From Methylocystis sp. KS32 (lineage in GTDB: Bacteria; Pseudomonadota; Alphaproteobacteria; Rhizobiales; Beijerinckiaceae), in contig PHSQ01000005.1 of NCBI GenBank assembly GCA_002862095.1, positions 152,501-216,500 on the forward strand: 64,000 nucleotides of DNA, in the 5' to 3' direction. Position numbers and translations under genes: made by a program. Below the pieces are notes generated by a model. The model worked only from the letters and a program-made list of their open reading frames with translations, ran no database searches and was not told the origin of the DNA. Positions 1 to 64,000 of this stretch are shown here, in pieces (positions within the stretch are counted from its first letter, which is position 1; every line of letters starts with the position of its first letter).

Positions 1-269
1 CCGTCGGGATCGGCCGCTTCGCGCCGGCGTTTGCGATAGTCGCTGTAGTAAATGTTTCTGAGTATTGTAAAAAGCCAGGCGGTGAGATTGGTTCCTTCCG
101 TGAATGACGCCAAGTTCACCCACGCCTTGACCAGAGTCTCCTGGACCAGGTCATCCGCCCGATCGGGATTTCCGCATAGAGAAACGGCGAAGGCGCGCAA
201 GCTCGGGATCGCACCCACCAGGTCCGCCCTGACACCCCTCGTCGCCGTCGTCGAGTCTGATATCTGCAA
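1..269 (-). CDS. ecfG: EcfG-family general stress sigma factor (partial, 3' end outside window)
   Basis: This is the N-terminal about 89 residues of an ECF sigma factor; the rest lies beyond position 1. Region 2 is clear: SLRAFAVSLCGNPDRADDLV, then VQETLVKAWVNL and AWLFTILRNIYYSDYRKRRR, the pattern of alphaproteobacterial EcfG. In the family this sigma directs the general stress regulon and is held inactive by NepR. In-frame stops TAG and TGA lie just before the first usable codon, TTG at 269, which is preceded by AAGGGG at 276-281, so a TTG start is well supported. It lies 18 bp downstream of nepR on the same strand, so the two are probably co-transcribed. Confidence 0.9.
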   Translation of the reverse strand, partial: MQISDSTTATRGVRADLVGAIPSLRAFAVSLCGNPDRADDLVQETLVKAWVNLASFTEGTNLTAWLFTILRNIYYSDYRKRRREAADPD

Positions 270-287
270 TCACTACCCCTTACGGAT

Positions 288-644
288 TCAAGACCCGTCC
301 TTTCCATATATCGCGCCGGTCTCAAGCTCCTTCAAGAGCTCCAGAAATCTGTCCGGCACCGGCTGCGCCAAGATGTCATCGTAAAAGCTGCGCAATTCTT
401 TGCCGATATGCTCTCCGACAGAGCCCGGCGCCGCCGCGCCCCGAGGCGAGTGCTCGATATTCGCGCTCGACGGCTCTACGCCTTTTATATCGCGGCCCCG
501 TTGGCGGTCCAACAGCGCCAGGGATTCGCTGCGGCCGCTATCCTCGCGCATGCCAACCTTCCTGGAATTGTTCTCGATCAGTTCTCGATCTTGTGATTCG
601 GCGCCTAGGCTCTTGGAAGATCTGCTGCCTGTTTCTTCGTCCAT
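288..644 (-). CDS. nepR: NepR anti-sigma factor
   Basis: A 118-residue protein whose C-terminal half carries the NepR signature IGKELRSFYDDILAQPVPDR followed by FLELLKELE (about residues 79-107). The N-terminal 75 residues are charged and low in conservation. NepR binds EcfG and blocks it; phosphorylated PhyR sequesters NepR through its sigma-like domain and frees the sigma factor. The ATG at 644 follows GAGGAG. The length is above the usual 60-70 residues because of the N-terminal tail, which is a common variation. It is transcribed toward ecfG and divergently from phyR. Confidence 0.93.
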   Translation of the reverse strand: MDEETGSRSSKSLGAESQDRELIENNSRKVGMREDSGRSESLALLDRQRGRDIKGVEPSSANIEHSPRGAAAPGSVGEHIGKELRSFYDDILAQPVPDRFLELLKELETGAIYGKDGS

Positions 645-726
645 GGGCTCCTCGAGGCTAGGACACGTGCGTTTTTTATGGCCGCCACCCCATGCCGCGT
701 TATACTGCGCCGGGGGCGATAAGTGG

Positions 727-753
727 GGAACGCCACTTTCAGCGAATGGTTCC
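727..753. promoter_or_regulatory. Symmetric bidirectional EcfG-type promoter between nepR and phyR
   Basis: On the + strand GGAAC (727-731), 17 bp, GTT (749-751) reads toward phyR. On the - strand GGAAC (753-749), 16 bp, CGTT (732-729) reads toward nepR-ecfG. Both fit the EcfG consensus GGAAC-N16/17-CGTT. The -35 element of each promoter overlaps the -10 of the other. Both leaders are about 85 nt. Confidence 0.75.
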
Positions 754-835
754 GACGAAAAATTGGCGTTTTTGTCGTACCGAGGCGCGGGTCAATCCTC
801 AAGACGGCGCATAAAGCACGTTGGAGCGGCGGATT

Positions 836-1657
836 ATGACGATATCACGCGAAGTTGGGCGTTACATTCCATATCTGAGACGCTTTTCCCGTGCTCTGAC
901 CGGAAGCCGCGAAGGGGGCGACGCCTATGCCCTGGCGACGCTCGAGACTCTGGTCGCGGATCAAAACAACGCCTCTGGCAAGAGGCGGTTGCGAAGCGGC
1001 GATGATCCGAAAATCGCTCTCTATAAGCTTCTGCTCGATATTTGGGCGGCCGCCCCCATCAATGCTCAATTCGACGCCGGGGTTTCTCCAGACATCGAAT
1101 CCGGCGCGCGCCGAAAGCTCGACGCCATATCGCTCCGGCCTAGAATCGCTTTTCTTTTGAACGCTCTGGAAGGCTTTGGCGTGGACGAAGTGGCGCGGAC
1201 TCTCGGTGTTTCGCCGCGGGAGGCGGGCGTGCTCATCGAGACCGCGAACAAGGAGATCTCGAACCAGATCGCCACCGACGTTCTGATAATCGAGGACGAG
1301 CCATTGATTGCGCTGGATTTGCGCGAGGTCGTCGAGGAGCTTGGCCACCGGGTTGTCTCGATCGCGCGTACGCATACGGAAGCTGTCGCGACGATCAAGG
1401 AGGTCAAGCCTGGCCTCATCCTAGCCGATATACAACTCGCCGACGGCAGTTCCGGGCTAGAAGCCGTAAACGAAATCCTCGGAGAGTTTTCGACTCCTGT
1501 GATTTTCATCACAGCCTATCCAGAGCGCTTTCTGCTGGGAGAGGCGCCGGAACCCGCCTTTCTGATCGCCAAGCCATTCGCAGTGGACGCCTTGAAGGCT
1601 GTCATCAGCCAGGCTCTGTTCTTCGATAAAAAGTCCCGCCCGGCCGGCCGAGGCTGA
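836..1657 (+). CDS. phyR: PhyR-type response regulator (sigma-like domain + receiver)
   Basis: A 273-residue anti-anti-sigma response regulator. Residues 1-150 form an ECF sigma-like domain (YIPYLRRFSRALTGS at the start, then a region-4-like stretch LNALEGFGVDEVARTLGVS). The receiver follows from DVLIIEDEPLIALDLRE, with phosphoacceptor Asp198 in ADIQLAD and the conserved Lys in LIAKPF. Phosphorylated PhyR binds NepR and releases EcfG. I chose ATG 836 because GGAGCGGCGG sits just upstream and homologues begin close to this motif; TTG 821 is an in-frame alternative. It is divergent from nepR-ecfG and shares their promoter. No cognate HWE/HisKA_2 kinase is in view. Confidence 0.93.
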   Translation: MTISREVGRYIPYLRRFSRALTGSREGGDAYALATLETLVADQNNASGKRRLRSGDDPKIALYKLLLDIWAAAPINAQFDAGVSPDIESGARRKLDAISLRPRIAFLLNALEGFGVDEVARTLGVSPREAGVLIETANKEISNQIATDVLIIEDEPLIALDLREVVEELGHRVVSIARTHTEAVATIKEVKPGLILADIQLADGSSGLEAVNEILGEFSTPVIFITAYPERFLLGEAPEPAFLIAKPFAVDALKAVISQALFFDKKSRPAGRG

Positions 1658-1748
1658 GGGGGGCGTCGAAATTCGGGCGCAAAAGCGTCTTTTGATTCAG
1701 AAGCATTTGTAGATAAACCTTAAATTTCGCCTAATCGGTTGGCGCGGA

Positions 1749-1774
1749 GCAACTTTGTCTTAGCGCCACGCGTT
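1749..1774 (+). promoter_or_regulatory. Candidate EcfG-type promoter for the KGG stress gene
   Basis: GCAAC (1749-1753), 17 bp, CGTT (1771-1774) differs from the EcfG consensus at one -35 base. It lies about 115 nt upstream of the KGG protein. A link to EcfG would fit the gene's likely role, but the match is degenerate. Confidence 0.35.
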
Positions 1775-1887
1775 ATCTCGTCGTGAGAGCGGCCGCGTAA
1801 TCGTTGCTGGCCGCGAAAACCACGCGCTGGACTCCATCCCGAATCCACAAAAGGAAGGGGCAGGTCCGCGCGAAGGCGAGGTGAAAG

Positions 1888-2172
1888 ATGACGACGATTC
1901 AGCAACCACGAAAATCGAACCGTGGCTTCGCTTCAATGGACCCCGAAAAACAGAGGCTGATTGCGCGTAAGGGTGGCCAAAGCGTTCCCGACTCGAAGAG
2001 GAGCTTTTCACAAAACCCCGAACTGGCCGCCAAGGCAGGGCGCAAGGGAGGACAGAGCGTCAATCCAGACAAACGCAGCTTCTCCCGGGATCATGCGCTT
2101 GCCTCCGAGGCGGGGCGCAAGGGAGGGCACGCGTCTCACGTCGGCTCCAGCAAGCGCGTCACCACCAATTGA
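1888..2172 (+). CDS. KGG-repeat general stress protein
   Basis: A 94-residue hydrophilic protein with three KGG repeats: RGFASMDPEKQRLIARKGGQ, then AAKAGRKGGQSV, then ASEAGRKGGHAS. This is the stress-induced KGG family (YciG/GsiB-like), glycine- and lysine-rich, probably disordered, and in other bacteria induced by desiccation, heat or entry to stationary phase. AGGTGA stands just before ATG 1888. It sits next to the phyR locus with a possible EcfG promoter, which fits membership of the general stress regulon. Molecular function is not known for the family. Confidence 0.85.
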   Translation: MTTIQQPRKSNRGFASMDPEKQRLIARKGGQSVPDSKRSFSQNPELAAKAGRKGGQSVNPDKRSFSRDHALASEAGRKGGHASHVGSSKRVTTN

Positions 2173-2240
2173 GGGAGGCTCTCGGGTTTTCCGCACGGGA
2201 CGTTAAGCCTCCGACGACGAGCGCCAGAATGAGCACGGCA

Positions 2241-2273
2241 AACCCTCCTGTTTCCATCGAAGCGGGGAGGGTT
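2241..2273. terminator. Hairpin between the KGG gene and ptsN
   Basis: AACCCTCC (2241-2248) pairs with GGAGGGTT (2266-2273). It lies in the convergent gap and could end transcription from both sides. There is only a short T run on the ptsN-proximal strand, so the strength is uncertain. Confidence 0.4.
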
Positions 2274-2286
2274 CCCGTTGAAGCTC

Positions 2287-2751
2287 TCAGGCCGCGTGCG
2301 GCTGAGAGCGCTGGGTGATGAGAGAGTAAAGAACGCCAGGATCGCGCGTCGCCCGGATTGTGGCGACGGTAGCGGGATCGCGGAGCATTCTGGCCGCGCA
2401 GGCGAGCGCTTTGAGGTGGTCCGCGCCGGCAGCCTCGGGAGTGATCAAGGTGAAAACCAGGTCCACGGGGGCGTCGTCGAGCGAATCGAAATCGATCGGC
2501 TTCTCCAGGCGCGCGAAAACCCCGAAAATATTCTTGAGATTGCTCAGCTTCCCGTGTGGAATGGCCACGCCGTCGCCAATTCCGGTGGAGCCGAGACGTT
2601 CACGCTGAAGCAGCGCGTCGAATATTTCTCGAGACTGAAGGCCGGAAATCTCCGCGGCCTTTTCGCTCAACTCCAACAGCAACTGCTTCTTCGACGTCGC
2701 CTTGAGCGAAGTGATGACCGCCTGAGGCGTGAGCAAATCGGTAAGCCGCAT
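2287..2751 (-). CDS. ptsN: Nitrogen-regulatory PTS EIIA component
   Basis: A 154-residue EIIA(Ntr). Key features are the GIGDGVAIPHGK motif with phospho-accepting His66, and the start MRLTDLLTPQAV typical of alphaproteobacterial PtsN. It takes phosphate from NPr (Npr/PtsH-like) and acts as a regulator of potassium transport, nitrogen and carbon balance rather than as a sugar transporter. Length is normal. It is the last gene of the lptB-rpoN-hpf-ptsN cluster on the minus strand, an arrangement conserved in proteobacteria, but gaps of 190-350 bp suggest separate promoters. Confidence 0.95.
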   Translation of the reverse strand: MRLTDLLTPQAVITSLKATSKKQLLLELSEKAAEISGLQSREIFDALLQRERLGSTGIGDGVAIPHGKLSNLKNIFGVFARLEKPIDFDSLDDAPVDLVFTLITPEAAGADHLKALACAARMLRDPATVATIRATRDPGVLYSLITQRSQPHAA

Positions 2752-3096
2752 GTGCAGAGTATCCTATCCAGGCCGCGACGATTGAGCAGATTCAGCTTCA
2801 TTCCTGGCGGCGTCTCCAACGCCTCGCGGAACTTCTATCGCCACTCGCCGGCGCGCCCAACGCCGGCCTTCGTCATCAGCCTCACTGGCATTGTGATATA
2901 AGCCATTGTCGCAAAGCGTTTAATTCACGGTGCGCCAATATGCCTCCGCCTCGCTTTTGTCATCCCGGCACGCTGTTTTAGCGCGGTTTCACCTGGACCA
3001 TCAGGCAAAATATATGCCGAAAAAGTCCGAAGAAAGGCTTCGAACCGCAACCTTTTCCTAGCGCGCTGCTTTACTGGCGGCGATTCGAAACAGCCC
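2752..3096. other. Gene-free spacer between hpf and ptsN
   Basis: The 345 bp hold only short overlapping reading frames without family resemblance or a ribosome binding site. It presumably contains the ptsN promoter; no clear motif was recognised. Confidence 0.5.
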
Positions 3097-3663
3097 TCAA
3101 GCGCCATCCGGCATGTCGATCCAGCCCACATTTTGATCGTTACGCCTGTATACGATGTTGAGGCGGCCGGTGGAAGCATGGCGGAAAACCACGACCGGGG
3201 CGCCCGAAAGATCGAGGTCGAGCACGGCTTGGGACACCGACCGGCGTCTCAGCTGCGTGGTGGATTCGGCGATCACGGCCGGGCTGAATTCGGCAGGCGC
3301 CTCAAGCTCTTGATCGGGGCCCTCGATTACGTAGCTGGGGATGGTCTCTGCCTTGGCCGCGTCGTGATCGTGATGACTGTTCAGGCGGCTTTTGTAGCGG
3401 CGCAGACGTTTCTCGATGCGGTCGATCGACTGATCGACGGCGCCATACGGCTCCTGAGCGCGACCGTCCGCTTGAAGCACCATGCCCGAAGTGAGATGGA
3501 TGCTGCAGTCCGCGCGATAGCCCGCTCCCTCTGGCGTAAGCGTTACATGGCCCGAAGCGCCGCCGTCGAAATATTTGCCGGTGACGGCGGTCACGCGGTC
3601 CGTCGCATGGGTGCGAAGAGCCTCGCCAATATTCATGTTCTTACCCGAAACCCGCAATGACAT
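3097..3663 (-). CDS. hpf: Ribosome hibernation-promoting factor, long form
   Basis: A 188-residue protein of the long HPF type. The N-terminal RaiA/HPF domain spans about residues 1-100 (MSLRVSGKNMNIGEALRTHA; IDRIEKRLRRYKSRL). After an acidic linker comes the C-terminal dimerisation domain from about 130 (SQAVLDLDLSGAPVVVFRHA, then VVYRRNDQNVGWID-like residues). The long form links two 70S ribosomes into inactive 100S dimers in stationary phase. It lies between rpoN and ptsN, the classic location. Confidence 0.93.
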   Translation of the reverse strand: MSLRVSGKNMNIGEALRTHATDRVTAVTGKYFDGGASGHVTLTPEGAGYRADCSIHLTSGMVLQADGRAQEPYGAVDQSIDRIEKRLRRYKSRLNSHHDHDAAKAETIPSYVIEGPDQELEAPAEFSPAVIAESTTQLRRRSVSQAVLDLDLSGAPVVVFRHASTGRLNIVYRRNDQNVGWIDMPDGA

Positions 3664-3892
3664 GCTCGACTTCCGCCCTATTTCGCCGAATTGGCTTTCC
3701 GCCCCAGTCGGTTCTTGTTGCTGTTCGTCTTTCGTAATCTACCGCGCGGCTAAACCTTAAGCTTTGCGCCCGGCTCGCTATTCAGCCATAGCGTTGCGCA
3801 CGGAGCCGCAATGCGACGACTATTGCTTGTCGCAGCGTTATGATTCTCCGCCAGCGAAGTCAATGGGCGTACATAGTGCGCCTTCGTCGAGC

Positions 3893-5467
3893 CTAGGCCT
3901 GCTGTCGCAATGCCGAAGTCTTTTGCCGCCGGCGATCAACTGAGGAGGGGATACGAAGACTGTCGCGGTATTTCGCGACAGTGCGGCGCGCGATGTCGAT
4001 ATCCGCCGCTTTCAAGCGCGCCACGATGGCGTCGTCGGAAAGGATGTCGTCGGGACTCTCCCTTTCGATCATTTGCTTGATTTTGAAGCGGACTGCCTCC
4101 GCGGAATGCGCGGCGGCTCCGCTCGTGGTGGCGATGGAGGCGGAGAAGAAATATTTGAGTTCGAAAATCCCTCGCGGCGTCATCATATATTTGTTGGACG
4201 TGACGCGCGAAACCGTCGATTCGTGCATCCCGATGGCGTCCGCGATCGTCCTCAAATTCAAGGGTCGCAGGTGCTCCACTCCCTTGGCCAGAAAAGCGTC
4301 CTGCAGGCGAACGATTTCCGAGGCGACTTTCAGGATCGTGCGTTGGCGCTGTTCGAGACTTTTCAGCAACCAATTGGCGTTGAGCATACAGGTGGAGATG
4401 AAGCTCTTATCGGCGTCGCCCTTCGCCGTGGCGCTTACGAGCGCCGCATAGGAGTGGTTGAGCAGCACGCGCGGCAAAGCGTCGGAATTGAGTTCGACAT
4501 GCCACGACCCGTCGCCCGCGGGCCGCACGATGACGTCGGCGACCACCGTTTGGATTGGCGCATCGCCGAAAACACGGCCGGGCTTGGGGTCGAGCCGCCG
4601 CAGCTCCATCGCCATGTCCGCGACATCCTCCTCGTCGACGCCGCACAGGCGCGCGAGCTGTGCAAAATCGCGCCTGGCGACCAGAGGAAGATTGGCGACG
4701 AATATTTGCATGGCGGGATCGAAGCGGTCGCGTTCCCGCAGTTGGATCGCCAAACACTCCGCGAGATCGCGCGCGCCTACACCGGAAGGATCGAAACCCT
4801 GGACGATCGATAGAACCGCCTCCACCTCTTCCGGCGACGCGCCCAATCGGCTCGCGATGTCACTGGCGGATTCTCGCAGATATCCATTTTCGTCGATGGC
4901 GTCGATAATCGCCTGTCCGACGAATCGTCGGCGCGCATCGGAGCAAGCCAGAGCGAGCTGCTTCTCGAGCGAATCGTGAAGGGTCGTTGCGGCGGCGATA
5001 TAGGCTTCGAGATTGGGGGCTTCGCCGTCCCCGTCCGCGCCGGTGGCGCCGTTCCAGGATGTAGCGGACAGACCAGCCCCTTCGGCGGCTGCGGCGGGCG
5101 CCGAAGGGGAAACCGCGGGCGCATCGGGTTCGAAGGCGTTGCCGACTTCCGTTCCGAGATCCGCGGAAAGATTGGTTGCGTCGATTGAGAGGGAGTCTTG
5201 CGCCCAATCGCCGGCGCGTGGTTCGTCGACATCGCCTTCGGGGGCTTCCCTGGTCTCGCCCTCATTCGGCGCGTTATGCTCGCCCTGAGCAAAGTCGGCT
5301 CCCTCGGCTTCAAGAAGCGGGTTTCGCTCCAGCTCGTCGTGCAGGAAGGCCGTAAGCTCTATATTGGAGAACTGCAGCAGCTTGATGGCCTGCAGCAGTT
5401 GCGGCGTCATCACCAGGGCTTGGCCCTGTCGCATCATCAGCTTGTTGGATATCGCCATATTGTTCAC
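3893..5467 (-). CDS. rpoN: RNA polymerase sigma-54 factor
   Basis: A 524-residue sigma-54. Region I is present at the N-terminus (QGQALVMTPQLLQAIKLLQF), followed by an acidic, variable region II. The core-binding domain and the DNA-binding end include the RpoN box ARRTVAKYRD at about residues 493-502. It directs transcription from -24/-12 promoters with AAA+ activators, classically for nitrogen metabolism. The start at 5467 includes MNNM before the conserved region; M4 is an alternative. Neighbours hpf and ptsN belong to the standard rpoN cluster. Confidence 0.96.
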   Translation of the reverse strand: MNNMAISNKLMMRQGQALVMTPQLLQAIKLLQFSNIELTAFLHDELERNPLLEAEGADFAQGEHNAPNEGETREAPEGDVDEPRAGDWAQDSLSIDATNLSADLGTEVGNAFEPDAPAVSPSAPAAAAEGAGLSATSWNGATGADGDGEAPNLEAYIAAATTLHDSLEKQLALACSDARRRFVGQAIIDAIDENGYLRESASDIASRLGASPEEVEAVLSIVQGFDPSGVGARDLAECLAIQLRERDRFDPAMQIFVANLPLVARRDFAQLARLCGVDEEDVADMAMELRRLDPKPGRVFGDAPIQTVVADVIVRPAGDGSWHVELNSDALPRVLLNHSYAALVSATAKGDADKSFISTCMLNANWLLKSLEQRQRTILKVASEIVRLQDAFLAKGVEHLRPLNLRTIADAIGMHESTVSRVTSNKYMMTPRGIFELKYFFSASIATTSGAAAHSAEAVRFKIKQMIERESPDDILSDDAIVARLKAADIDIARRTVAKYRDSLRIPSSVDRRRQKTSALRQQA

Positions 5468-5658
5468 TCACGCGACACAAAAGCGATACGGATTGGTATC
5501 GGCCTGTTTCTTGCTTATACCATGTCGCGGCCTTCGATGGAGGCTCAAATCCTCGGCGCCTCCGTCCCTAAATGTCTAAAGGTTAATCACTTCCGAAATT
5601 TTACCCCGCTTATGTCGGGTTTGAAGCCGCTTCGCGGAGGGTTCCGCCGCGCGCCAAA

Positions 5659-6717
5659 TTACATTCGGAAATCCTCGCCAAGGTAGATGCGGCGCACGTC
5701 CGGATTCGCGACGATTTCATCGGCGGTTCCTTCCGTCAGAACGTGGCCGTTGTAGATAATATAGGCGCGGTCGGTAAGTCCCAGCGTCTCGCGCACGCTG
5801 TGATCGGTGATGAGAACGCCGATGCCTCGCGACTTGAGGTGCCGCACCAAATCCTGAATGCCGCCGACGGCGATTGGATCGATGCCCGCGAAAGGCTCGT
5901 CGAGCAGCATGAAGGAGGGGTGTCCGGCCAGGGCGCGCGCAATCTCGCAACGGCGTCGCTCGCCGCCGGACAGCGCCACCGCGGGGGTTGTACGCAGCCG
6001 GGTCAGACGGAATTCGTCGAGCAGCCCCTCGAGTTCATCCTCGCGCCTATGTTTATCCGGTTGCGTGATCTCCAGCACGGCGCGGATATTGTCCTCCACT
6101 GAGAGGCCGCGAAACACGGAAGCCTCTTGAGGCAGATAGCCCACTCCGAGGCGCGCGCGCCGATACATGGGCAGGGGCGTAACGTCATAGCCATCGAGGG
6201 AAATAATGCCCTTGTCGGGCTTCACCAGACCTGTAATCATGTAGAAAACAGTCGTCTTGCCGGCGCCATTGGGGCCGAGCAGCCCGACCGCTTCGCCCCG
6301 GCGCACATGAAGGCTCACATCCTCCACCACCCGGCGCGATTTGTATGATTTGGCGAGGTTGTGGATCGCCAGGACGCCTGCCGAATCGTTCCGCCCGCCC
6401 TTGGCGGCGGATGGCCTGTAGGCCCCCCCGGAAAATTCGTCAGACGAGGCGTCGGGGGCGCCTAAAATTTCAGCATCCGAATTCTCCAAAGCGTCCTGGA
6501 GCCATTCCTCCTCTCTAATTTCGTCCTGTTTTCGGTTGGCCGAATCGCGCCTCAGGCCGGCGTCGAGCGCGCGAGACAGGATCCTGCGCGCGCCGCCGAG
6601 GCCGAGAGAAAAGTTGGGCAAGAAGCGCACGAAGGCAGGGTTCCAGGGCGAAGTCGCGAACGAAAGGATCAAGGTTTCACTTGGGCCATCGGCTCCTAAA
6701 AGCGTCGGCTCAAGCAT
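5659..6717 (-). CDS. lptB: LPS export ABC transporter ATP-binding protein LptB
   Basis: An ABC ATPase of 352 residues. A roughly 113-residue, poorly conserved N-terminal extension precedes the domain, as in many Hyphomicrobiales LptB. Walker A GPNGAGKT is at 148-155, the signature is LSGGERRR, Walker B FMLLDEPFAGID, and the H-loop ITDHS. With LptFG it powers lipopolysaccharide extraction from the inner membrane toward LptC-A-D. It sits directly upstream of rpoN, the usual place. The ATG at 6717 has no strong ribosome binding site, so the start may be further in. Confidence 0.92.
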   Translation of the reverse strand: MLEPTLLGADGPSETLILSFATSPWNPAFVRFLPNFSLGLGGARRILSRALDAGLRRDSANRKQDEIREEEWLQDALENSDAEILGAPDASSDEFSGGAYRPSAAKGGRNDSAGVLAIHNLAKSYKSRRVVEDVSLHVRRGEAVGLLGPNGAGKTTVFYMITGLVKPDKGIISLDGYDVTPLPMYRRARLGVGYLPQEASVFRGLSVEDNIRAVLEITQPDKHRREDELEGLLDEFRLTRLRTTPAVALSGGERRRCEIARALAGHPSFMLLDEPFAGIDPIAVGGIQDLVRHLKSRGIGVLITDHSVRETLGLTDRAYIIYNGHVLTEGTADEIVANPDVRRIYLGEDFRM

Positions 6718-6758
6718 GTACGTATATATGTTAAGCCCCCGCCCGAGGGCTACGGGCG

Positions 6759-7364
6759 TCAGGCCCAGGGCCGCGTGGCAGCCGATCGCTCTTCGAAATC
6801 CGCGATTTTGTCCGCCTTCCGGAGGGTTAGGCCGATGTCGTCCAAGCCATTAAGCAGGCAATGTTTCCGGAATGCGTCTATCTCGAACTTGATGACGCCT
6901 CCGTCGGGACCGCGAACTTCCTGGCGTTCGAGGTCGATTGTCAAGGTCGCGTTGGCGCCGCGCTTGGCGTCGTCCATCAGCTTGTCGAGCTCCGGCTGCG
7001 ACACCTTGATCGGCAGGATGCCGTTCTTGAAACAGTTGTTGTAGAAAATGTCGGCGAAGCTCGTGGAAATCACGCAGCGAACGCCATAATCGAGCAAGGC
7101 CCAGGGCGCGTGTTCGCGTGACGAACCGCAGCCAAAATTATCCCCCGCTACGAGGATGGAGGCGTTGCGATAGGCCGATTTGTTGAGCACGAAATCGGGA
7201 TTCTCCGAGCCGTCTTCAAGGTAGCGAAGCTCCGAGAACAGCCCCTTCCCGAGGCCCGTGCGGGCGATCGTTTTAAGATATTGCTTCGGGATGATCATGT
7301 CGGTGTCGATGTTCATGATCTCCATCGGCGCCGCGACGCCGGTCAGCGTGGTGAATTTTTGCAT
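6759..7364 (-). CDS. leuD: 3-isopropylmalate dehydratase small subunit
   Basis: A 201-residue LeuD. Recognisable parts are [47 protein letters not shown] and the [13 protein letters not shown] motif. With LeuC it isomerises 2-isopropylmalate to 3-isopropylmalate in leucine synthesis; the 4Fe-4S cluster is in LeuC. The frame stays open upstream to 7466, but the extra 34 residues are basic and unlike the family, so I chose ATG 7364 to match the normal length. It stands alone, without leuC or leuB. Confidence 0.94.
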
Positions 7365-7609
7365 TTTTAGCTTTCGCTTCGCATGGCGTCGGCTCAAATG
7401 CGTCATCGGGCGACGCATCCTCCGGAACGCCTGGTTCGATTGAACGCCCTGTAGCAAATCCTTCACTCTCGCGCAAAAGCGCGGCGCGTCTTCCCTGCCT
7501 TGGGCGTCAAGAGCGCCGCGACCGGAATAGCGGCGACGCGCTCAGCTTGACACTCATGGCGCGCAATGCGAGTCGCCACCCGCAAAAGAGTTAAGAACAG
7601 GGGAGCGGA

Positions 7610-8557
7610 ATGTCGGCAGCATTTATTTTTCCGGGGCAAGGGTCTCAGGCGGTCGGAATGGGCAGATCGCTCGCCGAGACATTTGCGCCTGCCCGCGCCG
7701 TGTTCGAGGAGGTGGACTCGGCGCTGGGTCAGCCCTTGAGCAAGCTGATGTTCGAGGGTCCCGAACAGGAGTTGACGCTAACCGCCAATGCTCAGCCCGC
7801 GCTGATGGCCGTATCCATGGCCGTTGTCCGCGTCCTGCAAGCCGAGGCGGGATTAGATCTTTCGACCCAGGCCAAGTTCGTCGCCGGCCACTCGCTCGGC
7901 GAATATTCCGCGCTTTGCGCCGCCGGTGCGTTAAGCCTCGCGGAGACCGCCCGTTTGCTGCGGCTCCGCGGTTCGGCGATGCAGGCCGCCGTGCCGGTAG
8001 GAGAGGGCGCGATGGCGGCTCTGCTTGGCGTCGAACTCGATCTGGCGACCGAAATCGCCGCCGCCGCCGCGAAAACCGTGGGCGCGGCGTGCGAGGTCGC
8101 CAATGACAATGGCGGCGGCCAGGTGGTTATTTCGGGCGCCAAGACGGCGGTGGAGGCGGCCATCGACATCGCCAAGGAACGTGGAATCAAGCGCGCCGTG
8201 CTCCTGCCGGTATCCGCGCCCTTCCATTGCGCGCTCATGCGGAGCGCCGCCGCCGCGATGAAATCGGCGCTCGCGGACGCCGCGATTACCGCCCCTTGCG
8301 CCCCCTTGATCGCCAATGTGACGGCGGCGCCGGTGACGGACCCCGAGACAATCCGTCGACTGCTGGTCGAACAAGTCACGGGTTCGGTGCGTTGGCGCGC
8401 GAGCGTCCTCTATATGGCCGAAGCCGGGGTCACGAAGTTTGTCGAGTGCGGCGCCGGCAAGGTGCTAGCCGGATTGCTCAAACGCATCGCGCCCGGAATT
8501 TCTGGGGTCAGCATTGGCGCCCCAGCGGATTTGGAAATCTTCCGCGCATTTTTGTGA
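7610..8557 (+). CDS. fabD: Malonyl-CoA:ACP transacylase
   Basis: A 315-residue FabD that transfers malonyl from CoA to acyl carrier protein at the start of fatty-acid elongation. It has the N-terminal FIFPGQGSQAVGMG, catalytic Ser95 in AGHSLGEYS and catalytic His206 in SAPFHCALM. AGGGGAG lies just before ATG 7610. It opens a fabD-fabG-acpP-fabF block on the + strand. Spacing to fabG is 81 bp, so co-transcription is likely. Confidence 0.96.
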   Translation: MSAAFIFPGQGSQAVGMGRSLAETFAPARAVFEEVDSALGQPLSKLMFEGPEQELTLTANAQPALMAVSMAVVRVLQAEAGLDLSTQAKFVAGHSLGEYSALCAAGALSLAETARLLRLRGSAMQAAVPVGEGAMAALLGVELDLATEIAAAAAKTVGAACEVANDNGGGQVVISGAKTAVEAAIDIAKERGIKRAVLLPVSAPFHCALMRSAAAAMKSALADAAITAPCAPLIANVTAAPVTDPETIRRLLVEQVTGSVRWRASVLYMAEAGVTKFVECGAGKVLAGLLKRIAPGISGVSIGAPADLEIFRAFL

Positions 8558-8638
8558 GACGGCGAAACCGGGGCGAGCGGTCGATTTTCTAGCGCGCGCC
8601 TATAATCTGGAGCGCGAATAAACGAAAAAGGGGGGAAT

Positions 8639-9376
8639 ATGTTCGATCTGACTGGAAAAACCGCGCTTGTCACCGGTTCGAGCGGCGGCATCGGGACCGA
8701 TATCGCTCGCGGATTGCACGCGGCGGGCGCGACCATCGCCTTATCTGGCACGCGACGCGACGCTCTTGATGCGCTGGCGTCGGAGTTTGGCGCGCGGGTT
8801 CATGTTTTCCCCTGTAATCTTTCGGACATGCAACAAACGGAAGCGCTTCTTCCGGCCGTCGAGGCGGCGATGGGCGGGCTCGATATTCTGGTGAATAACG
8901 CCGGCATCACCCGCGACAATTTGTTCATGCGCATGAAAGACGAGGAGTGGGACTCCGTCCTGAACGTGAACCTGACTTCGGTGTTTCGGCTTTCACGCGC
9001 GGTTTTGCGCGGAATGATGCGCCGGCGTTATGGTCGGATCATCAACATAACCTCCGTCGTCGGCGTCACTGGGAACCCTGGCCAGGGAAATTACGCGGCC
9101 GCGAAGGCGGGCATGATCGGCATGACCAAATCCCTGGCCGCGGAAGTGGCTTCCAGGGGAATTACCGCCAATTGCATCGCGCCTGGCTTCATTGAAAGCC
9201 CGATGACGGACGCGCTCAACGAGGCGCAAAGGACGCGAATTTTGAGTTCCGTTCCGGCGGGCCGGCTCGGTTCGGGGGCGGAGATCGCGGCAGCCGCCAT
9301 ATTTCTCGCAAGTGCGGAGGCAGCGTACATTACGGGCCAAACCTTGCACGTAAATGGCGGGATGGCGATGATTTAA
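8639..9376 (+). CDS. fabG: 3-oxoacyl-ACP reductase
   Basis: A 245-residue short-chain dehydrogenase/reductase of the FabG type. The NADPH-binding TGSSGGIG is at 12-19, NNAG at 86-89, and the catalytic set is Ser139, Tyr152 and Lys156 (GNYAAAKAGMIG). The C-terminus ends in YITGQTLHVNGGMAMI, typical of FabG. It reduces 3-oxoacyl-ACP to 3-hydroxyacyl-ACP. AAGGGGGG stands before ATG 8639. It lies between fabD and acpP. Confidence 0.96.
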   Translation: MFDLTGKTALVTGSSGGIGTDIARGLHAAGATIALSGTRRDALDALASEFGARVHVFPCNLSDMQQTEALLPAVEAAMGGLDILVNNAGITRDNLFMRMKDEEWDSVLNVNLTSVFRLSRAVLRGMMRRRYGRIINITSVVGVTGNPGQGNYAAAKAGMIGMTKSLAAEVASRGITANCIAPGFIESPMTDALNEAQRTRILSSVPAGRLGSGAEIAAAAIFLASAEAAYITGQTLHVNGGMAMI

Positions 9377-9688
9377 GTCCGTTTCCGGCACTTTTTTCAG
9401 ATCCTGTCGGCGCTGTGTGACGCTTGACCGCAGCCCTCTCGCCTTCAATGTTGAAGTGTGTTACCAGACCGGTCGCTGCCAAAGGGCGTCGGCTTTCGGC
9501 TGCTGGCATAAGCCAGCTTGGCACTCTTGCGTCGGTCCGCTATCGCCTGATAAGGCGATATTGCGACCCAAGATAACGGAAAGTGCGATCGACCTCGGCT
9601 CGTTATGGAGCCGCCGGCCGCTAAAGTTTTAAGGGGGCGGCCTGCGATTTGTTGTCGCGGGCGCAAAATCGAACGAGGATCAGAGCAA
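9377..9688 (+). promoter_or_regulatory. fabG-acpP intergenic region, probable acpP promoter
   Basis: A 312-bp gap upstream of the highly expressed acpP. It contains small palindromes, GCTGGCATAAGCCAGC and TATCGCCTGATAAGGCGATA, the second at about 9540-9560. No open frame is convincing. A strong acpP promoter is expected here, but I cannot place its boxes. Confidence 0.4.
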
Positions 9689-9928
9689 ATGAGCGATGTC
9701 GCCGAGCGCGTGAAGAAGATTGTCGTCGAACACCTCGGCGTCGAGCCGGAGAAGGTTGTCGACAAGGCGAATTTCATCGACGATCTGGGAGCTGACTCTC
9801 TCGACATTGTCGAACTGGTGATGGCCTTCGAGGAAGAGTTCGGCATCGAGATTCCCGACGATGCGGCCGAGACGATCTTGACCGTCGGCGACGCTGTGAA
9901 GTTTCTGGAGCAGGCGAAGGCCGCCTGA
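9689..9928 (+). CDS. acpP: Acyl carrier protein
   Basis: A 79-residue acidic protein. The phosphopantetheine attachment site is Ser37 in [13 protein letters not shown], and the sequence [20 protein letters not shown] is typical AcpP. The frame is open upstream to 9605, but ATG 9689 with GAACGAGGATCAGAG before it gives the family length. It carries growing acyl chains for FabD, FabG and FabF encoded around it. Confidence 0.97.
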
Positions 9929-9941
9929 TGGTGCTTTCGTT

Positions 9942-9979
9942 CAAGCGCGCGACGTGAGTTTCTTTCCGTCGTGCGCTTG
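9942..9979 (+). terminator. Strong hairpin after acpP
   Basis: CAAGCGCGCGACG (9942-9954) pairs with CGTCGTGCGCTTG (9967-9979), with one G-T wobble. There is no T run, so it may be an attenuating or mRNA-stabilising stem that raises acpP relative to fabF rather than a full terminator. Confidence 0.45.
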
Positions 9980-10023
9980 GCGGACGCTTTGAACATTGAA
10001 AACATCCCTTCCGAGAGTGAGCC

Positions 10024-11286
10024 ATGCGCAGGGTGGTGGTCACCGGTCTCGGCATTGTATCGCCGTTGGGCTGTGGCGTTGAAATAAACTGGAAACGATT
10101 GATCGCCGGGGAGTGCGGATTCAAACGCGTCGACAGCTTCGACGTTTCCGACCTCGCATGTCAGATCGCGGCCGTGGTGCCGAGGAGGTCCGGTGACCCG
10201 GGCGTTTTCAAGCCCGACGATTGGTTCGATCCCAAGGAGCAGCGTAAGGTCGACGATTTCATCGTCTACGCGGCCGCTGCGGCGACGCAGGCTCTTGCGG
10301 ACGCCGGCTGGAAAGCCGACACCCAGGAGAAACAGGAAACGACCGGAGTGCTGATCGGCTCCGGCATAGGCGGCCTCGGCGGCATTTACGAGACGTCCAT
10401 AACCTTGAAGGAAAAAGGGCCGCGGCGGGTTTCGCCTTTCTTCATCTCTGGACGCATCATCAATCTCGCCGCGGGTTATGTCTCGATCATGCATGGCCTG
10501 AAAGGGCCAAATCACGCGGTAGTGACGGCGTGTTCGACCGGCGCTCACGCCATTGGAGACGCCGCGCGTCTCGTCGCCTTGGGCGAAGCGGAAGTGATGG
10601 TCGCCGGCGGCGCGGAGTCGCCTGTGAATCGAATCGGCCTCGCCGGATTCGCCGCTTGTCGGGCGCTCTCGACAGGCTTCAACGATCGCCCGGAAGCAGG
10701 GTCGCGTCCTTACGACCGCGACAGGGACGGCTTCGTCATGGGAGAGGGCGCTGGCTGCGTGGTTCTGGAGTCGTATGAGCATGCAAAGGCGCGGGGAGCC
10801 CACATCTACGCCGAGATCGTCGGCTATGGAATGTCGGGCGACGCCTATCACATTACCGCGCCCGCGCCTGACGGCGACGGCGCCTTTCGTTGCATGAAGG
10901 CGGCGTTGAAGCGTGCGAATCTCTCGGTTTCCGACGTGGATTACGTCAACGCGCATGGCACATCGACCCCGCTTGGCGACGAAATCGAATTGAACGCCGT
11001 GCAGAGGCTGCTTGGCAACGAGAAGCCGAATTTATCGATGTCCTCGACCAAGTCCGCGATTGGACATCTGCTTGGCGCAGCAGGGGCGGTGGAGGCGATT
11101 TATTCCATCCTGGCCCTGCGGGATCAGGTGGCGCCGCCGACGCGCAATCTCGACAATCCGTCGGTTACGACGGAAATCGACCTCGTGCCGCATGTCGCGC
11201 GAAAGCGCAAAATAGATGTGGTGCTGTCCAACTCCTTCGGCTTTGGCGGCACCAACGCCTCTCTCGTCATGCGTCGAGTTGACTAA
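10024..11286 (+). CDS. fabF: 3-oxoacyl-ACP synthase II
   Basis: A 420-residue condensing enzyme (KAS II). The active-site Cys170 is in VVTACSTGAHAIG, and the catalytic histidines are His311 (VNAHGTSTPLGD) and His348 (STKSAIGHLLGAAG). The start MRRVVVTGLGIVSPLGCGVE is characteristic. It extends acyl-ACP by condensation with malonyl-ACP. It follows acpP by 95 bp and precedes mltG, the common alphaproteobacterial order. Confidence 0.96.
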   Translation: MRRVVVTGLGIVSPLGCGVEINWKRLIAGECGFKRVDSFDVSDLACQIAAVVPRRSGDPGVFKPDDWFDPKEQRKVDDFIVYAAAAATQALADAGWKADTQEKQETTGVLIGSGIGGLGGIYETSITLKEKGPRRVSPFFISGRIINLAAGYVSIMHGLKGPNHAVVTACSTGAHAIGDAARLVALGEAEVMVAGGAESPVNRIGLAGFAACRALSTGFNDRPEAGSRPYDRDRDGFVMGEGAGCVVLESYEHAKARGAHIYAEIVGYGMSGDAYHITAPAPDGDGAFRCMKAALKRANLSVSDVDYVNAHGTSTPLGDEIELNAVQRLLGNEKPNLSMSSTKSAIGHLLGAAGAVEAIYSILALRDQVAPPTRNLDNPSVTTEIDLVPHVARKRKIDVVLSNSFGFGGTNASLVMRRVD

Positions 11287-11649
11287 ACTCGGAGACTTCG
11301 CGCGCTTGCATGCGGGTCCAAGGACCCCATGCCGCAAGTTGCGTTTGTTCGGGGCGAAGGATTTGTCCACAAGGGATGGACAGAAAGAAGCAAGCCAATC
11401 TGGCGGCTATTCGTGTTTTCGCCACAATCAACGATAGTCTGACTCGCCAATCGGCGAACAAGGAGTATGCGTCGCGGTATGTTTGTCATGCTGGAACAGT
11501 CTTCCAAAGGACAGCGACGCGGCGGAAAATTATGGTTGGGGAACGATTCCCTCACAGCCGTAATGCTGGATCGGAAGACGTTCGCTTTCAGCTCTTCCCA
11601 CCTTGTTGCGTTGTGGGAAAGCCTTTGCCGGCAAGAAATGGCGTGACCC
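11287..11649. other. Gene-free spacer fabF-mltG with a large hairpin
   Basis: The 363 bp carry no convincing coding frame. Near the start, GCATGCGGGTCC and GGACCCCATGC (about 11307-11332), flanked by CTTGC/GCAAG, form a long stem that may end fabF transcription; no T run follows. The remainder is featureless to me. Confidence 0.4.
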
Positions 11650-13614
11650 ATGAACGATAGCGAAAACAGCGAAAAGCCAGTCGGCCCAGAGCAGGAGGCG
11701 TCCGTTCCGCCTGCTCACGAAGCGCAAGGTTCACAAGCTCTCGAAACCGGGGTTGGGCCGAGCGCCGCCGGCCAGCGAACCCCGACGAGCAGCGTGCCGA
11801 CACTTCTCGATCGGGGCCGCGCCGCGCTGTTTGGAGCAAAAAAACCCAAACCCGCTTCGCCGCCTCTACCCCCGCCCCGGAAAAAAAAGCGTCGCGACGG
11901 CACGCTATCCGCGATGAGCGGCTTCCTCAGCTTCGTTTTGCTGGCCCTGGTCGCGGGCGTGTTCGGTCTGATCTCGGCGCGGCATGTGCTCAACGAACCC
12001 GGCCCCTTGCACGCGGATAGAGTCGTGTATCTGCCGCCTCGCAGCGACGCGCCGGAAATGATCGCGCAACTCGAGCGAGAAGGCGTGATCGACAATCCGA
12101 CATTGATGAACATAACCCTCCTCGTCGAGGGCAAGATCGGCGCGCTGAAGCAGGGAGAATATCTCTTCAAGCAGAACATCAGCCTGCAGGAGGTCATGGA
12201 CGAGTTGATCGCGGGTCGCCAACTCCTGCATGCGATCACGATTCCGGAGGGCTTGACCAGCGAGCAAATCCTCCAGCGGCTGCGGGACAACGACGTGCTT
12301 GCCGGCGATATTATCGATACGCCCAAGGAGGGCGCTCTGCTGCCGGAGACATACAAGGTCGCGCGTGGGTATCCGCGCTCCAAGCTCATCGCCAAAATGC
12401 AAGAAGACCAGCGTAAGCTGGTGGATCAGATATGGGCGCGCCGTAGCCGCGATCTGCCAATTCGCACGCCCTTTGAACTTGTCACGCTGGCGTCTATCGT
12501 CGAGAAGGAAACCGGCAGGGCCGAGGAGCGGCCGCATGTCGCCGCCGTCTTTGTCAATCGCTTGCGGAAGGGAATGCGGCTTCAGTCCGATCCTACGATC
12601 GTTTACGGACTCGCTGGCGGCAAGGCGACGCTGGGCCGAGGCATCACGCGCTCCGAAATCGACAAATACACGCCTTACAACACCTACGCCATCGAGGGGT
12701 TGCCGCCTGGACCCATCGCCAATCCGGGGCGGGCCGCGCTTGAGGCCGCCGCCAATCCGGCGCGTTCCTCGGACCTCTATTTTGTCGCGGACGGCACAGG
12801 CGGACATGTGTTCTCGGAAACGCTGGAACAGCACAATCGCAACGTGCAGAAATGGCGTCAGATCGAGCGCGACACCAAGGACAAGTCCGCGCCGGACGCG
12901 GATCATCCCGCGCCGGGCGCGGCTCCTCCGCCCCCGCGGGATCAGCACGGAGAGGCTACGCCATCTGGTCGATTGATCGCCATAACCGAGAGGCGCGAGG
13001 ACTATTCGCCCGGTTGGCGCATGGCTGCGGATGACGGCGCCGCTCATCGGCTGGGCAAATTCGGTCCCGAGGCCGCTCTCATCGTCGTCGAGGCCTTCGA
13101 TGACCCGACATTTGGGGCCGCTCCACCGAGCCGGGCCATTCGTCCCGCGCGTCCGTTTTTCAGCCTGGCCGAGGCGCAGCCCAGAAATCTCTCGACATTC
13201 GATCCGACAGCTATTGCATCGGCCGCCCCAGCCGCGCCCCCCGACGCAGAGGAAGACGGCGCGGCCCCCGAAGGACCCGACGGAAAGCCGCTCGCCTATG
13301 GAGGGGAGGTCTCAAGCTATCCGGTTTCTCCGCGCGAGCGAGCGGAGCAGAAAGCGCGCGCGACGAAGCTGGGACTTGCCGCCGCATCCGACCAACTGCC
13401 CGATGGCGTGATCGGCGGGCGCGACGAATCCGCGGCCGCCTCGACGACGCCGATCATGGGGGGCGCTTCGATGGCTGGAACTCCCGATGGGGCGCAGCCG
13501 CGCCATCGTCGCAACATTGACGCCTCCGAGGGCACGGCGCTTGATCCTTTGCGCGACAGATCCTGGGATCTGAGTTCGGCGAAGACGGTTCCGGCAAGCG
13601 CTTCGCTGCGTTAG
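11650..13614 (+). CDS. mltG: Endolytic murein transglycosylase MltG with long C-terminal extension
   Basis: A 654-residue inner-membrane protein. A basic, proline-rich cytoplasmic segment (1-87) is followed by one transmembrane helix (about 88-110) and then the YceG/MltG domain to about 400. Active-site glutamates lie in ASIVEKETG (281-289), and NTYAIEGLPPGPIANPG is present. It cleaves nascent glycan strands and sets their length. The C-terminal 250 residues are proline/alanine-rich and probably disordered, longer than in E. coli but usual in this order. Its stop codon lies inside the first base triplet of a dispersed repeat. Confidence 0.93.
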   Translation: MNDSENSEKPVGPEQEASVPPAHEAQGSQALETGVGPSAAGQRTPTSSVPTLLDRGRAALFGAKKPKPASPPLPPPRKKKRRDGTLSAMSGFLSFVLLALVAGVFGLISARHVLNEPGPLHADRVVYLPPRSDAPEMIAQLEREGVIDNPTLMNITLLVEGKIGALKQGEYLFKQNISLQEVMDELIAGRQLLHAITIPEGLTSEQILQRLRDNDVLAGDIIDTPKEGALLPETYKVARGYPRSKLIAKMQEDQRKLVDQIWARRSRDLPIRTPFELVTLASIVEKETGRAEERPHVAAVFVNRLRKGMRLQSDPTIVYGLAGGKATLGRGITRSEIDKYTPYNTYAIEGLPPGPIANPGRAALEAAANPARSSDLYFVADGTGGHVFSETLEQHNRNVQKWRQIERDTKDKSAPDADHPAPGAAPPPPRDQHGEATPSGRLIAITERREDYSPGWRMAADDGAAHRLGKFGPEAALIVVEAFDDPTFGAAPPSRAIRPARPFFSLAEAQPRNLSTFDPTAIASAAPAAPPDAEEDGAAPEGPDGKPLAYGGEVSSYPVSPRERAEQKARATKLGLAAASDQLPDGVIGGRDESAAASTTPIMGGASMAGTPDGAQPRHRRNIDASEGTALDPLRDRSWDLSSAKTVPASASLR

Positions 13615-13726
13615 CGCTTTCCGACCAGACGGAAACGTCTGGTCGATAAGAGATCGCTCCAGTTTCAAAAAGCTGGAGCAAAATCTAATCGAAAAAGTCT
13701 ATCAATTTTTTCGGATTTTGCTCTAG
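13612..13726. repeat. Dispersed palindromic repeat, copy 1
   Basis: A roughly 115-bp unit starting TAGCGCTTTCCGACC. It has three nested inverted repeats: GACCAGACG/CGTCTGGTC, CTCCAG/CTGGAG and GAAAAAGT/TTTTTTC-like. Near-identical copies are at 17114-17229 and 30011-30124. It begins at the stop codon of mltG. Confidence 0.85.
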
Positions 13727-13733
13727 ATCTGGC

Positions 13734-13772
13734 CATGTTCCCAAAAAGTGGGAAGCGGTTTTTGGGAACATG
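13734..13772. repeat. Palindrome CATGTTCCCAAAAA...TTTTTGGGAACATG
   Basis: A 14-bp perfect inverted repeat around an 11-base centre, immediately after copy 1 of the dispersed repeat. It resembles the GAGCAT/ATGCTC palindromes common in Hyphomicrobiales intergenic regions. It is absent from the other two copies here. Confidence 0.7.
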
Positions 13773-13850
13773 CTCAATCAAATAGTTTTTGGGCGCGCTC
13801 CGATTTCGCGGAGCGCGGCGTGAATCGCGGGCAATAAAGGGGATCGGCGC

Positions 13851-14738
13851 ATGAAACTCGCCAGCATGACCGGCTTTGCTCGCGCGCATGGAGATTTGGG
13901 ACCCTGGCGTTTCTCCTGGGAACTGAAAACCGTCAATTCCAAGGGTCTCGATCTGCGGCTTCGCGTTCCTCCGGGCTTTGACGCGGTCGAGATCAAGGCT
14001 CGCGGCGTCATAGCCGCCAAAATCGCGCGCGGCGCCTGCTCCGCCGGTCTTTCGGCCAAGCGAAGCGATTCCGCTGGGCTCGCCCGGATCGACCGCGCCG
14101 CGCTGGACCGCCTGCTCGCCGCCCTGGACGACGTGCCGCTGCACGCCAATTTGCGACCGGCTTCGCTCGACGGACTGCTCTCGGTTCGCGGCATAGTCGA
14201 GGTTGTCGAACCAGAAGACAACGACGAGGAACGCGCGCGGCTCGAAGCGGCGGTCCTCGACCATCTCGACGGGGCGTTGGCGCGGTTGATCGAATCGCGC
14301 GAGGCCGAGGGTGAAGCGTTAAATATCGTTCTAAATAAAAGACTTGACCGCATCGCGTCGCTGACGGCGCAGGCCAATGACCTGCCAGCGCGGCAGCCCG
14401 AGGCTCTGCGCGCCCGTTTGCGCCAGCAGATCGCTCTCCTGTTGGAAAACGTCAACGCCTTCGATCCGCAGCGTTTGCATCAGGAGGCGGTTCTGATCGC
14501 GGTCAAGACCGATATCCGGGAAGAACTCGACCGGCTGGTCGCCCATGTCGCGAGCGCTCGCAAGCTGCTGGCGAGCGGGGGGCCGGTGGGGCGGCGGCTT
14601 GATTTCCTCGCGCAGGAGTTTTCCCGCGAGGCCAATACCTTGTGCGCCAAATCGAACGATCCGTCGCTCTCCGCCATTGGCCTCGAACTCAAGATCGAGG
14701 TCGAGCAATTGCGTGAACAAGTGCAAAATATCGAGTAG
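13851..14738 (+). CDS. YicC family endoribonuclease-like protein
   Basis: A 295-residue YicC protein. It opens with MKLASMTGFARAHGDLGPWR and ends with the DUF1732 region (DIREELDRLVAHVASARKLL; FLAQEFSREANTLCAKS; LKIEVEQLREQVQNIE). E. coli YicC is an RNase acting on RyhB and other RNAs; beyond that the role is loosely defined. AAAGGGGATCGG precedes the ATG. It is followed by gmk after 77 bp, as in many bacteria where yicC and gmk are linked. Confidence 0.93.
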   Translation: MKLASMTGFARAHGDLGPWRFSWELKTVNSKGLDLRLRVPPGFDAVEIKARGVIAAKIARGACSAGLSAKRSDSAGLARIDRAALDRLLAALDDVPLHANLRPASLDGLLSVRGIVEVVEPEDNDEERARLEAAVLDHLDGALARLIESREAEGEALNIVLNKRLDRIASLTAQANDLPARQPEALRARLRQQIALLLENVNAFDPQRLHQEAVLIAVKTDIREELDRLVAHVASARKLLASGGPVGRRLDFLAQEFSREANTLCAKSNDPSLSAIGLELKIEVEQLREQVQNIE

Positions 14739-14815
14739 GCGAGTAGTAAAGCAGGAGGCGCTGGTGCTAGAGCCTCAGGGGCCTAAATCTGGATATATTC
14801 GGACCCACGCCCCCC

Positions 14816-15460
14816 ATGCCTTCGCCTCAGACCGAACATCGCGGCATTGTCCTGATTCTCTCCTCGCCCTCCGGGGCCGGCAAGACGACGCTCACGCGGA
14901 TGTTGCTGCAGGATCGCAGCCTCGATCTCACACTTTCGATTTCGGTGACGACGCGACCGAGACGGTCCAGCGAAGTCGACGGCATTCACTATCGTTTCAT
15001 CACGCAGCGCCAGTTCGAGGCGATGCGCGACAGCAATGAATTACTGGAATGGGCCGAGGTCCACGGCAATTTCTACGGAACCCCGCGCGAACCGGTCGAG
15101 CAAATTCTGGCCCAGGGCCGGGACGCTTTGTTCGACATCGACTATCAGGGCACGCAGCAGGTTCGTGAGAAGATGTCGAAGGACACAGTAACCGTGTTCA
15201 TCCTGCCGCCATCCATGAAGGAGCTGCGCGCGCGGCTGGAGCGCCGGGCGGAGGATTCGCGCGAAGTGATTGAGCGGCGGCTGGAGAACGCCCGCAAGGA
15301 AATCGTCCGGTGGACCCAGTATGATTATGTGCTGGTGAACGACGATATTCAGGGGACTTTCGACGATTTGCTGGCGATCCTGCGGGCCGAGCGTCAGCGG
15401 CGCCCGCGCCGGGTCAAGAATATCGAGGCCTTCGTCCAGAAACTCCTGAACGAGCAATGA
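14816..15460 (+). CDS. gmk: Guanylate kinase
   Basis: A 214-residue kinase converting GMP to GDP with ATP. The P-loop SPSGAGKT is at 17-24, the GMP-binding region has SVTTRPRRSSEVDGIHYRFI, and GRDALFDIDYQGTQQVR is the Walker B-type stretch. Length and order are normal. It lies downstream of yicC. Confidence 0.96.
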   Translation: MPSPQTEHRGIVLILSSPSGAGKTTLTRMLLQDRSLDLTLSISVTTRPRRSSEVDGIHYRFITQRQFEAMRDSNELLEWAEVHGNFYGTPREPVEQILAQGRDALFDIDYQGTQQVREKMSKDTVTVFILPPSMKELRARLERRAEDSREVIERRLENARKEIVRWTQYDYVLVNDDIQGTFDDLLAILRAERQRRPRRVKNIEAFVQKLLNEQ

Positions 15461-15536
15461 CGCGCGCTCGTCTTCCCCGCCCTTTCGGCTATATAGTGCC
15501 GGTCTCGCCTGCTTTGGAGCTACGGAACATCCCGGA

Positions 15537-15839
15537 ATGTCCTTTCGCCGCGCACAACGCTTGATCGTCATCTCCGCCGCCGCGATGCTGCTCGCCTCGG
15601 CGCTGAGCGGTTGCGGGCGTAAAGGTCCGCTCGAACTGCCGCCCGATGTGCAGGCGGCGCGAGAGGCGCGCCGCGCGGAGCAACAGGCGTCCGCCGGCGC
15701 CAACGCCAAAAACGCGCCCGGCGGCCAGAAACAGAAACTCAGCGAGGAGGGCGCCAAGCCCAAGGCCCAACCAATGGAAGGCGATGTCGGCCATCGCCCG
15801 CCGCAAGCCTATCCTTTCTTCCTCGACCCTCTACTCTGA
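15537..15839 (+). CDS. lptM: Small LptM-like lipoprotein
   Basis: A 100-residue lipoprotein. The signal peptide ends in the lipobox LSGC with Cys26, directly followed by GRKGPLELPPD, the hallmark of the LptM (YifL) family. In E. coli LptM helps the LptD/E translocon mature by imitating LPS. The tail is proline/glutamine/alanine-rich. It stands 9 bp before lysA, the conserved lptM-lysA pairing, so the two are co-transcribed. Confidence 0.88.
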   Translation: MSFRRAQRLIVISAAAMLLASALSGCGRKGPLELPPDVQAAREARRAEQQASAGANAKNAPGGQKQKLSEEGAKPKAQPMEGDVGHRPPQAYPFFLDPLL

Positions 15840-15848
15840 GCGAAGCCC

Positions 15849-17153
15849 ATGCATTATTTCGATTACCGGAATGGCGTTCTCCACGCCGAGGACGTCGCCG
15901 CGCCCGTGCTGGCGGATGCGGTAGGGACCCCTTTTTATTGTTATTCGGCGGCGACCATTCGCAGGCATTTCACCGTATTCGCCAAGGCCTTCGAGGGGCT
16001 GGACGCGCTCGTCTGCTATGCGATGAAAGCCAACTCCAATCAGGCGGTTCTGACCCTTCTCGGAATGCTCGGAGCCGGGATGGACGTGGTCTCCGGCGGA
16101 GAACTCGCTCGCGCGCTCGCCGCTGGCGTATCGCCGAGAAAAATAACCTTCTCGGGCGTCGGCAAAACGAGAAAAGAAATAGAATCGGCGCTAAAGGCGG
16201 GGATTTTCTGTTTCAACGTCGAATCCGAGCCCGAACTGCAGGCGGTCTCCGCCGCCGCCGTTTCGCTCGGGCTCAAGGCGCCGGTCTCGCTGCGAGTGAA
16301 TCCCGACGTGGACGCGAAAACCCACGTCAAGATTTCAACCGGGCGCAAGGAGAACAAATTCGGGGTCCCCCTGTCGAACGCCCGGGGGATTTATGCCCGC
16401 GCTGCGGCTTTGCCGGGGCTGGAGGTCGTCGGCGTCGATATGCACATCGGCTCCCAACTCACTGATCTTTCGCCTTTCGACGAGGCCTTCAGCCTACTGG
16501 CGGAACTGGTGCGCGACCTGCGCGCGGAGGGGCACGACATCAAGCACGTCGATCTTGGCGGCGGCCTCGGCGTTCCCTATCACGATGGGCAGGATTCCGA
16601 CTCCTATCACCCCGAGCGCTATGCCGAGGTTGTTCGGCGGCATTTCGCCGGGCTCGGTTGCAAGCTGGTTTTCGAGCCGGGCCGGCTGATCGTCGGGAAC
16701 GCCGGCATCCTGGTGACCAAGGTGATTTACGTCAAACACGGCGAGGCGAAAAACTTCATCATCGTCGACGCCGGCATGAACGATCTTATCCGCCCGACGC
16801 TTTACGACGCTTTTCACGAGATCGCGCCGGTCGCGCAGCCGACGGCTGGCAAAAGACGAATCGTCGCGGACGTCGTGGGGCCGGTATGCGAAACCGGCGA
16901 CTATCTGGCCCTCGCCCGTCAAATGGCCGAACCGGCGCCGGGCGATTTGCTCGCGGTGCTCACCGCCGGGGCTTACGGCGCGGTGCAGTCGGGAACCTAT
17001 AATTCCCGCCCGCTCGTCCCGGAGGTTATGGTCGATGGCGATCGTTTCGCAATCATTCGCCCCCGCGAAAGCATCGATGAATTGATCGCACTGGACCATG
17101 TCCCCGACTGGCTTAGAGCGCCTTCCGACCGGACGGCATCGTCTGGTCGATAA
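15849..17153 (+). CDS. lysA: Diaminopimelate decarboxylase
   Basis: A 434-residue PLP enzyme of the alanine racemase-like fold III group. It converts meso-diaminopimelate to L-lysine. The PLP lysine is Lys60 in VCYAMKANSNQ, the glycine-rich phosphate site is in HVDLGGGLGVPY, and EPGRLIVGNAGI is present. The last 11 residues (APSDRTASSGR) and the TAA stop are encoded by copy 2 of the dispersed repeat, so the natural C-terminus has been replaced or extended by the repeat. Confidence 0.95.
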   Translation: MHYFDYRNGVLHAEDVAAPVLADAVGTPFYCYSAATIRRHFTVFAKAFEGLDALVCYAMKANSNQAVLTLLGMLGAGMDVVSGGELARALAAGVSPRKITFSGVGKTRKEIESALKAGIFCFNVESEPELQAVSAAAVSLGLKAPVSLRVNPDVDAKTHVKISTGRKENKFGVPLSNARGIYARAAALPGLEVVGVDMHIGSQLTDLSPFDEAFSLLAELVRDLRAEGHDIKHVDLGGGLGVPYHDGQDSDSYHPERYAEVVRRHFAGLGCKLVFEPGRLIVGNAGILVTKVIYVKHGEAKNFIIVDAGMNDLIRPTLYDAFHEIAPVAQPTAGKRRIVADVVGPVCETGDYLALARQMAEPAPGDLLAVLTAGAYGAVQSGTYNSRPLVPEVMVDGDRFAIIRPRESIDELIALDHVPDWLRAPSDRTASSGR

Positions 17154-17229
17154 GAAATCGCTCCAGATTCAAAAAGCTGGAGCAAAATCTAATCGAAAAA
17201 GTCTAACAACTTTTTCGGATTTTGCTCTG
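17114..17229. repeat. Dispersed palindromic repeat, copy 2
   Basis: The same unit as at 13612 and 30011, with a few substitutions (GACCGGACGGCATCGTCTGGTC in the first stem). It overlaps the last 40 bp of lysA. Confidence 0.85.
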
Positions 17230-17247
17230 GGCGCGGGTGAGCCGGCG

Positions 17248-18057
17248 TCACTTCCCCGTCGCCGCATCGATAAAGGCGGCGACGCGCGGATAAATGTCCG
17301 GCGCGGCGAGAACGAGGTGCTTTGCGTTCGGCGCGGCGACGAATTGCTTGGGCTCGGGGGCGAGTTCGAACAATCGCCGGGCCGAGTCGATCGGGATGAC
17401 CGTATCCGCCTCGCCATGCAGCATCAGGATCGGCATATGGACCGCGCCGATCGCGAGATCGGAGCGGAACTGGTCGCGCATCAGCAGGCCCACCGGAAAA
17501 ATCGGGTAACGTCCTTCGGCGACGTCGAGCGCCGAAAGATAGGGCGAGTCGAGCACGAGCGCCGCCGCCCCGTAACGCGAGGCCATGATCGTCGCGACGC
17601 CCGAGCCAAGCGATTCGCCCATGATCACGAGCCGGCGCCCAGTAAAACCTCGTTTCGTCGCCTCCGCGTAGGCGGCTTCGGCGTCGAGCAGAAGGCCCTC
17701 TTCGGTGGGTTCGCCGGTAGAGCCGCCATAGCCCCGGTAGGAAACGGCAAGAAGGCCATAGCCGCTCGAAGCGAGGAGTCGAAAGCGCTCTTTCCTGTCC
17801 GCGAGGATTCCGCCCTTGCCGTGGAAATAAAGGATCAGCGGTCGCCCGTCCTTGGGCGCCTCAAACCATGCCAGCAGAGTTTGTCCGTCTTCGGTGGTGA
17901 GACGCAGGGTCTGCGCGTCGGCGAGGCCGGCCTGCGCCGGGGTTACGATGGCCGCGCCGGGATTGTAGATCAGGCTGCGCTGGAATAGCGCGAGGCCGAG
18001 CGCGACAACAACATAAAGCGAGAGAAGCGCAGCCGCCGCGCTTTTCACAAATTTCAT
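17248..18057 (-). CDS. Membrane-anchored alpha/beta hydrolase
   Basis: A 269-residue serine hydrolase. An N-terminal hydrophobic anchor (about 5-25) is followed by LYFHGKGG (oxyanion), the nucleophile elbow GESLG with Ser149, an acid in GEADTVIP and a late His in NAKHLVL. It resembles the BEM46/ABHD13-type family, where the substrate is unknown. It faces the same way as truA and starts 29 bp after it, so it may be the last gene of the def-fmt-truA operon. Confidence 0.85.
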   Translation of the reverse strand: MKFVKSAAAALLSLYVVVALGLALFQRSLIYNPGAAIVTPAQAGLADAQTLRLTTEDGQTLLAWFEAPKDGRPLILYFHGKGGILADRKERFRLLASSGYGLLAVSYRGYGGSTGEPTEEGLLLDAEAAYAEATKRGFTGRRLVIMGESLGSGVATIMASRYGAAALVLDSPYLSALDVAEGRYPIFPVGLLMRDQFRSDLAIGAVHMPILMLHGEADTVIPIDSARRLFELAPEPKQFVAAPNAKHLVLAAPDIYPRVAAFIDAATGK

Positions 18058-18086
18058 GAGGAAGCGCTCCCAAAAGCCGCTTTTTT

Positions 18087-18824
18087 TTAATAATCCACCG
18101 CCACGAGATAGAGCCCGTGAGGCGGCGCGACCTGACCGCAGCGCGCGCGGTCGCGCGCCTCAAGCGCATGACGAAGATCCTCGATGCGCCATTTGCCGCT
18201 GCCGACATGTTCGAGCGAGCCGGCGAGCGAGCGGACCTGATTGTGCAGGAAAGACTGCGCGCTGGCGAGGATTTCGATGATTTCGCCGTCGCGCCGCACA
18301 TCCAGCCGGTCCAGGGTCCGCACCGGCGATTTGGCCTGACATTCGGAAGCGCGAAAAGTGGTGAAATCGAACTTGCCCACCAGCGCCTGCGCCGCTTCGT
18401 GCATGGAACCGGCGTCGAGTGGACGCTTGATATGCCAGGCACGACCGAACTGCAAAGCGAGCGGGGCGCGCCGGTTGTCGATCACATAGCGATAATGGCG
18501 CGCCCGCGCGGAAAAGCGCGCTTCGAAATTGTCGCCGACCGCCCGCGCCGACAGCACCGCGATCGGGCTCGGCGAGAGATGCGCGTTGATGGCGTCGCGC
18601 AGCCTGTCCTCGCGCCACTCGCGCTTGAGGTCGACATGCGCGACCTGGCCGAGGGCGTGAACGCCGGCGTCGGTGCGACCCGCGCCATGCACCACGCGGA
18701 ATTCGCCATTGACGGCGAAAACAGCCTCTTCGAGCCGCTGCTGAACGGACACGCCATTGGCCTGGCGCTGCCAGCCGACGAAAGGCCCGCCGTCATATTC
18801 AATCATCAGGGCGTAGCGGGGCAT
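18087..18824 (-). CDS. truA: tRNA pseudouridine(38-40) synthase
   Basis: A 245-residue TruA. Catalytic Asp52 is in [27 protein letters not shown] and ARHYRYVI are also typical. It makes pseudouridine at positions 38-40 of the anticodon stem. The frame is open to 18857 but homologues start at [13 protein letters not shown], so I chose ATG 18824. It follows fmt by 25 bp, the common def-fmt-truA order. Confidence 0.95.
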
Positions 18825-18849
18825 GGCGTTTCTTCGAGGCGGTGGGTTT

Positions 18850-19779
18850 TCAAACAAAAAGCCTTGCGCCGCGCGCGACTTTCCGGCCCCGCGCGAATTC
18901 GGCGAAGCTCATCGGGCTCTTGCCGGCCCGTTGAACGCGCAAGAGCCTCAGCGCGCCCTCTCCGCAACCAATCAGGCCCTCGTCGTCGAGCGCGACCCCG
19001 GCCTTGCCGGCGCCGGCTTCGATCCGCGTTCGCAGCACCTTCACCCGCTCGACGCCGGCGCCGAGGTCGGCTTCGAGAAAAGCGCCCGGAAAGGGAGTTA
19101 GCCCCCGAATAAGGTTATGCAATTCGCAGGCGGGTTTGCTCCAGTCGATGTGCGCTTCGGCCTTGTCGATTTTCCGGGCGTATAGGGCCCCTTCCTCGCT
19201 TTGCGGAACAAAGATCAGTTCGCCGCGGGCGAGTTTTTCGAGAGCCTCCGCCATCAGCGCCGCGCCGGCGGCGGCGAGGGCGTCGTGCAATTCTCCCGCC
19301 GTCATATCGGGTGCGATGGGAACGCGGGCCTCCATCGCGACCGGGCCTGTATCCAGCCCTTCCTCCATTTGCATCACGCCGACGCCGCTCTCCTTATCGC
19401 CGGCCATGATGGCGCGCTGAATCGGCGCCGCGCCGCGCCAGCGCGGCAGCAGCGAACCGTGTAGATTGAGGCAGCCATGTCGCGGCGCTTGCAGAATCGG
19501 GCGGGGAAGCATGAGGCCGTAGGCCGCGACCACAGCGACATCGGCGTCATGGGCGGAAAATTGCGCCTGTTCCTCGCCCCCGCGAAGACTGCGCGGGGCG
19601 ACGACCGGAATTTTCAAGCTCTCGGCGAGGAGATGGACCGGTGACTTGCGCGGCTCCATGCCCCGCCCGGCGGGGCGAGGGGGTTGCGTATAGACCGCGA
19701 TGACCTGATGGCCGCGCCGGACAATCTCCTTGAGAAGGACGGTCGAAAAATCCGGCGTGCCCATGAAGACGATACGCAT
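18850..19779 (-). CDS. fmt: Methionyl-tRNA formyltransferase
   Basis: A 309-residue enzyme that formylates initiator Met-tRNA. The family start is [11 protein letters not shown]. Catalytic Asn105 and His107 are in [18 protein letters not shown], with Asp143 in LDTGPVA. The start codon overlaps the def stop by one base (TGATG), showing translational coupling. A longer frame upstream (to 20091) is simply the antisense of def frame space and was discarded. Confidence 0.96.
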
Positions 19780-20333
19780 CAGGCGTCGACGTCTTCCGTG
19801 ACCTGCTCGGCGATCCGATGAGCGGCTTCCAGCCTTGCCGCCTTGGTGAATTTCTTTACTACCCGTTCGCGTTTCAATCGCGACAGATGGTCGATGAAAA
19901 GGCCGCCTTCGAGGTGGTCGAGTTCGTGCTGAATCACCGTCGCGAGCAACCCCTCCGCGTCGATTTCCTGCAGTTCTCCCTTGCGGTCGCGATGACGCAG
20001 TCGCACCCGCGCCGGGCGTTGGACGTCCTCGTAATATTCGGGAACGGAGAGGCAGCCCTCGTTGTAGGTGCTGAGCTCCTCGCTCGCCCATATGATCTCT
20101 GGGTTGATCAGGAACAGCGGGGAGCGGTCCTCTTCCTGCTTGGCGGTGTCGATAACGACGATCCGCTTTGGCGCGCCGACCTGTATCGCCGCGAGCCCCA
20201 CTCCGGGCGCTTCATACATTGTTTCCAGCATATCGTCGAGCAACCGCTGGATTTCCGCGTCGATGCTCTCGACGGGCTTCGAGACGATCCGCAACCGCGG
20301 ATCGGGAAGAGTGAGAATCGGAAGTAGGGCCAT
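19779..20333 (-). CDS. def: Peptide deformylase
   Basis: A 184-residue metalloenzyme that removes formyl from nascent chains. The three motifs are complete: [10 protein letters not shown] (44-53), EGCLSVP with metal ligand Cys94, and QHELDH with His136, Glu137 and His140. First gene of def-fmt-truA, with TGATG coupling to fmt. Length is normal. Confidence 0.96.
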
Positions 20334-20504
20334 GTTACACGCCGATGCTAATAGGGCTCTGCTATCAGATAGGCGTGAGCGCTCGCGTCGTCAAATGGTG
20401 GATTTCGAGCGCTCCTTTTCCTGATGGGCAAAGCGGCGTATCGTACATTCGCCGGGGGCGCCGGGCACAAAAGCCGCTTTGGCGGCGGCGTATGGGAGGA
20501 GTAT

Positions 20505-21062
20505 ATGCCATTGATTTTTATTGTTATCCTCGCCGCGATCGGGCTTTGGGCGATTTCCGCCTACAATAGTCTCGTCTCTTTACGCCAGCGTTGCAGCCAG
20601 GCCTATTCCGACATCGACGTGCAGCTCAAGCAGCGTCACGACCTCGTTCCCAATCTCGTCGAAACGGTGAAAGGCTACGCCGCGCACGAGAAGGAGACGC
20701 TGGAGGAGGTGACCAAAGCTCGCAACCTCGCGGTCGCGGCTCAAGGGCCGGCCGCGCAATCGGCGGCGGAAGCGGCTTTGGGCGGCGCCTTGTCGCGGCT
20801 GATCGCGGTCGCGGAGGCCTATCCAGACTTAAAGGCCAATACGAATTTCCAGCAGTTGCAGAGCGAGCTTTCAGACATCGAAAACAAGATCGCCGCCTCG
20901 CGCCGCTTCTTCAACAACGCGGCTGCCGAATATAACGCCGCTTGTCAGGGTTTCCCCGGAGTGTTGATCGCCCAACGCTTCAACTTCAAGCCGGTGGAAT
21001 TTTTTAACCTCGAAGAGGGGGAGCGCAAGGCGGTTCAGGAAGCGCCGAAAGTTCAGTTCTAA
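20505..21062 (+). CDS. LemA family protein
   Basis: A 185-residue membrane protein with a single N-terminal helix (about 1-20) and a helical coiled domain containing LKQRHDLVPNLVETVKGYAA and the C-terminal FFNNAAAEYNAACQGFPG. Function is not settled; LemA often pairs with membrane proteases. GGGAGGAG directly precedes ATG 20505, which I prefer to the upstream ATG at 20424. It is followed by an M48 peptidase after 11 bp, the recurring LemA-HtpX-type pairing. Confidence 0.92.
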   Translation: MPLIFIVILAAIGLWAISAYNSLVSLRQRCSQAYSDIDVQLKQRHDLVPNLVETVKGYAAHEKETLEEVTKARNLAVAAQGPAAQSAAEAALGGALSRLIAVAEAYPDLKANTNFQQLQSELSDIENKIAASRRFFNNAAAEYNAACQGFPGVLIAQRFNFKPVEFFNLEEGERKAVQEAPKVQF

Positions 21063-21073
21063 AGGCGGCGGCG

Positions 21074-22165
21074 ATGTTCAAGGCCTATGGACTATACACG
21101 CACATCCAGGCCAACAGGATGCGCTCGGCGTTGCTGTTGGCCGGCTTTGTGGCCCTGCTTGTCGCGCTCATGTTTTCCTTCGCGCTGATCATAGAGGCTC
21201 TGGGAGATGACGCGCGGCTCGAAATAATCGTCGCGCGGGCGGTTTACGACGTCAAGCAGGGGTGGCCGCTGGCTTTCGGCGTCGCAGGCCTCTGGTTCTG
21301 CATCGCTTTTTTGTTCCACCAGCGCATGATCGACTATGCTACCGGCTCCGCGGGGATATCGCGTTCGGAGGCGCCAAGGCTTTATAATTTGTTGGAGAAC
21401 CTCTGCATATCGCGCGGCATTCCGATCCCGCGGCTCAAGATCATCGAAGACGACGCGCTCAACGCTTTCGCCTCGGGGATACGCGAAGGCCAATACAGCG
21501 TCAGCGTCACGCGCGGGCTGCTCGATCATCTCGACGACGCGGAAATAGAGGCGGTGCTGGGGCATGAACTGACCCATATCCGCAACCGCGACACCCAGCT
21601 CATGGTGATCGCGACGATTTTCGCCGGGATTTTCGCTTTCGCGGCGGATCTCACTCTTCGCAACTGGAATTTTCCTTTCGGCTTTTCGCCGCGCCGGGAC
21701 AGATCGCAGGAGGATCGCGACGGAAGCGGCGGCGCCGCGCTGGCCATTATCATTGCGCTCGCGATCATCGCGATCAGTCTCGGAGTCTCGGTGTTGATCC
21801 GCTTCGCGATCTCGCGCTCGCGAGAATATCTCGCCGACGCCGGCTCGGTGGAGCTGACGAAAAACCCGGACGCCATGATTTCCGCGTTGCGCAAGATCGA
21901 AGCCCATGCGGTGATCCCGGCGATGCCCTCCCGTATGCACGCCTTCTTTATCGAAAGTCCGGCGCTGTTGCCGGAGAGCGGCTGGCTTGCGACGCATCCT
22001 TCCGTCGAGGATCGCATTCGGGCGCTGGTTCAATTCGCGGGCGGTCGCGACCTGCCGGCGCCCCCCGCCCCGGAGACCGATGGGCAAAGCCCGGCGCCCG
22101 CGTCCTTCCTTCCCTCCGATGGCCGCAGTCCGCTCGATCCGCCGCAGCCGGGGCCGTGGGGTTAG
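21074..22165 (+). CDS. HtpX-like M48 membrane metalloprotease
   Basis: A 363-residue zinc protease. Hydrophobic segments lie at about 18-40 and 68-82, with more at 193-210 and 228-250. The catalytic motif is HELTH (His164, Glu165, His168), with a downstream glutamate ligand in SREYLADAGS. HtpX-type enzymes degrade misfolded membrane proteins. The C-terminal tail is proline-rich. It is co-transcribed with lemA and converges on the next gene, overlapping by 4 bp at the stops. Confidence 0.9.
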   Translation: MFKAYGLYTHIQANRMRSALLLAGFVALLVALMFSFALIIEALGDDARLEIIVARAVYDVKQGWPLAFGVAGLWFCIAFLFHQRMIDYATGSAGISRSEAPRLYNLLENLCISRGIPIPRLKIIEDDALNAFASGIREGQYSVSVTRGLLDHLDDAEIEAVLGHELTHIRNRDTQLMVIATIFAGIFAFAADLTLRNWNFPFGFSPRRDRSQEDRDGSGGAALAIIIALAIIAISLGVSVLIRFAISRSREYLADAGSVELTKNPDAMISALRKIEAHAVIPAMPSRMHAFFIESPALLPESGWLATHPSVEDRIRALVQFAGGRDLPAPPAPETDGQSPAPASFLPSDGRSPLDPPQPGPWG

Positions 22166-23046
22166 GCTCCAGCCGCAAGGCGTAAAAAACTTGCGGCTTC
22201 GTCTATCGAACGGCGCGCTTCGGGCAGAATTTCCACCGCGAGTTGCCAGCAATGGGGCGCGTTCGGCCAGACCGAGAGATCAGTCGTCACTCCCGCCTCG
22301 CGCGCGCGGGCGCAAAACTCGATGGAATCGTCGCGTAACAATTCTTTCGATCCCACCTGGAGCAGCAGCGGCGGCAATCCCCGCAAGTCGGCGTGAAGCG
22401 GAGAGGCGAGGGGCGTGTCGGCTTTTTCTCCCCCGAGATAAGCCCGCGCCGCGATCTTCAGCATTCGGCGGGTGAAGAGGGGGTCGCAGCCCTCGTTTTC
22501 GGTGGTGGAGGCGCCCGAAACGGTGAGATCGGTCCAGGGCGAGAACAAAGCCGCGGCAAGCGGGAGGCTTTCGCCTGCGTCGCGCTTTGCGATCATCGCC
22601 GCGAGCGCGAGCCCGCCTCCGGCGGAATCGCCGGCCAGCACGATCCTCGGGTTTTGTTCCGCGAGAGCGGACAACACCGCTCTCGCATCCTCGATCGCCG
22701 CCGGAAAAATGTGCTGCGGCGCGAGCCTGTAGGCGGGCGTGAAGACGCGAAAACCCCTTGCCGCGAAGGCGCAGGCGATGGGGCGATAATGACTCGGCGA
22801 ACCGGCGAAATAAGCGCCGCCGTGAAGATAGAGCAGGGTCGGTCCATTTTGTTCGCCCGCCCATTCTCCGATGACGCCGGCGATGCGCTCGGCGCGAAAG
22901 CCGCTTGCGGGAGCGGCATAAGGCAAATTCAGATTGAGAGCCCGCGCCGCTTCCCTCAGGGACGCCGCCTTGGCGAGACGCCTGCCGACGCGCCTTCGCA
23001 GAAAGGCGTTGGCGACGCGCAGGGTCAGAGGATGGTCGGGCTTCAA
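22162..23046 (-). CDS. Alpha/beta hydrolase of the hormone-sensitive lipase family
   Basis: A 294-residue esterase-like enzyme. It has the oxyanion HGG in LLYLHGGAYFAGSP and the nucleophile in AGDSAGGGLALAA, with the acid in the ELLRDDS region and His in NAPHCWQL. These mark bacterial family IV (HSL-like) esterases. No ATG suits: the one at 23154 overlaps the upstream gene by 112 bp, so I chose TTG 23046, which overlaps that gene's stop as TTGA. The substrate is unknown. Confidence 0.82.
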   Translation of the reverse strand: MKPDHPLTLRVANAFLRRRVGRRLAKAASLREAARALNLNLPYAAPASGFRAERIAGVIGEWAGEQNGPTLLYLHGGAYFAGSPSHYRPIACAFAARGFRVFTPAYRLAPQHIFPAAIEDARAVLSALAEQNPRIVLAGDSAGGGLALAAMIAKRDAGESLPLAAALFSPWTDLTVSGASTTENEGCDPLFTRRMLKIAARAYLGGEKADTPLASPLHADLRGLPPLLLQVGSKELLRDDSIEFCARAREAGVTTDLSVWPNAPHCWQLAVEILPEARRSIDEAASFLRLAAGA

Positions 23047-23966
23047 TTGCTTTTTTGCTTCGGCGAAGGCGGCGTCTTTCCCGCGCCCGGATTGCTCAAA
23101 AGAAGATCGAGCTTCGAATCGCGCAAGCCGGCCTTGCGCGCCTCGTCGCGCCAACGCGCCGCCTCGGCGAGATCCTTATCCACGCCGCGCCCTCCCGCCA
23201 GCAGATAGGCGAGGCGATTCTGCGCGACTGGGTTGCCGAGCTTCGCGGCTTGTCGCAGCAGCTTCGCCGCGCCGACCTCGTCGCGGGGCACGCCCGAACC
23301 GTTGAATTCGAGAATGGCGAGTTCGACCATCGCCCCGGTGTGACCGTCGTCCACCGCCGATTTGAACCAGGTCGCGGCCTCGCCGTCGTCCTTGGCGACA
23401 CCCTTGCCGTGCTTGTAAAGTTCGCCCAGGGCGTATTTCGCGTCGGTGTCGCCGAGTTCGGCGCCGCGCCGGAAATATTCCGCCGCTTTCTCGAAATCGG
23501 CGAAGACCCCGTTGTTGCGCAGCGAGAGTTCGCCCAAAAGATTGAACGCGGCGGGGTTTTTCTTCGCGGCCGCCCTTTCGAGATAATCGCGCGCGGTTTC
23601 GCGCTCCTTGTCGCCGGGCGCATCCGCGAGCAGCGCCGCGCCATAAAGATAAGCCCCTTGCGCGTCCCCCGCGTCTCCGGCGCGGCGGAACCACTCCGTC
23701 GCCTTCTTGCGGTCGATCGCGACGCCCGCTCCTTCGGCGTAGAGCTTGCCGATAAGCAACATGGCCGGCGTGTCGTTGGGGTTCGTGACAACCCGCTTTT
23801 GCGCCTCGGCCATCGCCGCTTTGTAATCCCCGCGCTGATAATTGCCATAGGCGAGGTCGCCGGGCGACGTCGAGAGCGGGGACAGGGCGGGCGCGGGTTT
23901 GGTCTGCGCCGCCGCCATGGAGGATGCGACAAGCGCCACGGCCAGGATAGCCAGCATCTTTCTCAT
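23043..23966 (-). CDS. Secreted Sel1-repeat (TPR-like) protein
   Basis: A 307-residue protein with a signal peptide (about 1-20, MRKMLAILAVALVASSMAAA) followed by at least five Sel1-like repeats, for example AMLLIGKLYAEGAGVAIDRK, YALGELYKHGKGVAKDD and NRLAYLLAGGRGVDKDLAEA. Such solenoids mediate protein-protein contacts in the periplasm; the partner is unknown. Start ATG 23966 overlaps the stop of the ThiE-like gene (ATGA), so the two are coupled. Confidence 0.88.
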   Translation of the reverse strand: MRKMLAILAVALVASSMAAAQTKPAPALSPLSTSPGDLAYGNYQRGDYKAAMAEAQKRVVTNPNDTPAMLLIGKLYAEGAGVAIDRKKATEWFRRAGDAGDAQGAYLYGAALLADAPGDKERETARDYLERAAAKKNPAAFNLLGELSLRNNGVFADFEKAAEYFRRGAELGDTDAKYALGELYKHGKGVAKDDGEAATWFKSAVDDGHTGAMVELAILEFNGSGVPRDEVGAAKLLRQAAKLGNPVAQNRLAYLLAGGRGVDKDLAEAARWRDEARKAGLRDSKLDLLLSNPGAGKTPPSPKQKSN

Positions 23967-24592
23967 GCGGGAAGTTCTCCGACGGCTCGTCTCGCCTCCC
24001 GCACCGCTTCGGCGGGGCCTAGGGGGTGACTCCAGACGCATTCGCCGAGCATTATGAAATCCGCGCCAGCCTCGGCCAGCGGCCTCGCCTCGGAGAGGCT
24101 TTTCGCCAAAGCGACGCATGGCGCGTTGAAAATCTCGGTCCACCATTGCACGCGCTCGATCAAGGCCTCGCCTTCCAGGGGCGCGTCCCAGTCGCCGAAC
24201 AGCACATATTCGGCGCCGCTTTCCCCGGCCACCATCGCATCGTGCCGCGTTGGCAAACCGCCGGCGCCGACGATGTGATCGGGCGCGAGCAGTTTTAGCG
24301 CGGCGGTCAACTCACGGCCGACGCCGCCGACATGCGCGCCGTCCGCCCCGGCCTCCAGCGCCAGCCGGGGATCGCCGGCGACCACGAAGGCGGCTCCCGT
24401 TTCCTGGACTGGCTTCGCCAGTTCCTTGACGAGGTTTTGAATGGCGTTGGCGTCGATATCGGCGTGGCGCAGAAGCACGCTCGCGACCCCTCCGGCGGCC
24501 AGCGCCTGACGCAGCGAAGGCAAAAAGGAGGCTGCTTCGTCAAGGACCGGCGTGACGAGACAAATTCCTGGGAAGTTTTGGGACTGGGTCAT
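23963..24592 (-). CDS. Thiamine phosphate synthase-like protein
   Basis: A 209-residue TIM-barrel protein of the ThiE/TenI superfamily, with GADGAHVGGVGRELTAALKL, VGAGGLPTRHDAMVAGESGA and ADFIMLGECVWSHP. ThiE joins hydroxymethylpyrimidine-PP and thiazole phosphate. The match is to the ThiE-like group common in this order; other thi genes are absent here, so a real role in thiamine synthesis is an inference. First gene of the ATGA/TTGA-coupled set with the Sel1 protein and esterase. Confidence 0.8.
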   Translation of the reverse strand: MTQSQNFPGICLVTPVLDEAASFLPSLRQALAAGGVASVLLRHADIDANAIQNLVKELAKPVQETGAAFVVAGDPRLALEAGADGAHVGGVGRELTAALKLLAPDHIVGAGGLPTRHDAMVAGESGAEYVLFGDWDAPLEGEALIERVQWWTEIFNAPCVALAKSLSEARPLAEAGADFIMLGECVWSHPLGPAEAVREARRAVGELPA

Positions 24593-24644
24593 GTGCTCTT
24601 CTTAAATGCCTCGGCATTTTGACGAAAGAGCGAACGAGACGCTT

Positions 24645-25940
24645 TCAGCTCTCCTTGCGTCCCAGCAGCTTCTTGATCGCGCGTTTGGCCGCCGCTCGCA
24701 GGTTTCTGCGCCACATTTCGCGACGGCAGGCCTCGTCGAAGACTTTCGCCTCGTTCGGACGCGCTTGCACGGCGATGTCGGCGATGGCCAAACGATCGGG
24801 CCAGAAACGGTCGATCATCGGATGATTGGCGATCGCGCAGGAGTCAGTCTGCTCGATATCCGCTCGCGCGGCAAGTTCCCGCGTCAGTTCGTGCACGAGG
24901 TGGATGCCCGGCGCCTGGGCCCTGAACCTCTCGTCGAAAGCGATTTTCCAGAAATAGGCGCGCCGCTGGCTTTCAATGAGGATGCCCATCGCGATTGGCG
25001 CGCCGTCAAGAGAAAGGCTGGCGATTTTGCACTTTCCTTCCCGAGCCAGAATTCGCGTGGCGCCGCGCACGAAGGTCAGGAGCGCGGGATCGGAAAGAAA
25101 GGCGCCGCGCGCCCGCTTCCATCCCGACGCCTCGAGCGCGAGAAACTGCTCCGCCGCCGCGCGCACTTCGGCGGGCGCGGAGGTCACATGGAACGTCATC
25201 TCGCCGAGTTCCGCGAGCCGTCGCTGGCGGCGTTTCAATTCCCTCAGCGCTTTCTTCGAGGCGCCACGCAGCCATAATTCGTCGGGATCGGAACCGCGCA
25301 ATAGCATCGCCCGCTCGAAGTTTTGCAGCGTTTCGACCTTGCGTCCCCTGCGTCGGGCGGCCTCGATGATCGCTTCGTGGGTCGGGCCGTCGCGAACCAG
25401 TCTGGGAAAAACGACGCCGCAGGCGGCGCCGTCCTCGGCCAGCCAGTCGAGAAAACGTTCCGCCGCCTCTACTGCGTAGTCGCGGTGGAGCAGGGGCGCG
25501 GCGAGCGCCGTCTGCTTGTCGAGCCAAAGGCGCATGAGGCCGCCTGTCGTGACCGATGGGGCGAGAGGAAACAGCCCCGCGAGGCTTTGTTCCTCGCCTT
25601 CAGGCCCGGCCGAGCGCCACACCGCGAGAAAATGCGGGCGGGCCTTGACGGGAAAATGCCGCGCCGCGGCAAGCGCGAATCCGGCCTCGAAAAAGCCGTT
25701 GGGCTCCAGAGCCTGCGCCGAGAGTTTGCGCCAGGCGGCGGCGAACGGCCCGTCCGAGAGAGCCTCGCCGATCTGTTCCGTGGACATTAGCTGCAAGGAA
25801 AAACCGCCATTGAATGGGGACGGACGTAAAGGGCGCAGCGGCGCGAGGAACCGCCGCGCGGTTCCCATCCTCGCATCGGGAGCGCCAAAAGTCGCGCTCC
25901 GCAAAGCCTTGGGCTGGCCATTTTGGAACGGTGCGATCAT
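24645..25940 (-). CDS. GNAT/FemAB-like acetyltransferase (CelD/BcsL type)
   Basis: A protein of about 431 residues with the layout of the GNAT-like CelD/BcsL family. The N-terminal lobe contains EPNGFFEAGFALAAARHF. The C-terminal acetyltransferase fold contains LRELKRRQRRLAELG, FLALEASGWKRARGAF and the late AYFWKIAFDERFRAQAPGIH. Family members modify exopolysaccharide or peptidoglycan-type substrates, but the acceptor is unknown. I chose ATG 25940 because GGGAGC sits 7 bases upstream. It is divergent from the L,D-transpeptidase. Confidence 0.8.
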   Translation of the reverse strand: MIAPFQNGQPKALRSATFGAPDARMGTARRFLAPLRPLRPSPFNGGFSLQLMSTEQIGEALSDGPFAAAWRKLSAQALEPNGFFEAGFALAAARHFPVKARPHFLAVWRSAGPEGEEQSLAGLFPLAPSVTTGGLMRLWLDKQTALAAPLLHRDYAVEAAERFLDWLAEDGAACGVVFPRLVRDGPTHEAIIEAARRRGRKVETLQNFERAMLLRGSDPDELWLRGASKKALRELKRRQRRLAELGEMTFHVTSAPAEVRAAAEQFLALEASGWKRARGAFLSDPALLTFVRGATRILAREGKCKIASLSLDGAPIAMGILIESQRRAYFWKIAFDERFRAQAPGIHLVHELTRELAARADIEQTDSCAIANHPMIDRFWPDRLAIADIAVQARPNEAKVFDEACRREMWRRNLRAAAKRAIKKLLGRKES

Positions 25941-26099
25941 GACGTTTGCTCCCATTATTCCATTTCGGGGCCGATTCGGCGCAAAGTGGGACGCGCAACG
26001 CCGAGACTCGGCCCATGCGCCATCTGGTTCAATCATCGGGCCAAAGTGGCGACGCCAGCTCGGCTGGACCTTTTGGCGGACCGGGGCCTATATTTTGAA

Positions 26100-26675
26100 A
26101 TGTTGTTTTTCACTCCTTCCGCACGCCGAGGCGCGGGGCTGTGCGCGCTTCTAATCGCCTTGGCCCTGTGCGCGCCCGCCGCCGCGAAGGTCGAGATCGT
26201 GGTCGATCTTTCGCGACAGCGCATGACCGTGGTCAAGAACCGCGAAAGCCAGGTGACGTGGAAAATATCTAGCGGGCGCGAGGGTTACGAGACGCCGACC
26301 GGCTCTTTCACGGTCCAGCGGCTCGACGCCGATCATTTGTCCGACGAATACGACGGCGCGCCCATGCCCTACGCCATTTTCTTCTCGCGCGGCCTCGCGA
26401 TACATGGGACTTACCAACGGGGCTTGGGCCGACCGGCCTCCCATGGATGCGTGAGGCTCTCCATCGACCACGCCCGCGAACTGTTCTCCTGGGTTGAGCA
26501 ATATGGCGCCTCGATCGAAATCTCGGGATCGGCCAACTCATTCGCCTACGCCGGCCGGGCGGAGGAGGAGCCGGGTTTGCGGCGCGCCAAGAGAATCCGT
26601 TCTCGCAACCGCGAATCACGCGAGGATTACGACGACTACCTGCTCAATTACGACAGAATCATCCGGCAACGTTGA
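26100..26675 (+). CDS. L,D-transpeptidase (YkuD domain)
   Basis: A 191-residue periplasmic enzyme with a signal peptide (about 1-29, ending CAPAAAK). The YkuD domain has His102 in AIHGTYQ and the catalytic SHGCVRLS with His115 and Cys117. It makes 3-3 peptidoglycan cross-links or attaches proteins to the wall. The C-terminus is basic and acidic, with an ED/Y-rich end. The frame is open upstream to 25923, but the signal peptide fixes the start near 26100. There is no strong ribosome binding site. Confidence 0.9.
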   Translation: MLFFTPSARRGAGLCALLIALALCAPAAAKVEIVVDLSRQRMTVVKNRESQVTWKISSGREGYETPTGSFTVQRLDADHLSDEYDGAPMPYAIFFSRGLAIHGTYQRGLGRPASHGCVRLSIDHARELFSWVEQYGASIEISGSANSFAYAGRAEEEPGLRRAKRIRSRNRESREDYDDYLLNYDRIIRQR

Positions 26676-26917
26676 GCCGGACGGCCCCGCTCGGCGGGGT
26701 AAGGTTAAAACGAAGAAAATATTGAAAATTTCCAACGCCTTGGCTCGTCTCGCCGTCGCGAGCCTATAGTCTGCGCCCCCAGCGCTTTCGTTCGTCGGGG
26801 GGGCTTGGCGACAAAACTATTTCGGCTGGGGTCACTGATTTGCCCCATTCGCCCCAAAAGGTGTATGGCGGAGATAGCGTTTTCATTCCCCCGGCAATAT
26901 AGCGTAGAGAATCCGCT

Positions 26918-28846
26918 TTGACCTCATCGAAGACTCCCCTTCTCGACCGGATCGTCACCTCTTCCGACCTGCGCAAGCTGCAACCGACCCAGTTGCATCA
27001 ACTGGCCGAAGAGTTGCGACGCGAGACCATCGAAGCGGTTTCAGTCACGGGCGGGCATCTGGGCGCGGGACTGGGGGTCATCGAGCTGACGGTGGCCTTG
27101 CACTATGTGTTCGACACGCCGCGCGACAAGATCGTCTGGGATGTCGGCCACCAGACCTATCCGCACAAAATCCTGACGGGGCGGCGGGATCGTATCCGGA
27201 CTTTGCGGATGGGCGGGGGGCTCTCGGGCTTCACCAAACGCAGCGAGAGCGAGTACGACGCCTTCGGCGCCGGGCATTCATCGACGTCGATTTCGGCCGG
27301 CCTGGGCATGGCCATAGCGCGCGATCTTTCCGGCGGCGACAATCACGTCATCGCCGTGATCGGAGACAGCTCCATGTCCGCCGGCATGGCCTATGAAGCG
27401 TTGAACAACGCCGGAGCGCTGGATTCCCGTCTGATCGTAATCCTCAACGACAATGACATGTCGATCGCTCCGCCGACGGGAGCGATGTCGGCCTATCTCG
27501 CGCGATTGGTTTCGGGCGGCGCCTATCGCTCGATGCGCGACGCGGCCAAGCAGCTCGCGAGCCACCTGCCGCGTTTCATCTACGACAAGGCGCGCAAGGC
27601 CGAGGAATTCTCGCGCAGCTTCATCACCGGCGGCACGATGTTCGAGGAGCTGGGCTTCTATTATGTGGGGCCGATCGACGGCCATAATCTGGACCATCTC
27701 CTGCCCGTGTTGAAAAACGTGCGCGACAAGGACGATGGTCCGGTTCTGGTCCATGTCATCACCAAAAAGGGTAAAGGCTACGGCCCCGCCGAGGCGTCGG
27801 ACGACAAATATCACGGCGTCAACAAGTTCGACGTGCTGACGGGCGTGCAATACAAGCCCAAGGCGAACGCGCCCAGCTACACGAGCATTTTCGCGCGCTC
27901 GCTGGTGGCCGAGGCGGAGCGCGACGAAAAGATCGTCGCGATCACTGCGGCGATGCCGGGCGGCACCGGGCTCGACATTTTCGGCAAGGCGTTTCCAGAG
28001 CGCACCTTTGACGTGGCCATCGCCGAACAGCACGCGGTTACTTTCGCCGCCGGCCTGGCGACGGAGGGCTATAAGCCCTTCTGCGCGCTTTACTCCACCT
28101 TCCTGCAGCGCGGTTACGATCAGGTCGTGCATGACGTCGCGATCCAGAATCTGCCGGTGCGCTTCGCCATCGACCGCGCCGGGCTGGTCGGGGCCGACGG
28201 ACCGACCCACGCCGGCGCCTTCGACGTGGCCTATCTCGGCTGCCTGCCGGGCATGGTCGTCATGGCCGCAGCGGACGAGGCCGAACTGACCCATATGGTC
28301 GCCACCGCGGTCGCCTATAACGAAGGACCCATCGCCTTCCGCTATCCGCGCGGCGAGGGCGTGGGCGTGGAATTGCCCGAGCGTGGCGAGATTTTGCAGA
28401 TCGGAAAAGGCCGCGTTGTGCGCGAAGGCAACAAAGTCGCGATCCTCACGCTCGGCACGCGCCTCGCCGACGCGTTGAAGGCTGCGGAGCAGCTCGAAAA
28501 CTACGGCGTCTCCGCCACGGTGGCCGACGCGCGTTTCGCCAAGCCGATCGATCGCGATCTGTTGCGCAGGCTCGCCGCCAACCACGAAGCGCTCATCACC
28601 GTGGAGGAGGGCTCCATTGGCGGTTTCGGGGCTCAAGTGTTCCAGGCGCTTTCAGAGGACGGCCTCCTCGATGGAACCCGGGGCGTCTTCCGCTTCCGCA
28701 GCATGACTCTGCCGGATTTCTATATCGACCAGGACAAATACGAGACGATGATAGCCAAGGCTAGGCTAGACCCCGCTTCGATCACGGCCAAGGTCCTCGA
28801 AGCTTTGGGCGACGAAAAGAACGCGGCGCGAGTCTTGATCGCTTAA
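26918..28846 (+). CDS. dxs: 1-deoxy-D-xylulose-5-phosphate synthase
   Basis: A 642-residue thiamine-diphosphate enzyme, the first step of the MEP isoprenoid pathway (pyruvate + glyceraldehyde-3-P to DXP). It has [18 protein letters not shown] and ILNDNDMSI for ThDP/Mg, catalytic Glu370 in [14 protein letters not shown], and [18 protein letters not shown]. The start is TTG 26918; the encoded [12 protein letters not shown] matches the family start, so the unusual codon is credible. Confidence 0.95.
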
Positions 28847-28966
28847 GAAAATCACAGAGTTCTGATTCTACCACGTTACAAGCCTTGGGCCGGACGGAAA
28901 ACCTCACTGCGAGCCAAGGGCGTAGGGGGAGGCATATAGTGCGGCGACCGCCAGTCCCTTTGCCTT

Positions 28967-29052
28967 GTCATGCTCGCCAGAATGCTCGAAGCGATCCAGC
29001 CTCCGCCTTGTTATTCCTGGATTGCTTCGTCACTTCGTTCCCCGCAATCACG
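28967..29052. repeat. Degenerate GGATTGCTTCG...CGCAATCACG intergenic repeat
   Basis: The stretch after dxs, with CCTGGATTGCTTCGTCACTT and CCCGCAATCACG, looks like a decayed member of the short palindromic family common in Hyphomicrobiales. Similar scraps lie near 41995-42020, 45085-45116 and 36455-36485. Confidence 0.35.
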
Positions 29053-29087
29053 ACCTCGCCGCCGAACTCGTTTAGGAGGCGTTGGAA

Positions 29088-29945
29088 TTAGCCTCCGTCT
29101 CTGCGCGGCGGCGACGGCGGCTCGGCCAGTTGGCCGAGACCTGTTTCCCGGCCGCCTTCGAAAGCCGCGCGAGGCGGGCCTTCGCCCGTATCGGCGTCGT
29201 CGTCCTCGACCGGCGCGGGGCCCTTTGTCACGAGCAGCGGCGAGGTCGGCGGAGCCGCGATTTCATGCGGGACCGGCTTACAAATGTGTTTTCCGCTGCG
29301 GCCGTGCATCGCGAGATCGACGTGGATATGATTATAGTGGAACGGATTCGAGCCGGGCGCCAGTACTGTGGAGAAGTGCTGACATGAGCCGCCATGCACA
29401 TCCATCAGAAAGGCGCGGGTCTGTTCGTCGCCATGTGTCCAGTCCCTGACGATTGAAATTTGGCGCCCGTCGGCGAGCACAAAGCCGCCAATATCGAGCG
29501 CATTGCCGAAGGAATGCTCGGAAAGCGGCGCGCCCCTCTGATTATTCATGCCCCGACATGAGTAAGAACCCATCGAATTGATCTGGACCACATCCATGCC
29601 GAAACGGGCTTGCGCCGCCGGTTGCACGACGTCGGCCAGCCATTGTTCGAGTTCGGCGACCATAGAGCAATCGAGCGTCGCCCTGGCGTTGAACATCACC
29701 GCGCCATCCTGCAACGCGGTCACTTTGAACGGCCGCGTCAATCCGCAAATGCCGGGTCCGTCTAGTTCGTTGGCGATTTGCACATAGTTTGAAGGGCGCA
29801 CCCGCCGTTCGGCGAGACAGGCGTTCTCGGCCTGGGTTCGCCAGGCGGGCCGTTGTGGCTTGGTGGGTATGGAGCAACTCGAAAGCGCCAGCGCCAGGAC
29901 GGCCGGCGTCAGAAGATAAACCGATGGCGATATGCAACGAGCCAT
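29088..29945 (-). CDS. Extensin-like lipoprotein
   Basis: A 285-residue protein with a lipoprotein signal (LSSC lipobox, Cys24) and the Extensin-like C-terminal domain. Diagnostic parts are LSEHSFGNALDIGGFVLADG, CQHFSTVLAPGSNPFHYNHI and HVDLAMHG. The His/Asp arrangement (SEHSFGNALD; NHIHVD) resembles VanY/LAS-type zinc carboxypeptidases, so peptidoglycan cleavage is possible but inferred. The acidic, proline-rich C-terminus is unconserved. Confidence 0.85.
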   Translation of the reverse strand: MARCISPSVYLLTPAVLALALSSCSIPTKPQRPAWRTQAENACLAERRVRPSNYVQIANELDGPGICGLTRPFKVTALQDGAVMFNARATLDCSMVAELEQWLADVVQPAAQARFGMDVVQINSMGSYSCRGMNNQRGAPLSEHSFGNALDIGGFVLADGRQISIVRDWTHGDEQTRAFLMDVHGGSCQHFSTVLAPGSNPFHYNHIHVDLAMHGRSGKHICKPVPHEIAAPPTSPLLVTKGPAPVEDDDADTGEGPPRAAFEGGRETGLGQLAEPPSPPRRDGG

Positions 29946-30010
29946 GAAGGTGAGAATGCCGCCGGCCGGTTAATGCGACGTCGAAAATTTTAGTTAATGA
30001 TTCGATTTCC

Positions 30011-30124
30011 TAGCGCTTTCCGACCAGACGGAAACGTCTGGTCGATAAGAAATCGCTCCAGATTCAAAGGCTGGAGCAAAATCTGATCGAAAAAGTCTAT
30101 CAACTTTTTCGGATTTTACTCTAG
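30011..30124. repeat. Dispersed palindromic repeat, copy 3
   Basis: It matches copy 1 almost base for base (GACCAGACGGAAACGTCTGGTC stem) with a 2-3 base deletion in the CTCCAG loop. It lies in the 330-bp gap between the extensin-like gene and the antiporter; the rest of that gap shows nothing else I recognise. Confidence 0.85.
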
Positions 30125-30275
30125 CGCGGCGGCGCCCCTTTGTTTCCGTTGCCATCGGTCGCAGCCGGCGGGCGTTGGAAGCAGCGCCATTTTCGTCGCC
30201 TGCAGGATGTTTTGCCCATGGCCGTCGCAGGCTTTACCTCGCCTCCATGGGTCTAGACGAGCGCGCGGGCGCAAC

Positions 30276-32126
30276 TTATTCGCTCTTTTTGTCGGTCGAG
30301 TCCTTGAGGCTAGTTCGGCGGCGCGCCATCACACGGTTACGAACAACCGCGCGCGCGACCTGCCTCTGTCGCGCGGCCTCCACCTTTGGCATCAGGAGCT
30401 TGCGGTATTCGTCACGTTTTTCGTGAATCGAGGCGATGACGAAGCCCATCGGAACGCCGATGTCGACGAGCACGGTTTCGGCGAGTTGCATGCTGGCCTC
30501 GATGGTTTCGGGAATGGCGTCGCTGGCGCCCGCCTCGTAAAGCCGGGTGGCGTGATGCGCGTCCCGGGCTCTGGCGACGATCACCATGTCGGCGCGGGCG
30601 TTATGCGCGATCCGCACGATCTCCTCGGCGGCGGCGGGATTTTGGACCGTGACGACGATCGCCCGCGCCTGCTCTATCCCGCAGGCCAGGAGAAGCTCGC
30701 GCCGCGCCGCGTTTCCCCAATAAATTTCCACGCCCTCGTCCCGGCGCGCCGCGACATTTTCCACCGTGTCGTCGATGGCGACGAAGGGCGCCTCGTGACG
30801 CTTCAGCATTTCGCCCACCAGCGCGCCGACGCGACCATAGCCGACGATAACCACCCGGCCGCTCGCGATATCGCCTTCGGGCGCGAGATGAGCGAATTCG
30901 GCCTCGGTGGCGGCGGATGATTTTTCCGGGGCGAAACGAAGCGCGAGCCGTCCCAATGGGGGAATGGCGAACATTGTGAGGGTCACGACGATCATCGCAT
31001 TGGCGCCTTGACCGCCCGGCAGGACGCCCGCGTCGCTCGCCGATGTCAGGAGAGCGAAAGCGAATTCTCCTCCCGGCGCCAGTAGCGCCGCCGTCTCCGC
31101 CGCGACGGCAGGCGTCAGATGAAACATGCGGCCCAGGGCGAATATCGCCGCGCCCTTTACGGCGATGAGGCCGACTGTGTGCAGCAGGGTCGAATAGGGA
31201 TCGTGGAACACCGCGCCAACATCGAGTCCCGCGCCGATCGAGACGAAAAACAGGCCGAGAAGCAGTCCTTTGAACGGCTCGATGGTTACTTCGATCTCGC
31301 GGCGGAATTCGGTTTCGGCGAGCAGCAGTCCGGCGATGAAAGCGCCCAGGCCCATCGAAAAGCCCGAGGCGGCGCTCAATACGCCGGAGCCGATGGCGAC
31401 GAGAAGACACGCCGCCATGAACAATTCGGTCGATTGGGCCGCCGCGACCAGTCTGAACAGCGGACGCAGCAGCAATCGCCCACCCAGGATGAGCGTGACG
31501 AGGCCGGCGAGCGCTGGCAAAAAGGTCCAAACAATCGCAAATCCGCTCAGACCGGCCTTGGCGTTGGACAAAATCGAAACGAAGAAAAGCAGCGGCGCCA
31601 CGCAAAGGTCCTGCAACAATAGAATCGAGAAGGCGGCTCTTCCGGGCGCCTTGCGGAGTTGGCGGGTCTCGGCCAATACCGGAATGACGATCGCGGTTGA
31701 CGACATCGCAAGGGAGGCGCCCATGAGAATCGCGGGCGCGAGATCCAATTTGAACCAGAAGGAGCCAATCGTCGCGAGCGCGGCGGTCGAAACCAGGATC
31801 TGGGCGAGGCCCAGTCCGAACACCAGTCGCCGCATGCGGGCCAGACGTTCCCAGGACAATTCCAGGCCGATCATGAACAACAAGAAGACGAGCCCAAATT
31901 CCGCGATGCGCGAGACCCGATCCACGTCGGAAATCGTCACAAAGGTCAGAAACTCATAGTTTTTGGCGAGGCGGCCCAGGCCGGCGGGGCCGAGCGCGGC
32001 TCCCGCGAGCAGGAAGCCGAGAACTGGGCTGAGGCGCAAGCGATGAAAAAGCGGGACAATAATGCTGGCGGTAGCGAGGAAAAGAAGCGCCTCGTGATAG
32101 GCACTCCATTGGAAAGCGCCGGCCAT
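30276..32126 (-). CDS. Kef-type cation:proton antiporter with RCK domain
   Basis: A 616-residue CPA2 antiporter. About 12 transmembrane helices lie in residues 1-390 (LSPVLGFLLAGAALGPAGLG; GLVFLLFMIGLELS). A TrkA-N domain follows from about 425 with the Rossmann motif VVIVGYGRVGALVG. It resembles KefB/KefC or YbaL, giving K+/H+ exchange. No KefF/KefG partner is adjacent. The basic C-terminal tail ends in a lysine-rich stretch. Ligand gating by glutathione adducts cannot be judged from the sequence. Confidence 0.9.
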   Translation of the reverse strand: MAGAFQWSAYHEALLFLATASIIVPLFHRLRLSPVLGFLLAGAALGPAGLGRLAKNYEFLTFVTISDVDRVSRIAEFGLVFLLFMIGLELSWERLARMRRLVFGLGLAQILVSTAALATIGSFWFKLDLAPAILMGASLAMSSTAIVIPVLAETRQLRKAPGRAAFSILLLQDLCVAPLLFFVSILSNAKAGLSGFAIVWTFLPALAGLVTLILGGRLLLRPLFRLVAAAQSTELFMAACLLVAIGSGVLSAASGFSMGLGAFIAGLLLAETEFRREIEVTIEPFKGLLLGLFFVSIGAGLDVGAVFHDPYSTLLHTVGLIAVKGAAIFALGRMFHLTPAVAAETAALLAPGGEFAFALLTSASDAGVLPGGQGANAMIVVTLTMFAIPPLGRLALRFAPEKSSAATEAEFAHLAPEGDIASGRVVIVGYGRVGALVGEMLKRHEAPFVAIDDTVENVAARRDEGVEIYWGNAARRELLLACGIEQARAIVVTVQNPAAAEEIVRIAHNARADMVIVARARDAHHATRLYEAGASDAIPETIEASMQLAETVLVDIGVPMGFVIASIHEKRDEYRKLLMPKVEAARQRQVARAVVRNRVMARRRTSLKDSTDKKSE

Positions 32127-32404
32127 ACCACTTTTCTCCGAGGCGTCCAGTTGATTCGAGCCCGAAGAATAAACGCGGCCGGTCGCCGAAAAGAAAGACG
32201 AATATCCCCCGCCGACGCAATCATCAGAAAATGGCGCGCTTATTTTAGCGCCAATGGGACTTTGATCCGGGGGGCGGCCATGACGGCTGTCGTGGCGACG
32301 ATGTGGATGACGCCAACGCCGTCATGGCCGGGCTGGGCTCGGGGCCATTCACGGAAAAACGCCACCTCGGCCGGGTTTGTTGATCGCCCCACCCCGCTCC
32401 GGGC

Positions 32405-33199
32405 TTAGGTCCGCGCCATCTCGACGCCCGTCACCATCCCTTCCGAGAACCAGTTCACGAGAAAGCGGGCGATGCGTTCGGCGGCGGGGTCGTTCTGGTT
32501 CTGGAACGCGACCATCTGGCAAATGTCGCCGAAGGACCGGCCGGCTCGCGCCTCGTTGAGGGCGAGGAATTCGTCGGGGTCGAGACCCCGGTAGAGCGGA
32601 TCGAATTTGTCGCGCCAAACCGCGATCCGCTCCACGCCCTGCCGGGGCGGCGGCGGCCCGGTTTCTTCCTCGGCGGTGAGGGCGAGATAGGTCTCCAGCG
32701 TGCCGGCCGCGACGGTGAGCAGTTCGACGCTTGGGTGGAAGGCGAATTTCAGCCGGGGCCAGTCCGGCGGCGAAAATTCCGCCAGCGCCTCGATCGCCAG
32801 CGTCTCGGCGTCCCGCGCGTCGAAAGCGTCGGTCAGGGCGCGCTCGAACCGGGCCATGTCGATGGCGCGCGGGTTCGCGCGCCAGTCCTCGTGCCGCTGG
32901 AGAAACTCCGGCAGTCCCGAGGAATACCAGCGGGCGTTGCGATGCCGCGAGGGATTGGCGGCGATATATTCCTCGACCAGCGCCTCGAAAACGTCGTCGC
33001 CCTGCAGCGCGCGAAGCGCTGGATAGTCCTCGTCGAGATATTCCGTTAGGCGGATGCGGTAGGCGGCGACGTAAACCCCGAATTTCACCGGCCTGCCGGC
33101 CTCGCCCCCCGCCGCGACGAGATCGAGAACGGCGGCGTCCTCCTCGTCGCCCGCGAGTATCGCGGCCTGGAACCGGCTCTGAAGCTCCTTCAGATTCAC
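32405..33199 (-). CDS. bufC: BufC-like DUF2063 partner protein
   Basis: A 264-residue protein of the DUF2063 family, with LQSRFQAAILAGD at the start, YVAAYRIRLTEYLDEDYPAL, the EYIAANPSRHRNARWYSSGL motif and RIARFLVNWFSEG at the end. In bufferin and methanobactin systems this partner (BufC/MbnC) helps the MNIO enzyme bind its peptide. The GTG start at 33199 overlaps the bufB stop as GTGA, showing tight coupling. A longer in-frame extension to 33574 lies over bufB and was rejected. Confidence 0.9.
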   Translation of the reverse strand: MNLKELQSRFQAAILAGDEEDAAVLDLVAAGGEAGRPVKFGVYVAAYRIRLTEYLDEDYPALRALQGDDVFEALVEEYIAANPSRHRNARWYSSGLPEFLQRHEDWRANPRAIDMARFERALTDAFDARDAETLAIEALAEFSPPDWPRLKFAFHPSVELLTVAAGTLETYLALTAEEETGPPPPRQGVERIAVWRDKFDPLYRGLDPDEFLALNEARAGRSFGDICQMVAFQNQNDPAAERIARFLVNWFSEGMVTGVEMART

Positions 33200-34041
33200 G
33201 CGGCGCTCCGCGGCTCCCGCGTCGCCATCGCCGCGTCGATGTCGCGCATGCGCTGGAGTTCCGCGAGAAGCTGGTCGAATGGCGGAAAATTGTCGTCGCG
33301 CTCGATCATGGCCGAAACGTCGCCGAAGCGCCGCCGCGCCCTGCCATAGAGCGTCCAGACCTCTTCGCTCACCGGTTGGTCGTGGGTGTCGATGCGGTGG
33401 GTCTTGTTGTCGGTGTGCCCCGCCAGATGAAACTGCGCGACGCGCTCTTTCGGGATCATGTCGATGTAGCGGGCGGCGTCGAAGCCGTGGTTGAAGCCGG
33501 AAACCGCGATATTGTTGACGTCGAGAAGCAGGAGGCAGCCGGCGCGCGTCGCCATTTCTGTCACGAATTCCCATTCCTCCATTTCCGAGTCGCCGAAGCC
33601 GACATAGGTGGAGGCGTTCTCGACGACGAGCGGGCGGCCCAGGAAATCCTGCACGCGGCCGATACGGTCCACCACATGGTCAAGCGCTTCGCGCGTATAG
33701 GGGATCGGCAGCAAATCGTGCAGATTGATTCCATGCACGCCGGTCCAGGCGAGATGGTCAGACACCCAGGCCGGCTCGATGCGCCCGGCCAGCGCCTTCA
33801 ACGCCGCGAGATAGTCGAAGTCGAGCGGGTCGGTCGAGGCGAGCGACATCGAAACGCCGTGCATGACGATAGGATAATCGGCGCGCACGCGCTCCAGCAT
33901 CGCCAGCGGCCGGCCGCCGGGGATCATGTAATTTTCGGAAATAATCTCGAACCAGTCGACCGGCGGCCGGGTCGAGAGAATTTCCTCGTAATAGACGGGC
34001 CTTAGCCCCAGGCCATAGCCCAGGCGCGGAAGCGGCTCCAT
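33196..34041 (-). CDS. bufB: BufB-like MNIO (DUF692) peptide-modifying enzyme
   Basis: A 281-residue TIM-barrel protein of the DUF692/MbnB family of multinuclear non-haem iron oxidative enzymes. Visible landmarks are RLGYGLGLRPVYYEEIL, DWFEIISENYM, VMHGVSMSLAS, WVSDHLAWTG, VVENASTYVGF, LLLDVNNIAVSGFNHGFDA and the late HLAGHTDN and DTHDQPV. The His, Asp and Glu in these are the expected iron ligands. In characterised bufferins it converts cysteines to thiooxazole-type groups. ATG 34041 follows GGGAGGA; an upstream TTG is less likely. Confidence 0.93.
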   Translation of the reverse strand: MEPLPRLGYGLGLRPVYYEEILSTRPPVDWFEIISENYMIPGGRPLAMLERVRADYPIVMHGVSMSLASTDPLDFDYLAALKALAGRIEPAWVSDHLAWTGVHGINLHDLLPIPYTREALDHVVDRIGRVQDFLGRPLVVENASTYVGFGDSEMEEWEFVTEMATRAGCLLLLDVNNIAVSGFNHGFDAARYIDMIPKERVAQFHLAGHTDNKTHRIDTHDQPVSEEVWTLYGRARRRFGDVSAMIERDDNFPPFDQLLAELQRMRDIDAAMATREPRSAA

Positions 34042-34143
34042 TTCATTTCCTCCCGCGTTCGACAAAGGCTCCGTCGCCGCGCGAAGCCGACAATAGCAAA
34101 AGGCGGCCGCCGCGCCAGAGGCCCAGCGCGCCGCCCTCTGGCG

Positions 34144-34398
34144 TCAGTCCATCGTCTTGCCGCCATCGGCCTCGCAGGCTTTTTCGGAGTCCTTGAACAC
34201 CCAGCCTTGACCTTTGCAGGCGTTCATGCCCTTGCAGGCGTTCTTCGGCGTCATGCAATCGGTCTTGCCCTTGCAGCTATTGACGCCGAGGCAGTGCACC
34301 TTGCCCGTCTCGGCGGCCGCGGGCGCGACCGCGCCGGCGATGGCGAGCGAGACGGCGGCGATGGCGAGAGCGGTTCCGGATCGTGATTTGTTCTTCAT
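34144..34398 (-). CDS. bufA2: BufA2-like bufferin precursor peptide
   Basis: An 84-residue secreted precursor. The signal peptide (about 1-29, ending VAPAAA) precedes a short mature part with six cysteines (36, 42, 48, 55, 61, 75) in NSCKG, NACKGMNACKGQGW repeats. This NACKG pattern is that of BufA2-type metallophores, whose cysteines are modified by BufB/BufC and which bind copper in the periplasm. It lies 102 bp upstream of bufB on the same strand. The peptide retains its signal peptide, as known bufferins do. Confidence 0.88.
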   Translation of the reverse strand: MKNKSRSGTALAIAAVSLAIAGAVAPAAAETGKVHCLGVNSCKGKTDCMTPKNACKGMNACKGQGWVFKDSEKACEADGGKTMD

Positions 34399-34462
34399 GC
34401 GACTCGTTCCAGGGTTATGGTTTCTTCGCCGGATCGCGGCGAAACTTGCCTGGCGCCGCCGC

Positions 34463-34681
34463 TTACTTGGGCTCGCCGGCGGGAGGGGCGCCAGCGCCGG
34501 CGGGGGCCGAGTCCTTGTTCATCTTGGCGGAGCAGGTGCTCTTGGCGCTGCATTTATGCTTTTCGGCCTTGTGATGGCCGTGGTGCTTGTGATGCTTGGC
34601 AGCCGCCGGGGTCGCGCCGGCGAGCGCCAGTCCCATCGCCGCGACAGCCACCGTCGCTCCGGAAAGAATCTTCGCTTTCAT
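34463..34681 (-). CDS. Secreted His-rich, two-cysteine peptide
   Basis: A 72-residue protein with a signal peptide (about 1-27, MKAKILSGATVAVAAMGLAL) and a mature part that begins KHHKHHGHHKAEKHKCSAK. It has seven histidines in about 13 residues, then two cysteines spaced CSAKSTC, then a proline/alanine tail. It is likely a metal-binding periplasmic peptide. It is encoded first in the run before bufA2, 64 bp away, so it may be a second precursor or a copper/nickel buffer. AGGA lies 8 bases before ATG 34681. No family recognised. Confidence 0.75.
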   Translation of the reverse strand: MKAKILSGATVAVAAMGLALAGATPAAAKHHKHHGHHKAEKHKCSAKSTCSAKMNKDSAPAGAGAPPAGEPK

Positions 34682-34848
34682 GAGAATCATCCTATTTTCG
34701 CCGAGCCTCGCCAATCGAGGCGGTTAACTGAACGACGCTTGCCCGCGCGGTGTCAAGTGGCGGCCGGGAAAGCCTCAGGGCGCCGTCCCGCGCCGCGTTT
34801 TACCGTCCGCCGAATGGTCCCTCGCGAAACGCGATTGGAGAACCCGCC

Positions 34849-36024
34849 TTGCTGGAAGTGTTTTTGGCTTTTCTTCGCCTCGGCCTCACGAGCTTCGGGG
34901 GGCCGGTGGCGCATATTGGCTATTTCAGGTCCGAATTTGTCGGGCGGCGCCAATGGGTGGAGGAGGCGGCTTTCGCCGATTTCGTGGCGCTGTGCCAGTT
35001 TCTGCCGGGGCCGGCCAGCAGTCAGCTCGGCATCATCATCGGCATGTCGCGCGCGGGAATCCCCGGCGGGCTCGCGGCCTGGCTCGGCTTCACCGCGCCT
35101 TCCGCGATCGCGCTGGCGGCTTTCGCCTACGCCGTGCTGGCGATTGGCGACCTGTCCCATGTCGCCTGGCTGCACGGGCTCAAGATCGTCGCGGCGGCGG
35201 TCGTGGCCCAGGCGGTCTGGAACATGGCCCGCAATCTATGTCCAGACCGCGAGCGCGCGAGCGTCGCCGTCGCCGCCGCCCTCGTCTGTCTCGCGGCGCC
35301 TTCCTCGCTGGGGCAACTCGCCGCCATCGCGCTTGGCGCGGCGGCGGGGTGGTTTTCGCCGCAAGGCGCGGCCGCCGTCGAGGCGGGGGCCGCGTTGACG
35401 CTTCCGGTCAACCGCGCGATGGGGTTGATTTCGCTCGCCTTGTTCGCCGCGTTGCTCGCGGGTCTGCCGCTGCTCGCCGAAGCCTTCCCCAACCACGCCC
35501 TGCAATTATTCAGCGCTTTCTACCACGCCGGCTCGCTGGTTTTCGGCGGCGGGCATGTGGTGCTGCCGCTGCTGCGAGAGGCGGTCGCGCCGCCGGGCTG
35601 GATCGGCGACGACGCCTTTCTCGCCGGCTATGGCGCGGCGCAGGCTGTTCCCGGCCCGCTGTTCGCCTTCGCCGCCTTTCTCGGCGCGGCGATGAAGCCC
35701 GCGCCCAGCGGTTGGCTCGGCGCGCTGCTCTGTCTCGTCGCGATCTATCTGCCCTCGTTCCTGCTGCTGTTCGGCGCGCTGCCGTTCTGGAGCGCATGGC
35801 GCCGCATGGCGTGGGCGCGGTCGATCCTGCGCGGGATCAACGCGGCGGTGGTCGGCGTTCTGCTGGCCGCGCTCTACGATCCGGTGTGGACCGCGGCGAT
35901 TTTCTCGCGCGCGGATTTCTCGCTCGCGGCGCTGGCTTTCCTGATGTTGCAATTCTGGCGGGTTCCGCCCTGGATCGTCGTCGTCCTCGGCGCTTTCGCC
36001 GCCAGCGGAATAGCGACGATCTGA
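34849..36024 (+). CDS. chrA: Chromate transporter (CHR family)
   Basis: A 391-residue membrane protein with two homologous CHR halves: RLGLTSFGGPVAHIGYF in the first and AGSLVFGGGHVVLPLLREAV in the second. PGP motifs (FLPGPASSQLG; AVPGPLFAFAAFLG) are present in each. It has about 10-12 hydrophobic segments. The family exports chromate, although in many organisms the substrate is untested. I chose TTG 34849 with GGAG 8 bases upstream; a GTG at 34750 gives a non-family N-terminus. It is divergent from the bufferin operon. Confidence 0.88.
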   Translation: MLEVFLAFLRLGLTSFGGPVAHIGYFRSEFVGRRQWVEEAAFADFVALCQFLPGPASSQLGIIIGMSRAGIPGGLAAWLGFTAPSAIALAAFAYAVLAIGDLSHVAWLHGLKIVAAAVVAQAVWNMARNLCPDRERASVAVAAALVCLAAPSSLGQLAAIALGAAAGWFSPQGAAAVEAGAALTLPVNRAMGLISLALFAALLAGLPLLAEAFPNHALQLFSAFYHAGSLVFGGGHVVLPLLREAVAPPGWIGDDAFLAGYGAAQAVPGPLFAFAAFLGAAMKPAPSGWLGALLCLVAIYLPSFLLLFGALPFWSAWRRMAWARSILRGINAAVVGVLLAALYDPVWTAAIFSRADFSLAALAFLMLQFWRVPPWIVVVLGAFAASGIATI

Positions 36025-36167
36025 GCGGCGCCGATCAGGTGAATTTTACTATGCCGACGCAAGCAGGCGTCTCACGATTTCATAGCCGTTGCCGATTTTG
36101 TCATGTTCGCGTAATTAGGCGAAACCGAGCTTTTCGGATTCAACGTCGAATATTCCTTGGAATTGCC

Positions 36168-36431
36168 ATGGTCGATACCCCTAAATTGAAAAAATGGCTG
36201 GATCGCGCCAACTTGATCGCGCAACAGAACAAGTTCGATTGCGCGGCCGCGCTCGATCTGGCGCGCGAGATCAGAATCGAACGCATTTATGGCGTATCCT
36301 GGCAGGCCACCCAGACCTACATCGTGATCGACAAGGTAAGCCGTCGCGGCCTGGATGATCCGCAGAAGGCGCTCTCGGCTTTCGACGCGATGCGCAAGGC
36401 GCTGGCCGATCGAATCGACGGCGAGAGCTGA
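36168..36431 (+). CDS. Small conserved-looking hypothetical protein
   Basis: An 87-residue soluble protein beginning MVDTPKLKKWLDRANLIAQQ. It has mixed helical and charged composition, one Cys, no signal peptide and no membrane segment. The central part (ERIYGVSWQATQTYIVIDKV) looks like two short strands. No family recognised. It sits between chrA and rpsA, with 143 bp upstream. Coding is supported by its composition and length, not by a strong ribosome binding site. Confidence 0.6.
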   Translation: MVDTPKLKKWLDRANLIAQQNKFDCAAALDLAREIRIERIYGVSWQATQTYIVIDKVSRRGLDDPQKALSAFDAMRKALADRIDGES

Positions 36432-36868
36432 ATTTTCTCGTCTCGGTCGCCGCGCCCGTAATTGCGCATCGTCGCGCTCGTAATGACGGGATTGTTTCCC
36501 GGACCCCGTCCGGCTGCGCCGGTCCACCTTCTCCGTTAAAGGGGAGGGGAATGGCCCGGCGCGCGGCATTGTCGATGATGAGGGTTCGCGGCGGGGTTTT
36601 CCGGGCGTCCTGGACGGGGAGCGCGCGCTTGCGTCACGCGCGAGGGGCTGATATGAGCCTCTGGTCCCACACGGCTTTTTTCGCCGCTGCGGGGTTTAAC
36701 CACGACTTTCGACCTTCGGGCCGCGCCGGCCAGTTCGTTTGAACTTTCGTTTTCGTGTTGCGTTTCCGCCTTGGGCCGCGCGCCGAAAACGTCCGAAACG
36801 CCGAAAGCTCCCATTAACGCCAACCCCAGCCGGCGCCCGCTCCGAACAGGAGCTCTCCAGGAGAAACA

Positions 36869-38617
36869 ATGGCTTCCGCAACCACTCAGCGCGCCCCGAC
36901 GCGCGACGACTTCGCCGCTTTGCTCGACGAAAGCTATGGCGGCTCCGACGCTTTGGAAGGCTCCGTCATCAAGGGCCGCGTCGTCGCAATCGAAAAGGAC
37001 GTCGCCGTCATCGACATCGGCCTCAAGACCGAGGGTCGCGTCCCCTTGAAGGAATTCACCGGCTTTGGCCGCGATCCAGCCCCCCAGGTCGGCGAAGAGG
37101 TCGAGGTCTATCTCGAGCGCATCGAAAACGCGCTCGGCGAAGCCGTCATCTCGCGCGAGAAGGCGCGCCGCGAGGAGAGCTGGATCAAGCTCGAAAAGGC
37201 GTTTGAGAACAACGAGAAGGTTGAAGGCGTCATCTTCAATCAGGTCAAGGGCGGCTTCACCGTCGATCTCGACAGCGCCGTGGCCTTCCTGCCGCGCTCG
37301 CAGGTCGACATCCGTCCGATTCGCGACGCAGCGCCGCTGATGAACATGCCGCAGCCGTTCCACATTCTGAAGATGGACCGCCGCCGCGGCAATATCGTGG
37401 TGTCGCGCCGCACCGTGCTCGAGGAGAGCCGCGCCGAGCAGCGCCACGAGATCGTCGCCAACCTCGAAGAGGGGCAGGTGATCGAGGGCGTGGTCAAGAA
37501 CATCACCGATTACGGCGCCTTTGTCGATCTCGGCGGCATCGACGGCCTGCTGCATGTCACCGACATCGCCTGGCGCCGCGTCAACCACCCCTCCGAGGTG
37601 CTGACCATTGGCCAGACCGTGCGCGTGAAGATCATCAAGATCAATCACGAGACGCATCGCATCTCGCTTGGCATGAAGCAATTGCTGGAAGACCCCTGGC
37701 AGGGCATCGAGGCGAAATATCCGCTCGGCGCCAGGTTCCACGGCCGCGTCACCAACATCACCGACTACGGCGCCTTCGTGGAGCTGGAGCCGGGCATCGA
37801 GGGCTTGGTTCACGTCTCCGAAATGTCCTGGACCAAGAAAAACGTGCATCCTGGCAAGATCGTCTCGACCAGCCAGGAAGTGGACGTTCAGGTGCTCGAG
37901 GTCGACCCCGTGAAGCGCCGCATCTCGCTCGGCCTCAAGCAATGCCTGCAGAACCCCTGGGAGGCTTTCGCCGAGCGGCATCCGGCAGGTTCGATCGTCG
38001 AGGGCGAGGTCAAGAACAAGACGGAATTCGGTCTGTTCGTCGGCCTCGACGGCGATGTGGACGGCATGGTCCATCTCTCCGATCTCGACTGGAACCGTCC
38101 GGGCGAGCAGGTGATCGAGGAATTCAAGAAGGGCGACGTGATCAAGGCTCAGGTTCTCGACGTCGACGTCGAGAAGGAGCGCATCTCGCTCGGTGTCAAG
38201 CAGCTCGCGGGCGATCCTTTCGCCACCGCGAGCGGCGAGGAGGGCGGGGCGGTCGAGATCAAGAAGGGCGCCGTCGTCACCTCCGAAGTGATCGAGGTGA
38301 AGGAAGCGGGCATCGACGTGAAAATCCTCGGCACCGACCTCACCACCTTCGTCAAGCGCGCCGAACTCGCGCGCGACCGCGCCGACCAGCGCCCCGAGCG
38401 TTTCGCGGTGGGCGAAAAGGTCGACGTCCGCGTCACCTTGTTCGACCGCAAGGCGCGCAAGATCGCCGTCTCGATCAAGGCGCTGGAAATGGCCGAGGAA
38501 AAGGAAGCCATCGCGCAGTATGGCTCCGCCGACTCCGGCGCGTCGCTGGGAGATATCCTCGGCGCGGCGCTGAAGGCGCGCGAGGGCGAAGCCGCCAAGA
38601 AGAAGGGCGAGGAGTAA
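36869..38617 (+). CDS. rpsA: 30S ribosomal protein S1
   Basis: A 582-residue S1 with six S1/OB-fold repeats; the best examples are GVVKNITDYGAFVDLGGIDG, GRVTNITDYGAFVELEPGIE and GEVKNKTEFGLFVGLDGDVD. It binds mRNA leaders and aids initiation. TCCAGGAG precedes ATG 36869. The C-terminal tail is lysine/glutamate-rich. It is a single-gene unit with a terminator just downstream. A very long antisense frame across it is a codon-bias shadow. Confidence 0.97.
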   Translation: MASATTQRAPTRDDFAALLDESYGGSDALEGSVIKGRVVAIEKDVAVIDIGLKTEGRVPLKEFTGFGRDPAPQVGEEVEVYLERIENALGEAVISREKARREESWIKLEKAFENNEKVEGVIFNQVKGGFTVDLDSAVAFLPRSQVDIRPIRDAAPLMNMPQPFHILKMDRRRGNIVVSRRTVLEESRAEQRHEIVANLEEGQVIEGVVKNITDYGAFVDLGGIDGLLHVTDIAWRRVNHPSEVLTIGQTVRVKIIKINHETHRISLGMKQLLEDPWQGIEAKYPLGARFHGRVTNITDYGAFVELEPGIEGLVHVSEMSWTKKNVHPGKIVSTSQEVDVQVLEVDPVKRRISLGLKQCLQNPWEAFAERHPAGSIVEGEVKNKTEFGLFVGLDGDVDGMVHLSDLDWNRPGEQVIEEFKKGDVIKAQVLDVDVEKERISLGVKQLAGDPFATASGEEGGAVEIKKGAVVTSEVIEVKEAGIDVKILGTDLTTFVKRAELARDRADQRPERFAVGEKVDVRVTLFDRKARKIAVSIKALEMAEEKEAIAQYGSADSGASLGDILGAALKAREGEAAKKKGEE

Positions 38618-38670
38618 TCGCTCCAACGCCTGGAAAGGGAGCGTTTCCTTGGGGAAGCGCTCCGCGATTT

Positions 38671-38703
38671 GGCCCGCGCGGCGACCCCGCGCGGGCCTTT
38701 TGC
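38671..38703 (+). terminator. Rho-independent terminator of rpsA
   Basis: GGCCCGCGCGG (38671-38681) pairs perfectly with CCGCGCGGGCC, loop CGAC, followed by TTTTG. It lies 54 bp after the rpsA stop. Confidence 0.8.
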
Positions 38704-38830
38704 TTGAATAAACCCTTTGTTCACCATGTGCTTAATTGGTTTCTCGCCGGTAACTTTAATTTTGAAAATGCCCGGCAATATCGCGCTTGGTTAAGGCCCG
38801 CTGACGAGGGCGGAGAGTCTGGAGTTCGTC

Positions 38831-39721
38831 ATGAGCGTGACCGGTTTCGATCAGCAATATATCCTCAAGCCCGGCGCGCGGCCGCTATACGCCCGTCCGC
38901 TTGGAAATCTCGCCGCGGCGATGATCGGCGTCGCCGCGCTGGTCTTTCTGGGCGCCTCGCTCGTCCTCACTGGCGATCGTCCGCCCGCCGAGGCCCAAAA
39001 CGACAGCGAGGCCCTGCAGGCGTTGGCCGCGACCGCGGCCACGCCGGCGGAAGGGGCGAGTCCCGTGAAGCAATACGCGGCCTTCGATCTATCCGCGCCG
39101 GAATTCGCCAAGGAAAAGAGGAGCTTCTCCTCGCGCCAGCTCGACGGCGGCCAGCGCGAGGACAGCCTCGCGCTGGGGCAATTCGCCGCCGGCGAACCCT
39201 ATATGCGCCTTGATATTCGCCAGTCGGGCGGCGAAAAGCGCGGCCTCCCCGACTTCTTTCTCGATTTGACCCGCCACGCCGCGCAGGCGGGCCTGTCGGT
39301 GGCGAAAATCGGCCAGCCGACCGCGCTTCCGACGCGCTTTGGCGCCTTTGAGGTCGCCGACATCAGGCTATCGCAGACGGCGAGCGAGGGCGCGCCGACC
39401 GAGCGCGCCTGTCTCGCCATGAGGCTTGCCGGCGCCAAACAGCCGGTGGAGATCGCTGGCCTCGCCTGCGGCGCTCCGGCCCGGCCGCTCGACCGCCGCG
39501 CGCTGGGCTGCATCCTGGATCGGCTCGACTATACGCCGAACGGCGACAACAAAACGCTGGACGGTTTCTTTCTCGCCGCCGAGCAGGAGCGCGGCAAGGG
39601 CTGCGGCGGAACGGCGCTGTCCCCCAACGCCGCGAAATCGAGCTGGCTCGACGCCCATTCGACCATGCCCGCGCTGAAAAGCGAAGCGTCGCCGCCCAAA
39701 CACACCAGGAAAGCGCGCTAA
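38831..39721 (+). CDS. Single-pass membrane protein, unknown function
   Basis: A 296-residue protein. A cytoplasmic N-terminus of about 25 residues is followed by one transmembrane helix (about 28-48, AAAMIGVAALVFLGASLVLT), an alanine-rich linker and a globular periplasmic domain (about 80-270). That domain contains ERACLAMRLAG, GLACGAP and ALGCILDRLDYTPNGDNKTL, with four cysteines that could pair. No family recognised. It is preceded by a 200-bp gap after the rpsA terminator and followed by another secreted protein. Confidence 0.7.
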   Translation: MSVTGFDQQYILKPGARPLYARPLGNLAAAMIGVAALVFLGASLVLTGDRPPAEAQNDSEALQALAATAATPAEGASPVKQYAAFDLSAPEFAKEKRSFSSRQLDGGQREDSLALGQFAAGEPYMRLDIRQSGGEKRGLPDFFLDLTRHAAQAGLSVAKIGQPTALPTRFGAFEVADIRLSQTASEGAPTERACLAMRLAGAKQPVEIAGLACGAPARPLDRRALGCILDRLDYTPNGDNKTLDGFFLAAEQERGKGCGGTALSPNAAKSSWLDAHSTMPALKSEASPPKHTRKAR

Positions 39722-39828
39722 AACTCTCGCCGAAAGCATTAACGATCGCCGCGCCGCGCCCCTCGCTTTCGCGCGGCGATCCGCTATTATCTCCATCGGA
39801 TATCGCAACTCGAAGGGAGCGGCGGCAA

Positions 39829-40176
39829 ATGCGTAAAGTTTCAATCACCCCGGCGGCATTGGGATGTCTCCTGGCCGTCTCGCTTCTCGCGGCGCCGGCG
39901 CTGGCGAAAACGCACCATTATCGCCATCATAACCCTGCCGAGGCGACCGTGGCCGAGGGCCGGCGTCCCCTCGTGGTCGAACGCCGCAGCTTCCTCGATC
40001 CCGGACCCGTGGTCCCGGTCGGAACCTATACGCGCTACGTCTCCGTCCCGGCCTATCAATGGGGCGATCCGGTCTCGACCTACCATCGCAGCTGGTTCAT
40101 GGACGAGAATCTGCACCAAGCCTTCGACCCGCAACCGCAATCGCCGCTGGTCCTGCCGCTGCAATTCTGGCCATAA
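39829..40176 (+). CDS. Small secreted protein, unknown function
   Basis: A 115-residue protein with a signal peptide (about 1-26, ending AAPALA). The mature part begins KTHHYRHHNPAEA, is rich in His, Tyr, Pro and Arg, and ends in PLVLPLQFWP. It has no cysteines. The His pairs could bind metal weakly. GAAGGGAG precedes the ATG. No family recognised; small Rhizobiales-type secreted proteins of this look are common and uncharacterised. Confidence 0.65.
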   Translation: MRKVSITPAALGCLLAVSLLAAPALAKTHHYRHHNPAEATVAEGRRPLVVERRSFLDPGPVVPVGTYTRYVSVPAYQWGDPVSTYHRSWFMDENLHQAFDPQPQSPLVLPLQFWP

Positions 40177-40549
40177 GGCAAGCGAGCGCTCTTGCTTTCG
40201 CCGTCGGGTTCGCACTTGCAAGAACAACGTGACGAGGCATTCGTTAAGTCGTGTCGCCTCCCCCCATTGACAGCGGCGGGGCGCTTCTGTAACTCCCTCA
40301 AATCCCGGACCGGGGCTTCCCCGGTCCGACCCGCACCCGTGGCGGCTCCCTTCAAACTTAGGCGAGCGGCCTGTCGGCCGAACCAGAGGTTCGGCAGAGG
40401 AGGGCGCGTTTCCAGCCTTGCGAATTTCGCGAGCGGCCAGAGAAACGCGGTTGGACGGCGTTGGGCTTTCTCCTCGTGCGAGAGAGCGCGCGCGCGTTTT
40501 GTCGCCTCTCTGCCTTTGCGTCGACCAGGGAATCGTTGAGAGGACACGC
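40177..40549 (+). promoter_or_regulatory. rpsD upstream region with strong hairpins
   Basis: A 373-bp gap. It holds a perfect 10-bp stem CGGACCGGGG/CCCCGGTCCG (40306-40328, loop CTT) and a second hairpin GCCGAACCAGAGGTTCGGC near 40376-40396. A 115-residue open frame on the + strand over it (40192-40539) has no family features. The stems could terminate the upstream gene or form an S4-binding leader; neither is proven. Confidence 0.4.
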
Positions 40550-41167
40550 ATGACAAAGCGCTCGGAAGCCAAGTACAAACTCGACCGCCGCATGGGCCAG
40601 AACATCTGGGGCCGCCCCAAGAGTCCCGTGAACCGCCGCGAATATGGCCCCGGCCAGCATGGCCAGCGCCGCAAGGGCAAGCCGTCCGACTTCGGCACCC
40701 AGCTCAAGGCCAAGCAGAAGCTCAAGGGCTATTACGGCAATATTTCCGAGAAGCAGTTCCGCAAATATTACGCCGAGGCCATCCGCCTCAAAGGCGACTC
40801 CTCGGACAATCTGATCGGCCTGCTCGAGCGCCGTCTCGACGCCGTGGTCTATCGCGCCAAATTCGTGCCGACCGTGTTCGCCGCGCGCCAGTTCGTCAAT
40901 CACGGCCACGTCAAGGTCAATGGGCGCCGCGTGAACATCCCGTCCTATCTCGTCAAGCCCGGCGATGTCGTCGAGGTCAAGGAAAGCTCGAAGCAGGCCG
41001 TGACCGTGCTCGAGGCGGTCGGCCTCGCCGAGCGCGACGTGCCGGAATATTACGAGGTCGACCACGGCAAGATGACCGCTAAGCTGACCCGCGTGCCCCA
41101 TGCGACCGAGGTGCCTTACCCGGTTCACATGGAGCCCAATCTGGTGATCGAATATTATTCGCGCTGA
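40550..41167 (+). CDS. rpsD: 30S ribosomal protein S4
   Basis: A 205-residue uS4. It has [20 protein letters not shown] at the start, an S4 RNA-binding domain in the middle ([38 protein letters not shown]), and the C-terminus [16 protein letters not shown]. The start at 40550 follows GAGAGGACACGC; the frame is open to 40418 but homologues begin here. S4 nucleates 30S assembly. In this order rpsD stands alone rather than in the alpha operon. Confidence 0.96.
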
Positions 41168-41180
41168 CCCTAAGAATTTT

Positions 41181-41215
41181 TGGCGGGGCCAGCCTCTCGG
41201 CCCCGCTTTTTTTTT
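41181..41215 (+). terminator. Rho-independent terminator of rpsD
   Basis: GCGGGGCC (41183-41190) pairs with GGCCCCGC (41199-41206) and is followed by nine T residues. It lies 16 bp after the rpsD stop. Confidence 0.92.
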
Positions 41216-41281
41216 GCGAATCCGATTGCCTCGTTGCGCCGGGCGGTTATGGTCGGGCGCGCCTCCAATGACGGAACGACC

Positions 41282-41956
41282 ATGACGAAGACCAAATTCT
41301 CGATCTCCCGCCGCGCTCTGCTCGCATCCACCCTTCCCGCCGCTTCCCTTTTCGCCTTTCCCGCCCTGGCGCAGAAGGCCAGCGAGAAAATCCCGATGGT
41401 GGAGCTGATGGCTCCCAACGCTCTGCCCGACATCGTGCAGGGCAAGGCCGACGCGCCGGTGACCATCGTGGAATACGCCTCCATGACCTGCGGCCATTGC
41501 GCCGCCTTCCATCGCGAGGTCTATCCCACCCTGAAAAAGGACTTCATCGAAACCGGCAAGGTGAAATTCATCCTGCGGGAGTTTCCGCTCGATCCCATCG
41601 CCACCGCCGCCTTCATGCTGGCCCGTTCGCTCGGCGAGGACAAGCGCGACGCGGCGGTCGATCTTTTGTTCGCGCAGCAGAAGAACTGGGCTTTCACCGA
41701 AACGCCGGTAGAGGGTCTCGCGAGCGTGGTGAAGCAGGCCGGCATCGGCCAGGCCCAGTTCGAGGCGACGCTGAAGGACACCAAGCTGCAACATGACATC
41801 GTGGCGGTGCGCGACCGCGCCGCCGAGAAATTCGGCGTCAACGCGACTCCGACCTTCTTCGTCGATGGCGTCAAATACGCCGGCGAAATGAAGCTCTCGG
41901 AACTCGACAAGATCATCGGCGACGCCGCCAAGGCCCCGACCGAAGCGGGCAAATAG
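41282..41956 (+). CDS. DsbA-family thiol:disulfide oxidoreductase
   Basis: A 224-residue periplasmic thioredoxin-fold protein. The signal has a twin-arginine-like SRRALLAS and ends in PALAQ (about residue 31). The active site is C70-G-H-C73 in SMTCGHCAAFH, and the cis-proline loop is NATPTFFVDG. The helical insert and the length fit the DsbA/Com1-like group common in Alphaproteobacteria. It oxidises or isomerises secreted protein disulfides. It converges with recR. Confidence 0.92.
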   Translation: MTKTKFSISRRALLASTLPAASLFAFPALAQKASEKIPMVELMAPNALPDIVQGKADAPVTIVEYASMTCGHCAAFHREVYPTLKKDFIETGKVKFILREFPLDPIATAAFMLARSLGEDKRDAAVDLLFAQQKNWAFTETPVEGLASVVKQAGIGQAQFEATLKDTKLQHDIVAVRDRAAEKFGVNATPTFFVDGVKYAGEMKLSELDKIIGDAAKAPTEAGK

Positions 41957-42058
41957 CAAAGGCTTGGCGCGGGGGAAGGGGCCTGGCGCGGCTCTTTGAG
42001 TGGCTTCGCCTTCGGCTCGCAATGACGGAAAGAGCCGAGGCGCCCCGCCGTCATGGCG

Positions 42059-42664
42059 TCAGAAAACCGTGCGCCGCTCCAGCGCCGCGGCAAGTGTGCC
42101 CTCGTCGAGAAAATCGAGTTCGCCGCCAACCGGCACGCCATGCGCCAACCGCGTCGTCTTCACTGCGAAAGGCGCGATCAGATCGGCGATGTAATGGGCC
42201 GTGGTCTGGCCGTCCACGGTGGCGTTGACGGCGATGACGACCTCACGCAGCTTTCCCGCGCGCAATCGCTCGACCAGTCCGGCGAGGTTGAGATCGTCCG
42301 GCCCCACGCCGTCGAGCGGCGAGAGCACGCCGCCGAGCACATGGTAGCGCGCCCGCAGCAGGGCCGCCCGCTCCAGCGCCCACAGGTCCGATACGGTTTC
42401 GACGACGACCAGCAGGCTGTCGTCGCGTCGGCTGTCGCGGCAGATCGCGCAGGGATCGCTGGTGTCGATATTGCCGCAGGTCGCGCATGTGACGATCCGC
42501 TCATGCGCGACGCGCAGGGCCTCGCCGAGCGGGCCGAGCAGTTCGTCGCGCTTCTTGATGAGATGCAACGCCGCGCGGCGCGCCGAACGCGGCCCAAGAC
42601 CGGGAAGACGCGAAAGCATCTGCACCAGCCGCTCGATTTCCGGTCCCGCGATCCGCGCCGCCAT
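42059..42664 (-). CDS. recR: Recombination mediator protein RecR
   Basis: A 201-residue RecR. It has an N-terminal helix-hairpin-helix ([16 protein letters not shown]), a zinc finger with Cys60, Cys63, Cys72 and Cys75 ([16 protein letters not shown]), and a Toprim domain ([35 protein letters not shown]). It works with RecF and RecO to load RecA at gaps. Last gene of dnaX-ybaB-recR, 4 bp after ybaB. Confidence 0.96.
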
Positions 42665-42668
42665 GACG

Positions 42669-42989
42669 TCAGAAGGGCAGTTTCAGGCCCGGCGGCAGTT
42701 GCAGCCCGCCGGTGATGGATTTCATTTTCTCGCTCATCGCCTCGTCTGCCCTGGCGCGCGCCTGGGCTTGGGCGGAGACGATCAAATCCTCCAAAATCTC
42801 TTTCTCCTCGGGCTTCAGCAGGCTGGGGTCGATCTCGATCTTCTTCAGCTGGCCCTTGGCGGTGAGCGTGACCTTCACGACGCCCGCGCCGGACTCGCCC
42901 TCGACCAGCGTGGATTCGAGTTCGGCTTGCGCTTCCGCCATTCTTGTCTGAAGCGCCTGCGCCTGTTTCATCATGCCCATGATATCCAT
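42669..42989 (-). CDS. YbaB/EbfC nucleoid-associated protein
   Basis: A 106-residue protein of the YbaB/EbfC family: [20 protein letters not shown], then [20 protein letters not shown] and a C-terminal helix. It binds DNA as a dimer and is linked to recombination repair. AAGGAGAG precedes ATG 42989. It sits between dnaX and recR with gaps of 11 and 4 bp, so one operon. Confidence 0.94.
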
Positions 42990-43000
42990 AAGTCTCTCCT

Positions 43001-44815
43001 TCAATAATCGTCGTCGTCGAAGACGTCGTCATAGCCGATTTCGGCGGTGGCCCGCGTCGCGGCCTCGCTCGCGTTGGTGTCCCTGGCGCGCACCGCGACG
43101 ATCCGCGCCCCGGGGAAATGCGTCAGCACGCTGGCGATGACGGGATCGGCCTCGAGCCCACCGCGTCGCTCGCGCTCCTTCGCCTCGCGCTGCTCGTCGA
43201 GCGTGGGCAGGCCGCCGGATTTTACGACCGACACCATCCATCTTTCGCCGGTCCATGATTGCAGTCTTTGCATCAACGTCTGCGCGAGCTGTGCGTTGCC
43301 TCCGGCCACGGGCTCGAATTCCAGCCGGCCCGGTTCGAAACGCACCAGCCGCACCTGCTTTTCCAATGCGATTTTCAGCGCGATGTCGCGCTTTTCCATG
43401 CAGAGCGCGACCAGCGCCTCGAAATTGTCGAGGACGACGCCCGTGGGCGCGGGCGGGGTTGGCCGGGCGATCGGCGCGGGCTCGGCGGATCGCGCCGCCC
43501 GCAGGGCGGCGACGGCGCGCGGCGGTGCGGCGGGCGCCGCCGGCCGCCCGACTGGCGGAGCCGCGCTCGCGGGGGGCTGTCCCGCGCCGAAGCCGAGGCG
43601 GCGCAGCGCCTCGTCGGGGGTCGGCAGTTCCGCGGCGTGGGCCAGGCGCACCAGCACCATGTCGGCGGCGGCCAGGGGCGTTTGCGTCGCGCGCAATTCC
43701 TCGACGCCCCTGGCGAGTATCTGCCAGGCGCGGGAGAGCGCCGGGATTGAGAGACGCTCGGCGGCGGCCTGGCCGCGCCGGGCTTCCTCAGGCGTCAGCG
43801 CAGCCGAGCCTGCGGTGTCCGGCGCGACCTTGATCCGCGTCGCGAGATGGGTGAATTCCGCCAGCTCCCGCACTGCTTGAGCGGGATCGGCGCCGCCATT
43901 GTATTGGTCTTCGAGGAGTCGTAGCGCCGTGGCGATGTCGCCGGCCATGACGGCGTCGAACAGGTCGAGCGTCCGGCCTTTGTCGGCGACGCCCAGCATG
44001 GCGCGCAATGCCTCCGCCTGAATCGTCGCGCCGCCGTGGGCGATGGCCTGATCGAGCAGCGACAGCGCGTCGCGCACGGAGCCTTCGGCGGCCCGGGCGA
44101 TCATCGTCAACGCCTCGGCCTCGATGGTCACGCCTTCGAGATCGCAAATCTTGCGCAGATGTTCGCTCAACATGCCGGCGTCGATGCGGCGCAGGTCGAA
44201 ACGCTGGCAGCGCGAACGCACCGTGACCGGAACCTTGTCGATTTCGGTGGTGGCGAAGATGAATTTGACGTGTTCCGGCGGCTCTTCCAGCGTTTTCAGC
44301 AGGCCGTTGAAGGCCGCCTTGGAGAGCATGTGCACTTCGTCGATGATATAGACCTTGGCGCGCGCCATCACCGGGCGGTAGCGCGCGTTGTCGATGATTT
44401 CTCGCACGTCGTCGATGCCGGTGTGCGAAGCGGCGTCCATCTCCAGCACGTCCACATGCCGCGATTCGATGATCGCTTGGCAATGAACCCCGAGTTCGTC
44501 CATGTGGATGGTGGGGCGGGTCACGGCGGGACGGCCGTCTTTCTCCGGCAGTTCGTAATTGAAGGCGCGGGCGAGGATGCGGGCGGTGGTGGTCTTGCCG
44601 ACGCCGCGGACGCCGGTCAGCAGATAGGCCTGATGGATGCGGTCGAGATCGAAGGCGTTTTGCAGCGTGCGCACCATCGGCTCCTGACCGATGAGATCGG
44701 CGAAACTGCTGGGGCGGTATTTTCTCGCCAGCACGCGATAGGCGGCCGCCGCGCTGGTGGGCGGAGGCGCGGCGCGCGGGAGGGTTGCTGCCGGGGTATG
44801 GCGCTGTTCGTCCAT
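43001..44815 (-). CDS. dnaX: DNA polymerase III subunits gamma/tau
   Basis: A 604-residue clamp loader. Walker A GVRGVGKT is at 68-75, followed by IIDEVHMLSKAAFNGLLKTL and the SRC motif VTVRSRCQRFDLRR. The usual zinc-finger cysteines are reduced to HMDELGVHCQAI, as in many Alphaproteobacteria. The proline/alanine-rich domain IV and the C-terminal tau region are present. I chose ATG 44815 over the frame's first ATG because the latter adds a non-family stretch. First gene of dnaX-ybaB-recR. Confidence 0.94.
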   Translation of the reverse strand: MDEQRHTPAATLPRAAPPPTSAAAAYRVLARKYRPSSFADLIGQEPMVRTLQNAFDLDRIHQAYLLTGVRGVGKTTTARILARAFNYELPEKDGRPAVTRPTIHMDELGVHCQAIIESRHVDVLEMDAASHTGIDDVREIIDNARYRPVMARAKVYIIDEVHMLSKAAFNGLLKTLEEPPEHVKFIFATTEIDKVPVTVRSRCQRFDLRRIDAGMLSEHLRKICDLEGVTIEAEALTMIARAAEGSVRDALSLLDQAIAHGGATIQAEALRAMLGVADKGRTLDLFDAVMAGDIATALRLLEDQYNGGADPAQAVRELAEFTHLATRIKVAPDTAGSAALTPEEARRGQAAAERLSIPALSRAWQILARGVEELRATQTPLAAADMVLVRLAHAAELPTPDEALRRLGFGAGQPPASAAPPVGRPAAPAAPPRAVAALRAARSAEPAPIARPTPPAPTGVVLDNFEALVALCMEKRDIALKIALEKQVRLVRFEPGRLEFEPVAGGNAQLAQTLMQRLQSWTGERWMVSVVKSGGLPTLDEQREAKERERRGGLEADPVIASVLTHFPGARIVAVRARDTNASEAATRATAEIGYDDVFDDDDY

Positions 44816-44924
44816 CTTGCGCTCGCGGCTCGAGTGTGGTCTCGGCGCCATTGTCGCGCGTGGCGCCAAATCGCGCACCGGACGCCGATATCGCGCACCT
44901 GGCGTCTCGCGCGAGCGCGAAAGG

Positions 44925-45020
44925 TGGGAGGTTGGACGAAGACCCGCCCGTTCTCGTTAGGGCTGCTTCCTTCCGGACCTGACCCGGTTGGCGAGTGGAA
45001 CGTCCACCGCCAACCTCCCG
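44925..45020 (-). ncRNA. ffs: 4.5S signal recognition particle RNA
   Basis: The minus strand holds the conserved SRP apical core GGGTCAGGTCCGGAAGGAAG followed by CAGCCC. The ends pair: GGGAGGTTGG (read on the minus strand near 45019) with CCAACCTCCC (near 44926). Length about 96 nt fits bacterial small SRP RNA. It lies 110 bp upstream of dnaX on the same strand, the standard alphaproteobacterial place. It binds Ffh to target membrane proteins. Confidence 0.95.
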
Positions 45021-45123
45021 CGCTCTATTTGGCAAATGACGGCCGCCATTGCAAGCGCGGCGACGCAATCGAGGGGCGGCCCGGCTTAAGGATTGTTGCT
45101 CCTTGCGATGACGAAGCCGTTCC

Positions 45124-45966
45124 TCAAGGCGCGGGAGCTGCCTTGGCGCCAGCCTTTTCCGCCTCGGCGCGCGCGAGCGCCTTGTAGCGGCGTAGGCCGA
45201 AGGGAATCAGCGCGAGATAGGCGAGGCTCAGCACGGTGAGCACTTCCATCGGATAGATCGCGAGCAGCAGCAGCGTGACCCCGGCGCCAAACAGCAGCGG
45301 GATGACGAGTTCGCGTGAAACCTTGCCGACGCGCTTGCCGGACAGATGCGGGATCGGGCTGGCCATCAGAAAAGCAATCAGCAGCACGTAAAGGATGTAG
45401 ATCGCCACGAAGCCCCTGGAGCTTGGCAGCTCCATCGCGGAGAGATGAAGATAAAGCGGCAGCAGCACCGTCACCGCGCCGGCGGGCGAGGGCATTCCGA
45501 CAAAAAAGTCCGCCTGCCACGCCGGGCGCGCGGGATCCTCCGCCATCACGTTGAAGCGCGCGAGTCGGAGTGCGCAGGCGATGGCGAAGGCGAGCGCCGC
45601 GAACCATCCGAAATCCTTGATTTCGTGAAGCGCCCAGAAATAGAGCAGCAGCGCCGGAGCGACGCCGAAATCGACGAAATCCGCCAGCGAATCGAGTTCG
45701 GCGCCGAAGCGGGAGGTTCCCTTGAGGGCGCGGGCCAGCCGGCCGTCGAGCCCGTCGAGCACGGCGGCGGCCATGACGGCGAGAACGGCGGTCTCGAACC
45801 GGCCGTCGACCGCGTAGCGAATCGAGGTGAGGCCCATCGAGAGCGCGAGCAGCGTCACGAGATTGGGCAGCACCACCCGGACCGGGATATTGCGGAAACG
45901 CAGGCGGCGTCGCTCCAGCGGACTCAATGATCCGGAGGAGAAGTCGAAGGATTTATCTTCGTTCAT
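45124..45966 (-). CDS. pssA: CDP-diacylglycerol-serine O-phosphatidyltransferase
   Basis: A 280-residue membrane enzyme making phosphatidylserine. The CDP-alcohol phosphotransferase motif is complete: D74-G-x2-A-R79-x8-G88-x3-D92-x3-D96 (DGRLARALKGTSRFGAELDS). About eight hydrophobic segments. It follows psd by 30 bp on the same strand; Psd decarboxylates the product to phosphatidylethanolamine, so this is a two-gene pathway operon. Confidence 0.95.
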   Translation of the reverse strand: MNEDKSFDFSSGSLSPLERRRLRFRNIPVRVVLPNLVTLLALSMGLTSIRYAVDGRFETAVLAVMAAAVLDGLDGRLARALKGTSRFGAELDSLADFVDFGVAPALLLYFWALHEIKDFGWFAALAFAIACALRLARFNVMAEDPARPAWQADFFVGMPSPAGAVTVLLPLYLHLSAMELPSSRGFVAIYILYVLLIAFLMASPIPHLSGKRVGKVSRELVIPLLFGAGVTLLLLAIYPMEVLTVLSLAYLALIPFGLRRYKALARAEAEKAGAKAAPAP

Positions 45967-45996
45967 GTCCTAGCTCGCGTCGGGGCGGGCGGGCGG

Positions 45997-46695
45997 TCAG
46001 CCCGCCTTGAAGGAAAGCGCCGGCATGGTCGCGGTCAGGTCGGCGAGGACCGTCTCGCCGGCGATGGCGCGCGTGCCGATCGCGACCATGGGCCTCGCCA
46101 CGGTCGGCATATAGACATCGACGCGGGAGCCGAAGCGAATCAGGCCGAAACGGTCGCCGACGCCGAGGTTTTCGCCCTCCTGCGCGAAACAGACGATGCG
46201 GCGGGCGACGAGCCCGGCGATCTGCACCACGCCGAATCGGCCCTGCGGCGCGTCGATGACGACGCCGTTGCGCTCGTTGTCCTCGCTGGCCTTGTCGAGG
46301 TCGGCGTTGAGGAAGAGGCCGGGGCGATAGGCGATTTTGCTGATGCGCCCGGTGATGGGGGCGCGGTTCACGTGGCAGTCGAACACGCTCATGAAGATCG
46401 AGACGCGCTGCATCGGCTCCGCGCCAAGGCCGAGTTCGGCGGGCGGCAGGAAAAAGCCGATCGAGCAGACCACGCCATCGGCGGGCGAAACCACCAGCCC
46501 TTCGCGCAGCGGCGTCACGCGCGGCGGGTCGCGGAAGAAATAGGCGCACCATCCGGTCGCGATGAAGCCGAGCCAGCCGAGGTTTGGCGAAATCCAGTGC
46601 AGGATGAAGGCGACGATGGCGAAGCCGGCTATGAAAATATAGCCTTCGGGGTGGATGGGGACGAGCGATTTGCGAACCGAATCGATCACCGACAT
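45997..46695 (-). CDS. psd: Phosphatidylserine decarboxylase proenzyme
   Basis: A 232-residue short-type Psd. An N-terminal membrane helix pair (about 18-52) precedes VSPADGVV and [11 protein letters not shown]. The self-cleavage site is Gly189-Ser190 in [12 protein letters not shown], where Ser becomes the pyruvoyl group. GGGAGAAG lies before ATG 46695; the frame is open to 46749 but homologues start at [10 protein letters not shown]. Co-transcribed with pssA. Confidence 0.95.
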
Positions 46696-46745
46696 GAAAA
46701 CTTCTCCCAGCGCCTCGCGCCCCGCCTTCGCGCGCGCCTCGCGCG

Positions 46746-47607
46746 TCAAAGGTCAAGGACTGCTGTAACCCCGCTGTATTGCCATTTTGCGTCGCGAAAG
46801 TCACGGGGCGGGGCAACAGAGGCGGTGGGAACGGACCTTCTGGGGGGCGCGTGATGGGGGTTGTGGGGCTTGTGTCCCGCGGTCACCCGGGCGGCGTCGG
46901 CTCTTGCGGCTTCCATTTGCGGGTCGGGTGAGGCTGGGGAAGCGCCTCTTGCAAGGCGCCCAAATACTCCGCCAAGGTTGAGTCCAGTCCGCTCATGCAT
47001 GAACATTTGAAATGGGCGCAAATCTTCGGCGAGCGAGCCACGCTCCAAAGCGTCGAGATAGGTTTTGCGATCTTCAGGACGCACGGGAACCGGCGGATAG
47101 CCGCCGCGCAACAGCAAGAGATTCATCAAGAGCCGCGCGGTGCGCCCGTTGCCGACGCCGAACGGGTGAATAGCCGTAAGGCGGAAATGGGCGTCGAACG
47201 CCGCGGACGGAGTCGGCGGCGCGTCTTTCAGCCAAGCGCTGAATTCTTCCATGAGCGCGGGGTTCTTTGCGGGGTTGGGGAAAACGACAGGCGAGCCTGC
47301 AATCCGTCGCGGGTTGTAGCTGTAAACTCCCGCAAGCCCCCGGCTGGCTTCGCGCGACGATGCGACGATGCAGTTCGCGCACGACATCTTCGTTGACGGG
47401 GCTTGTTGCCGCCGCGCGCTCGCGCATCCATAGCAGCGCGTCATAATGATCGACGGCTTCGAGATGATCGCGGAGCGATTTCCCACCAACCGTGACGCCA
47501 TGCTCGATGACTTCCGCCGTCTCCCGAAGCGTGAGGGCGTTCCCCTCAATGGCGTTCGACGAATAGGTCAGCTCAACATCGTAGTTCTACTGCGTCACAA
47601 ACGAATT
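46746..47607 (-). pseudogene. Fic-domain protein, N-truncated and frameshifted
   Basis: The Fic core HPFGVGNGRTARLL is intact, preceded by GVYSYNPRRIAGSPVVFPNP. The upstream part is in another frame: DVELTYSSNAIEGNALTLRE, then ALLWMRERAAA and VVRELHRRIVARSQPGA. Near 47330 removing one T joins RSQPGA to AGVYSYNP, as in intact homologues. A TAG at 47587-47589 stands just before NYDVELTY, and all further N-terminal sequence is missing at about 47608, where IS66-like sequence begins. Fic enzymes transfer AMP to target proteins, often as toxins. This copy is almost certainly dead. Confidence 0.8.
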
Positions 47608-47754
47608 GTAAGCGTTGCGAGACGATCACGGTTTTGGTTCTCGCGGGCGTGGCGCAGTCGTGCGATTGATGTGGACATCGCGATTTGGACGATTGACCTG
47701 GCGATAATCGGATGCTCGGGTTGACCGTGTTCGAATCCATTGGCGAGATTTGCG

Positions 47755-48192
47755 ATGTCTCCAGAGTCACAGTTGCGCGACAAACTGCGCAAGATAGAAG
47801 CTTTATTCACGGGCGCCGGAACGGCGGGTGAGCGCTTGGCCGCCGAAGCGGCATTGGGGCGCGTCAAGGCGCGTCTGGCCGAACTTGGACGCCGCGATCC
47901 GGCGATTGAGACGCAATTTTCGATGCCGGACCAGTGGTCGCGTCAGTTGTTCATGGCCCTGAGCCGGCGTTATGGGCTGAAGCCCTATCGATATCGGCGG
48001 CAGCGACACACCACGGTCGTGATCCGGGCCCCGAAAGGTTTCATCGACACGGTCTTGTGGCCGGAGTTCACCGAACTCAATCAAGCCCTGCGGACCTATC
48101 TGAACGAAGTGACGCTGCGCGTCATTCACGAAGAGATCTATTCCGATGCGAGCGACGCGCCAGAAGTTCCAGAAGCTCTGCCGCCCAACTGA
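47755..48192 (+). CDS. Accessory protein, DUF2786-like N-terminus
   Basis: A 145-residue soluble basic protein. The first 40 residues (QLRDKLRKIEALFTGAGTAG, then ERLAAEAALGRVKARLAEL) resemble the helical DUF2786 unit; the rest includes QWSRQLFMALSRRYGLKPYR. Function unknown. It converges on tnpC with 12 bp between the stops and lies inside the presumed IS66 boundary, so it may be a passenger gene. I used ATG 47755 over TTG 47740. Confidence 0.65.
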   Translation: MSPESQLRDKLRKIEALFTGAGTAGERLAAEAALGRVKARLAELGRRDPAIETQFSMPDQWSRQLFMALSRRYGLKPYRYRRQRHTTVVIRAPKGFIDTVLWPEFTELNQALRTYLNEVTLRVIHEEIYSDASDAPEVPEALPPN

Positions 48193-48204
48193 ACGGACCA
48201 TCGT

Positions 48205-49872
48205 TCAGGCGGCGTCCTTCAATTCCATCGCCTCGCGCGCGCTCTTCCATTCCCATGGCAGGAGTTCGTGAAGACGGTTGATCTTCGTGCCGCCGGACAC
48301 GATGCGTTCCAGAACGTCGGTGAGATATTCCTGTGGGTCGATTTCGTTGAGTTTGCATGTGTTGATGAGCGACGACAAGATCGCCCAGGTTTCGCCGCCT
48401 CGGGGACTGCCAGCGAAAAGATGATTTTTTCTGCCGAGTCCAATCGGACGCATGGTGCGTTCCACTGTATTGCTGTCTATCTCGATGCGTCCGTCGTCGA
48501 GGAAGCGCGTCAATCCGGTCCAATGCGACAGAGTGTAGCGAATCGCCTTGGCCAGCCCTGACTTTTTCGACAGTTCCGCCAATCGCGCTTCGAGCCAGAT
48601 TTTGAAGTCATCGATCAGCGGCTTCGTTTCGGCCAGCCGCGCGCCGCGGCGCTCAATGGCGGATTTGCCACGGATGCGATCTTCGATTTCATGGAAGGCG
48701 GCGATGCGCAACAGCGCCTGCGCCGCGATCGGCGATTTCGTCGCGACATGGACGTCGTAGATTTTTCGTCGTGCATGAGCAAAGCAGAACGCGAACGTCA
48801 CCGGCCCTCCCGCGCGACCAGGATCCACGAGGCAATTGTAGCCCGCATAGCCGTCTACTTGAAGAATGCCGGAAAAGCCCTCGAATATCGCCTTCGCTCG
48901 CTTGCCCGAGCGATCCTCGGCGAAGACATAGACGACCATGGGCGGCGCTGGCCCTCCCCACGGCCGGTCGTCCGTGGCCACGGCCAAAAACTGGCAAGTT
49001 TTGGTTCGGCCTCGACCGGGATCGAGCATCGGGATCGGCGTTTCGTCGGCAAACAGCCTGGGATAGGAGAGCGCCGTTTCGAGCAGTAATTGGTGCAAGG
49101 GTTTTAACCACCATGCGGTTCTGCCCATCCATAGCGCCAGTGTCGATCGATCGAGAGCGATCCCCTGCGCCGCAAGCATCTGTTCAAGCCGATAGAGCGG
49201 CACATGGTAGGCGTGCTTCATCGTCGCGATATGGGCAAGGAAGGCTTCGCACGCCATGCCGCCGTCGACCGGCTGTTCGGGCGCCGGCGCCTGAACGACC
49301 GCGCTCTCGCAGGTCCGGCAACCATAACCCGGACGGATGATCCGCTTCACCCGATATTGGATCGGAACGACGTCGAACATCTCCTTTTGCGTCTCGCCGA
49401 TCTTGTGCAGACCGCCGCCACAGCATGGGCAGCTCTTGTCGGCGATATCGATGATCACATCAACGCGCGGCAGATGAGAAGGCAAACAGCCGCGATTGCG
49501 ATTGGGGCGCGGCCGTACCGTCGATCCGAACGCGGCGCGCTGCTTTTCAGCTTCGTTCTCGCCCGCGCTCTGGTCGTCATTCTCGTTCGCCGCGCCAACG
49601 GCGGGTTGTTCAATTTGCGAAAGCAGCAGTTGCAATTGATCGGTGTCGATCTTTTCCGAACGCCGACCGAAAATTGCGCGCTTGTATTGGGAGAGAATGA
49701 GCAACAGCTTCTCGTTCTCTTGCACCGCCGCGTCGCGCTGCGCTATCGCCTCGTCGCGCTCTTTCGAGAGAGCTTGCTTTTCGGTTTGAAGCTTTTCGAC
49801 GACGCGCGCCGCCTCGACGATCTTCTGCTTTAGAAGTCGCACATCCAATGGCGAATTGTCTCGAATGACCAT
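48205..49872 (-). CDS. tnpC: IS66 family transposase TnpC
   Basis: A 555-residue DDE transposase. It has an N-terminal leucine-zipper-like coil (about 10-70), the FGRRSEKID motif, and a zinc-finger-like CPCCGGGLHKIGE with a second CRTC. The core contains LFADETPIPMLDPGRGRTKT (first Asp), LQVDGYAGYN (second Asp) and IEIDSNTVERTMRPIGLGRK (Glu). The C-terminal IS66 domain ends in LLPWEWK. It appears intact, but its partners tnpA and tnpB are missing or broken. Confidence 0.93.
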   Translation of the reverse strand: MVIRDNSPLDVRLLKQKIVEAARVVEKLQTEKQALSKERDEAIAQRDAAVQENEKLLLILSQYKRAIFGRRSEKIDTDQLQLLLSQIEQPAVGAANENDDQSAGENEAEKQRAAFGSTVRPRPNRNRGCLPSHLPRVDVIIDIADKSCPCCGGGLHKIGETQKEMFDVVPIQYRVKRIIRPGYGCRTCESAVVQAPAPEQPVDGGMACEAFLAHIATMKHAYHVPLYRLEQMLAAQGIALDRSTLALWMGRTAWWLKPLHQLLLETALSYPRLFADETPIPMLDPGRGRTKTCQFLAVATDDRPWGGPAPPMVVYVFAEDRSGKRAKAIFEGFSGILQVDGYAGYNCLVDPGRAGGPVTFAFCFAHARRKIYDVHVATKSPIAAQALLRIAAFHEIEDRIRGKSAIERRGARLAETKPLIDDFKIWLEARLAELSKKSGLAKAIRYTLSHWTGLTRFLDDGRIEIDSNTVERTMRPIGLGRKNHLFAGSPRGGETWAILSSLINTCKLNEIDPQEYLTDVLERIVSGGTKINRLHELLPWEWKSAREAMELKDAA

Positions 49873-49921
49873 ATCGAAAGCTTACCATGAACCTCCAACA
49901 AAGCCATATATTTGTTGGTGT

Positions 49922-50074
49922 TCAGCCCGCTCGTGATGGTCTTTTCACAACATGGGTGGACAGGCGGCGCCAATCCGAACCGTCGATGAGCGATGACAAT
50001 TGCGCGGCGCTCAGCGTGATCGATCCGTCGCGGATCGGCGGCCATATGAAACGCCCGTTTTCCAAACGCTTGTA
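49922..50074 (-). pseudogene. TnpB (IS66 Orf2) C-terminal remnant
   Basis: The last 50 codons of TnpB remain in frame: YKRLENGRFIWPPIRDGSIT, then LSAAQLSSLIDGSDWRRL. They end 49 bp before tnpC. The N-terminal two thirds have been lost at the junction with the recombinase module. Confidence 0.8.
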
Positions 50075-50115
50075 ACTCACCCGAGAATGCAAACGCTGCC
50101 GTCGCTTCTGCGTAG

Positions 50116-50385
50116 CTTGTCCGCATAACCCACCCCTTCCATCCGTTCGCCGGCCGCCAACTCGTCTGCGTCGGCGAACGCGAAAACCTTTCGGGCAAGC
50201 GACTTCTGCTGCGCATCGACGACAGCACGATTTGCTCGGTTCCGCCGCAATGGACCGACGTGGCCACCCTGGATCCTGAGGTCCTCATCGGGCATGGGAG
50301 GGCGCTTTTCCGATTTGTGGATCTCATGGGGCTTGCCCGTCTCGTCGAGCAGCTCTCGGCTGGGAGGCGCTCCCATGGAACGTAA
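50116..50385 (+). CDS. DUF5372-like small protein of a recombinase module, start unclear
   Basis: An open stretch of 89 codons from just after an in-frame TAG. It reads ITHPFHPFAGRQLVCVGERE, then LLLRIDDSTICSVPPQWTDV and DLMGLARLVEQLSAG. The THPFHP start and PPQWTDV pattern match DUF5372 proteins that precede HTH/recombinase genes in rhizobial elements. There is no ATG, GTG or TTG in frame before ITHPFHP, so the 5' end may have been lost at the IS66 junction. Confidence 0.55.
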   Translation, partial: LVRITHPFHPFAGRQLVCVGERENLSGKRLLLRIDDSTICSVPPQWTDVATLDPEVLIGHGRALFRFVDLMGLARLVEQLSAGRRSHGT

Positions 50386-50551
50386 GGACAATTTTGCCGC
50401 ACATGTAAGGCTAATGATGCCGCAAGGATGCGCCATCTGGCTATTTCATAGCGCTTTTGCACGCCTAATGGCGCCATCTGAAGCCCTGACACGCTATGAT
50501 ACGCGGCATAGTTATGATTACATACCTAACGCCCTTACGACGGGGTTCGGC

Positions 50552-51100
50552 GTGTCCGCAAGCAATGTCCGCAAGCGCTCGAAGGCCGAGACGTTCGCCG
50601 AGGACGGCGCGCTGAATCCGGCGCCGGAGAAGGTCCACGACCCAAAGTTCGAGGAGGACGGATTCTTCGATCCGCGCGACATCGTGCAGGTGAAGTACGA
50701 GATGCTGCGCCGGGCCTCCGTCGAGAAAGCGTCGGTGACGGATGTCTCCGACGAGTACGGCGTCTCACGGCCGACCTATTACCAAGCCAAGGCGGATTTC
50801 GAGGACAGCGGCGTCGCAGGGCTCGTGCCCAAAAAGCGAGGTCCCCGCGGCCCACACAAAATCCAAGGCGAAGTGTTGGCGTTCCTTCAGGCGCAGATCT
50901 CTCCTGGCGAGCCGATACGGGCGCGCGAGCTGGCGAAGCTGGTCCAGAAGGAACTCGGCCTCGACGTCCATCCCAGAACGATCGAACGGGCGGTCGGGGC
51001 AAAAAAAAATCGAGGCGATCGGGATAGCGGCAGGTCTGACTATGGCTCCGAGCGCAATTGTCGCCCGTTACGAGACCTTGCGCTTGGCCATGCTTGGTGA
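50552..51100 (+). CDS. Helix-turn-helix protein of the recombinase module
   Basis: About 182 residues from GTG 50552. It contains an HTH (VTDVSDEYGVSRPTYYQAKA) and a second winged part (ELAKLVQKELGLDVHPRTIE). It looks like a transposon-type helix-turn-helix regulator. The frame runs through nine A residues (51001-51009) into an unrelated tail. With ten A the protein would stop at once after AKKKSRRSG, which seems the ancestral end. It overlaps the next small gene by 59 bp. Confidence 0.7.
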   Translation: MSASNVRKRSKAETFAEDGALNPAPEKVHDPKFEEDGFFDPRDIVQVKYEMLRRASVEKASVTDVSDEYGVSRPTYYQAKADFEDSGVAGLVPKKRGPRGPHKIQGEVLAFLQAQISPGEPIRARELAKLVQKELGLDVHPRTIERAVGAKKNRGDRDSGRSDYGSERNCRPLRDLALGHAW

Positions 51101-51308
51101 GCCGCTGCCCGCTGACGCGCGCAGCGGGCTGAGCATCTTTCTAAACCGCGGCATGTGGAGGTGGGCGCGATTGCCGGCTGTCGAGCCATCGAGCATGCAG
51201 CCAATCTCGGCTCCTTTCTCAGCGCTGACGCAATTCAGCGAGCGTCAAGCCATCATTTGTCTCCTCGCTGGAATCGCAATGGCGATCGATCACCGGAGGG
51301 CGCCATGA
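51042..51308 (+). CDS. Small protein between HTH and recombinase genes
   Basis: An 88-residue protein starting MAPSAIVARYETLRLAMLGE and including ARSGLSIFLNRGMWRWAR. It is mostly helical and has no known domain. Its stop overlaps the recombinase start (ATGA), so the two are translationally coupled. The position, between HTH and recombinase, is typical of this module in rhizobia. Confidence 0.65.
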   Translation: MAPSAIVARYETLRLAMLGEPLPADARSGLSIFLNRGMWRWARLPAVEPSSMQPISAPFSALTQFSERQAIICLLAGIAMAIDHRRAP

Positions 51309-52216
51309 ACGCTTTGCTAAAAGTCCAACCTCGCCGCCTCGAGCCAGGCGCTTATCTCTACATCAGGCAATCATCGATGCGGCAGGTCATCGAGAACGTC
51401 GAAAGCACGAAGCGACAATATGCTCTTCAGGGCCGAGCGGCCGCTCTCGGCTGGCGCGATGAAAAGATCGTCGTCATCGACAGCGACGAAGGCGAGTCCG
51501 GCGCCTCGGCGTCATGGCGCGAAGGCTTTCAGCGCCTGGTGAGCGATGTCGGCATCGGGCGCGCCGGCATCGTCATGGGGCTCGAGGGTTCCCGCTTGGC
51601 CAGGAACAGCGCAGACTGGCATCGCCTGTTGGAGATCTGCGCGCTCGCCGACACCCTCATTCTCGATGAAGATGGCGTGTACGACCCGGCGAGCTTCAAC
51701 GACAGGCTCTTGCTCGGCCTCAAGGGAACGATGAGCGAGGCCGAGCTCCATGTCATCAAAGCTCGGCTGCGCGGCGGAATCCTAAACAAAGTGCGCCGCG
51801 GCGAGTATCGTTGCCCGTTGCCGACAGGCTTTGTCTACGACGAGACCGGCGAGGTGGCGCTCGACCCAGACTCGCAGGTCAGAGAGACAATCGCCTATTT
51901 CTTCGAGACGTTCACGCGGATTGGATCGGCCTCCCAGACGATGAAGGTCTTTCGCGCCGAGGGGCTTCGCTTTCCGTCTCGCCTCCACAATCAAAAGGTG
52001 ATCTTCCAGCCGCTGACCCTATCAACCGCGATTCGAACGTTGAACAATCCGCGCTATGCGGGCGCCTACGTCTATGGCCGGCGGCAATATCGGCGGGCTG
52101 TGGACGGAAAGAAGCTAGCAGCCAGTCGGACTGAAGGTTTTGGGTTCCTGGCGAGGGAGGTTTTGCCGCCCCCGCACGGTTATTTTGCGCTTGATAGCGT
52201 CTGGAACGCTCTCTGA
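51305..52216 (+). CDS. Large serine recombinase, C-terminally truncated
   Basis: 303 residues remain. The N-terminal resolvase domain has YIRQSSMRQV with catalytic Ser23 and GLEGSRLARNSADWHRLLEI. The recombinase domain follows (LPTGFVYDETGEVALDPDSQ; TLNNPRYAGAYVYGRRQYRR). Full-length members usually exceed 500 residues with a zinc ribbon and coiled coil. From 52119 the frame runs into an IS1182-like element, so the last 33 residues are IS-encoded. It is probably inactive. Confidence 0.85.
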   Translation: MNALLKVQPRRLEPGAYLYIRQSSMRQVIENVESTKRQYALQGRAAALGWRDEKIVVIDSDEGESGASASWREGFQRLVSDVGIGRAGIVMGLEGSRLARNSADWHRLLEICALADTLILDEDGVYDPASFNDRLLLGLKGTMSEAELHVIKARLRGGILNKVRRGEYRCPLPTGFVYDETGEVALDPDSQVRETIAYFFETFTRIGSASQTMKVFRAEGLRFPSRLHNQKVIFQPLTLSTAIRTLNNPRYAGAYVYGRRQYRRAVDGKKLAASRTEGFGFLAREVLPPPHGYFALDSVWNAL

Positions 52217-53719
52217 GGCGCCCCAAGCGCCCCTCGTTTGGGCGTTTTGGGCCGCATCAAGTCGGCTGAGCCCCCTTCAGGCGGGGTTGAGGACGAACAT
52301 CCGCTTCATATTCCAAGCCATGGTCACAAGGCTCCACTCGCCACGCGCCTTTTCGAGTCCGCGCATCGAAAATTGACGGAATCCGAGCACCGATTTGATG
52401 ATGCCAAACACCGGCTCAGGGGTCTGTTTTCGCAGAGCGTATAGATCGCGACCCTCTGGCGTCTTCAGCCGATGCGCCATCGCTTCGACCAGCGTCGGAT
52501 TTTCCGGCGCCGGCGGCGGCGGCTCGAAGCGTTCTTGCAACGGTGGATGATGCGGCTGACGCCCCATTGCGATCAGCGGGTCGATCCCTGCCTTCTCGCA
52601 CGCCTCGACATTCCCCGCGCTGAAATAACCCGTGTCCGCCAGCAGCGTTTCGGCCTCGCCCAATTCTGTGGGCAAGGATTCGATCTTGTCCAGCATCGGC
52701 TCGATCTGCTGCTTGTCGTTGGCAGCCTGAACCACATCCGCAGCAACCACCAACATGCTTCCCGCCGCCACGGCGGCCTGTGCATTGTAGCTCTGCTCAA
52801 AGCCGCCGCCGGCCACCGGCATGATGCGCGACTCTTCATCTGTGAGGTTGATCTGATCTTGCGGCAGCGGTCCCGCGGTTGGAGGTCGCGGCGGCTTTCC
52901 GCCAGGCTTCTTGCCCCTCGCCGCGGTCTTGGCCACGCGCGCCGCGAGTTTGGCTTCATGCTCCGCCAACTCCCGCGCGTAACGCTCCTTGGCGCGCGCC
53001 TCAATCTTCGTGCGCGCTTCGGCAAGCTTGCGCAAACGCTCCTCGCGACGCGCCAGTTCATCCGGTATCGACATGCCGTCGGGAATATCCGCTGTATCCG
53101 CCCCCTCAGCTTTGGCCATCAGATCGGCGACCTCGGCCTGCAATTGCGCCTCGATCTTGCCTGCGTGCTCGTAGGACAGCGCGCTATGTCGGCTGGCGTT
53201 GGCGTGGATCTTCGTGCCGTCGAGCGCAATCGTTCCCATTTTCAGCACACCCATCTCGCGCGCCAGCAACAGCACCTGAACGAACAGCGCGTTGATCTCG
53301 TTCAGAAACCGCCGCCGGAACGCAGCGATCGTGTCGTGGTCGGGATGATCGTTAGCCGCAATGAAGCGAAACGCCACCGAGTCATAGCTGGCCCGCTCCA
53401 GCTTGCGACTCGAAAACACGCCAGTCGCATAGCCATAAACCAAGAGGCCGAGCAGCAACGCTGGATGATACGACGCCGACCCAGAGCCGCGATAACTGCC
53501 GCTCATCGCGGACAAGTCGAGGCCGTCGATCACTTCCACCACGAACCGCGCCAGATGCTTTTCCGGCAACCATTCATCCACCGACGGCGGCAACAAAAGC
53601 CGGTCTCTCGATCAATCAGACGGAAATTGCTCATCGACGGGCCGCGCTCCCAAGGTAAGAATCAGCGCAATGAGTCTAACAAATTTCGCCGCCCAGCGCC
53701 CGCTAAGTCCGACTGGCTG
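52119..53719 (-). mobile_element. IS1182-like element 1 with CTAG duplication
   Basis: A 1601-bp element. Its terminal inverted repeats CAGCCAGTCGGACT are at 52119-52132 and (reverse) 53706-53719, perfect over 14 bp. Both ends are flanked by CTAG (52115-52118; 53720-53723), a 4-bp palindromic duplication. It carries one transposase gene. Confidence 0.85.
52277..53596 (-). CDS. IS1182-like transposase, 5' frameshift suspected
   Basis: A 439-residue DDE transposase. It begins PPSVDEWLPEKHLARFVVEV; the DUF772-type N-terminal domain includes SSRKLERASYDSVAFRFIAA, the first Asp is in IALDGTKIHANAS, and ADTGYFSAGNVEACEKAGI follows. The end FRQFSMRGLEKARGEWSLVT is typical. The only in-frame starts are TTG codons at 53596. 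Upstream in another frame is ATG 53634 with MSNFRLIDRETGF, the normal family start; one missing T in the GGCTTTTG run breaks the join. The copy may be disabled. Confidence 0.85.
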   Translation of the reverse strand: MLPPSVDEWLPEKHLARFVVEVIDGLDLSAMSGSYRGSGSASYHPALLLGLLVYGYATGVFSSRKLERASYDSVAFRFIAANDHPDHDTIAAFRRRFLNEINALFVQVLLLAREMGVLKMGTIALDGTKIHANASRHSALSYEHAGKIEAQLQAEVADLMAKAEGADTADIPDGMSIPDELARREERLRKLAEARTKIEARAKERYARELAEHEAKLAARVAKTAARGKKPGGKPPRPPTAGPLPQDQINLTDEESRIMPVAGGGFEQSYNAQAAVAAGSMLVVAADVVQAANDKQQIEPMLDKIESLPTELGEAETLLADTGYFSAGNVEACEKAGIDPLIAMGRQPHHPPLQERFEPPPPAPENPTLVEAMAHRLKTPEGRDLYALRKQTPEPVFGIIKSVLGFRQFSMRGLEKARGEWSLVTMAWNMKRMFVLNPA

Positions 53720-54259
53720 CTAGGAAAGGGATTGAAGGATAAAAGCGCCGCCGTCGAATCCCACTTCGGCGAAGGAGCATATTGCCGCTTCCAGACCGCA
53801 CCGCATGTCGTCGCCATAAATTCCCTGAATTGCCGCGCCTCGTCCGACGGGCGGCTCGGCGGCGCCTCCGCCGGCGACCTCGATGGCGTCGCCCAAATCA
53901 ACACCGATGATCAATTGGCCGCATACCAGCCGCGCGCAGGCTTCGGCGATGACGTCGAGGTCGCGCGTCGGCGCGCTGATCACCCATATGGCGCCGTCGC
54001 AAATGAAACTCTCGGGAGCGAGAGCGTCGTCAACGACCAGCATTCGCCGGGGCGCCATCGCGCCTGCCGTCTCGCGCGTCGACGGCGCGGCGCTGAAATC
54101 GGCTGACGCCTCGCGGACAATCAATATCTCGATGGTTGGAGTCCCTATTAAGGGCGGAAACCGTTCGGCCCATTCGGGACATTTCCCGCCGATTGTTCTG
54201 ATGGCCAAAATGCCGAAATCATATGACGGCGCCTGTTTGGCATCGAACGCTGAATTCAT
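53720..54259 (-). CDS. Hypothetical protein, unknown family
   Basis: A 179-residue soluble, acidic protein with no signal or membrane segment. Parts such as YDFGILAIRTIGGKCPEWAE, MLVVDDALAPESFICDGAIW and LIIGVDLGDAIEVAGGGAAE suggest an alpha/beta fold, but I recognise no family. Its TAG stop falls in the CTAG beside IS1182 element 1, so the C-terminus may have been shortened by an earlier rearrangement. It is divergent from the small repeat protein at 54536, with a 276-bp gap that may hold both promoters. Confidence 0.6.
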   Translation of the reverse strand: MNSAFDAKQAPSYDFGILAIRTIGGKCPEWAERFPPLIGTPTIEILIVREASADFSAAPSTRETAGAMAPRRMLVVDDALAPESFICDGAIWVISAPTRDLDVIAEACARLVCGQLIIGVDLGDAIEVAGGGAAEPPVGRGAAIQGIYGDDMRCGLEAAICSFAEVGFDGGAFILQSLS

Positions 54260-54535
54260 GTGACGGCCTCCGATGGTGCGGCGGTCGAGCCAAGTTTGAC
54301 GTCATATGGGTCAAACCCGGACGGACTGCGGCGCGCGGCCTTTGGCGCCTTGCTCGCTGACAAGAACGCGTAGGGTGCGTGTTGTCGAGGGAAAAAGTCA
54401 CGTCGGACCGCAACCTACGTCCGAAAATGACGGACGTATCGCATATTATCCTTTTCTGCGCCGACGACAGGCCAACATTCCGTTGTTTGTGTTGGCGGCG
54501 CCGAGACGCACCCAGGTGAGGAAAGGCGATTTATC

Positions 54536-54742
54536 ATGGCCATTGGCAATGCGGTTCAACGAGGTCCGGTCGTCTATGTGCATGACGAGATACGCCGACA
54601 AATCGCGACGATTACTGCGGGATCTGGTCCCAAGGACGGTTTGACGGGTTACACGTCGTCCACGGTCAACGTGCGACGCGGCTCGGTCATTTACAGCTAT
54701 GACGCGCACGGGCGGCAGATCGCGACCGCAACTGCGCGCTGA
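54536..54742 (+). CDS. Small protein with two YDxxGRQIAT-type repeats
   Basis: A 68-residue protein made of two similar units: VQRGPVVYVHDEIRRQIATI and VRRGSVIYSYDAHGRQIATA, each followed by a short A/T-rich end. The units are about 23 residues and look like paired beta hairpins. No signal peptide. GAGGAAAGG precedes ATG 54536. Similar short RRGSxxYxYDxxGRQI proteins occur singly in alphaproteobacteria, but I know of no function. It is followed 35 bp later by the ADP-ribosylglycohydrolase. Confidence 0.7.
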   Translation: MAIGNAVQRGPVVYVHDEIRRQIATITAGSGPKDGLTGYTSSTVNVRRGSVIYSYDAHGRQIATATAR

Positions 54743-54776
54743 ATCCCGCCTGTTATTTCAGATTGAGAGATCCAAA

Positions 54777-55730
54777 GTGTCTGAATGTTGCGACCCCGGT
54801 AATGTGAAGGACGTCATTGAAGATCTCGCCGTCGGCGCGTTGCTCGGCCTCGCCGTTGGCGATGCGCTGGGCGCGACCTTGGAGTTTTCCGCGCGAGACG
54901 CGCATTCGCCTGTGATCGACATTGTCGGCGGAGGTCCGTTTCGCCTCAAGCCCGGCGAATGGACCGACGACACCAGCATGGCGCTTTGCCTCGCGGACTC
55001 GCTGATCGCCAAAGAGGCGCTGGACGAGCGCGACCTGCTCGAACGCTTCGTGCGCTGGTGGGAAAAAGGAGAGAAGAGCGTCAAGGGCCGCTGTTTCGAC
55101 ATCGGGATGACGACGCGCCAGGCGCTTGAGGCCTACCGGCGCAGCGGCGGGATCGCGGGCGAAGGCCCGCACGACATATACCAGGCGGGTAATGGCACTC
55201 TGATGCGGCTGTCGCCGGCGGCGATCTTCGCCGCGCCAAGCGCCGCCGCCGCCAAAGAGATCGCCGAGCGTCAGAGCCTGACCACCCACGCCAGCGTCCT
55301 GCCGGCCGAAGCCTGCGGTCTCTTCGCGCAAATGCTCGTGGAGGCGATTGGCGGAGAGGCGAAGGAGGTGGTTCTGCGGCCCCGCGAGGCCGAGCACCTG
55401 GATCTCAAGGAGGTCGCCGCCGGAACCTGGCGGCGCAAGAGCCGCGACGAGATTTCATCCTCCGGTTATGTCGTGCATACGCTCGAAGCCGCGCTTTGGT
55501 GCGTCGAGCGCACGGAAAATTTCGCCGACGCGCTGATTCTCGCGGTGAATCTCGGCGACGATTCCGACACGGTCGGCGCGGTCACCGGCCAGCTTGCCGG
55601 CGCCCTTTATGGCCGCAGCGGCATTCCGGAGCGGTGGCTCAATGTGTTGGCGTGGCGAGACCATATCGAGCAGCGAGCCATGGACCTGGTCCGCGTGGGC
55701 GCCGGCGCCGGAAAGGGAAGCGGGCGATGA
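54777..55730 (+). CDS. ADP-ribosylglycohydrolase family protein
   Basis: A 317-residue DraG/ARH-type hydrolase. The magnesium-binding motifs are complete: GEWTDDTSMALCLADSL with Asp64 and Asp65, and the late NLGDDSDTVGAVTGQLAGAL. GDALGATLEF is also typical. It removes ADP-ribose from protein or nucleotide targets; the target is unknown. I chose GTG 54777 because GAGAGA lies just before it. The stop overlaps the ATG of the broken phosphatase (ATGA), so they were one unit. Confidence 0.9.
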   Translation: MSECCDPGNVKDVIEDLAVGALLGLAVGDALGATLEFSARDAHSPVIDIVGGGPFRLKPGEWTDDTSMALCLADSLIAKEALDERDLLERFVRWWEKGEKSVKGRCFDIGMTTRQALEAYRRSGGIAGEGPHDIYQAGNGTLMRLSPAAIFAAPSAAAAKEIAERQSLTTHASVLPAEACGLFAQMLVEAIGGEAKEVVLRPREAEHLDLKEVAAGTWRRKSRDEISSSGYVVHTLEAALWCVERTENFADALILAVNLGDDSDTVGAVTGQLAGALYGRSGIPERWLNVLAWRDHIEQRAMDLVRVGAGAGKGSGR

Positions 55731-55954
55731 GAGGAAATCCAGTGGAATCGAGGAACAGCTTGACCCACCCCCTGCGGATCGATCGCGTTCGTCTACCGGA
55801 TTGTGCGGGCGAAATCGGAATGACCATCTGACCGGGCAAGTCGATCCATACCCTTTGTTTCCCGGGCCAGGTTGGGATCGGCAACTGGATGTCGACCTCG
55901 ATCTGATCCGCGACCAAAAGGCGAGCGCCCTCGTCACGTTGCTCGAGAATCATG

Positions 55955-57624
55955 CAGACCGTGTGAAAACCCGCGTTGAAATTTTCGCGCCTGGATTCCG
56001 CTGGCGGCGACGACCTGGTAGAATCGCGTCATGGCGCACATATCCGGAATCGACCGTTCGCAAACCCTTTTGTTTCCCGAGGCGATCGACGATTACGTCG
56101 GCCCCGACAATCCCGTCCGCTTCATCGACGCCTTCGTGGACGGGCTCGATCTCGCGGCGGCCGGGTTCGCGCGTGTCGCGCCGGAGAAGACGGGACGGCC
56201 CGGCTACGCGCCCGGCGATCTGCTGAAGCTCTACATCTACGGCTATCTCAACCGCGTTCGTTCGAGCCGACGGCTGGAAGCCGAATGCCATCGCAACGTC
56301 GAAGTCATATGGCTGCTGCGTACCTTGAAGCCCGACTTCAAAACCATCGCCGACTTTCGCGCCGACAATCGCAAGGCCTTTCGCGCGGTGTTCCGCCAGT
56401 TCGTGGTTCTCTGCCGTAAGCTCGATCTGTTCGGGCGCGAGTTGCTTGGCGTCGATGGCACGCGGATCAAGGCGGTCAACAACAAGGACCGCAACTACAC
56501 GAAAAACTCGCTGGAGAAGTTCATCAAGAACGTGGACGAGCGTCTCGACGAATATCTGAAACGCCTCGACGAAGGCGACGTGACGGAATCCGGAACCGGC
56601 GGCTCGCGCACGAAGAACCTCGCCGAAAAGATCGAGGCGCTGCGCGCGAAACGCGAACGCTACAAGGATTTGCTGGCGGGTCTGGAAGCCAGCGGCGAGG
56701 ACCAGATATCGCTGACCGATCCCGACAGCCGCGCCATGGCGAAGCACACGAAGGTCGCCGTCGGCTACAACGTCCAGATCGCGGTGGACGCGAAGAACAA
56801 GCTGATCGTCGAACAGGAAGTGACGAACCAGGTCCTCGACATGGGCCTTTTGACACAAACAGCCGGGGCCGCGCGCGAGACGCTCGAAGTCGAGAAGATC
56901 GATGTCGTCGCCGACAGGGGCTATTTCAAGATCGAGGACATCGAGGCCTGCGAGAAGGCGGGAATGACGCCGCACGTGCCGAAGCCACAACGCGGATATG
57001 CCGCTCGCAATGGCCTCTTTCGCAAGGACGAGTTCCGGTACGACGCGGAAAAGGATGCCTACATATGTCCGGCGGGACAGGTTCTTGCGACGCGTTATGA
57101 AAGCCGGCAGCGGGACCTGAAGAGGTTCAACTATTGCAACCGCGCGGCGTGCCTTGCCTGCCCGCTCAAATCGCGCTGCACGACCGACTGGCGCAAGGTC
57201 TCCCGTCTGGAAAACGAGGCGGTTCTGGACCGCGTGGCGGAGCGATTGAAGGCGCGGCCGGAGATTTTGAACACGCGCCGCGAGATCGTCGAACATCCCT
57301 TCGGCACGATCAAGCAATGGATGAACCAGGGCGCATTCCTGATGAAAGGCCTCGAAAAGGTCCGCGCCGAGTTCAGCCTGACGGCGCTCGTCTACAATTT
57401 GCGAAGGGCGCTGAACATCCTCGGGATAGAGGTGCTGATGAAGGCCGTGCGGGCCTGAGGGAGGGCTATTTCCGACCTATGGCGGCCGAAGGGCCCGCCC
57501 GGACGCCACAGGACCCCCTCGGCGAGCGTCGGGAGCGGAATTTTCGGCGCTATGGCGAAAACCCGCCATAGCTCGACGCCGGACGCTCGGTCACGCTGGC
57601 GGCGAGGTCTTTTCACACGGTCTG
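55955..57624 (+). mobile_element. IS1182-like element 2 with CATG duplication
   Basis: A 1670-bp element bounded by perfect 15-bp inverted repeats CAGACCGTGTGAAAA (55955-55969; reverse 57610-57624). CATG flanks both ends (55951-55954; 57625-57628), a 4-bp palindromic duplication. It sits in the phosphatase gene. Confidence 0.9.
56031..57458 (+). CDS. IS1182-like transposase, intact
   Basis: A 475-residue DDE transposase. Its N-terminal DUF772-like domain has YAPGDLLKLYIYGYLNRVRS and SSRRLEAECHRNVEVIWLLR. The core has LLGVDGTRIKAVNNKDRNYT (first Asp) and VVADRGYFKIEDIEACEKAG (second Asp). A cysteine cluster YCNRAACLACPLKSRCTTDW follows, then the Glu-bearing C-terminal EHPFGTIKQWMNQGAFLMKG. 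No lesion seen. It is clearly different from element 1's transposase. Confidence 0.93.
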   Translation: MAHISGIDRSQTLLFPEAIDDYVGPDNPVRFIDAFVDGLDLAAAGFARVAPEKTGRPGYAPGDLLKLYIYGYLNRVRSSRRLEAECHRNVEVIWLLRTLKPDFKTIADFRADNRKAFRAVFRQFVVLCRKLDLFGRELLGVDGTRIKAVNNKDRNYTKNSLEKFIKNVDERLDEYLKRLDEGDVTESGTGGSRTKNLAEKIEALRAKRERYKDLLAGLEASGEDQISLTDPDSRAMAKHTKVAVGYNVQIAVDAKNKLIVEQEVTNQVLDMGLLTQTAGAARETLEVEKIDVVADRGYFKIEDIEACEKAGMTPHVPKPQRGYAARNGLFRKDEFRYDAEKDAYICPAGQVLATRYESRQRDLKRFNYCNRAACLACPLKSRCTTDWRKVSRLENEAVLDRVAERLKARPEILNTRREIVEHPFGTIKQWMNQGAFLMKGLEKVRAEFSLTALVYNLRRALNILGIEVLMKAVRA

Positions 57625-57994
57625 CATGAATTTCGCTTATTGAAGGTCCAGGATCTGGGGGCAGAGGCCGAGCGACGCGGCATGGCGTGGCTCCATCTGC
57701 CCATCATCGACGGCGGCGCGCCGGACGGCAAGTTCGAAACGCTGTGGCTAAGCGCCGGCAAAATGCTCCACGCCGAATTGTCCTGCGGCAGGTTGATTGT
57801 TCTGCACTGTCGGGGCGGTCTTGGCCGGACCGGAACGGTCGCGGCGAGGCTTTTGATGGAGCGCGGCGTCATGGTGGAAGAAGCGATCCGGCGGGTGAGG
57901 GCTGCGCGGCTCGGAGCCATCGAGACCACGGAGCAGGAAGATTATGAACCGCGCCGGGATTGCCGGAGGCTCCAACCCTTGAGAGGATGGAGCC

Positions 57995-58330
57995 ATGGAT
58001 ACGAAGAAGAAGACATCGAACAGATTTTCACCTGAGGTTCGGGAACGGGCAGTTCGGATGGTGCTCGAGCACCGCGGCGATCATGCCTCGCAATGGGCGG
58101 CGATCGCCTCGATCGCGGCGAAGATTGGCTGCACGGGCGAGACGTTGCGGAACTGGGTCCGCCAGGCAGAGCGCGACTCGGGCGCCCGCCCTGGCGCGAC
58201 GACGGATGAACGCGAGCGGATCAAGGCGCTGGAGCGCGAGAACCGCGAGCTGCGGCAGGCCAATGAGATCCTGCGAAAGGCGTCGGCTTATTTTGCGGCG
58301 GCGGAGCTCGACCGCCGCTCGAAACAATGA
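57995..58330 (+). CDS. IS3 family transposase OrfA
   Basis: A 111-residue helix-turn-helix protein: [16 protein letters not shown], then [20 protein letters not shown]. It ends in a coiled coil rich in E and R ([25 protein letters not shown]). It overlaps OrfB by 4 bp (ATGA), where IS3 elements make the fused OrfAB transposase by -1 frameshifting. Confidence 0.93.
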
Positions 58331-59232
58331 TCGCCTTCATCGACGATCAGCGGGACAAGCATGGGGTCGAGCCGATCTGCAAGCTCTTGCCGATTGCCCC
58401 TTCCACCTATTGGGCGCATGCGGCGCGCCGGCGCGACCCCGCGAAAGCGTCGGCCCGGGCGCGTCGGGATGTGAACCTTCGCAAGGAGATACGGCGCGTC
58501 TACGACGAGAACTTCCAGGTCTATGGCGTGCGCAAGGTGTGGAAGCAGTTGGACCGCGAGGGCGAAAAGGTCGCGCGCTGTACGGTGGCGCGGCTTATGC
58601 GGAGCATGGGGTTGCAAGGGATCGTGCGTGGGAGGCCGGTCAAAACGACGGTGAGCGACCGCAAGGCTCCATGCCCGCTCGACAAGGTGAACCGGCAATT
58701 TCGGGCCAAGCGGCCGAATGCGCTGTGGCTCTCCGATTTCACTTATGTTTCGACTTGGCAAGGCTTCGTCTATGTGGCTTTCGTGATCGACGCCTTCGCT
58801 CGGCGGATCGTCGGCTGGCGCGCCTCGCGCACGGCGCATGCGGGCTTCGTGCTCGACGCGCTCGAGCAGGCGCTGCATGATCGTCGGCCGGTTCACGGCG
58901 GTGGCCTCGTCCATCATAGCGACCGCGGCGTTCAATACGTCTCTATAAAATACACAGAGCGCCTCGCCGAGGCCGGCGTCGAGCCCTCGGTCGGCAGCGT
59001 CGGAGACAGCTACGACAACGCGCTCGCCGAGACGATCAACGGACTCTACAAGGCCGAGCTGATCTGGCGAAAGGGGCCGTGGCGAAACTTCGAGGCGATC
59101 GAGTTCGCCACGCTCGAATGGGTCGACTGGTTCAACAATCGCAGACTGCTCGAGCCGATCGGAAACATTCCGCCGGCAGAAGCCGAAGCGCGCTACTATG
59201 CGCAAATCGAGGGACGCGCCTTGGCGGCGTGA
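58327..59232 (+). CDS. IS3 family transposase OrfB
   Basis: A 301-residue DDE integrase-type protein. HTH_21-like [20 protein letters not shown] is followed by the rve core: [20 protein letters not shown] (first Asp), [11 protein letters not shown] (second Asp) and [20 protein letters not shown] (Glu). The C-terminal [19 protein letters not shown] is characteristic. It appears intact. Confidence 0.95.
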
Positions 59233-59518
59233 CTCAAACGAAATGGCCTCCGGCAATCCCGGCGCGGTTCATTACCTTCGCAACCTGCCGTCGCGAGTGG
59301 ATTTTGCGAATATCGTCCAGAAACTCGCGGCGGTTGCCGGACAGCCGCCGGATTGACTCCAGAAAGCCGCAACTTGGCTACGCCGTTACCGCCCGTCTTC
59401 GTCGATTGTGAAGCGTCGGACTTCGATGGTTATGTCATTGATGTCGGCTGGGCATTCGCGCCGCAGAGGCGCTCGCCTATGCTAATCTCTGGCGGCTGAT
59501 CACGGATGATGGGGAAAA

Positions 59519-60454
59519 ATGAGCGGCGAGGCGTTCGATATCATCGGCGATGTCCATGGGCAGGCCTGGAAGCTTCTCTGCCTCCTCGAAATTCTCGGCT
59601 ATCGCCGGATCGACGGGGTTTGGGAGCATCCCGAGCGAAAGGCGATTTTCGTCGGCGATCTGATCGATCGCGGGCCGCGCCAGCTGGAAACAATCAATAT
59701 CGTGCGGCCGATGGTCGAGTCCGGCTCGGCCCAATGCGTCCTCGGCAACCACGAATTCAACGCCATAGCTTGGGCGACGCCGCATCCCGAAGAGCCGGGC
59801 GAACATCTGCGCAGCCGAAGGCGGGCGAGCAATCGCGCGCAACATGAGGCGTTCCTCGCCGAGGTCGAGAACACCTCAACGCATGACGAGGTGATCGCGT
59901 GGTTCAAGACCTTGCCTCTTTGGCTGGACCTTGGCGCGATCCGGGTGGTCCACGCCTGCTGGAACGACGCCTATATGTCGCGGATCAAATCGCACCTCGG
60001 CCCTAACAACACATTGACCGATGACCTGATGGTCCTGGCAAGCCGCGACGGCCATTGGGTTTTTGAAGCTGTCGAGGCCCTGTGCAAGGGCCTGGAGGTC
60101 ATTTTGCCTGACGACCTTTCCTTCCACGACAAGGACGGTCATCAACGGCGAGCCGCCCGCGTAAAATGGTGGGCGCCGGATTTTTCCTCGCTCCGCAATT
60201 CAACGCTCGCGCCTGGGAGCGTGCTGGCGGACATTCCCAACATCCCGCTGCCCCCCGATCCCCGTTTGAAGCCCTACGAGGGGCCGCCGGTGTTCTTCGG
60301 CCATTACTGGCGCACAGGATCGCCCGAAGTGATGACCGGCAAATTCGCCTGCGTCGATTACAGCGCTGGGAAAGACGGTCCGCTGGTCGCCTATCGCTGG
60401 GAGGGGGAAAGCGAACTGAAAAACGCGCATTTCGTTTCATCTGACGGCAGTTGA
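59519..60454 (+). CDS. Calcineurin-like metallophosphoesterase
   Basis: A 311-residue phosphoesterase. The metal-binding motifs are all present: FDIIGDVHGQ (near residue 7), FVGDLIDRGP, VLGNHEFNAIAWA, and a late GHYW. They mark the PPP/ApaH-PrpE-like branch, which acts on phosphoproteins or dinucleoside polyphosphates; the substrate is unknown. It follows the phosphatase pseudogene by 162 bp on the same strand and precedes a HEPN gene, so it may belong to the same signalling cluster. Confidence 0.88.
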   Translation: MSGEAFDIIGDVHGQAWKLLCLLEILGYRRIDGVWEHPERKAIFVGDLIDRGPRQLETINIVRPMVESGSAQCVLGNHEFNAIAWATPHPEEPGEHLRSRRRASNRAQHEAFLAEVENTSTHDEVIAWFKTLPLWLDLGAIRVVHACWNDAYMSRIKSHLGPNNTLTDDLMVLASRDGHWVFEAVEALCKGLEVILPDDLSFHDKDGHQRRAARVKWWAPDFSSLRNSTLAPGSVLADIPNIPLPPDPRLKPYEGPPVFFGHYWRTGSPEVMTGKFACVDYSAGKDGPLVAYRWEGESELKNAHFVSSDGS

Positions 60455-60527
60455 TTTCGGGCCGCGTCGCCGCGTACAAAATTGCAGCATCAGCGACATG
60501 CGATTTTCAGACGAAAGCGATTCAATG

Positions 60528-61205
60528 CCGAACACGTTCCCCAAGAAAGACGAGGCGCTCGACGCAGCGTCCCTCAAGAGCAAGCAGCGATCGCTTCGAG
60601 ACGGTTTCCCTTCCGTGCTATCGCTTCGGGTTCACCGGGCGATAAGCTGGCTCACGCGGGCCGAGGCCGAAAAGGACGATGACGATCTGCGCTTCATCCT
60701 GCTTTGGATCGGTTTCAATTCCGCCTATGCGCGCGACATTGGCGCCGAAATTGGCGCCGAGCGAGGCCTATTCAGCGAATTTTTCGACAGCCTTGTGAGA
60801 TTCGACCGGACCCATCGGATTTACAATGCGATCTGGGAGCGGTTTCCGCATGAAATCCGCGTTCTGCTCGACAACAAATATGTCTTCGCCCCGTTCTGGA
60901 ATCATCAGAACGGATATGCGGGCTTCGACGACTGGCAGGACCGCCTCACACGCAGCAAGGCGAAAATCAATTCCGCCTTGGCGCGCCATGACACACCGGC
61001 GATATTGTCGGTGGTCTTCGATCGCCTCTATGTCTTGCGCAATCAGCTGGTGCACGGTGGAGCGACCTGGAACAGCTCAGTCAACCGCGCGCAAGTCCGC
61101 GACGGTGCGGCGGTGTTGGCGTGGGTGCTGCCGATCTTCATCGACATCATGATGGATAATGCCGACCACGATTGGGGAACACCGTTTTATCCGGTGGTCG
61201 ACTGA
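60528..61205 (+). CDS. HEPN-domain protein
   Basis: A 225-residue protein (an upstream ATG at 60498 adds 10 residues). LRFILLWIGFNSAYARDIG and the final RLYVLRNQLVHGG, with the R-x4-H motif (RNQLVH), are the HEPN hallmark, usually an RNase active site in toxins and defence proteins. It lacks a nucleotidyltransferase partner. Similar stand-alone Apea-like HEPN proteins occur in accessory regions. The ATG at 60528 follows GAAAGCGA. Function is inferred only. Confidence 0.75.
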   Translation, partial: PNTFPKKDEALDAASLKSKQRSLRDGFPSVLSLRVHRAISWLTRAEAEKDDDDLRFILLWIGFNSAYARDIGAEIGAERGLFSEFFDSLVRFDRTHRIYNAIWERFPHEIRVLLDNKYVFAPFWNHQNGYAGFDDWQDRLTRSKAKINSALARHDTPAILSVVFDRLYVLRNQLVHGGATWNSSVNRAQVRDGAAVLAWVLPIFIDIMMDNADHDWGTPFYPVVD

Positions 61206-61319
61206 CTTGAAATCGCATTATCAGCGCGGTCGTATCCTGGAAATTGCTTCGGTCGTTAGTCGAGCAAACCGCTCCTGTGCCAGCTCTCCAGTTCTGCACC
61301 TGAGACATTTGGTAGATGA

Positions 61320-61435
61320 GGCTCACGCCGGCCGAGGCGGAAAAGGACGATGACGATTAGTTTCATTCGGCTCTCGAACGGTTTCAGTCCTGCCTATGCG
61401 CGCGACATCGGCCCCGAAAATCGCCGAGCAGGCCA
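61320..61435 (+). pseudogene. Decayed partial duplicate of the HEPN gene
   Basis: This stretch matches the HEPN gene at 60649-60769: shared blocks include GAAAAGGACGATGACGAT and GCCTATGCGCGCGACAT. At GATCTGCGC of the gene the copy reads GATTAG, a stop, and indels follow. It lies 115 bp after the HEPN stop. The rest of the 264-bp gap holds no other recognisable feature. Confidence 0.75.
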
Positions 61436-61469
61436 AATCCGCTGAGCCCATGCGATTGTCGAGGACATA

Positions 61470-62417
61470 ATGAATCCAATACTTGCGCGCTACGACGCCC
61501 GCCTTCCCTTCTCCGTGCAAGAGCGCGACATTGATTTAGTCTTGGTTGAGCAACTGCATGTAAGCAGTGCTTTCGCCGATTGGCTAACCCGGCGTCTAAA
61601 CCTGACAAGCGCTGCCGTCGAAACAGCGCGACACAGCGTCTATCGGGAGCATGGTGAAACCGATGTGCTGGTGATTGTCAGGCGCGGGGAAGAGCGTGTT
61701 GCGGTCATGATAGAAGACAAGATTGGCGCCCCGATGCAGCCCGGTCAATGTGAGCGCTACCACCTTCGGGGCAGGATTCTTTGCGAGGAAGGCGCCGTCG
61801 ACCGTTATGCGGCGGTTCTTTGTGCGCCAGAGGGCTATCTTGCCGGCGTGCCGGGCGACCAACCTTGGCACGACCGAATTTCTCTCGAAGAAATAGCCCA
61901 GAACATTGAACGTGCAGCGTATCCCGGATGGGAGTGGCGGCATGCTATTCTCGTGGCTGCGGCCTCGCGACAGACCCGAGCACGCGAGGCCGACAATCGA
62001 GCCAATCACGCTTACGATCCCGTTATCGCGCCTCTAAAAAAAGCTTATCGGGACTTCGTGCAATCCCGCTATCCGCAATTGCGGGCTTCTCCTCAGGAAG
62101 GCAGAGATCGGGAATATTTTCTCAAGGCGCCGGGGTTGCCGTCCGGCATCAGATTCAAGCACGCCTTCTTTCGCGGCGAGGTCAGCCTGGTTTTCGAAAA
62201 GGCCTGGGCGCCAACGGCAGAACGCGAATTGCAGGGAAAACTTCCACAGGGAGCATGGACCGTTCAACACGGCAGCGAGTTTCATGTCCGAATGCCGGTT
62301 GAAATAATGGACCCGCAACTTCGCTTTGACGAGCAGGAAGAAATCGCGGCAAAGGCGTTAGACCAGGTTCGCGATATGGCAGGCCTCGCACTGTCTGTTG
62401 CGAAAGCCCGCCCGTAA
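61470..62417 (+). CDS. PD-(D/E)XK nuclease family protein
   Basis: A 315-residue protein. The nuclease core is GETDVLVIV, then a strand VAVMIEDKIGAPMQPGQCER: Asp65, Glu82 and Lys84 form the D...E-x-K active site, with Gln/Tyr following. C-terminal half (about 190-315) is of unknown fold with SGIRFKHAFFRGEVSLVFEK. It is similar to stand-alone PDDEXK_4 proteins often found in defence or repair loci. It converges with the AddA-like gene. Confidence 0.82.
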   Translation: MNPILARYDARLPFSVQERDIDLVLVEQLHVSSAFADWLTRRLNLTSAAVETARHSVYREHGETDVLVIVRRGEERVAVMIEDKIGAPMQPGQCERYHLRGRILCEEGAVDRYAAVLCAPEGYLAGVPGDQPWHDRISLEEIAQNIERAAYPGWEWRHAILVAAASRQTRAREADNRANHAYDPVIAPLKKAYRDFVQSRYPQLRASPQEGRDREYFLKAPGLPSGIRFKHAFFRGEVSLVFEKAWAPTAERELQGKLPQGAWTVQHGSEFHVRMPVEIMDPQLRFDEQEEIAAKALDQVRDMAGLALSVAKARP

Positions 62418-62461
62418 GCCATCGGCTCCTCACCTGGACTACGGATTCGGGCAGCGCTTTT

Positions 62462-64000
62462 TCACATTTCCTGCCCTTCGCCACGTGATCGGTTGACTGT
62501 GTTGCCGAGCACCAGCACATGCCCCGAAATCGGAAGATGCAACGCCAACCGTGCCTGCTTTGGCATGTCGGACGCCGCCTGCAACGCCTCGCCATAAAGC
62601 CGCAACTGCCCGGAATATTTCTCCGCCTGCGCCTGCCATTGCGCGCGTCCACCCGGAAAGCTCTTGTGGTCGATGACGATGATTTCGGCCGGTGTCTCGA
62701 TCACGGCGTCGATGCGGCCTGAAAGCGTCCGGCCATCGATCCGATGCGTGATCGGCGCTTCCCGCCTCAGAACGCCATCCGGCCATTTTTTGGCGATGAA
62801 GGCGCGGAATCGGTCGCTCATCGTCACGACGTCGCGGGCGTCGAGGCCAGCGACGCCCCAGACATCGAGCAATCGCGTCGCCAGCGCGATCCGCTTGTCA
62901 GAGGGGAAGGCTGGGTCATCGGCGGCGAGGAAGCGGTGAACCGCCTCGCCGACTTGCGCCATATCGGGCGTCCCGGCAAAGGGCAGGCGCGCGCCGAGAT
63001 CGATTTCCTCGACGATGCGCGCAGTTTTGTCTTCCGCCGCGTCGCTTGGCCGCAAGGCGAGGGGCTCAAAGACGGGCGCCGTTTCAACGGAGCTGGCGTA
63101 ATCGTGTGACAGCGTTTCGACGACGGGCGGATCGGCGGGCGCGAGCGTTTCGACGCGAACGTCGTGTTCGACGCCGTTGATGGTCATTTTCGTTGCGGGC
63201 GTGTTCGGAATGGCAACGGCGGAACCGCCGGAGGCCGACTTCAATTCGTCAAGCCAGGCAAAGCCGCCATTGGTCGGCGGCAGGGCCAGGACAAGATAGT
63301 CACGGGCGCGGGTCGCGCCGACATACAGGACGCGCGCGCGCTCCTCGCGCTCGATCCGTGCGACCTCCTGTCCCTCGGGCGAGTTCTGCGCCCTCACATC
63401 GAGATCGACGCCCTTCTTCTGCGCGCCGAACGGCCATGGCCAGAGACGCAGCCAGCGGTCTGCGAGCGGATCACGCCAATCGATGTCCTTGGCGGCGCGA
63501 TCGCTCATGACATGGAGACCGAAGGGATTGTTCCTCTGGCCGCGTTCAAGATCGGTGAGGATGACCATCGGCCATTCGAGGCCTTTGGCGCGATGATAGG
63601 TCAGAATGGTGATGGCGTCCCGCGCGCGGCTCGCCGGCTGCTTTCCTTCCTGCTCCGCAAGCCAGGCGCAAAGGCCGGTGACCGTCGACGGCGCGCGATC
63701 CTGTTTGCACTCGTCTTCATAGCCGGCGACGAGAGCGCGGAGAGCTTCGAGATTGAGCATGCGGTCCGGCCCGTCGCCCCAACGCCGCACGGCGTCGGCG
63801 ACGCCGCCCGCCATCAGCACGGCGTCGGCGAATTCCACCGGGCTCTTGTGCACGCTCGCCTTGGCGACGACGCGCAAATCTTCCGCCATCGGCACAAGCG
63901 CCGCCAAAGCCTCGTGGCCGCCATCTTCAAGCGAAGCCTCGAACCATTCCGGCTGGCCGTCGCCTGCATGAAGGAGATGGGCCATTTCCGCCAAGGCCAA
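62462..64000 (-). CDS. UvrD/AddA-like helicase-nuclease (C-terminal half, N-terminus beyond window)
   Basis: 512 residues visible. The helicase part has motif V/Va ITILTYHRAKGLEWPMVILT and motif VI ERARVLYVGATRARDYLVLA. A C-terminal RecB-type nuclease follows: VGEAVHRFLAADDP, then GRIDAVIETPAEIIVIDHKS (Asp, Asp-x-Lys). The architecture is that of AddA or an AddA-like defence helicase. The 5' end lies beyond 64000, so motif I cannot be checked. It ends in a short hydrophilic tail. Confidence 0.88.
   Translation of the reverse strand: MALAEMAHLLHAGDGQPEWFEASLEDGGHEALAALVPMAEDLRVVAKASVHKSPVEFADAVLMAGGVADAVRRWGDGPDRMLNLEALRALVAGYEDECKQDRAPSTVTGLCAWLAEQEGKQPASRARDAITILTYHRAKGLEWPMVILTDLERGQRNNPFGLHVMSDRAAKDIDWRDPLADRWLRLWPWPFGAQKKGVDLDVRAQNSPEGQEVARIEREERARVLYVGATRARDYLVLALPPTNGGFAWLDELKSASGGSAVAIPNTPATKMTINGVEHDVRVETLAPADPPVVETLSHDYASSVETAPVFEPLALRPSDAAEDKTARIVEEIDLGARLPFAGTPDMAQVGEAVHRFLAADDPAFPSDKRIALATRLLDVWGVAGLDARDVVTMSDRFRAFIAKKWPDGVLRREAPITHRIDGRTLSGRIDAVIETPAEIIVIDHKSFPGGRAQWQAQAEKYSGQLRLYGEALQAASDMPKQARLALHLPISGHVLVLGNTVNRSRGEGQEM

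Follow-up and report, generated by a model that had tools for sequence, protein, structure and literature searches.

The genes described here are best explained as an operon for a bufferin (captophorin) in a methanotrophic Methylocystis, with a first gene, gene0, that encodes a short secreted precursor-like peptide; we regard this reading as very probable. The operon lies in the window, by which is meant the whole 64,000-nucleotide stretch of Methylocystis sp. KS32 that was analysed (contig PHSQ01000005.1, positions 152,501 to 216,500). Four minus-strand genes occupy positions 32405-34681, in the 5' to 3' order gene0, bufA2, bufB and bufC. The gene0 frame (34463..34681, with its ATG at 34681) encodes a 72-amino-acid companion peptide and was recognised by reading of the open reading frame and by profile search. 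It is followed by bufA2 (34144..34398), encoding a canonical 6-Cys bufferin precursor of 84 amino acids, and, after a 102-nucleotide spacer (34042..34143), by bufB (33196..34041, ATG at 34041, with an alternative open TTG start at 34065), encoding an MNIO (DUF692) maturase of 281 amino acids. The last gene, bufC (32405..33199), encodes a DUF2063 partner of 264 amino acids, and its GTG start at 33199 sits inside a GTGA that overlaps the bufB stop. A preliminary description of this DNA had proposed a six-cysteine NACKG precursor with a signal peptide, a DUF692/MNIO enzyme and a DUF2063 partner coupled by GTGA, and each of these was found in its place. The interval that it gave ended at 34681, which is the gene0 ATG; gene0 was absent from its text. 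The gene order bufA-bufB-bufC is that of the BufA2/Buf2 bufferins, and the four genes are probably co-transcribed.

What identifies these genes as a bufferin operon? BufA2 scores 90.7 bits against the NCBIfam model NF050166 (cut-off 60), contains six conserved cysteines and the NACKG motif, and starts with a putative Sec-type signal peptide, clear when judged by eye. BufB exceeds the cut-offs of both NF050167 (NCBIfam, 376.1 bits, cut-off 310) and PF05114 (Pfam, 362.7 bits, cut-off 25), and BufC exceeds that of PF09836 (DUF2063; Pfam, 69.5 bits, cut-off 27.2), the BufC query in the NCBIfam, Pfam and solved-structure sequence searches having begun at 33202, one codon longer. Because BufA2 and BufB lie over curated cut-offs and are accompanied by a DUF2063 BufC in the order bufA-bufB-bufC, the bufferin identity put forward in the preliminary description is well supported by sequence, and it is an ordinary identity of a known kind. 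Neither gene0 nor bufA2 matches DUF2282, the Buf1 precursor domain, at E≤0.1.

BufB aligns with the MNIO structure 3BWW across the HG, SDH, EN, LDVNN, NHG, AGH, DTH and ERD segments, which we take to be the carriers of the metal ligands. At the last of these the window enzyme reads ERDD and 3BWW reads ERDF. PMC13097082 describes Cys-Lys maturases in which Asp replaces Phe at a site of this type, and by our own reading of the alignment the second Asp of ERDD would correspond to that site. ERDD is present in 80 of 82 aligned enzymes, the exceptions being one with ERDG (L136) and a Buf1-type enzyme that deviates (L055). The predicted BufC model (mean pLDDT 78.9, from a 10-row alignment) finds its best match in 8hci_A, a 268-residue chain of the TglHI complex (TM 0.57, rmsd 8.2, E 2.8e-06). 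This chain is taken to be the partner TglI, since the DUF692 chain of 8hci is 8hci_D, with 304 residues. The MbnC chain 7tcr_C was matched by the BufC model at E 0.9 only. As to the RRE-type domain that Buf2 bufferins have fused to DUF2063, 3DEE was absent among the best 50 structure matches listed for the whole model. A sequence search of BufC against solved structures gave none at E≤0.01.

The window operon most resembles the Buf2 systems (Buf_6/12Cys, BufA2, NF050166), with which it shares the six cysteines, the signal-peptide-like start, the CKG motifs, the bufABC order and a BufB with a DUF2063 partner. It differs from them in that its BufA2 contains CMTPKN where other BufA2 rows mostly have CKTA, in the extra gene0 upstream, and in having no adjoining DoxX gene, since its neighbours are chrA and kef. 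The Buf1 (DUF2282) bufferins likewise combine an MNIO enzyme with a DUF2063 partner, but in the window the precursor has six Cys and the operon is flanked by no sigma-factor gene. The captophorins fontiphorin, oxazolin and gonophorin, as covered in the available text of PMC13097082, also pair an MNIO enzyme and a DUF2063 partner (PME1) with a Cys-rich precursor; those captophorins carry Lys-Cys EGKCG repeats, whereas the ERDD of the window BufB is read as the Cys-Lys type. Methanobactin (MbnABC) shares the MNIO enzyme family, copper and the methanotroph setting. This identity was rejected, the MbnB model giving 80.1 bits against a cut-off of 325, and no MbnB over the cut-off is found in the window genome (92.8% complete), compared with 21 of 39 genomes of the genus.

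Two further bufferin-like loci were observed in the window genome. On contig C6, a sigma-factor-like gene is accompanied by bufA2 (97.6 bits), a 4-Cys Buf1-like gene, a bufB whose product is 42% identical to the window BufB, a bufC-like gene and a DoxX-like gene, several of these names being assigned by eye. Contig C7 has a bufA2-like gene with five Cys, a bufB of 171 amino acids in which the counterpart of residues 97-220 is missing, and a bufC whose frame is open throughout.

How constant is the pairing of maturase and precursor in the genus? A BufB-like match at E≤1e-20 is present in 33 of the 39 Methylocystis genomes and a window-type BufB in 32; those of the other 31 genomes are 73.6-85.5% identical to that of the window, and ERDD is kept in all 32. 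In contrast, a canonical 6-Cys BufA2 is encoded upstream at only four of these 32 loci (G000, G089, G300 and G215), all with gene0, and the CMTPKN form of BufA2 likewise occurs at 4 of the 32. The remaining 28 loci, 11 with gene0 and 17 without, encode His/Cys-rich precursor peptides (5-9 Cys, 6-13 His), some of them two in tandem (G282, G298), and a related peptide with CNMEKG[QH]C or CTMEKGHC is found at nine Methylosinus loci. Four His/Cys-rich peptides, three of Methylocystis and one of Methylosinus type, were compared with NCBIfam and none exceeded a cut-off; two scored 17.6 and 18.0 bits with NF050166 and two had no BufA2 match. Profiles of the His-type precursors and of BufA2 match at E 6.7e-15 with their signal peptides and at 15% probability without them, the stretch then aligned being CGGKTACMTK against CKGKTDCMTP. 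In a reading that covered 44 of 80 loci, canonical BufA2-type precursors were seen ahead of bufB in Alpha-, Beta- and Gammaproteobacteria. Within the loci and genomes searched, the lineage specificity claimed in the preliminary description thus stands for the CMTPKN form of BufA2 and for gene0, but not for the canonical BufA2, which also occurs in these three classes.

The BufB tree unites the four loci with gene0 and BufA2 in a single clade (100/85), with the Methylocystis His clades as its sister, and the enzymes of this window clade are placed between two His-type groups. The Methylosinus clade falls outside the Methylocystis clades, and the canonical-BufA2 enzymes fall further out. The tree has 81 rows, of which 75 are different since some named loci repeat genomes already in the genus set; L134 was omitted as short, and L081 and L089 are labelled BufA2 by default, without a precursor reading. 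In the window clade the canonical BufA2 was either kept or regained. We tentatively propose, at rather less than an even chance, a history in which a single Cys-Lys bufferin maturase lineage of Methylocystis and Methylosinus kept its ERDD, its main substrate changed from a canonical 6-Cys CKG bufferin into a rebuilt His/Cys-rich CHHK-repeat peptide, and Methylocystis gained a two-unit companion precursor as the first gene; the window clade would then be the form keeping the canonical bufferin beside the companion.

The companion peptide itself has a signal-peptide-like start, Sec-type as judged by eye, and a His-rich mature part with KCSAKSTCSAK (one C-x5-C) and an Ala/Pro/Lys tail; it contains seven His. 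The C-x5-C spacing in the window differs from the C-x4-C of the CxxxxC precursor family of PMC12452194. Against NCBIfam its best match is BufA2 at 14.3 bits, under the cut-off of 60, and against Pfam there is nothing at E≤0.1. Three gene0 relatives also reached no NCBIfam cut-off, two scoring 24.0 and 15.0 bits with NF050166 and the third having no BufA2 match. A profile built from 13 gene0 rows and run on the 39 Methylocystis genomes recognises gene0 in 15 of them at 60.4-108.2 bits; all other matches stay at or below 39.9 bits, and those adjoining bufB are the precursors read at these loci. In all 15, gene0 is on the same strand as a window-type bufB and 410-776 nucleotides upstream of the bufB match. 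Ten positions are invariant in the 13 rows (M1, G8, A14, A23, P25, A26, A28, K41, C44 and C50), the tail is of low complexity and variable length, and the total of His ranges from 2 to 7 across the 15 peptides. The match in G215 has one TAA inside, and its frame as read ends after 56-58 amino acids.

Outside Methylocystis, tblastn gave no gene0 relative in the named-genome scan. A single-sequence search had matches in 41 of 298 genomes of the family at E≤0.01, among them weak matches in other genera, and the Methylosinus matches whose loci were read were the precursor adjoining bufB. In the order, the profile matched four of 397 genomes at E≤1e-4. Two of these are within Methylocystis, and the other two were rejected as gene0, being a BufA2-type peptide (G635) and a His-rich protein without the motif (G566); gene0 was recognised nowhere outside Methylocystis among these 397 sampled genomes. 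Within the genus it is lacking upstream of bufB in 17 other window-type loci, which fits a single loss. MbnB over the cut-off is present in 5 of the 15 gene0 genomes versus 15 of the 17 window-type genomes without gene0 (Fisher p 0.003), but this association is no evidence of a functional link because the absence of gene0 corresponds to one clade on the BufB tree.

What, then, might gene0 do? With signal peptides included, its profile matches that of BufA2 at E 9.6e-11 and that of the His-type precursors at E 4.4e-13; with signal peptides removed, the two matches fall to 6.1% and 6.6% probability (E 0.006). Common descent of the gene0 and precursor cores is unsupported because of this fall to about 6%, and gene0 appears to resemble BufA2-type precursors mainly in its signal peptide and cysteine spacing. 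PMC12452194 mentions preliminary results by which the Buf1 signal peptide belongs to the sequence that BufB-BufC recognise. Two roles are the most likely for gene0: that of a second, minor substrate of BufBC, or that of an unmodified His/Cys metal-binding companion. The latter, to which we give almost an even chance, would make gene0 a periplasmic copper-binding or hand-over peptide whose His cluster and C-x5-C bind copper directly and which shares with the bufferin only the type of signal peptide and the operon. The weak core similarity to precursors and the His-rich mature part in the window favor this reading, as does the Pro that follows the second Cys in 11 of the 15 members (by eye), though not in the window. 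Pro was not tolerated across the tested sites by FonBC, a different maturase, according to the available text of PMC13097082, and the accessible portion of PMC12452194 raises unmodified precursors as a possibility. Against it, the His total varies from member to member, whereas both Cys stay unchanged throughout the 13 aligned rows, and the signal peptide is close to those of BufA2-type precursors.

The same signal-peptide signature, together with a C-x5-C spacing common to BufA2, argues that gene0 is a mini-bufferin, a second substrate of this BufB-BufC pair with two units. This we consider a serious possibility that falls somewhat short of even. Linkage to bufBC in every one of the 15 loci is consistent with it, and PMC12452194 describes tandem precursors in other bufferin clusters. 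The Cys-Pro of most members speaks against a mini-bufferin, as does the failure of all four scanned gene0 peptides to exceed any NCBIfam cut-off. The low-complexity, length-variable tail of gene0 and its absence 5' of bufB in the 17 other window-type loci might suggest that gene0 is a frame open by chance or a duplicate in decay. We consider this very improbable: 15 of 39 genomes keep the frame open, K41, C44 and C50 never vary across the 13 aligned rows, and dN is below dS in both of the pairs that passed the identity filter among the 12 sequences entered (dN 0.024/dS 0.157 for G177-G151 and dN 0.271/dS 0.649 for G000-G300).

A stem-loop is likely to follow the precursor gene. The first 60 nucleotides of the window's bufA2-bufB spacer are more stable than shuffles (z -2.2), and the 60 nucleotides 3' of the precursor stop have a mean z against dinucleotide shuffles of -2.43 (sd 0.76) in 31 of the 32 genus loci, G215 being left out. 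At 29 further loci, from other Pseudomonadota and a few Methylosinus/Methylocystis paralogues (L066, L068, L069) and including one with an 11-Cys precursor (L083), the mean is -3.33 (sd 1.75). The control inside bufB gave 0.14 at these 29 loci and between -1.0 and 1.0 at the genus loci. Some loci show only a slight bias (z -0.7 in G300, -0.3 in L072, -0.5 in L095). The sequence of the stem-loop differs among clades and its position is kept, in a comparison in which the precursor end is misplaced in L147, L163, L164 and L167. Of nine loci with a valid measurement of the spacer after gene0, six also show a stable fold there (z -2.0 to -3.0) and three do not, namely the window (-0.3), G089 (1.0) and G300 (0.5). 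This count leaves out L144, L145 and L159, where a spurious frame had been taken as gene0. Since the post-gene0 spacer is stable in six of nine loci, the stem-loop is not confined to the junction of precursor and enzyme genes, and the fold bias may be common to gene ends generally. The words hairpin and stem-loop are absent from the main text of PMC12452194, PMC13097082 and PMC12538549.

A candidate promoter for the operon, TTGACA-18 nt-TTCAGT, was read from the sequence 5' of gene0 (34727..34756, minus strand), and TTGACA and TTCAGT are present 5' of gene0 in the relative G089 too. A generic promoter scan did not report this site; it gave one promoter-like site, within bufB on the opposite strand, and two terminator-like sites 3' of bufC, with site counts below those of shuffles. 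An upstream motif, CTGCTAGCGA, occurs, one mismatch being allowed, in 6 of 11 upstream regions, compared with 3-4 at most after shuffling, and no CTGCTAGCGA was seen in the window.

By analogy with characterised relatives, BufB and BufC would oxidise selected BufA2 cysteines to thiooxazoles in the cytoplasm, the signal peptide would then direct the modified peptide to the periplasm, and the mature product would sequester excess copper; the stem-loop 3' of bufA2 may hold precursor mRNA above enzyme mRNA. The 5-thiooxazole modification and the copper role of bufferins and captophorins are described in the available portions of PMC13097082, PMC12452194 and PMC12538549. Copper handling is expected here because the window genome has two PF02461 (pMMO/AMO-type) loci, which argue against the improbable alternative of a product that deals with some other metal or stress. 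That alternative draws on gold-induced and MerC-linked bufferins, mentioned in the available part of PMC12452194, and on the divergently adjoining chromate transporter gene chrA upstream of the operon (34849-36024, plus strand; TIGR00937 320.4 bits, cut-off 171.7). Neither chrA nor the KefB/C-like antiporter gene downstream (32126-30276, minus strand; best models under their cut-offs) has a tblastn match at E≤1e-3 in 22 loci of 5-12 kb each, two of them from the window genome, and the chrA neighbour is therefore unconserved in those loci, which also counts against that alternative.

No paper on Methylocystis bufferins or gene0 was found among the open-access matches listed, although Table S2 of PMC12452194, on small candidate precursors, may include these peptides; the available part of PMC12811070 contains the word 'buffering' and nothing on bufferins. 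In the literature searched, we found no description of a precursor that changed while its maturase stayed conserved, nor of the genus-restricted gene0. Methane oxidation gives methanotrophs a high demand for copper, whose excess they must also survive. If the proposed rebuilding of the substrate is true, cysteines in widely differing contexts are modified by a single maturase lineage, and the outcome would be mixed thiooxazole/imidazole copper ligands, of which we found no description. gene0 asks whether all tandem precursors of bufferin operons are modified, a question left open in the available text of PMC12452194. Closely related maturases of one genus that are naturally paired with very different precursors offer a ready test of the substrate range of thiooxazole-forming MNIO enzymes.

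Window-type bufB, the form of the gene carried by 32 of the 39 Methylocystis genomes, is preceded in 28 of those 32 by a His/Cys-rich precursor of the CHHK type (loci L047, L065 and L143-L168). Four peptides of this kind were tested, and all fell short of the NCBIfam cut-offs. A stable fold lies 3' of the precursor stop codon and 5' of bufB, both in the window (34042-34143) and in most other loci tested; its sequence varies between loci and its position is constant. Six of nine loci also have a stable fold 3' of gene0, the 72-aa companion peptide gene. Upstream of gene0, CTGCTAGC is shared by five loci with His-type precursors (L047, L143, L152, L162 and L167), and GCTAGCGAAA occurs in L141 of the BufA2 clade; neither was seen in the window. 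The MbnB methanobactin enzyme scored over the model cut-off in 5 of the 15 genomes with gene0, versus 15 of the 17 window-type genomes without it, a contrast that is confounded by phylogeny.

Elsewhere in the window, a predicted secreted His-rich protein (AKTHHYRHH; 39829-40176, plus strand) has no linkage to the bufferin operon.

The same genome has a third bufferin operon on contig C7 (L056, 3715-5348), consisting of a bufA2-like gene with five cysteines, a 171-aa bufB that is in frame and lacks its central part, and a bufC whose frame is open throughout. On contig C6 (L055, ~4400-8000), two kinds of precursor, a 6-Cys BufA2 and a 4-Cys Buf1-like peptide, are encoded 5' of a single bufB, in an operon that also includes sigma-factor-like and DoxX-like genes. 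In genome G215, a precursor-like peptide match was found at 5599-5811 of the 9.5-kb locus L054, within which tblastn gave no match to bufB or bufC, and this peptide is possibly a stand-alone precursor.
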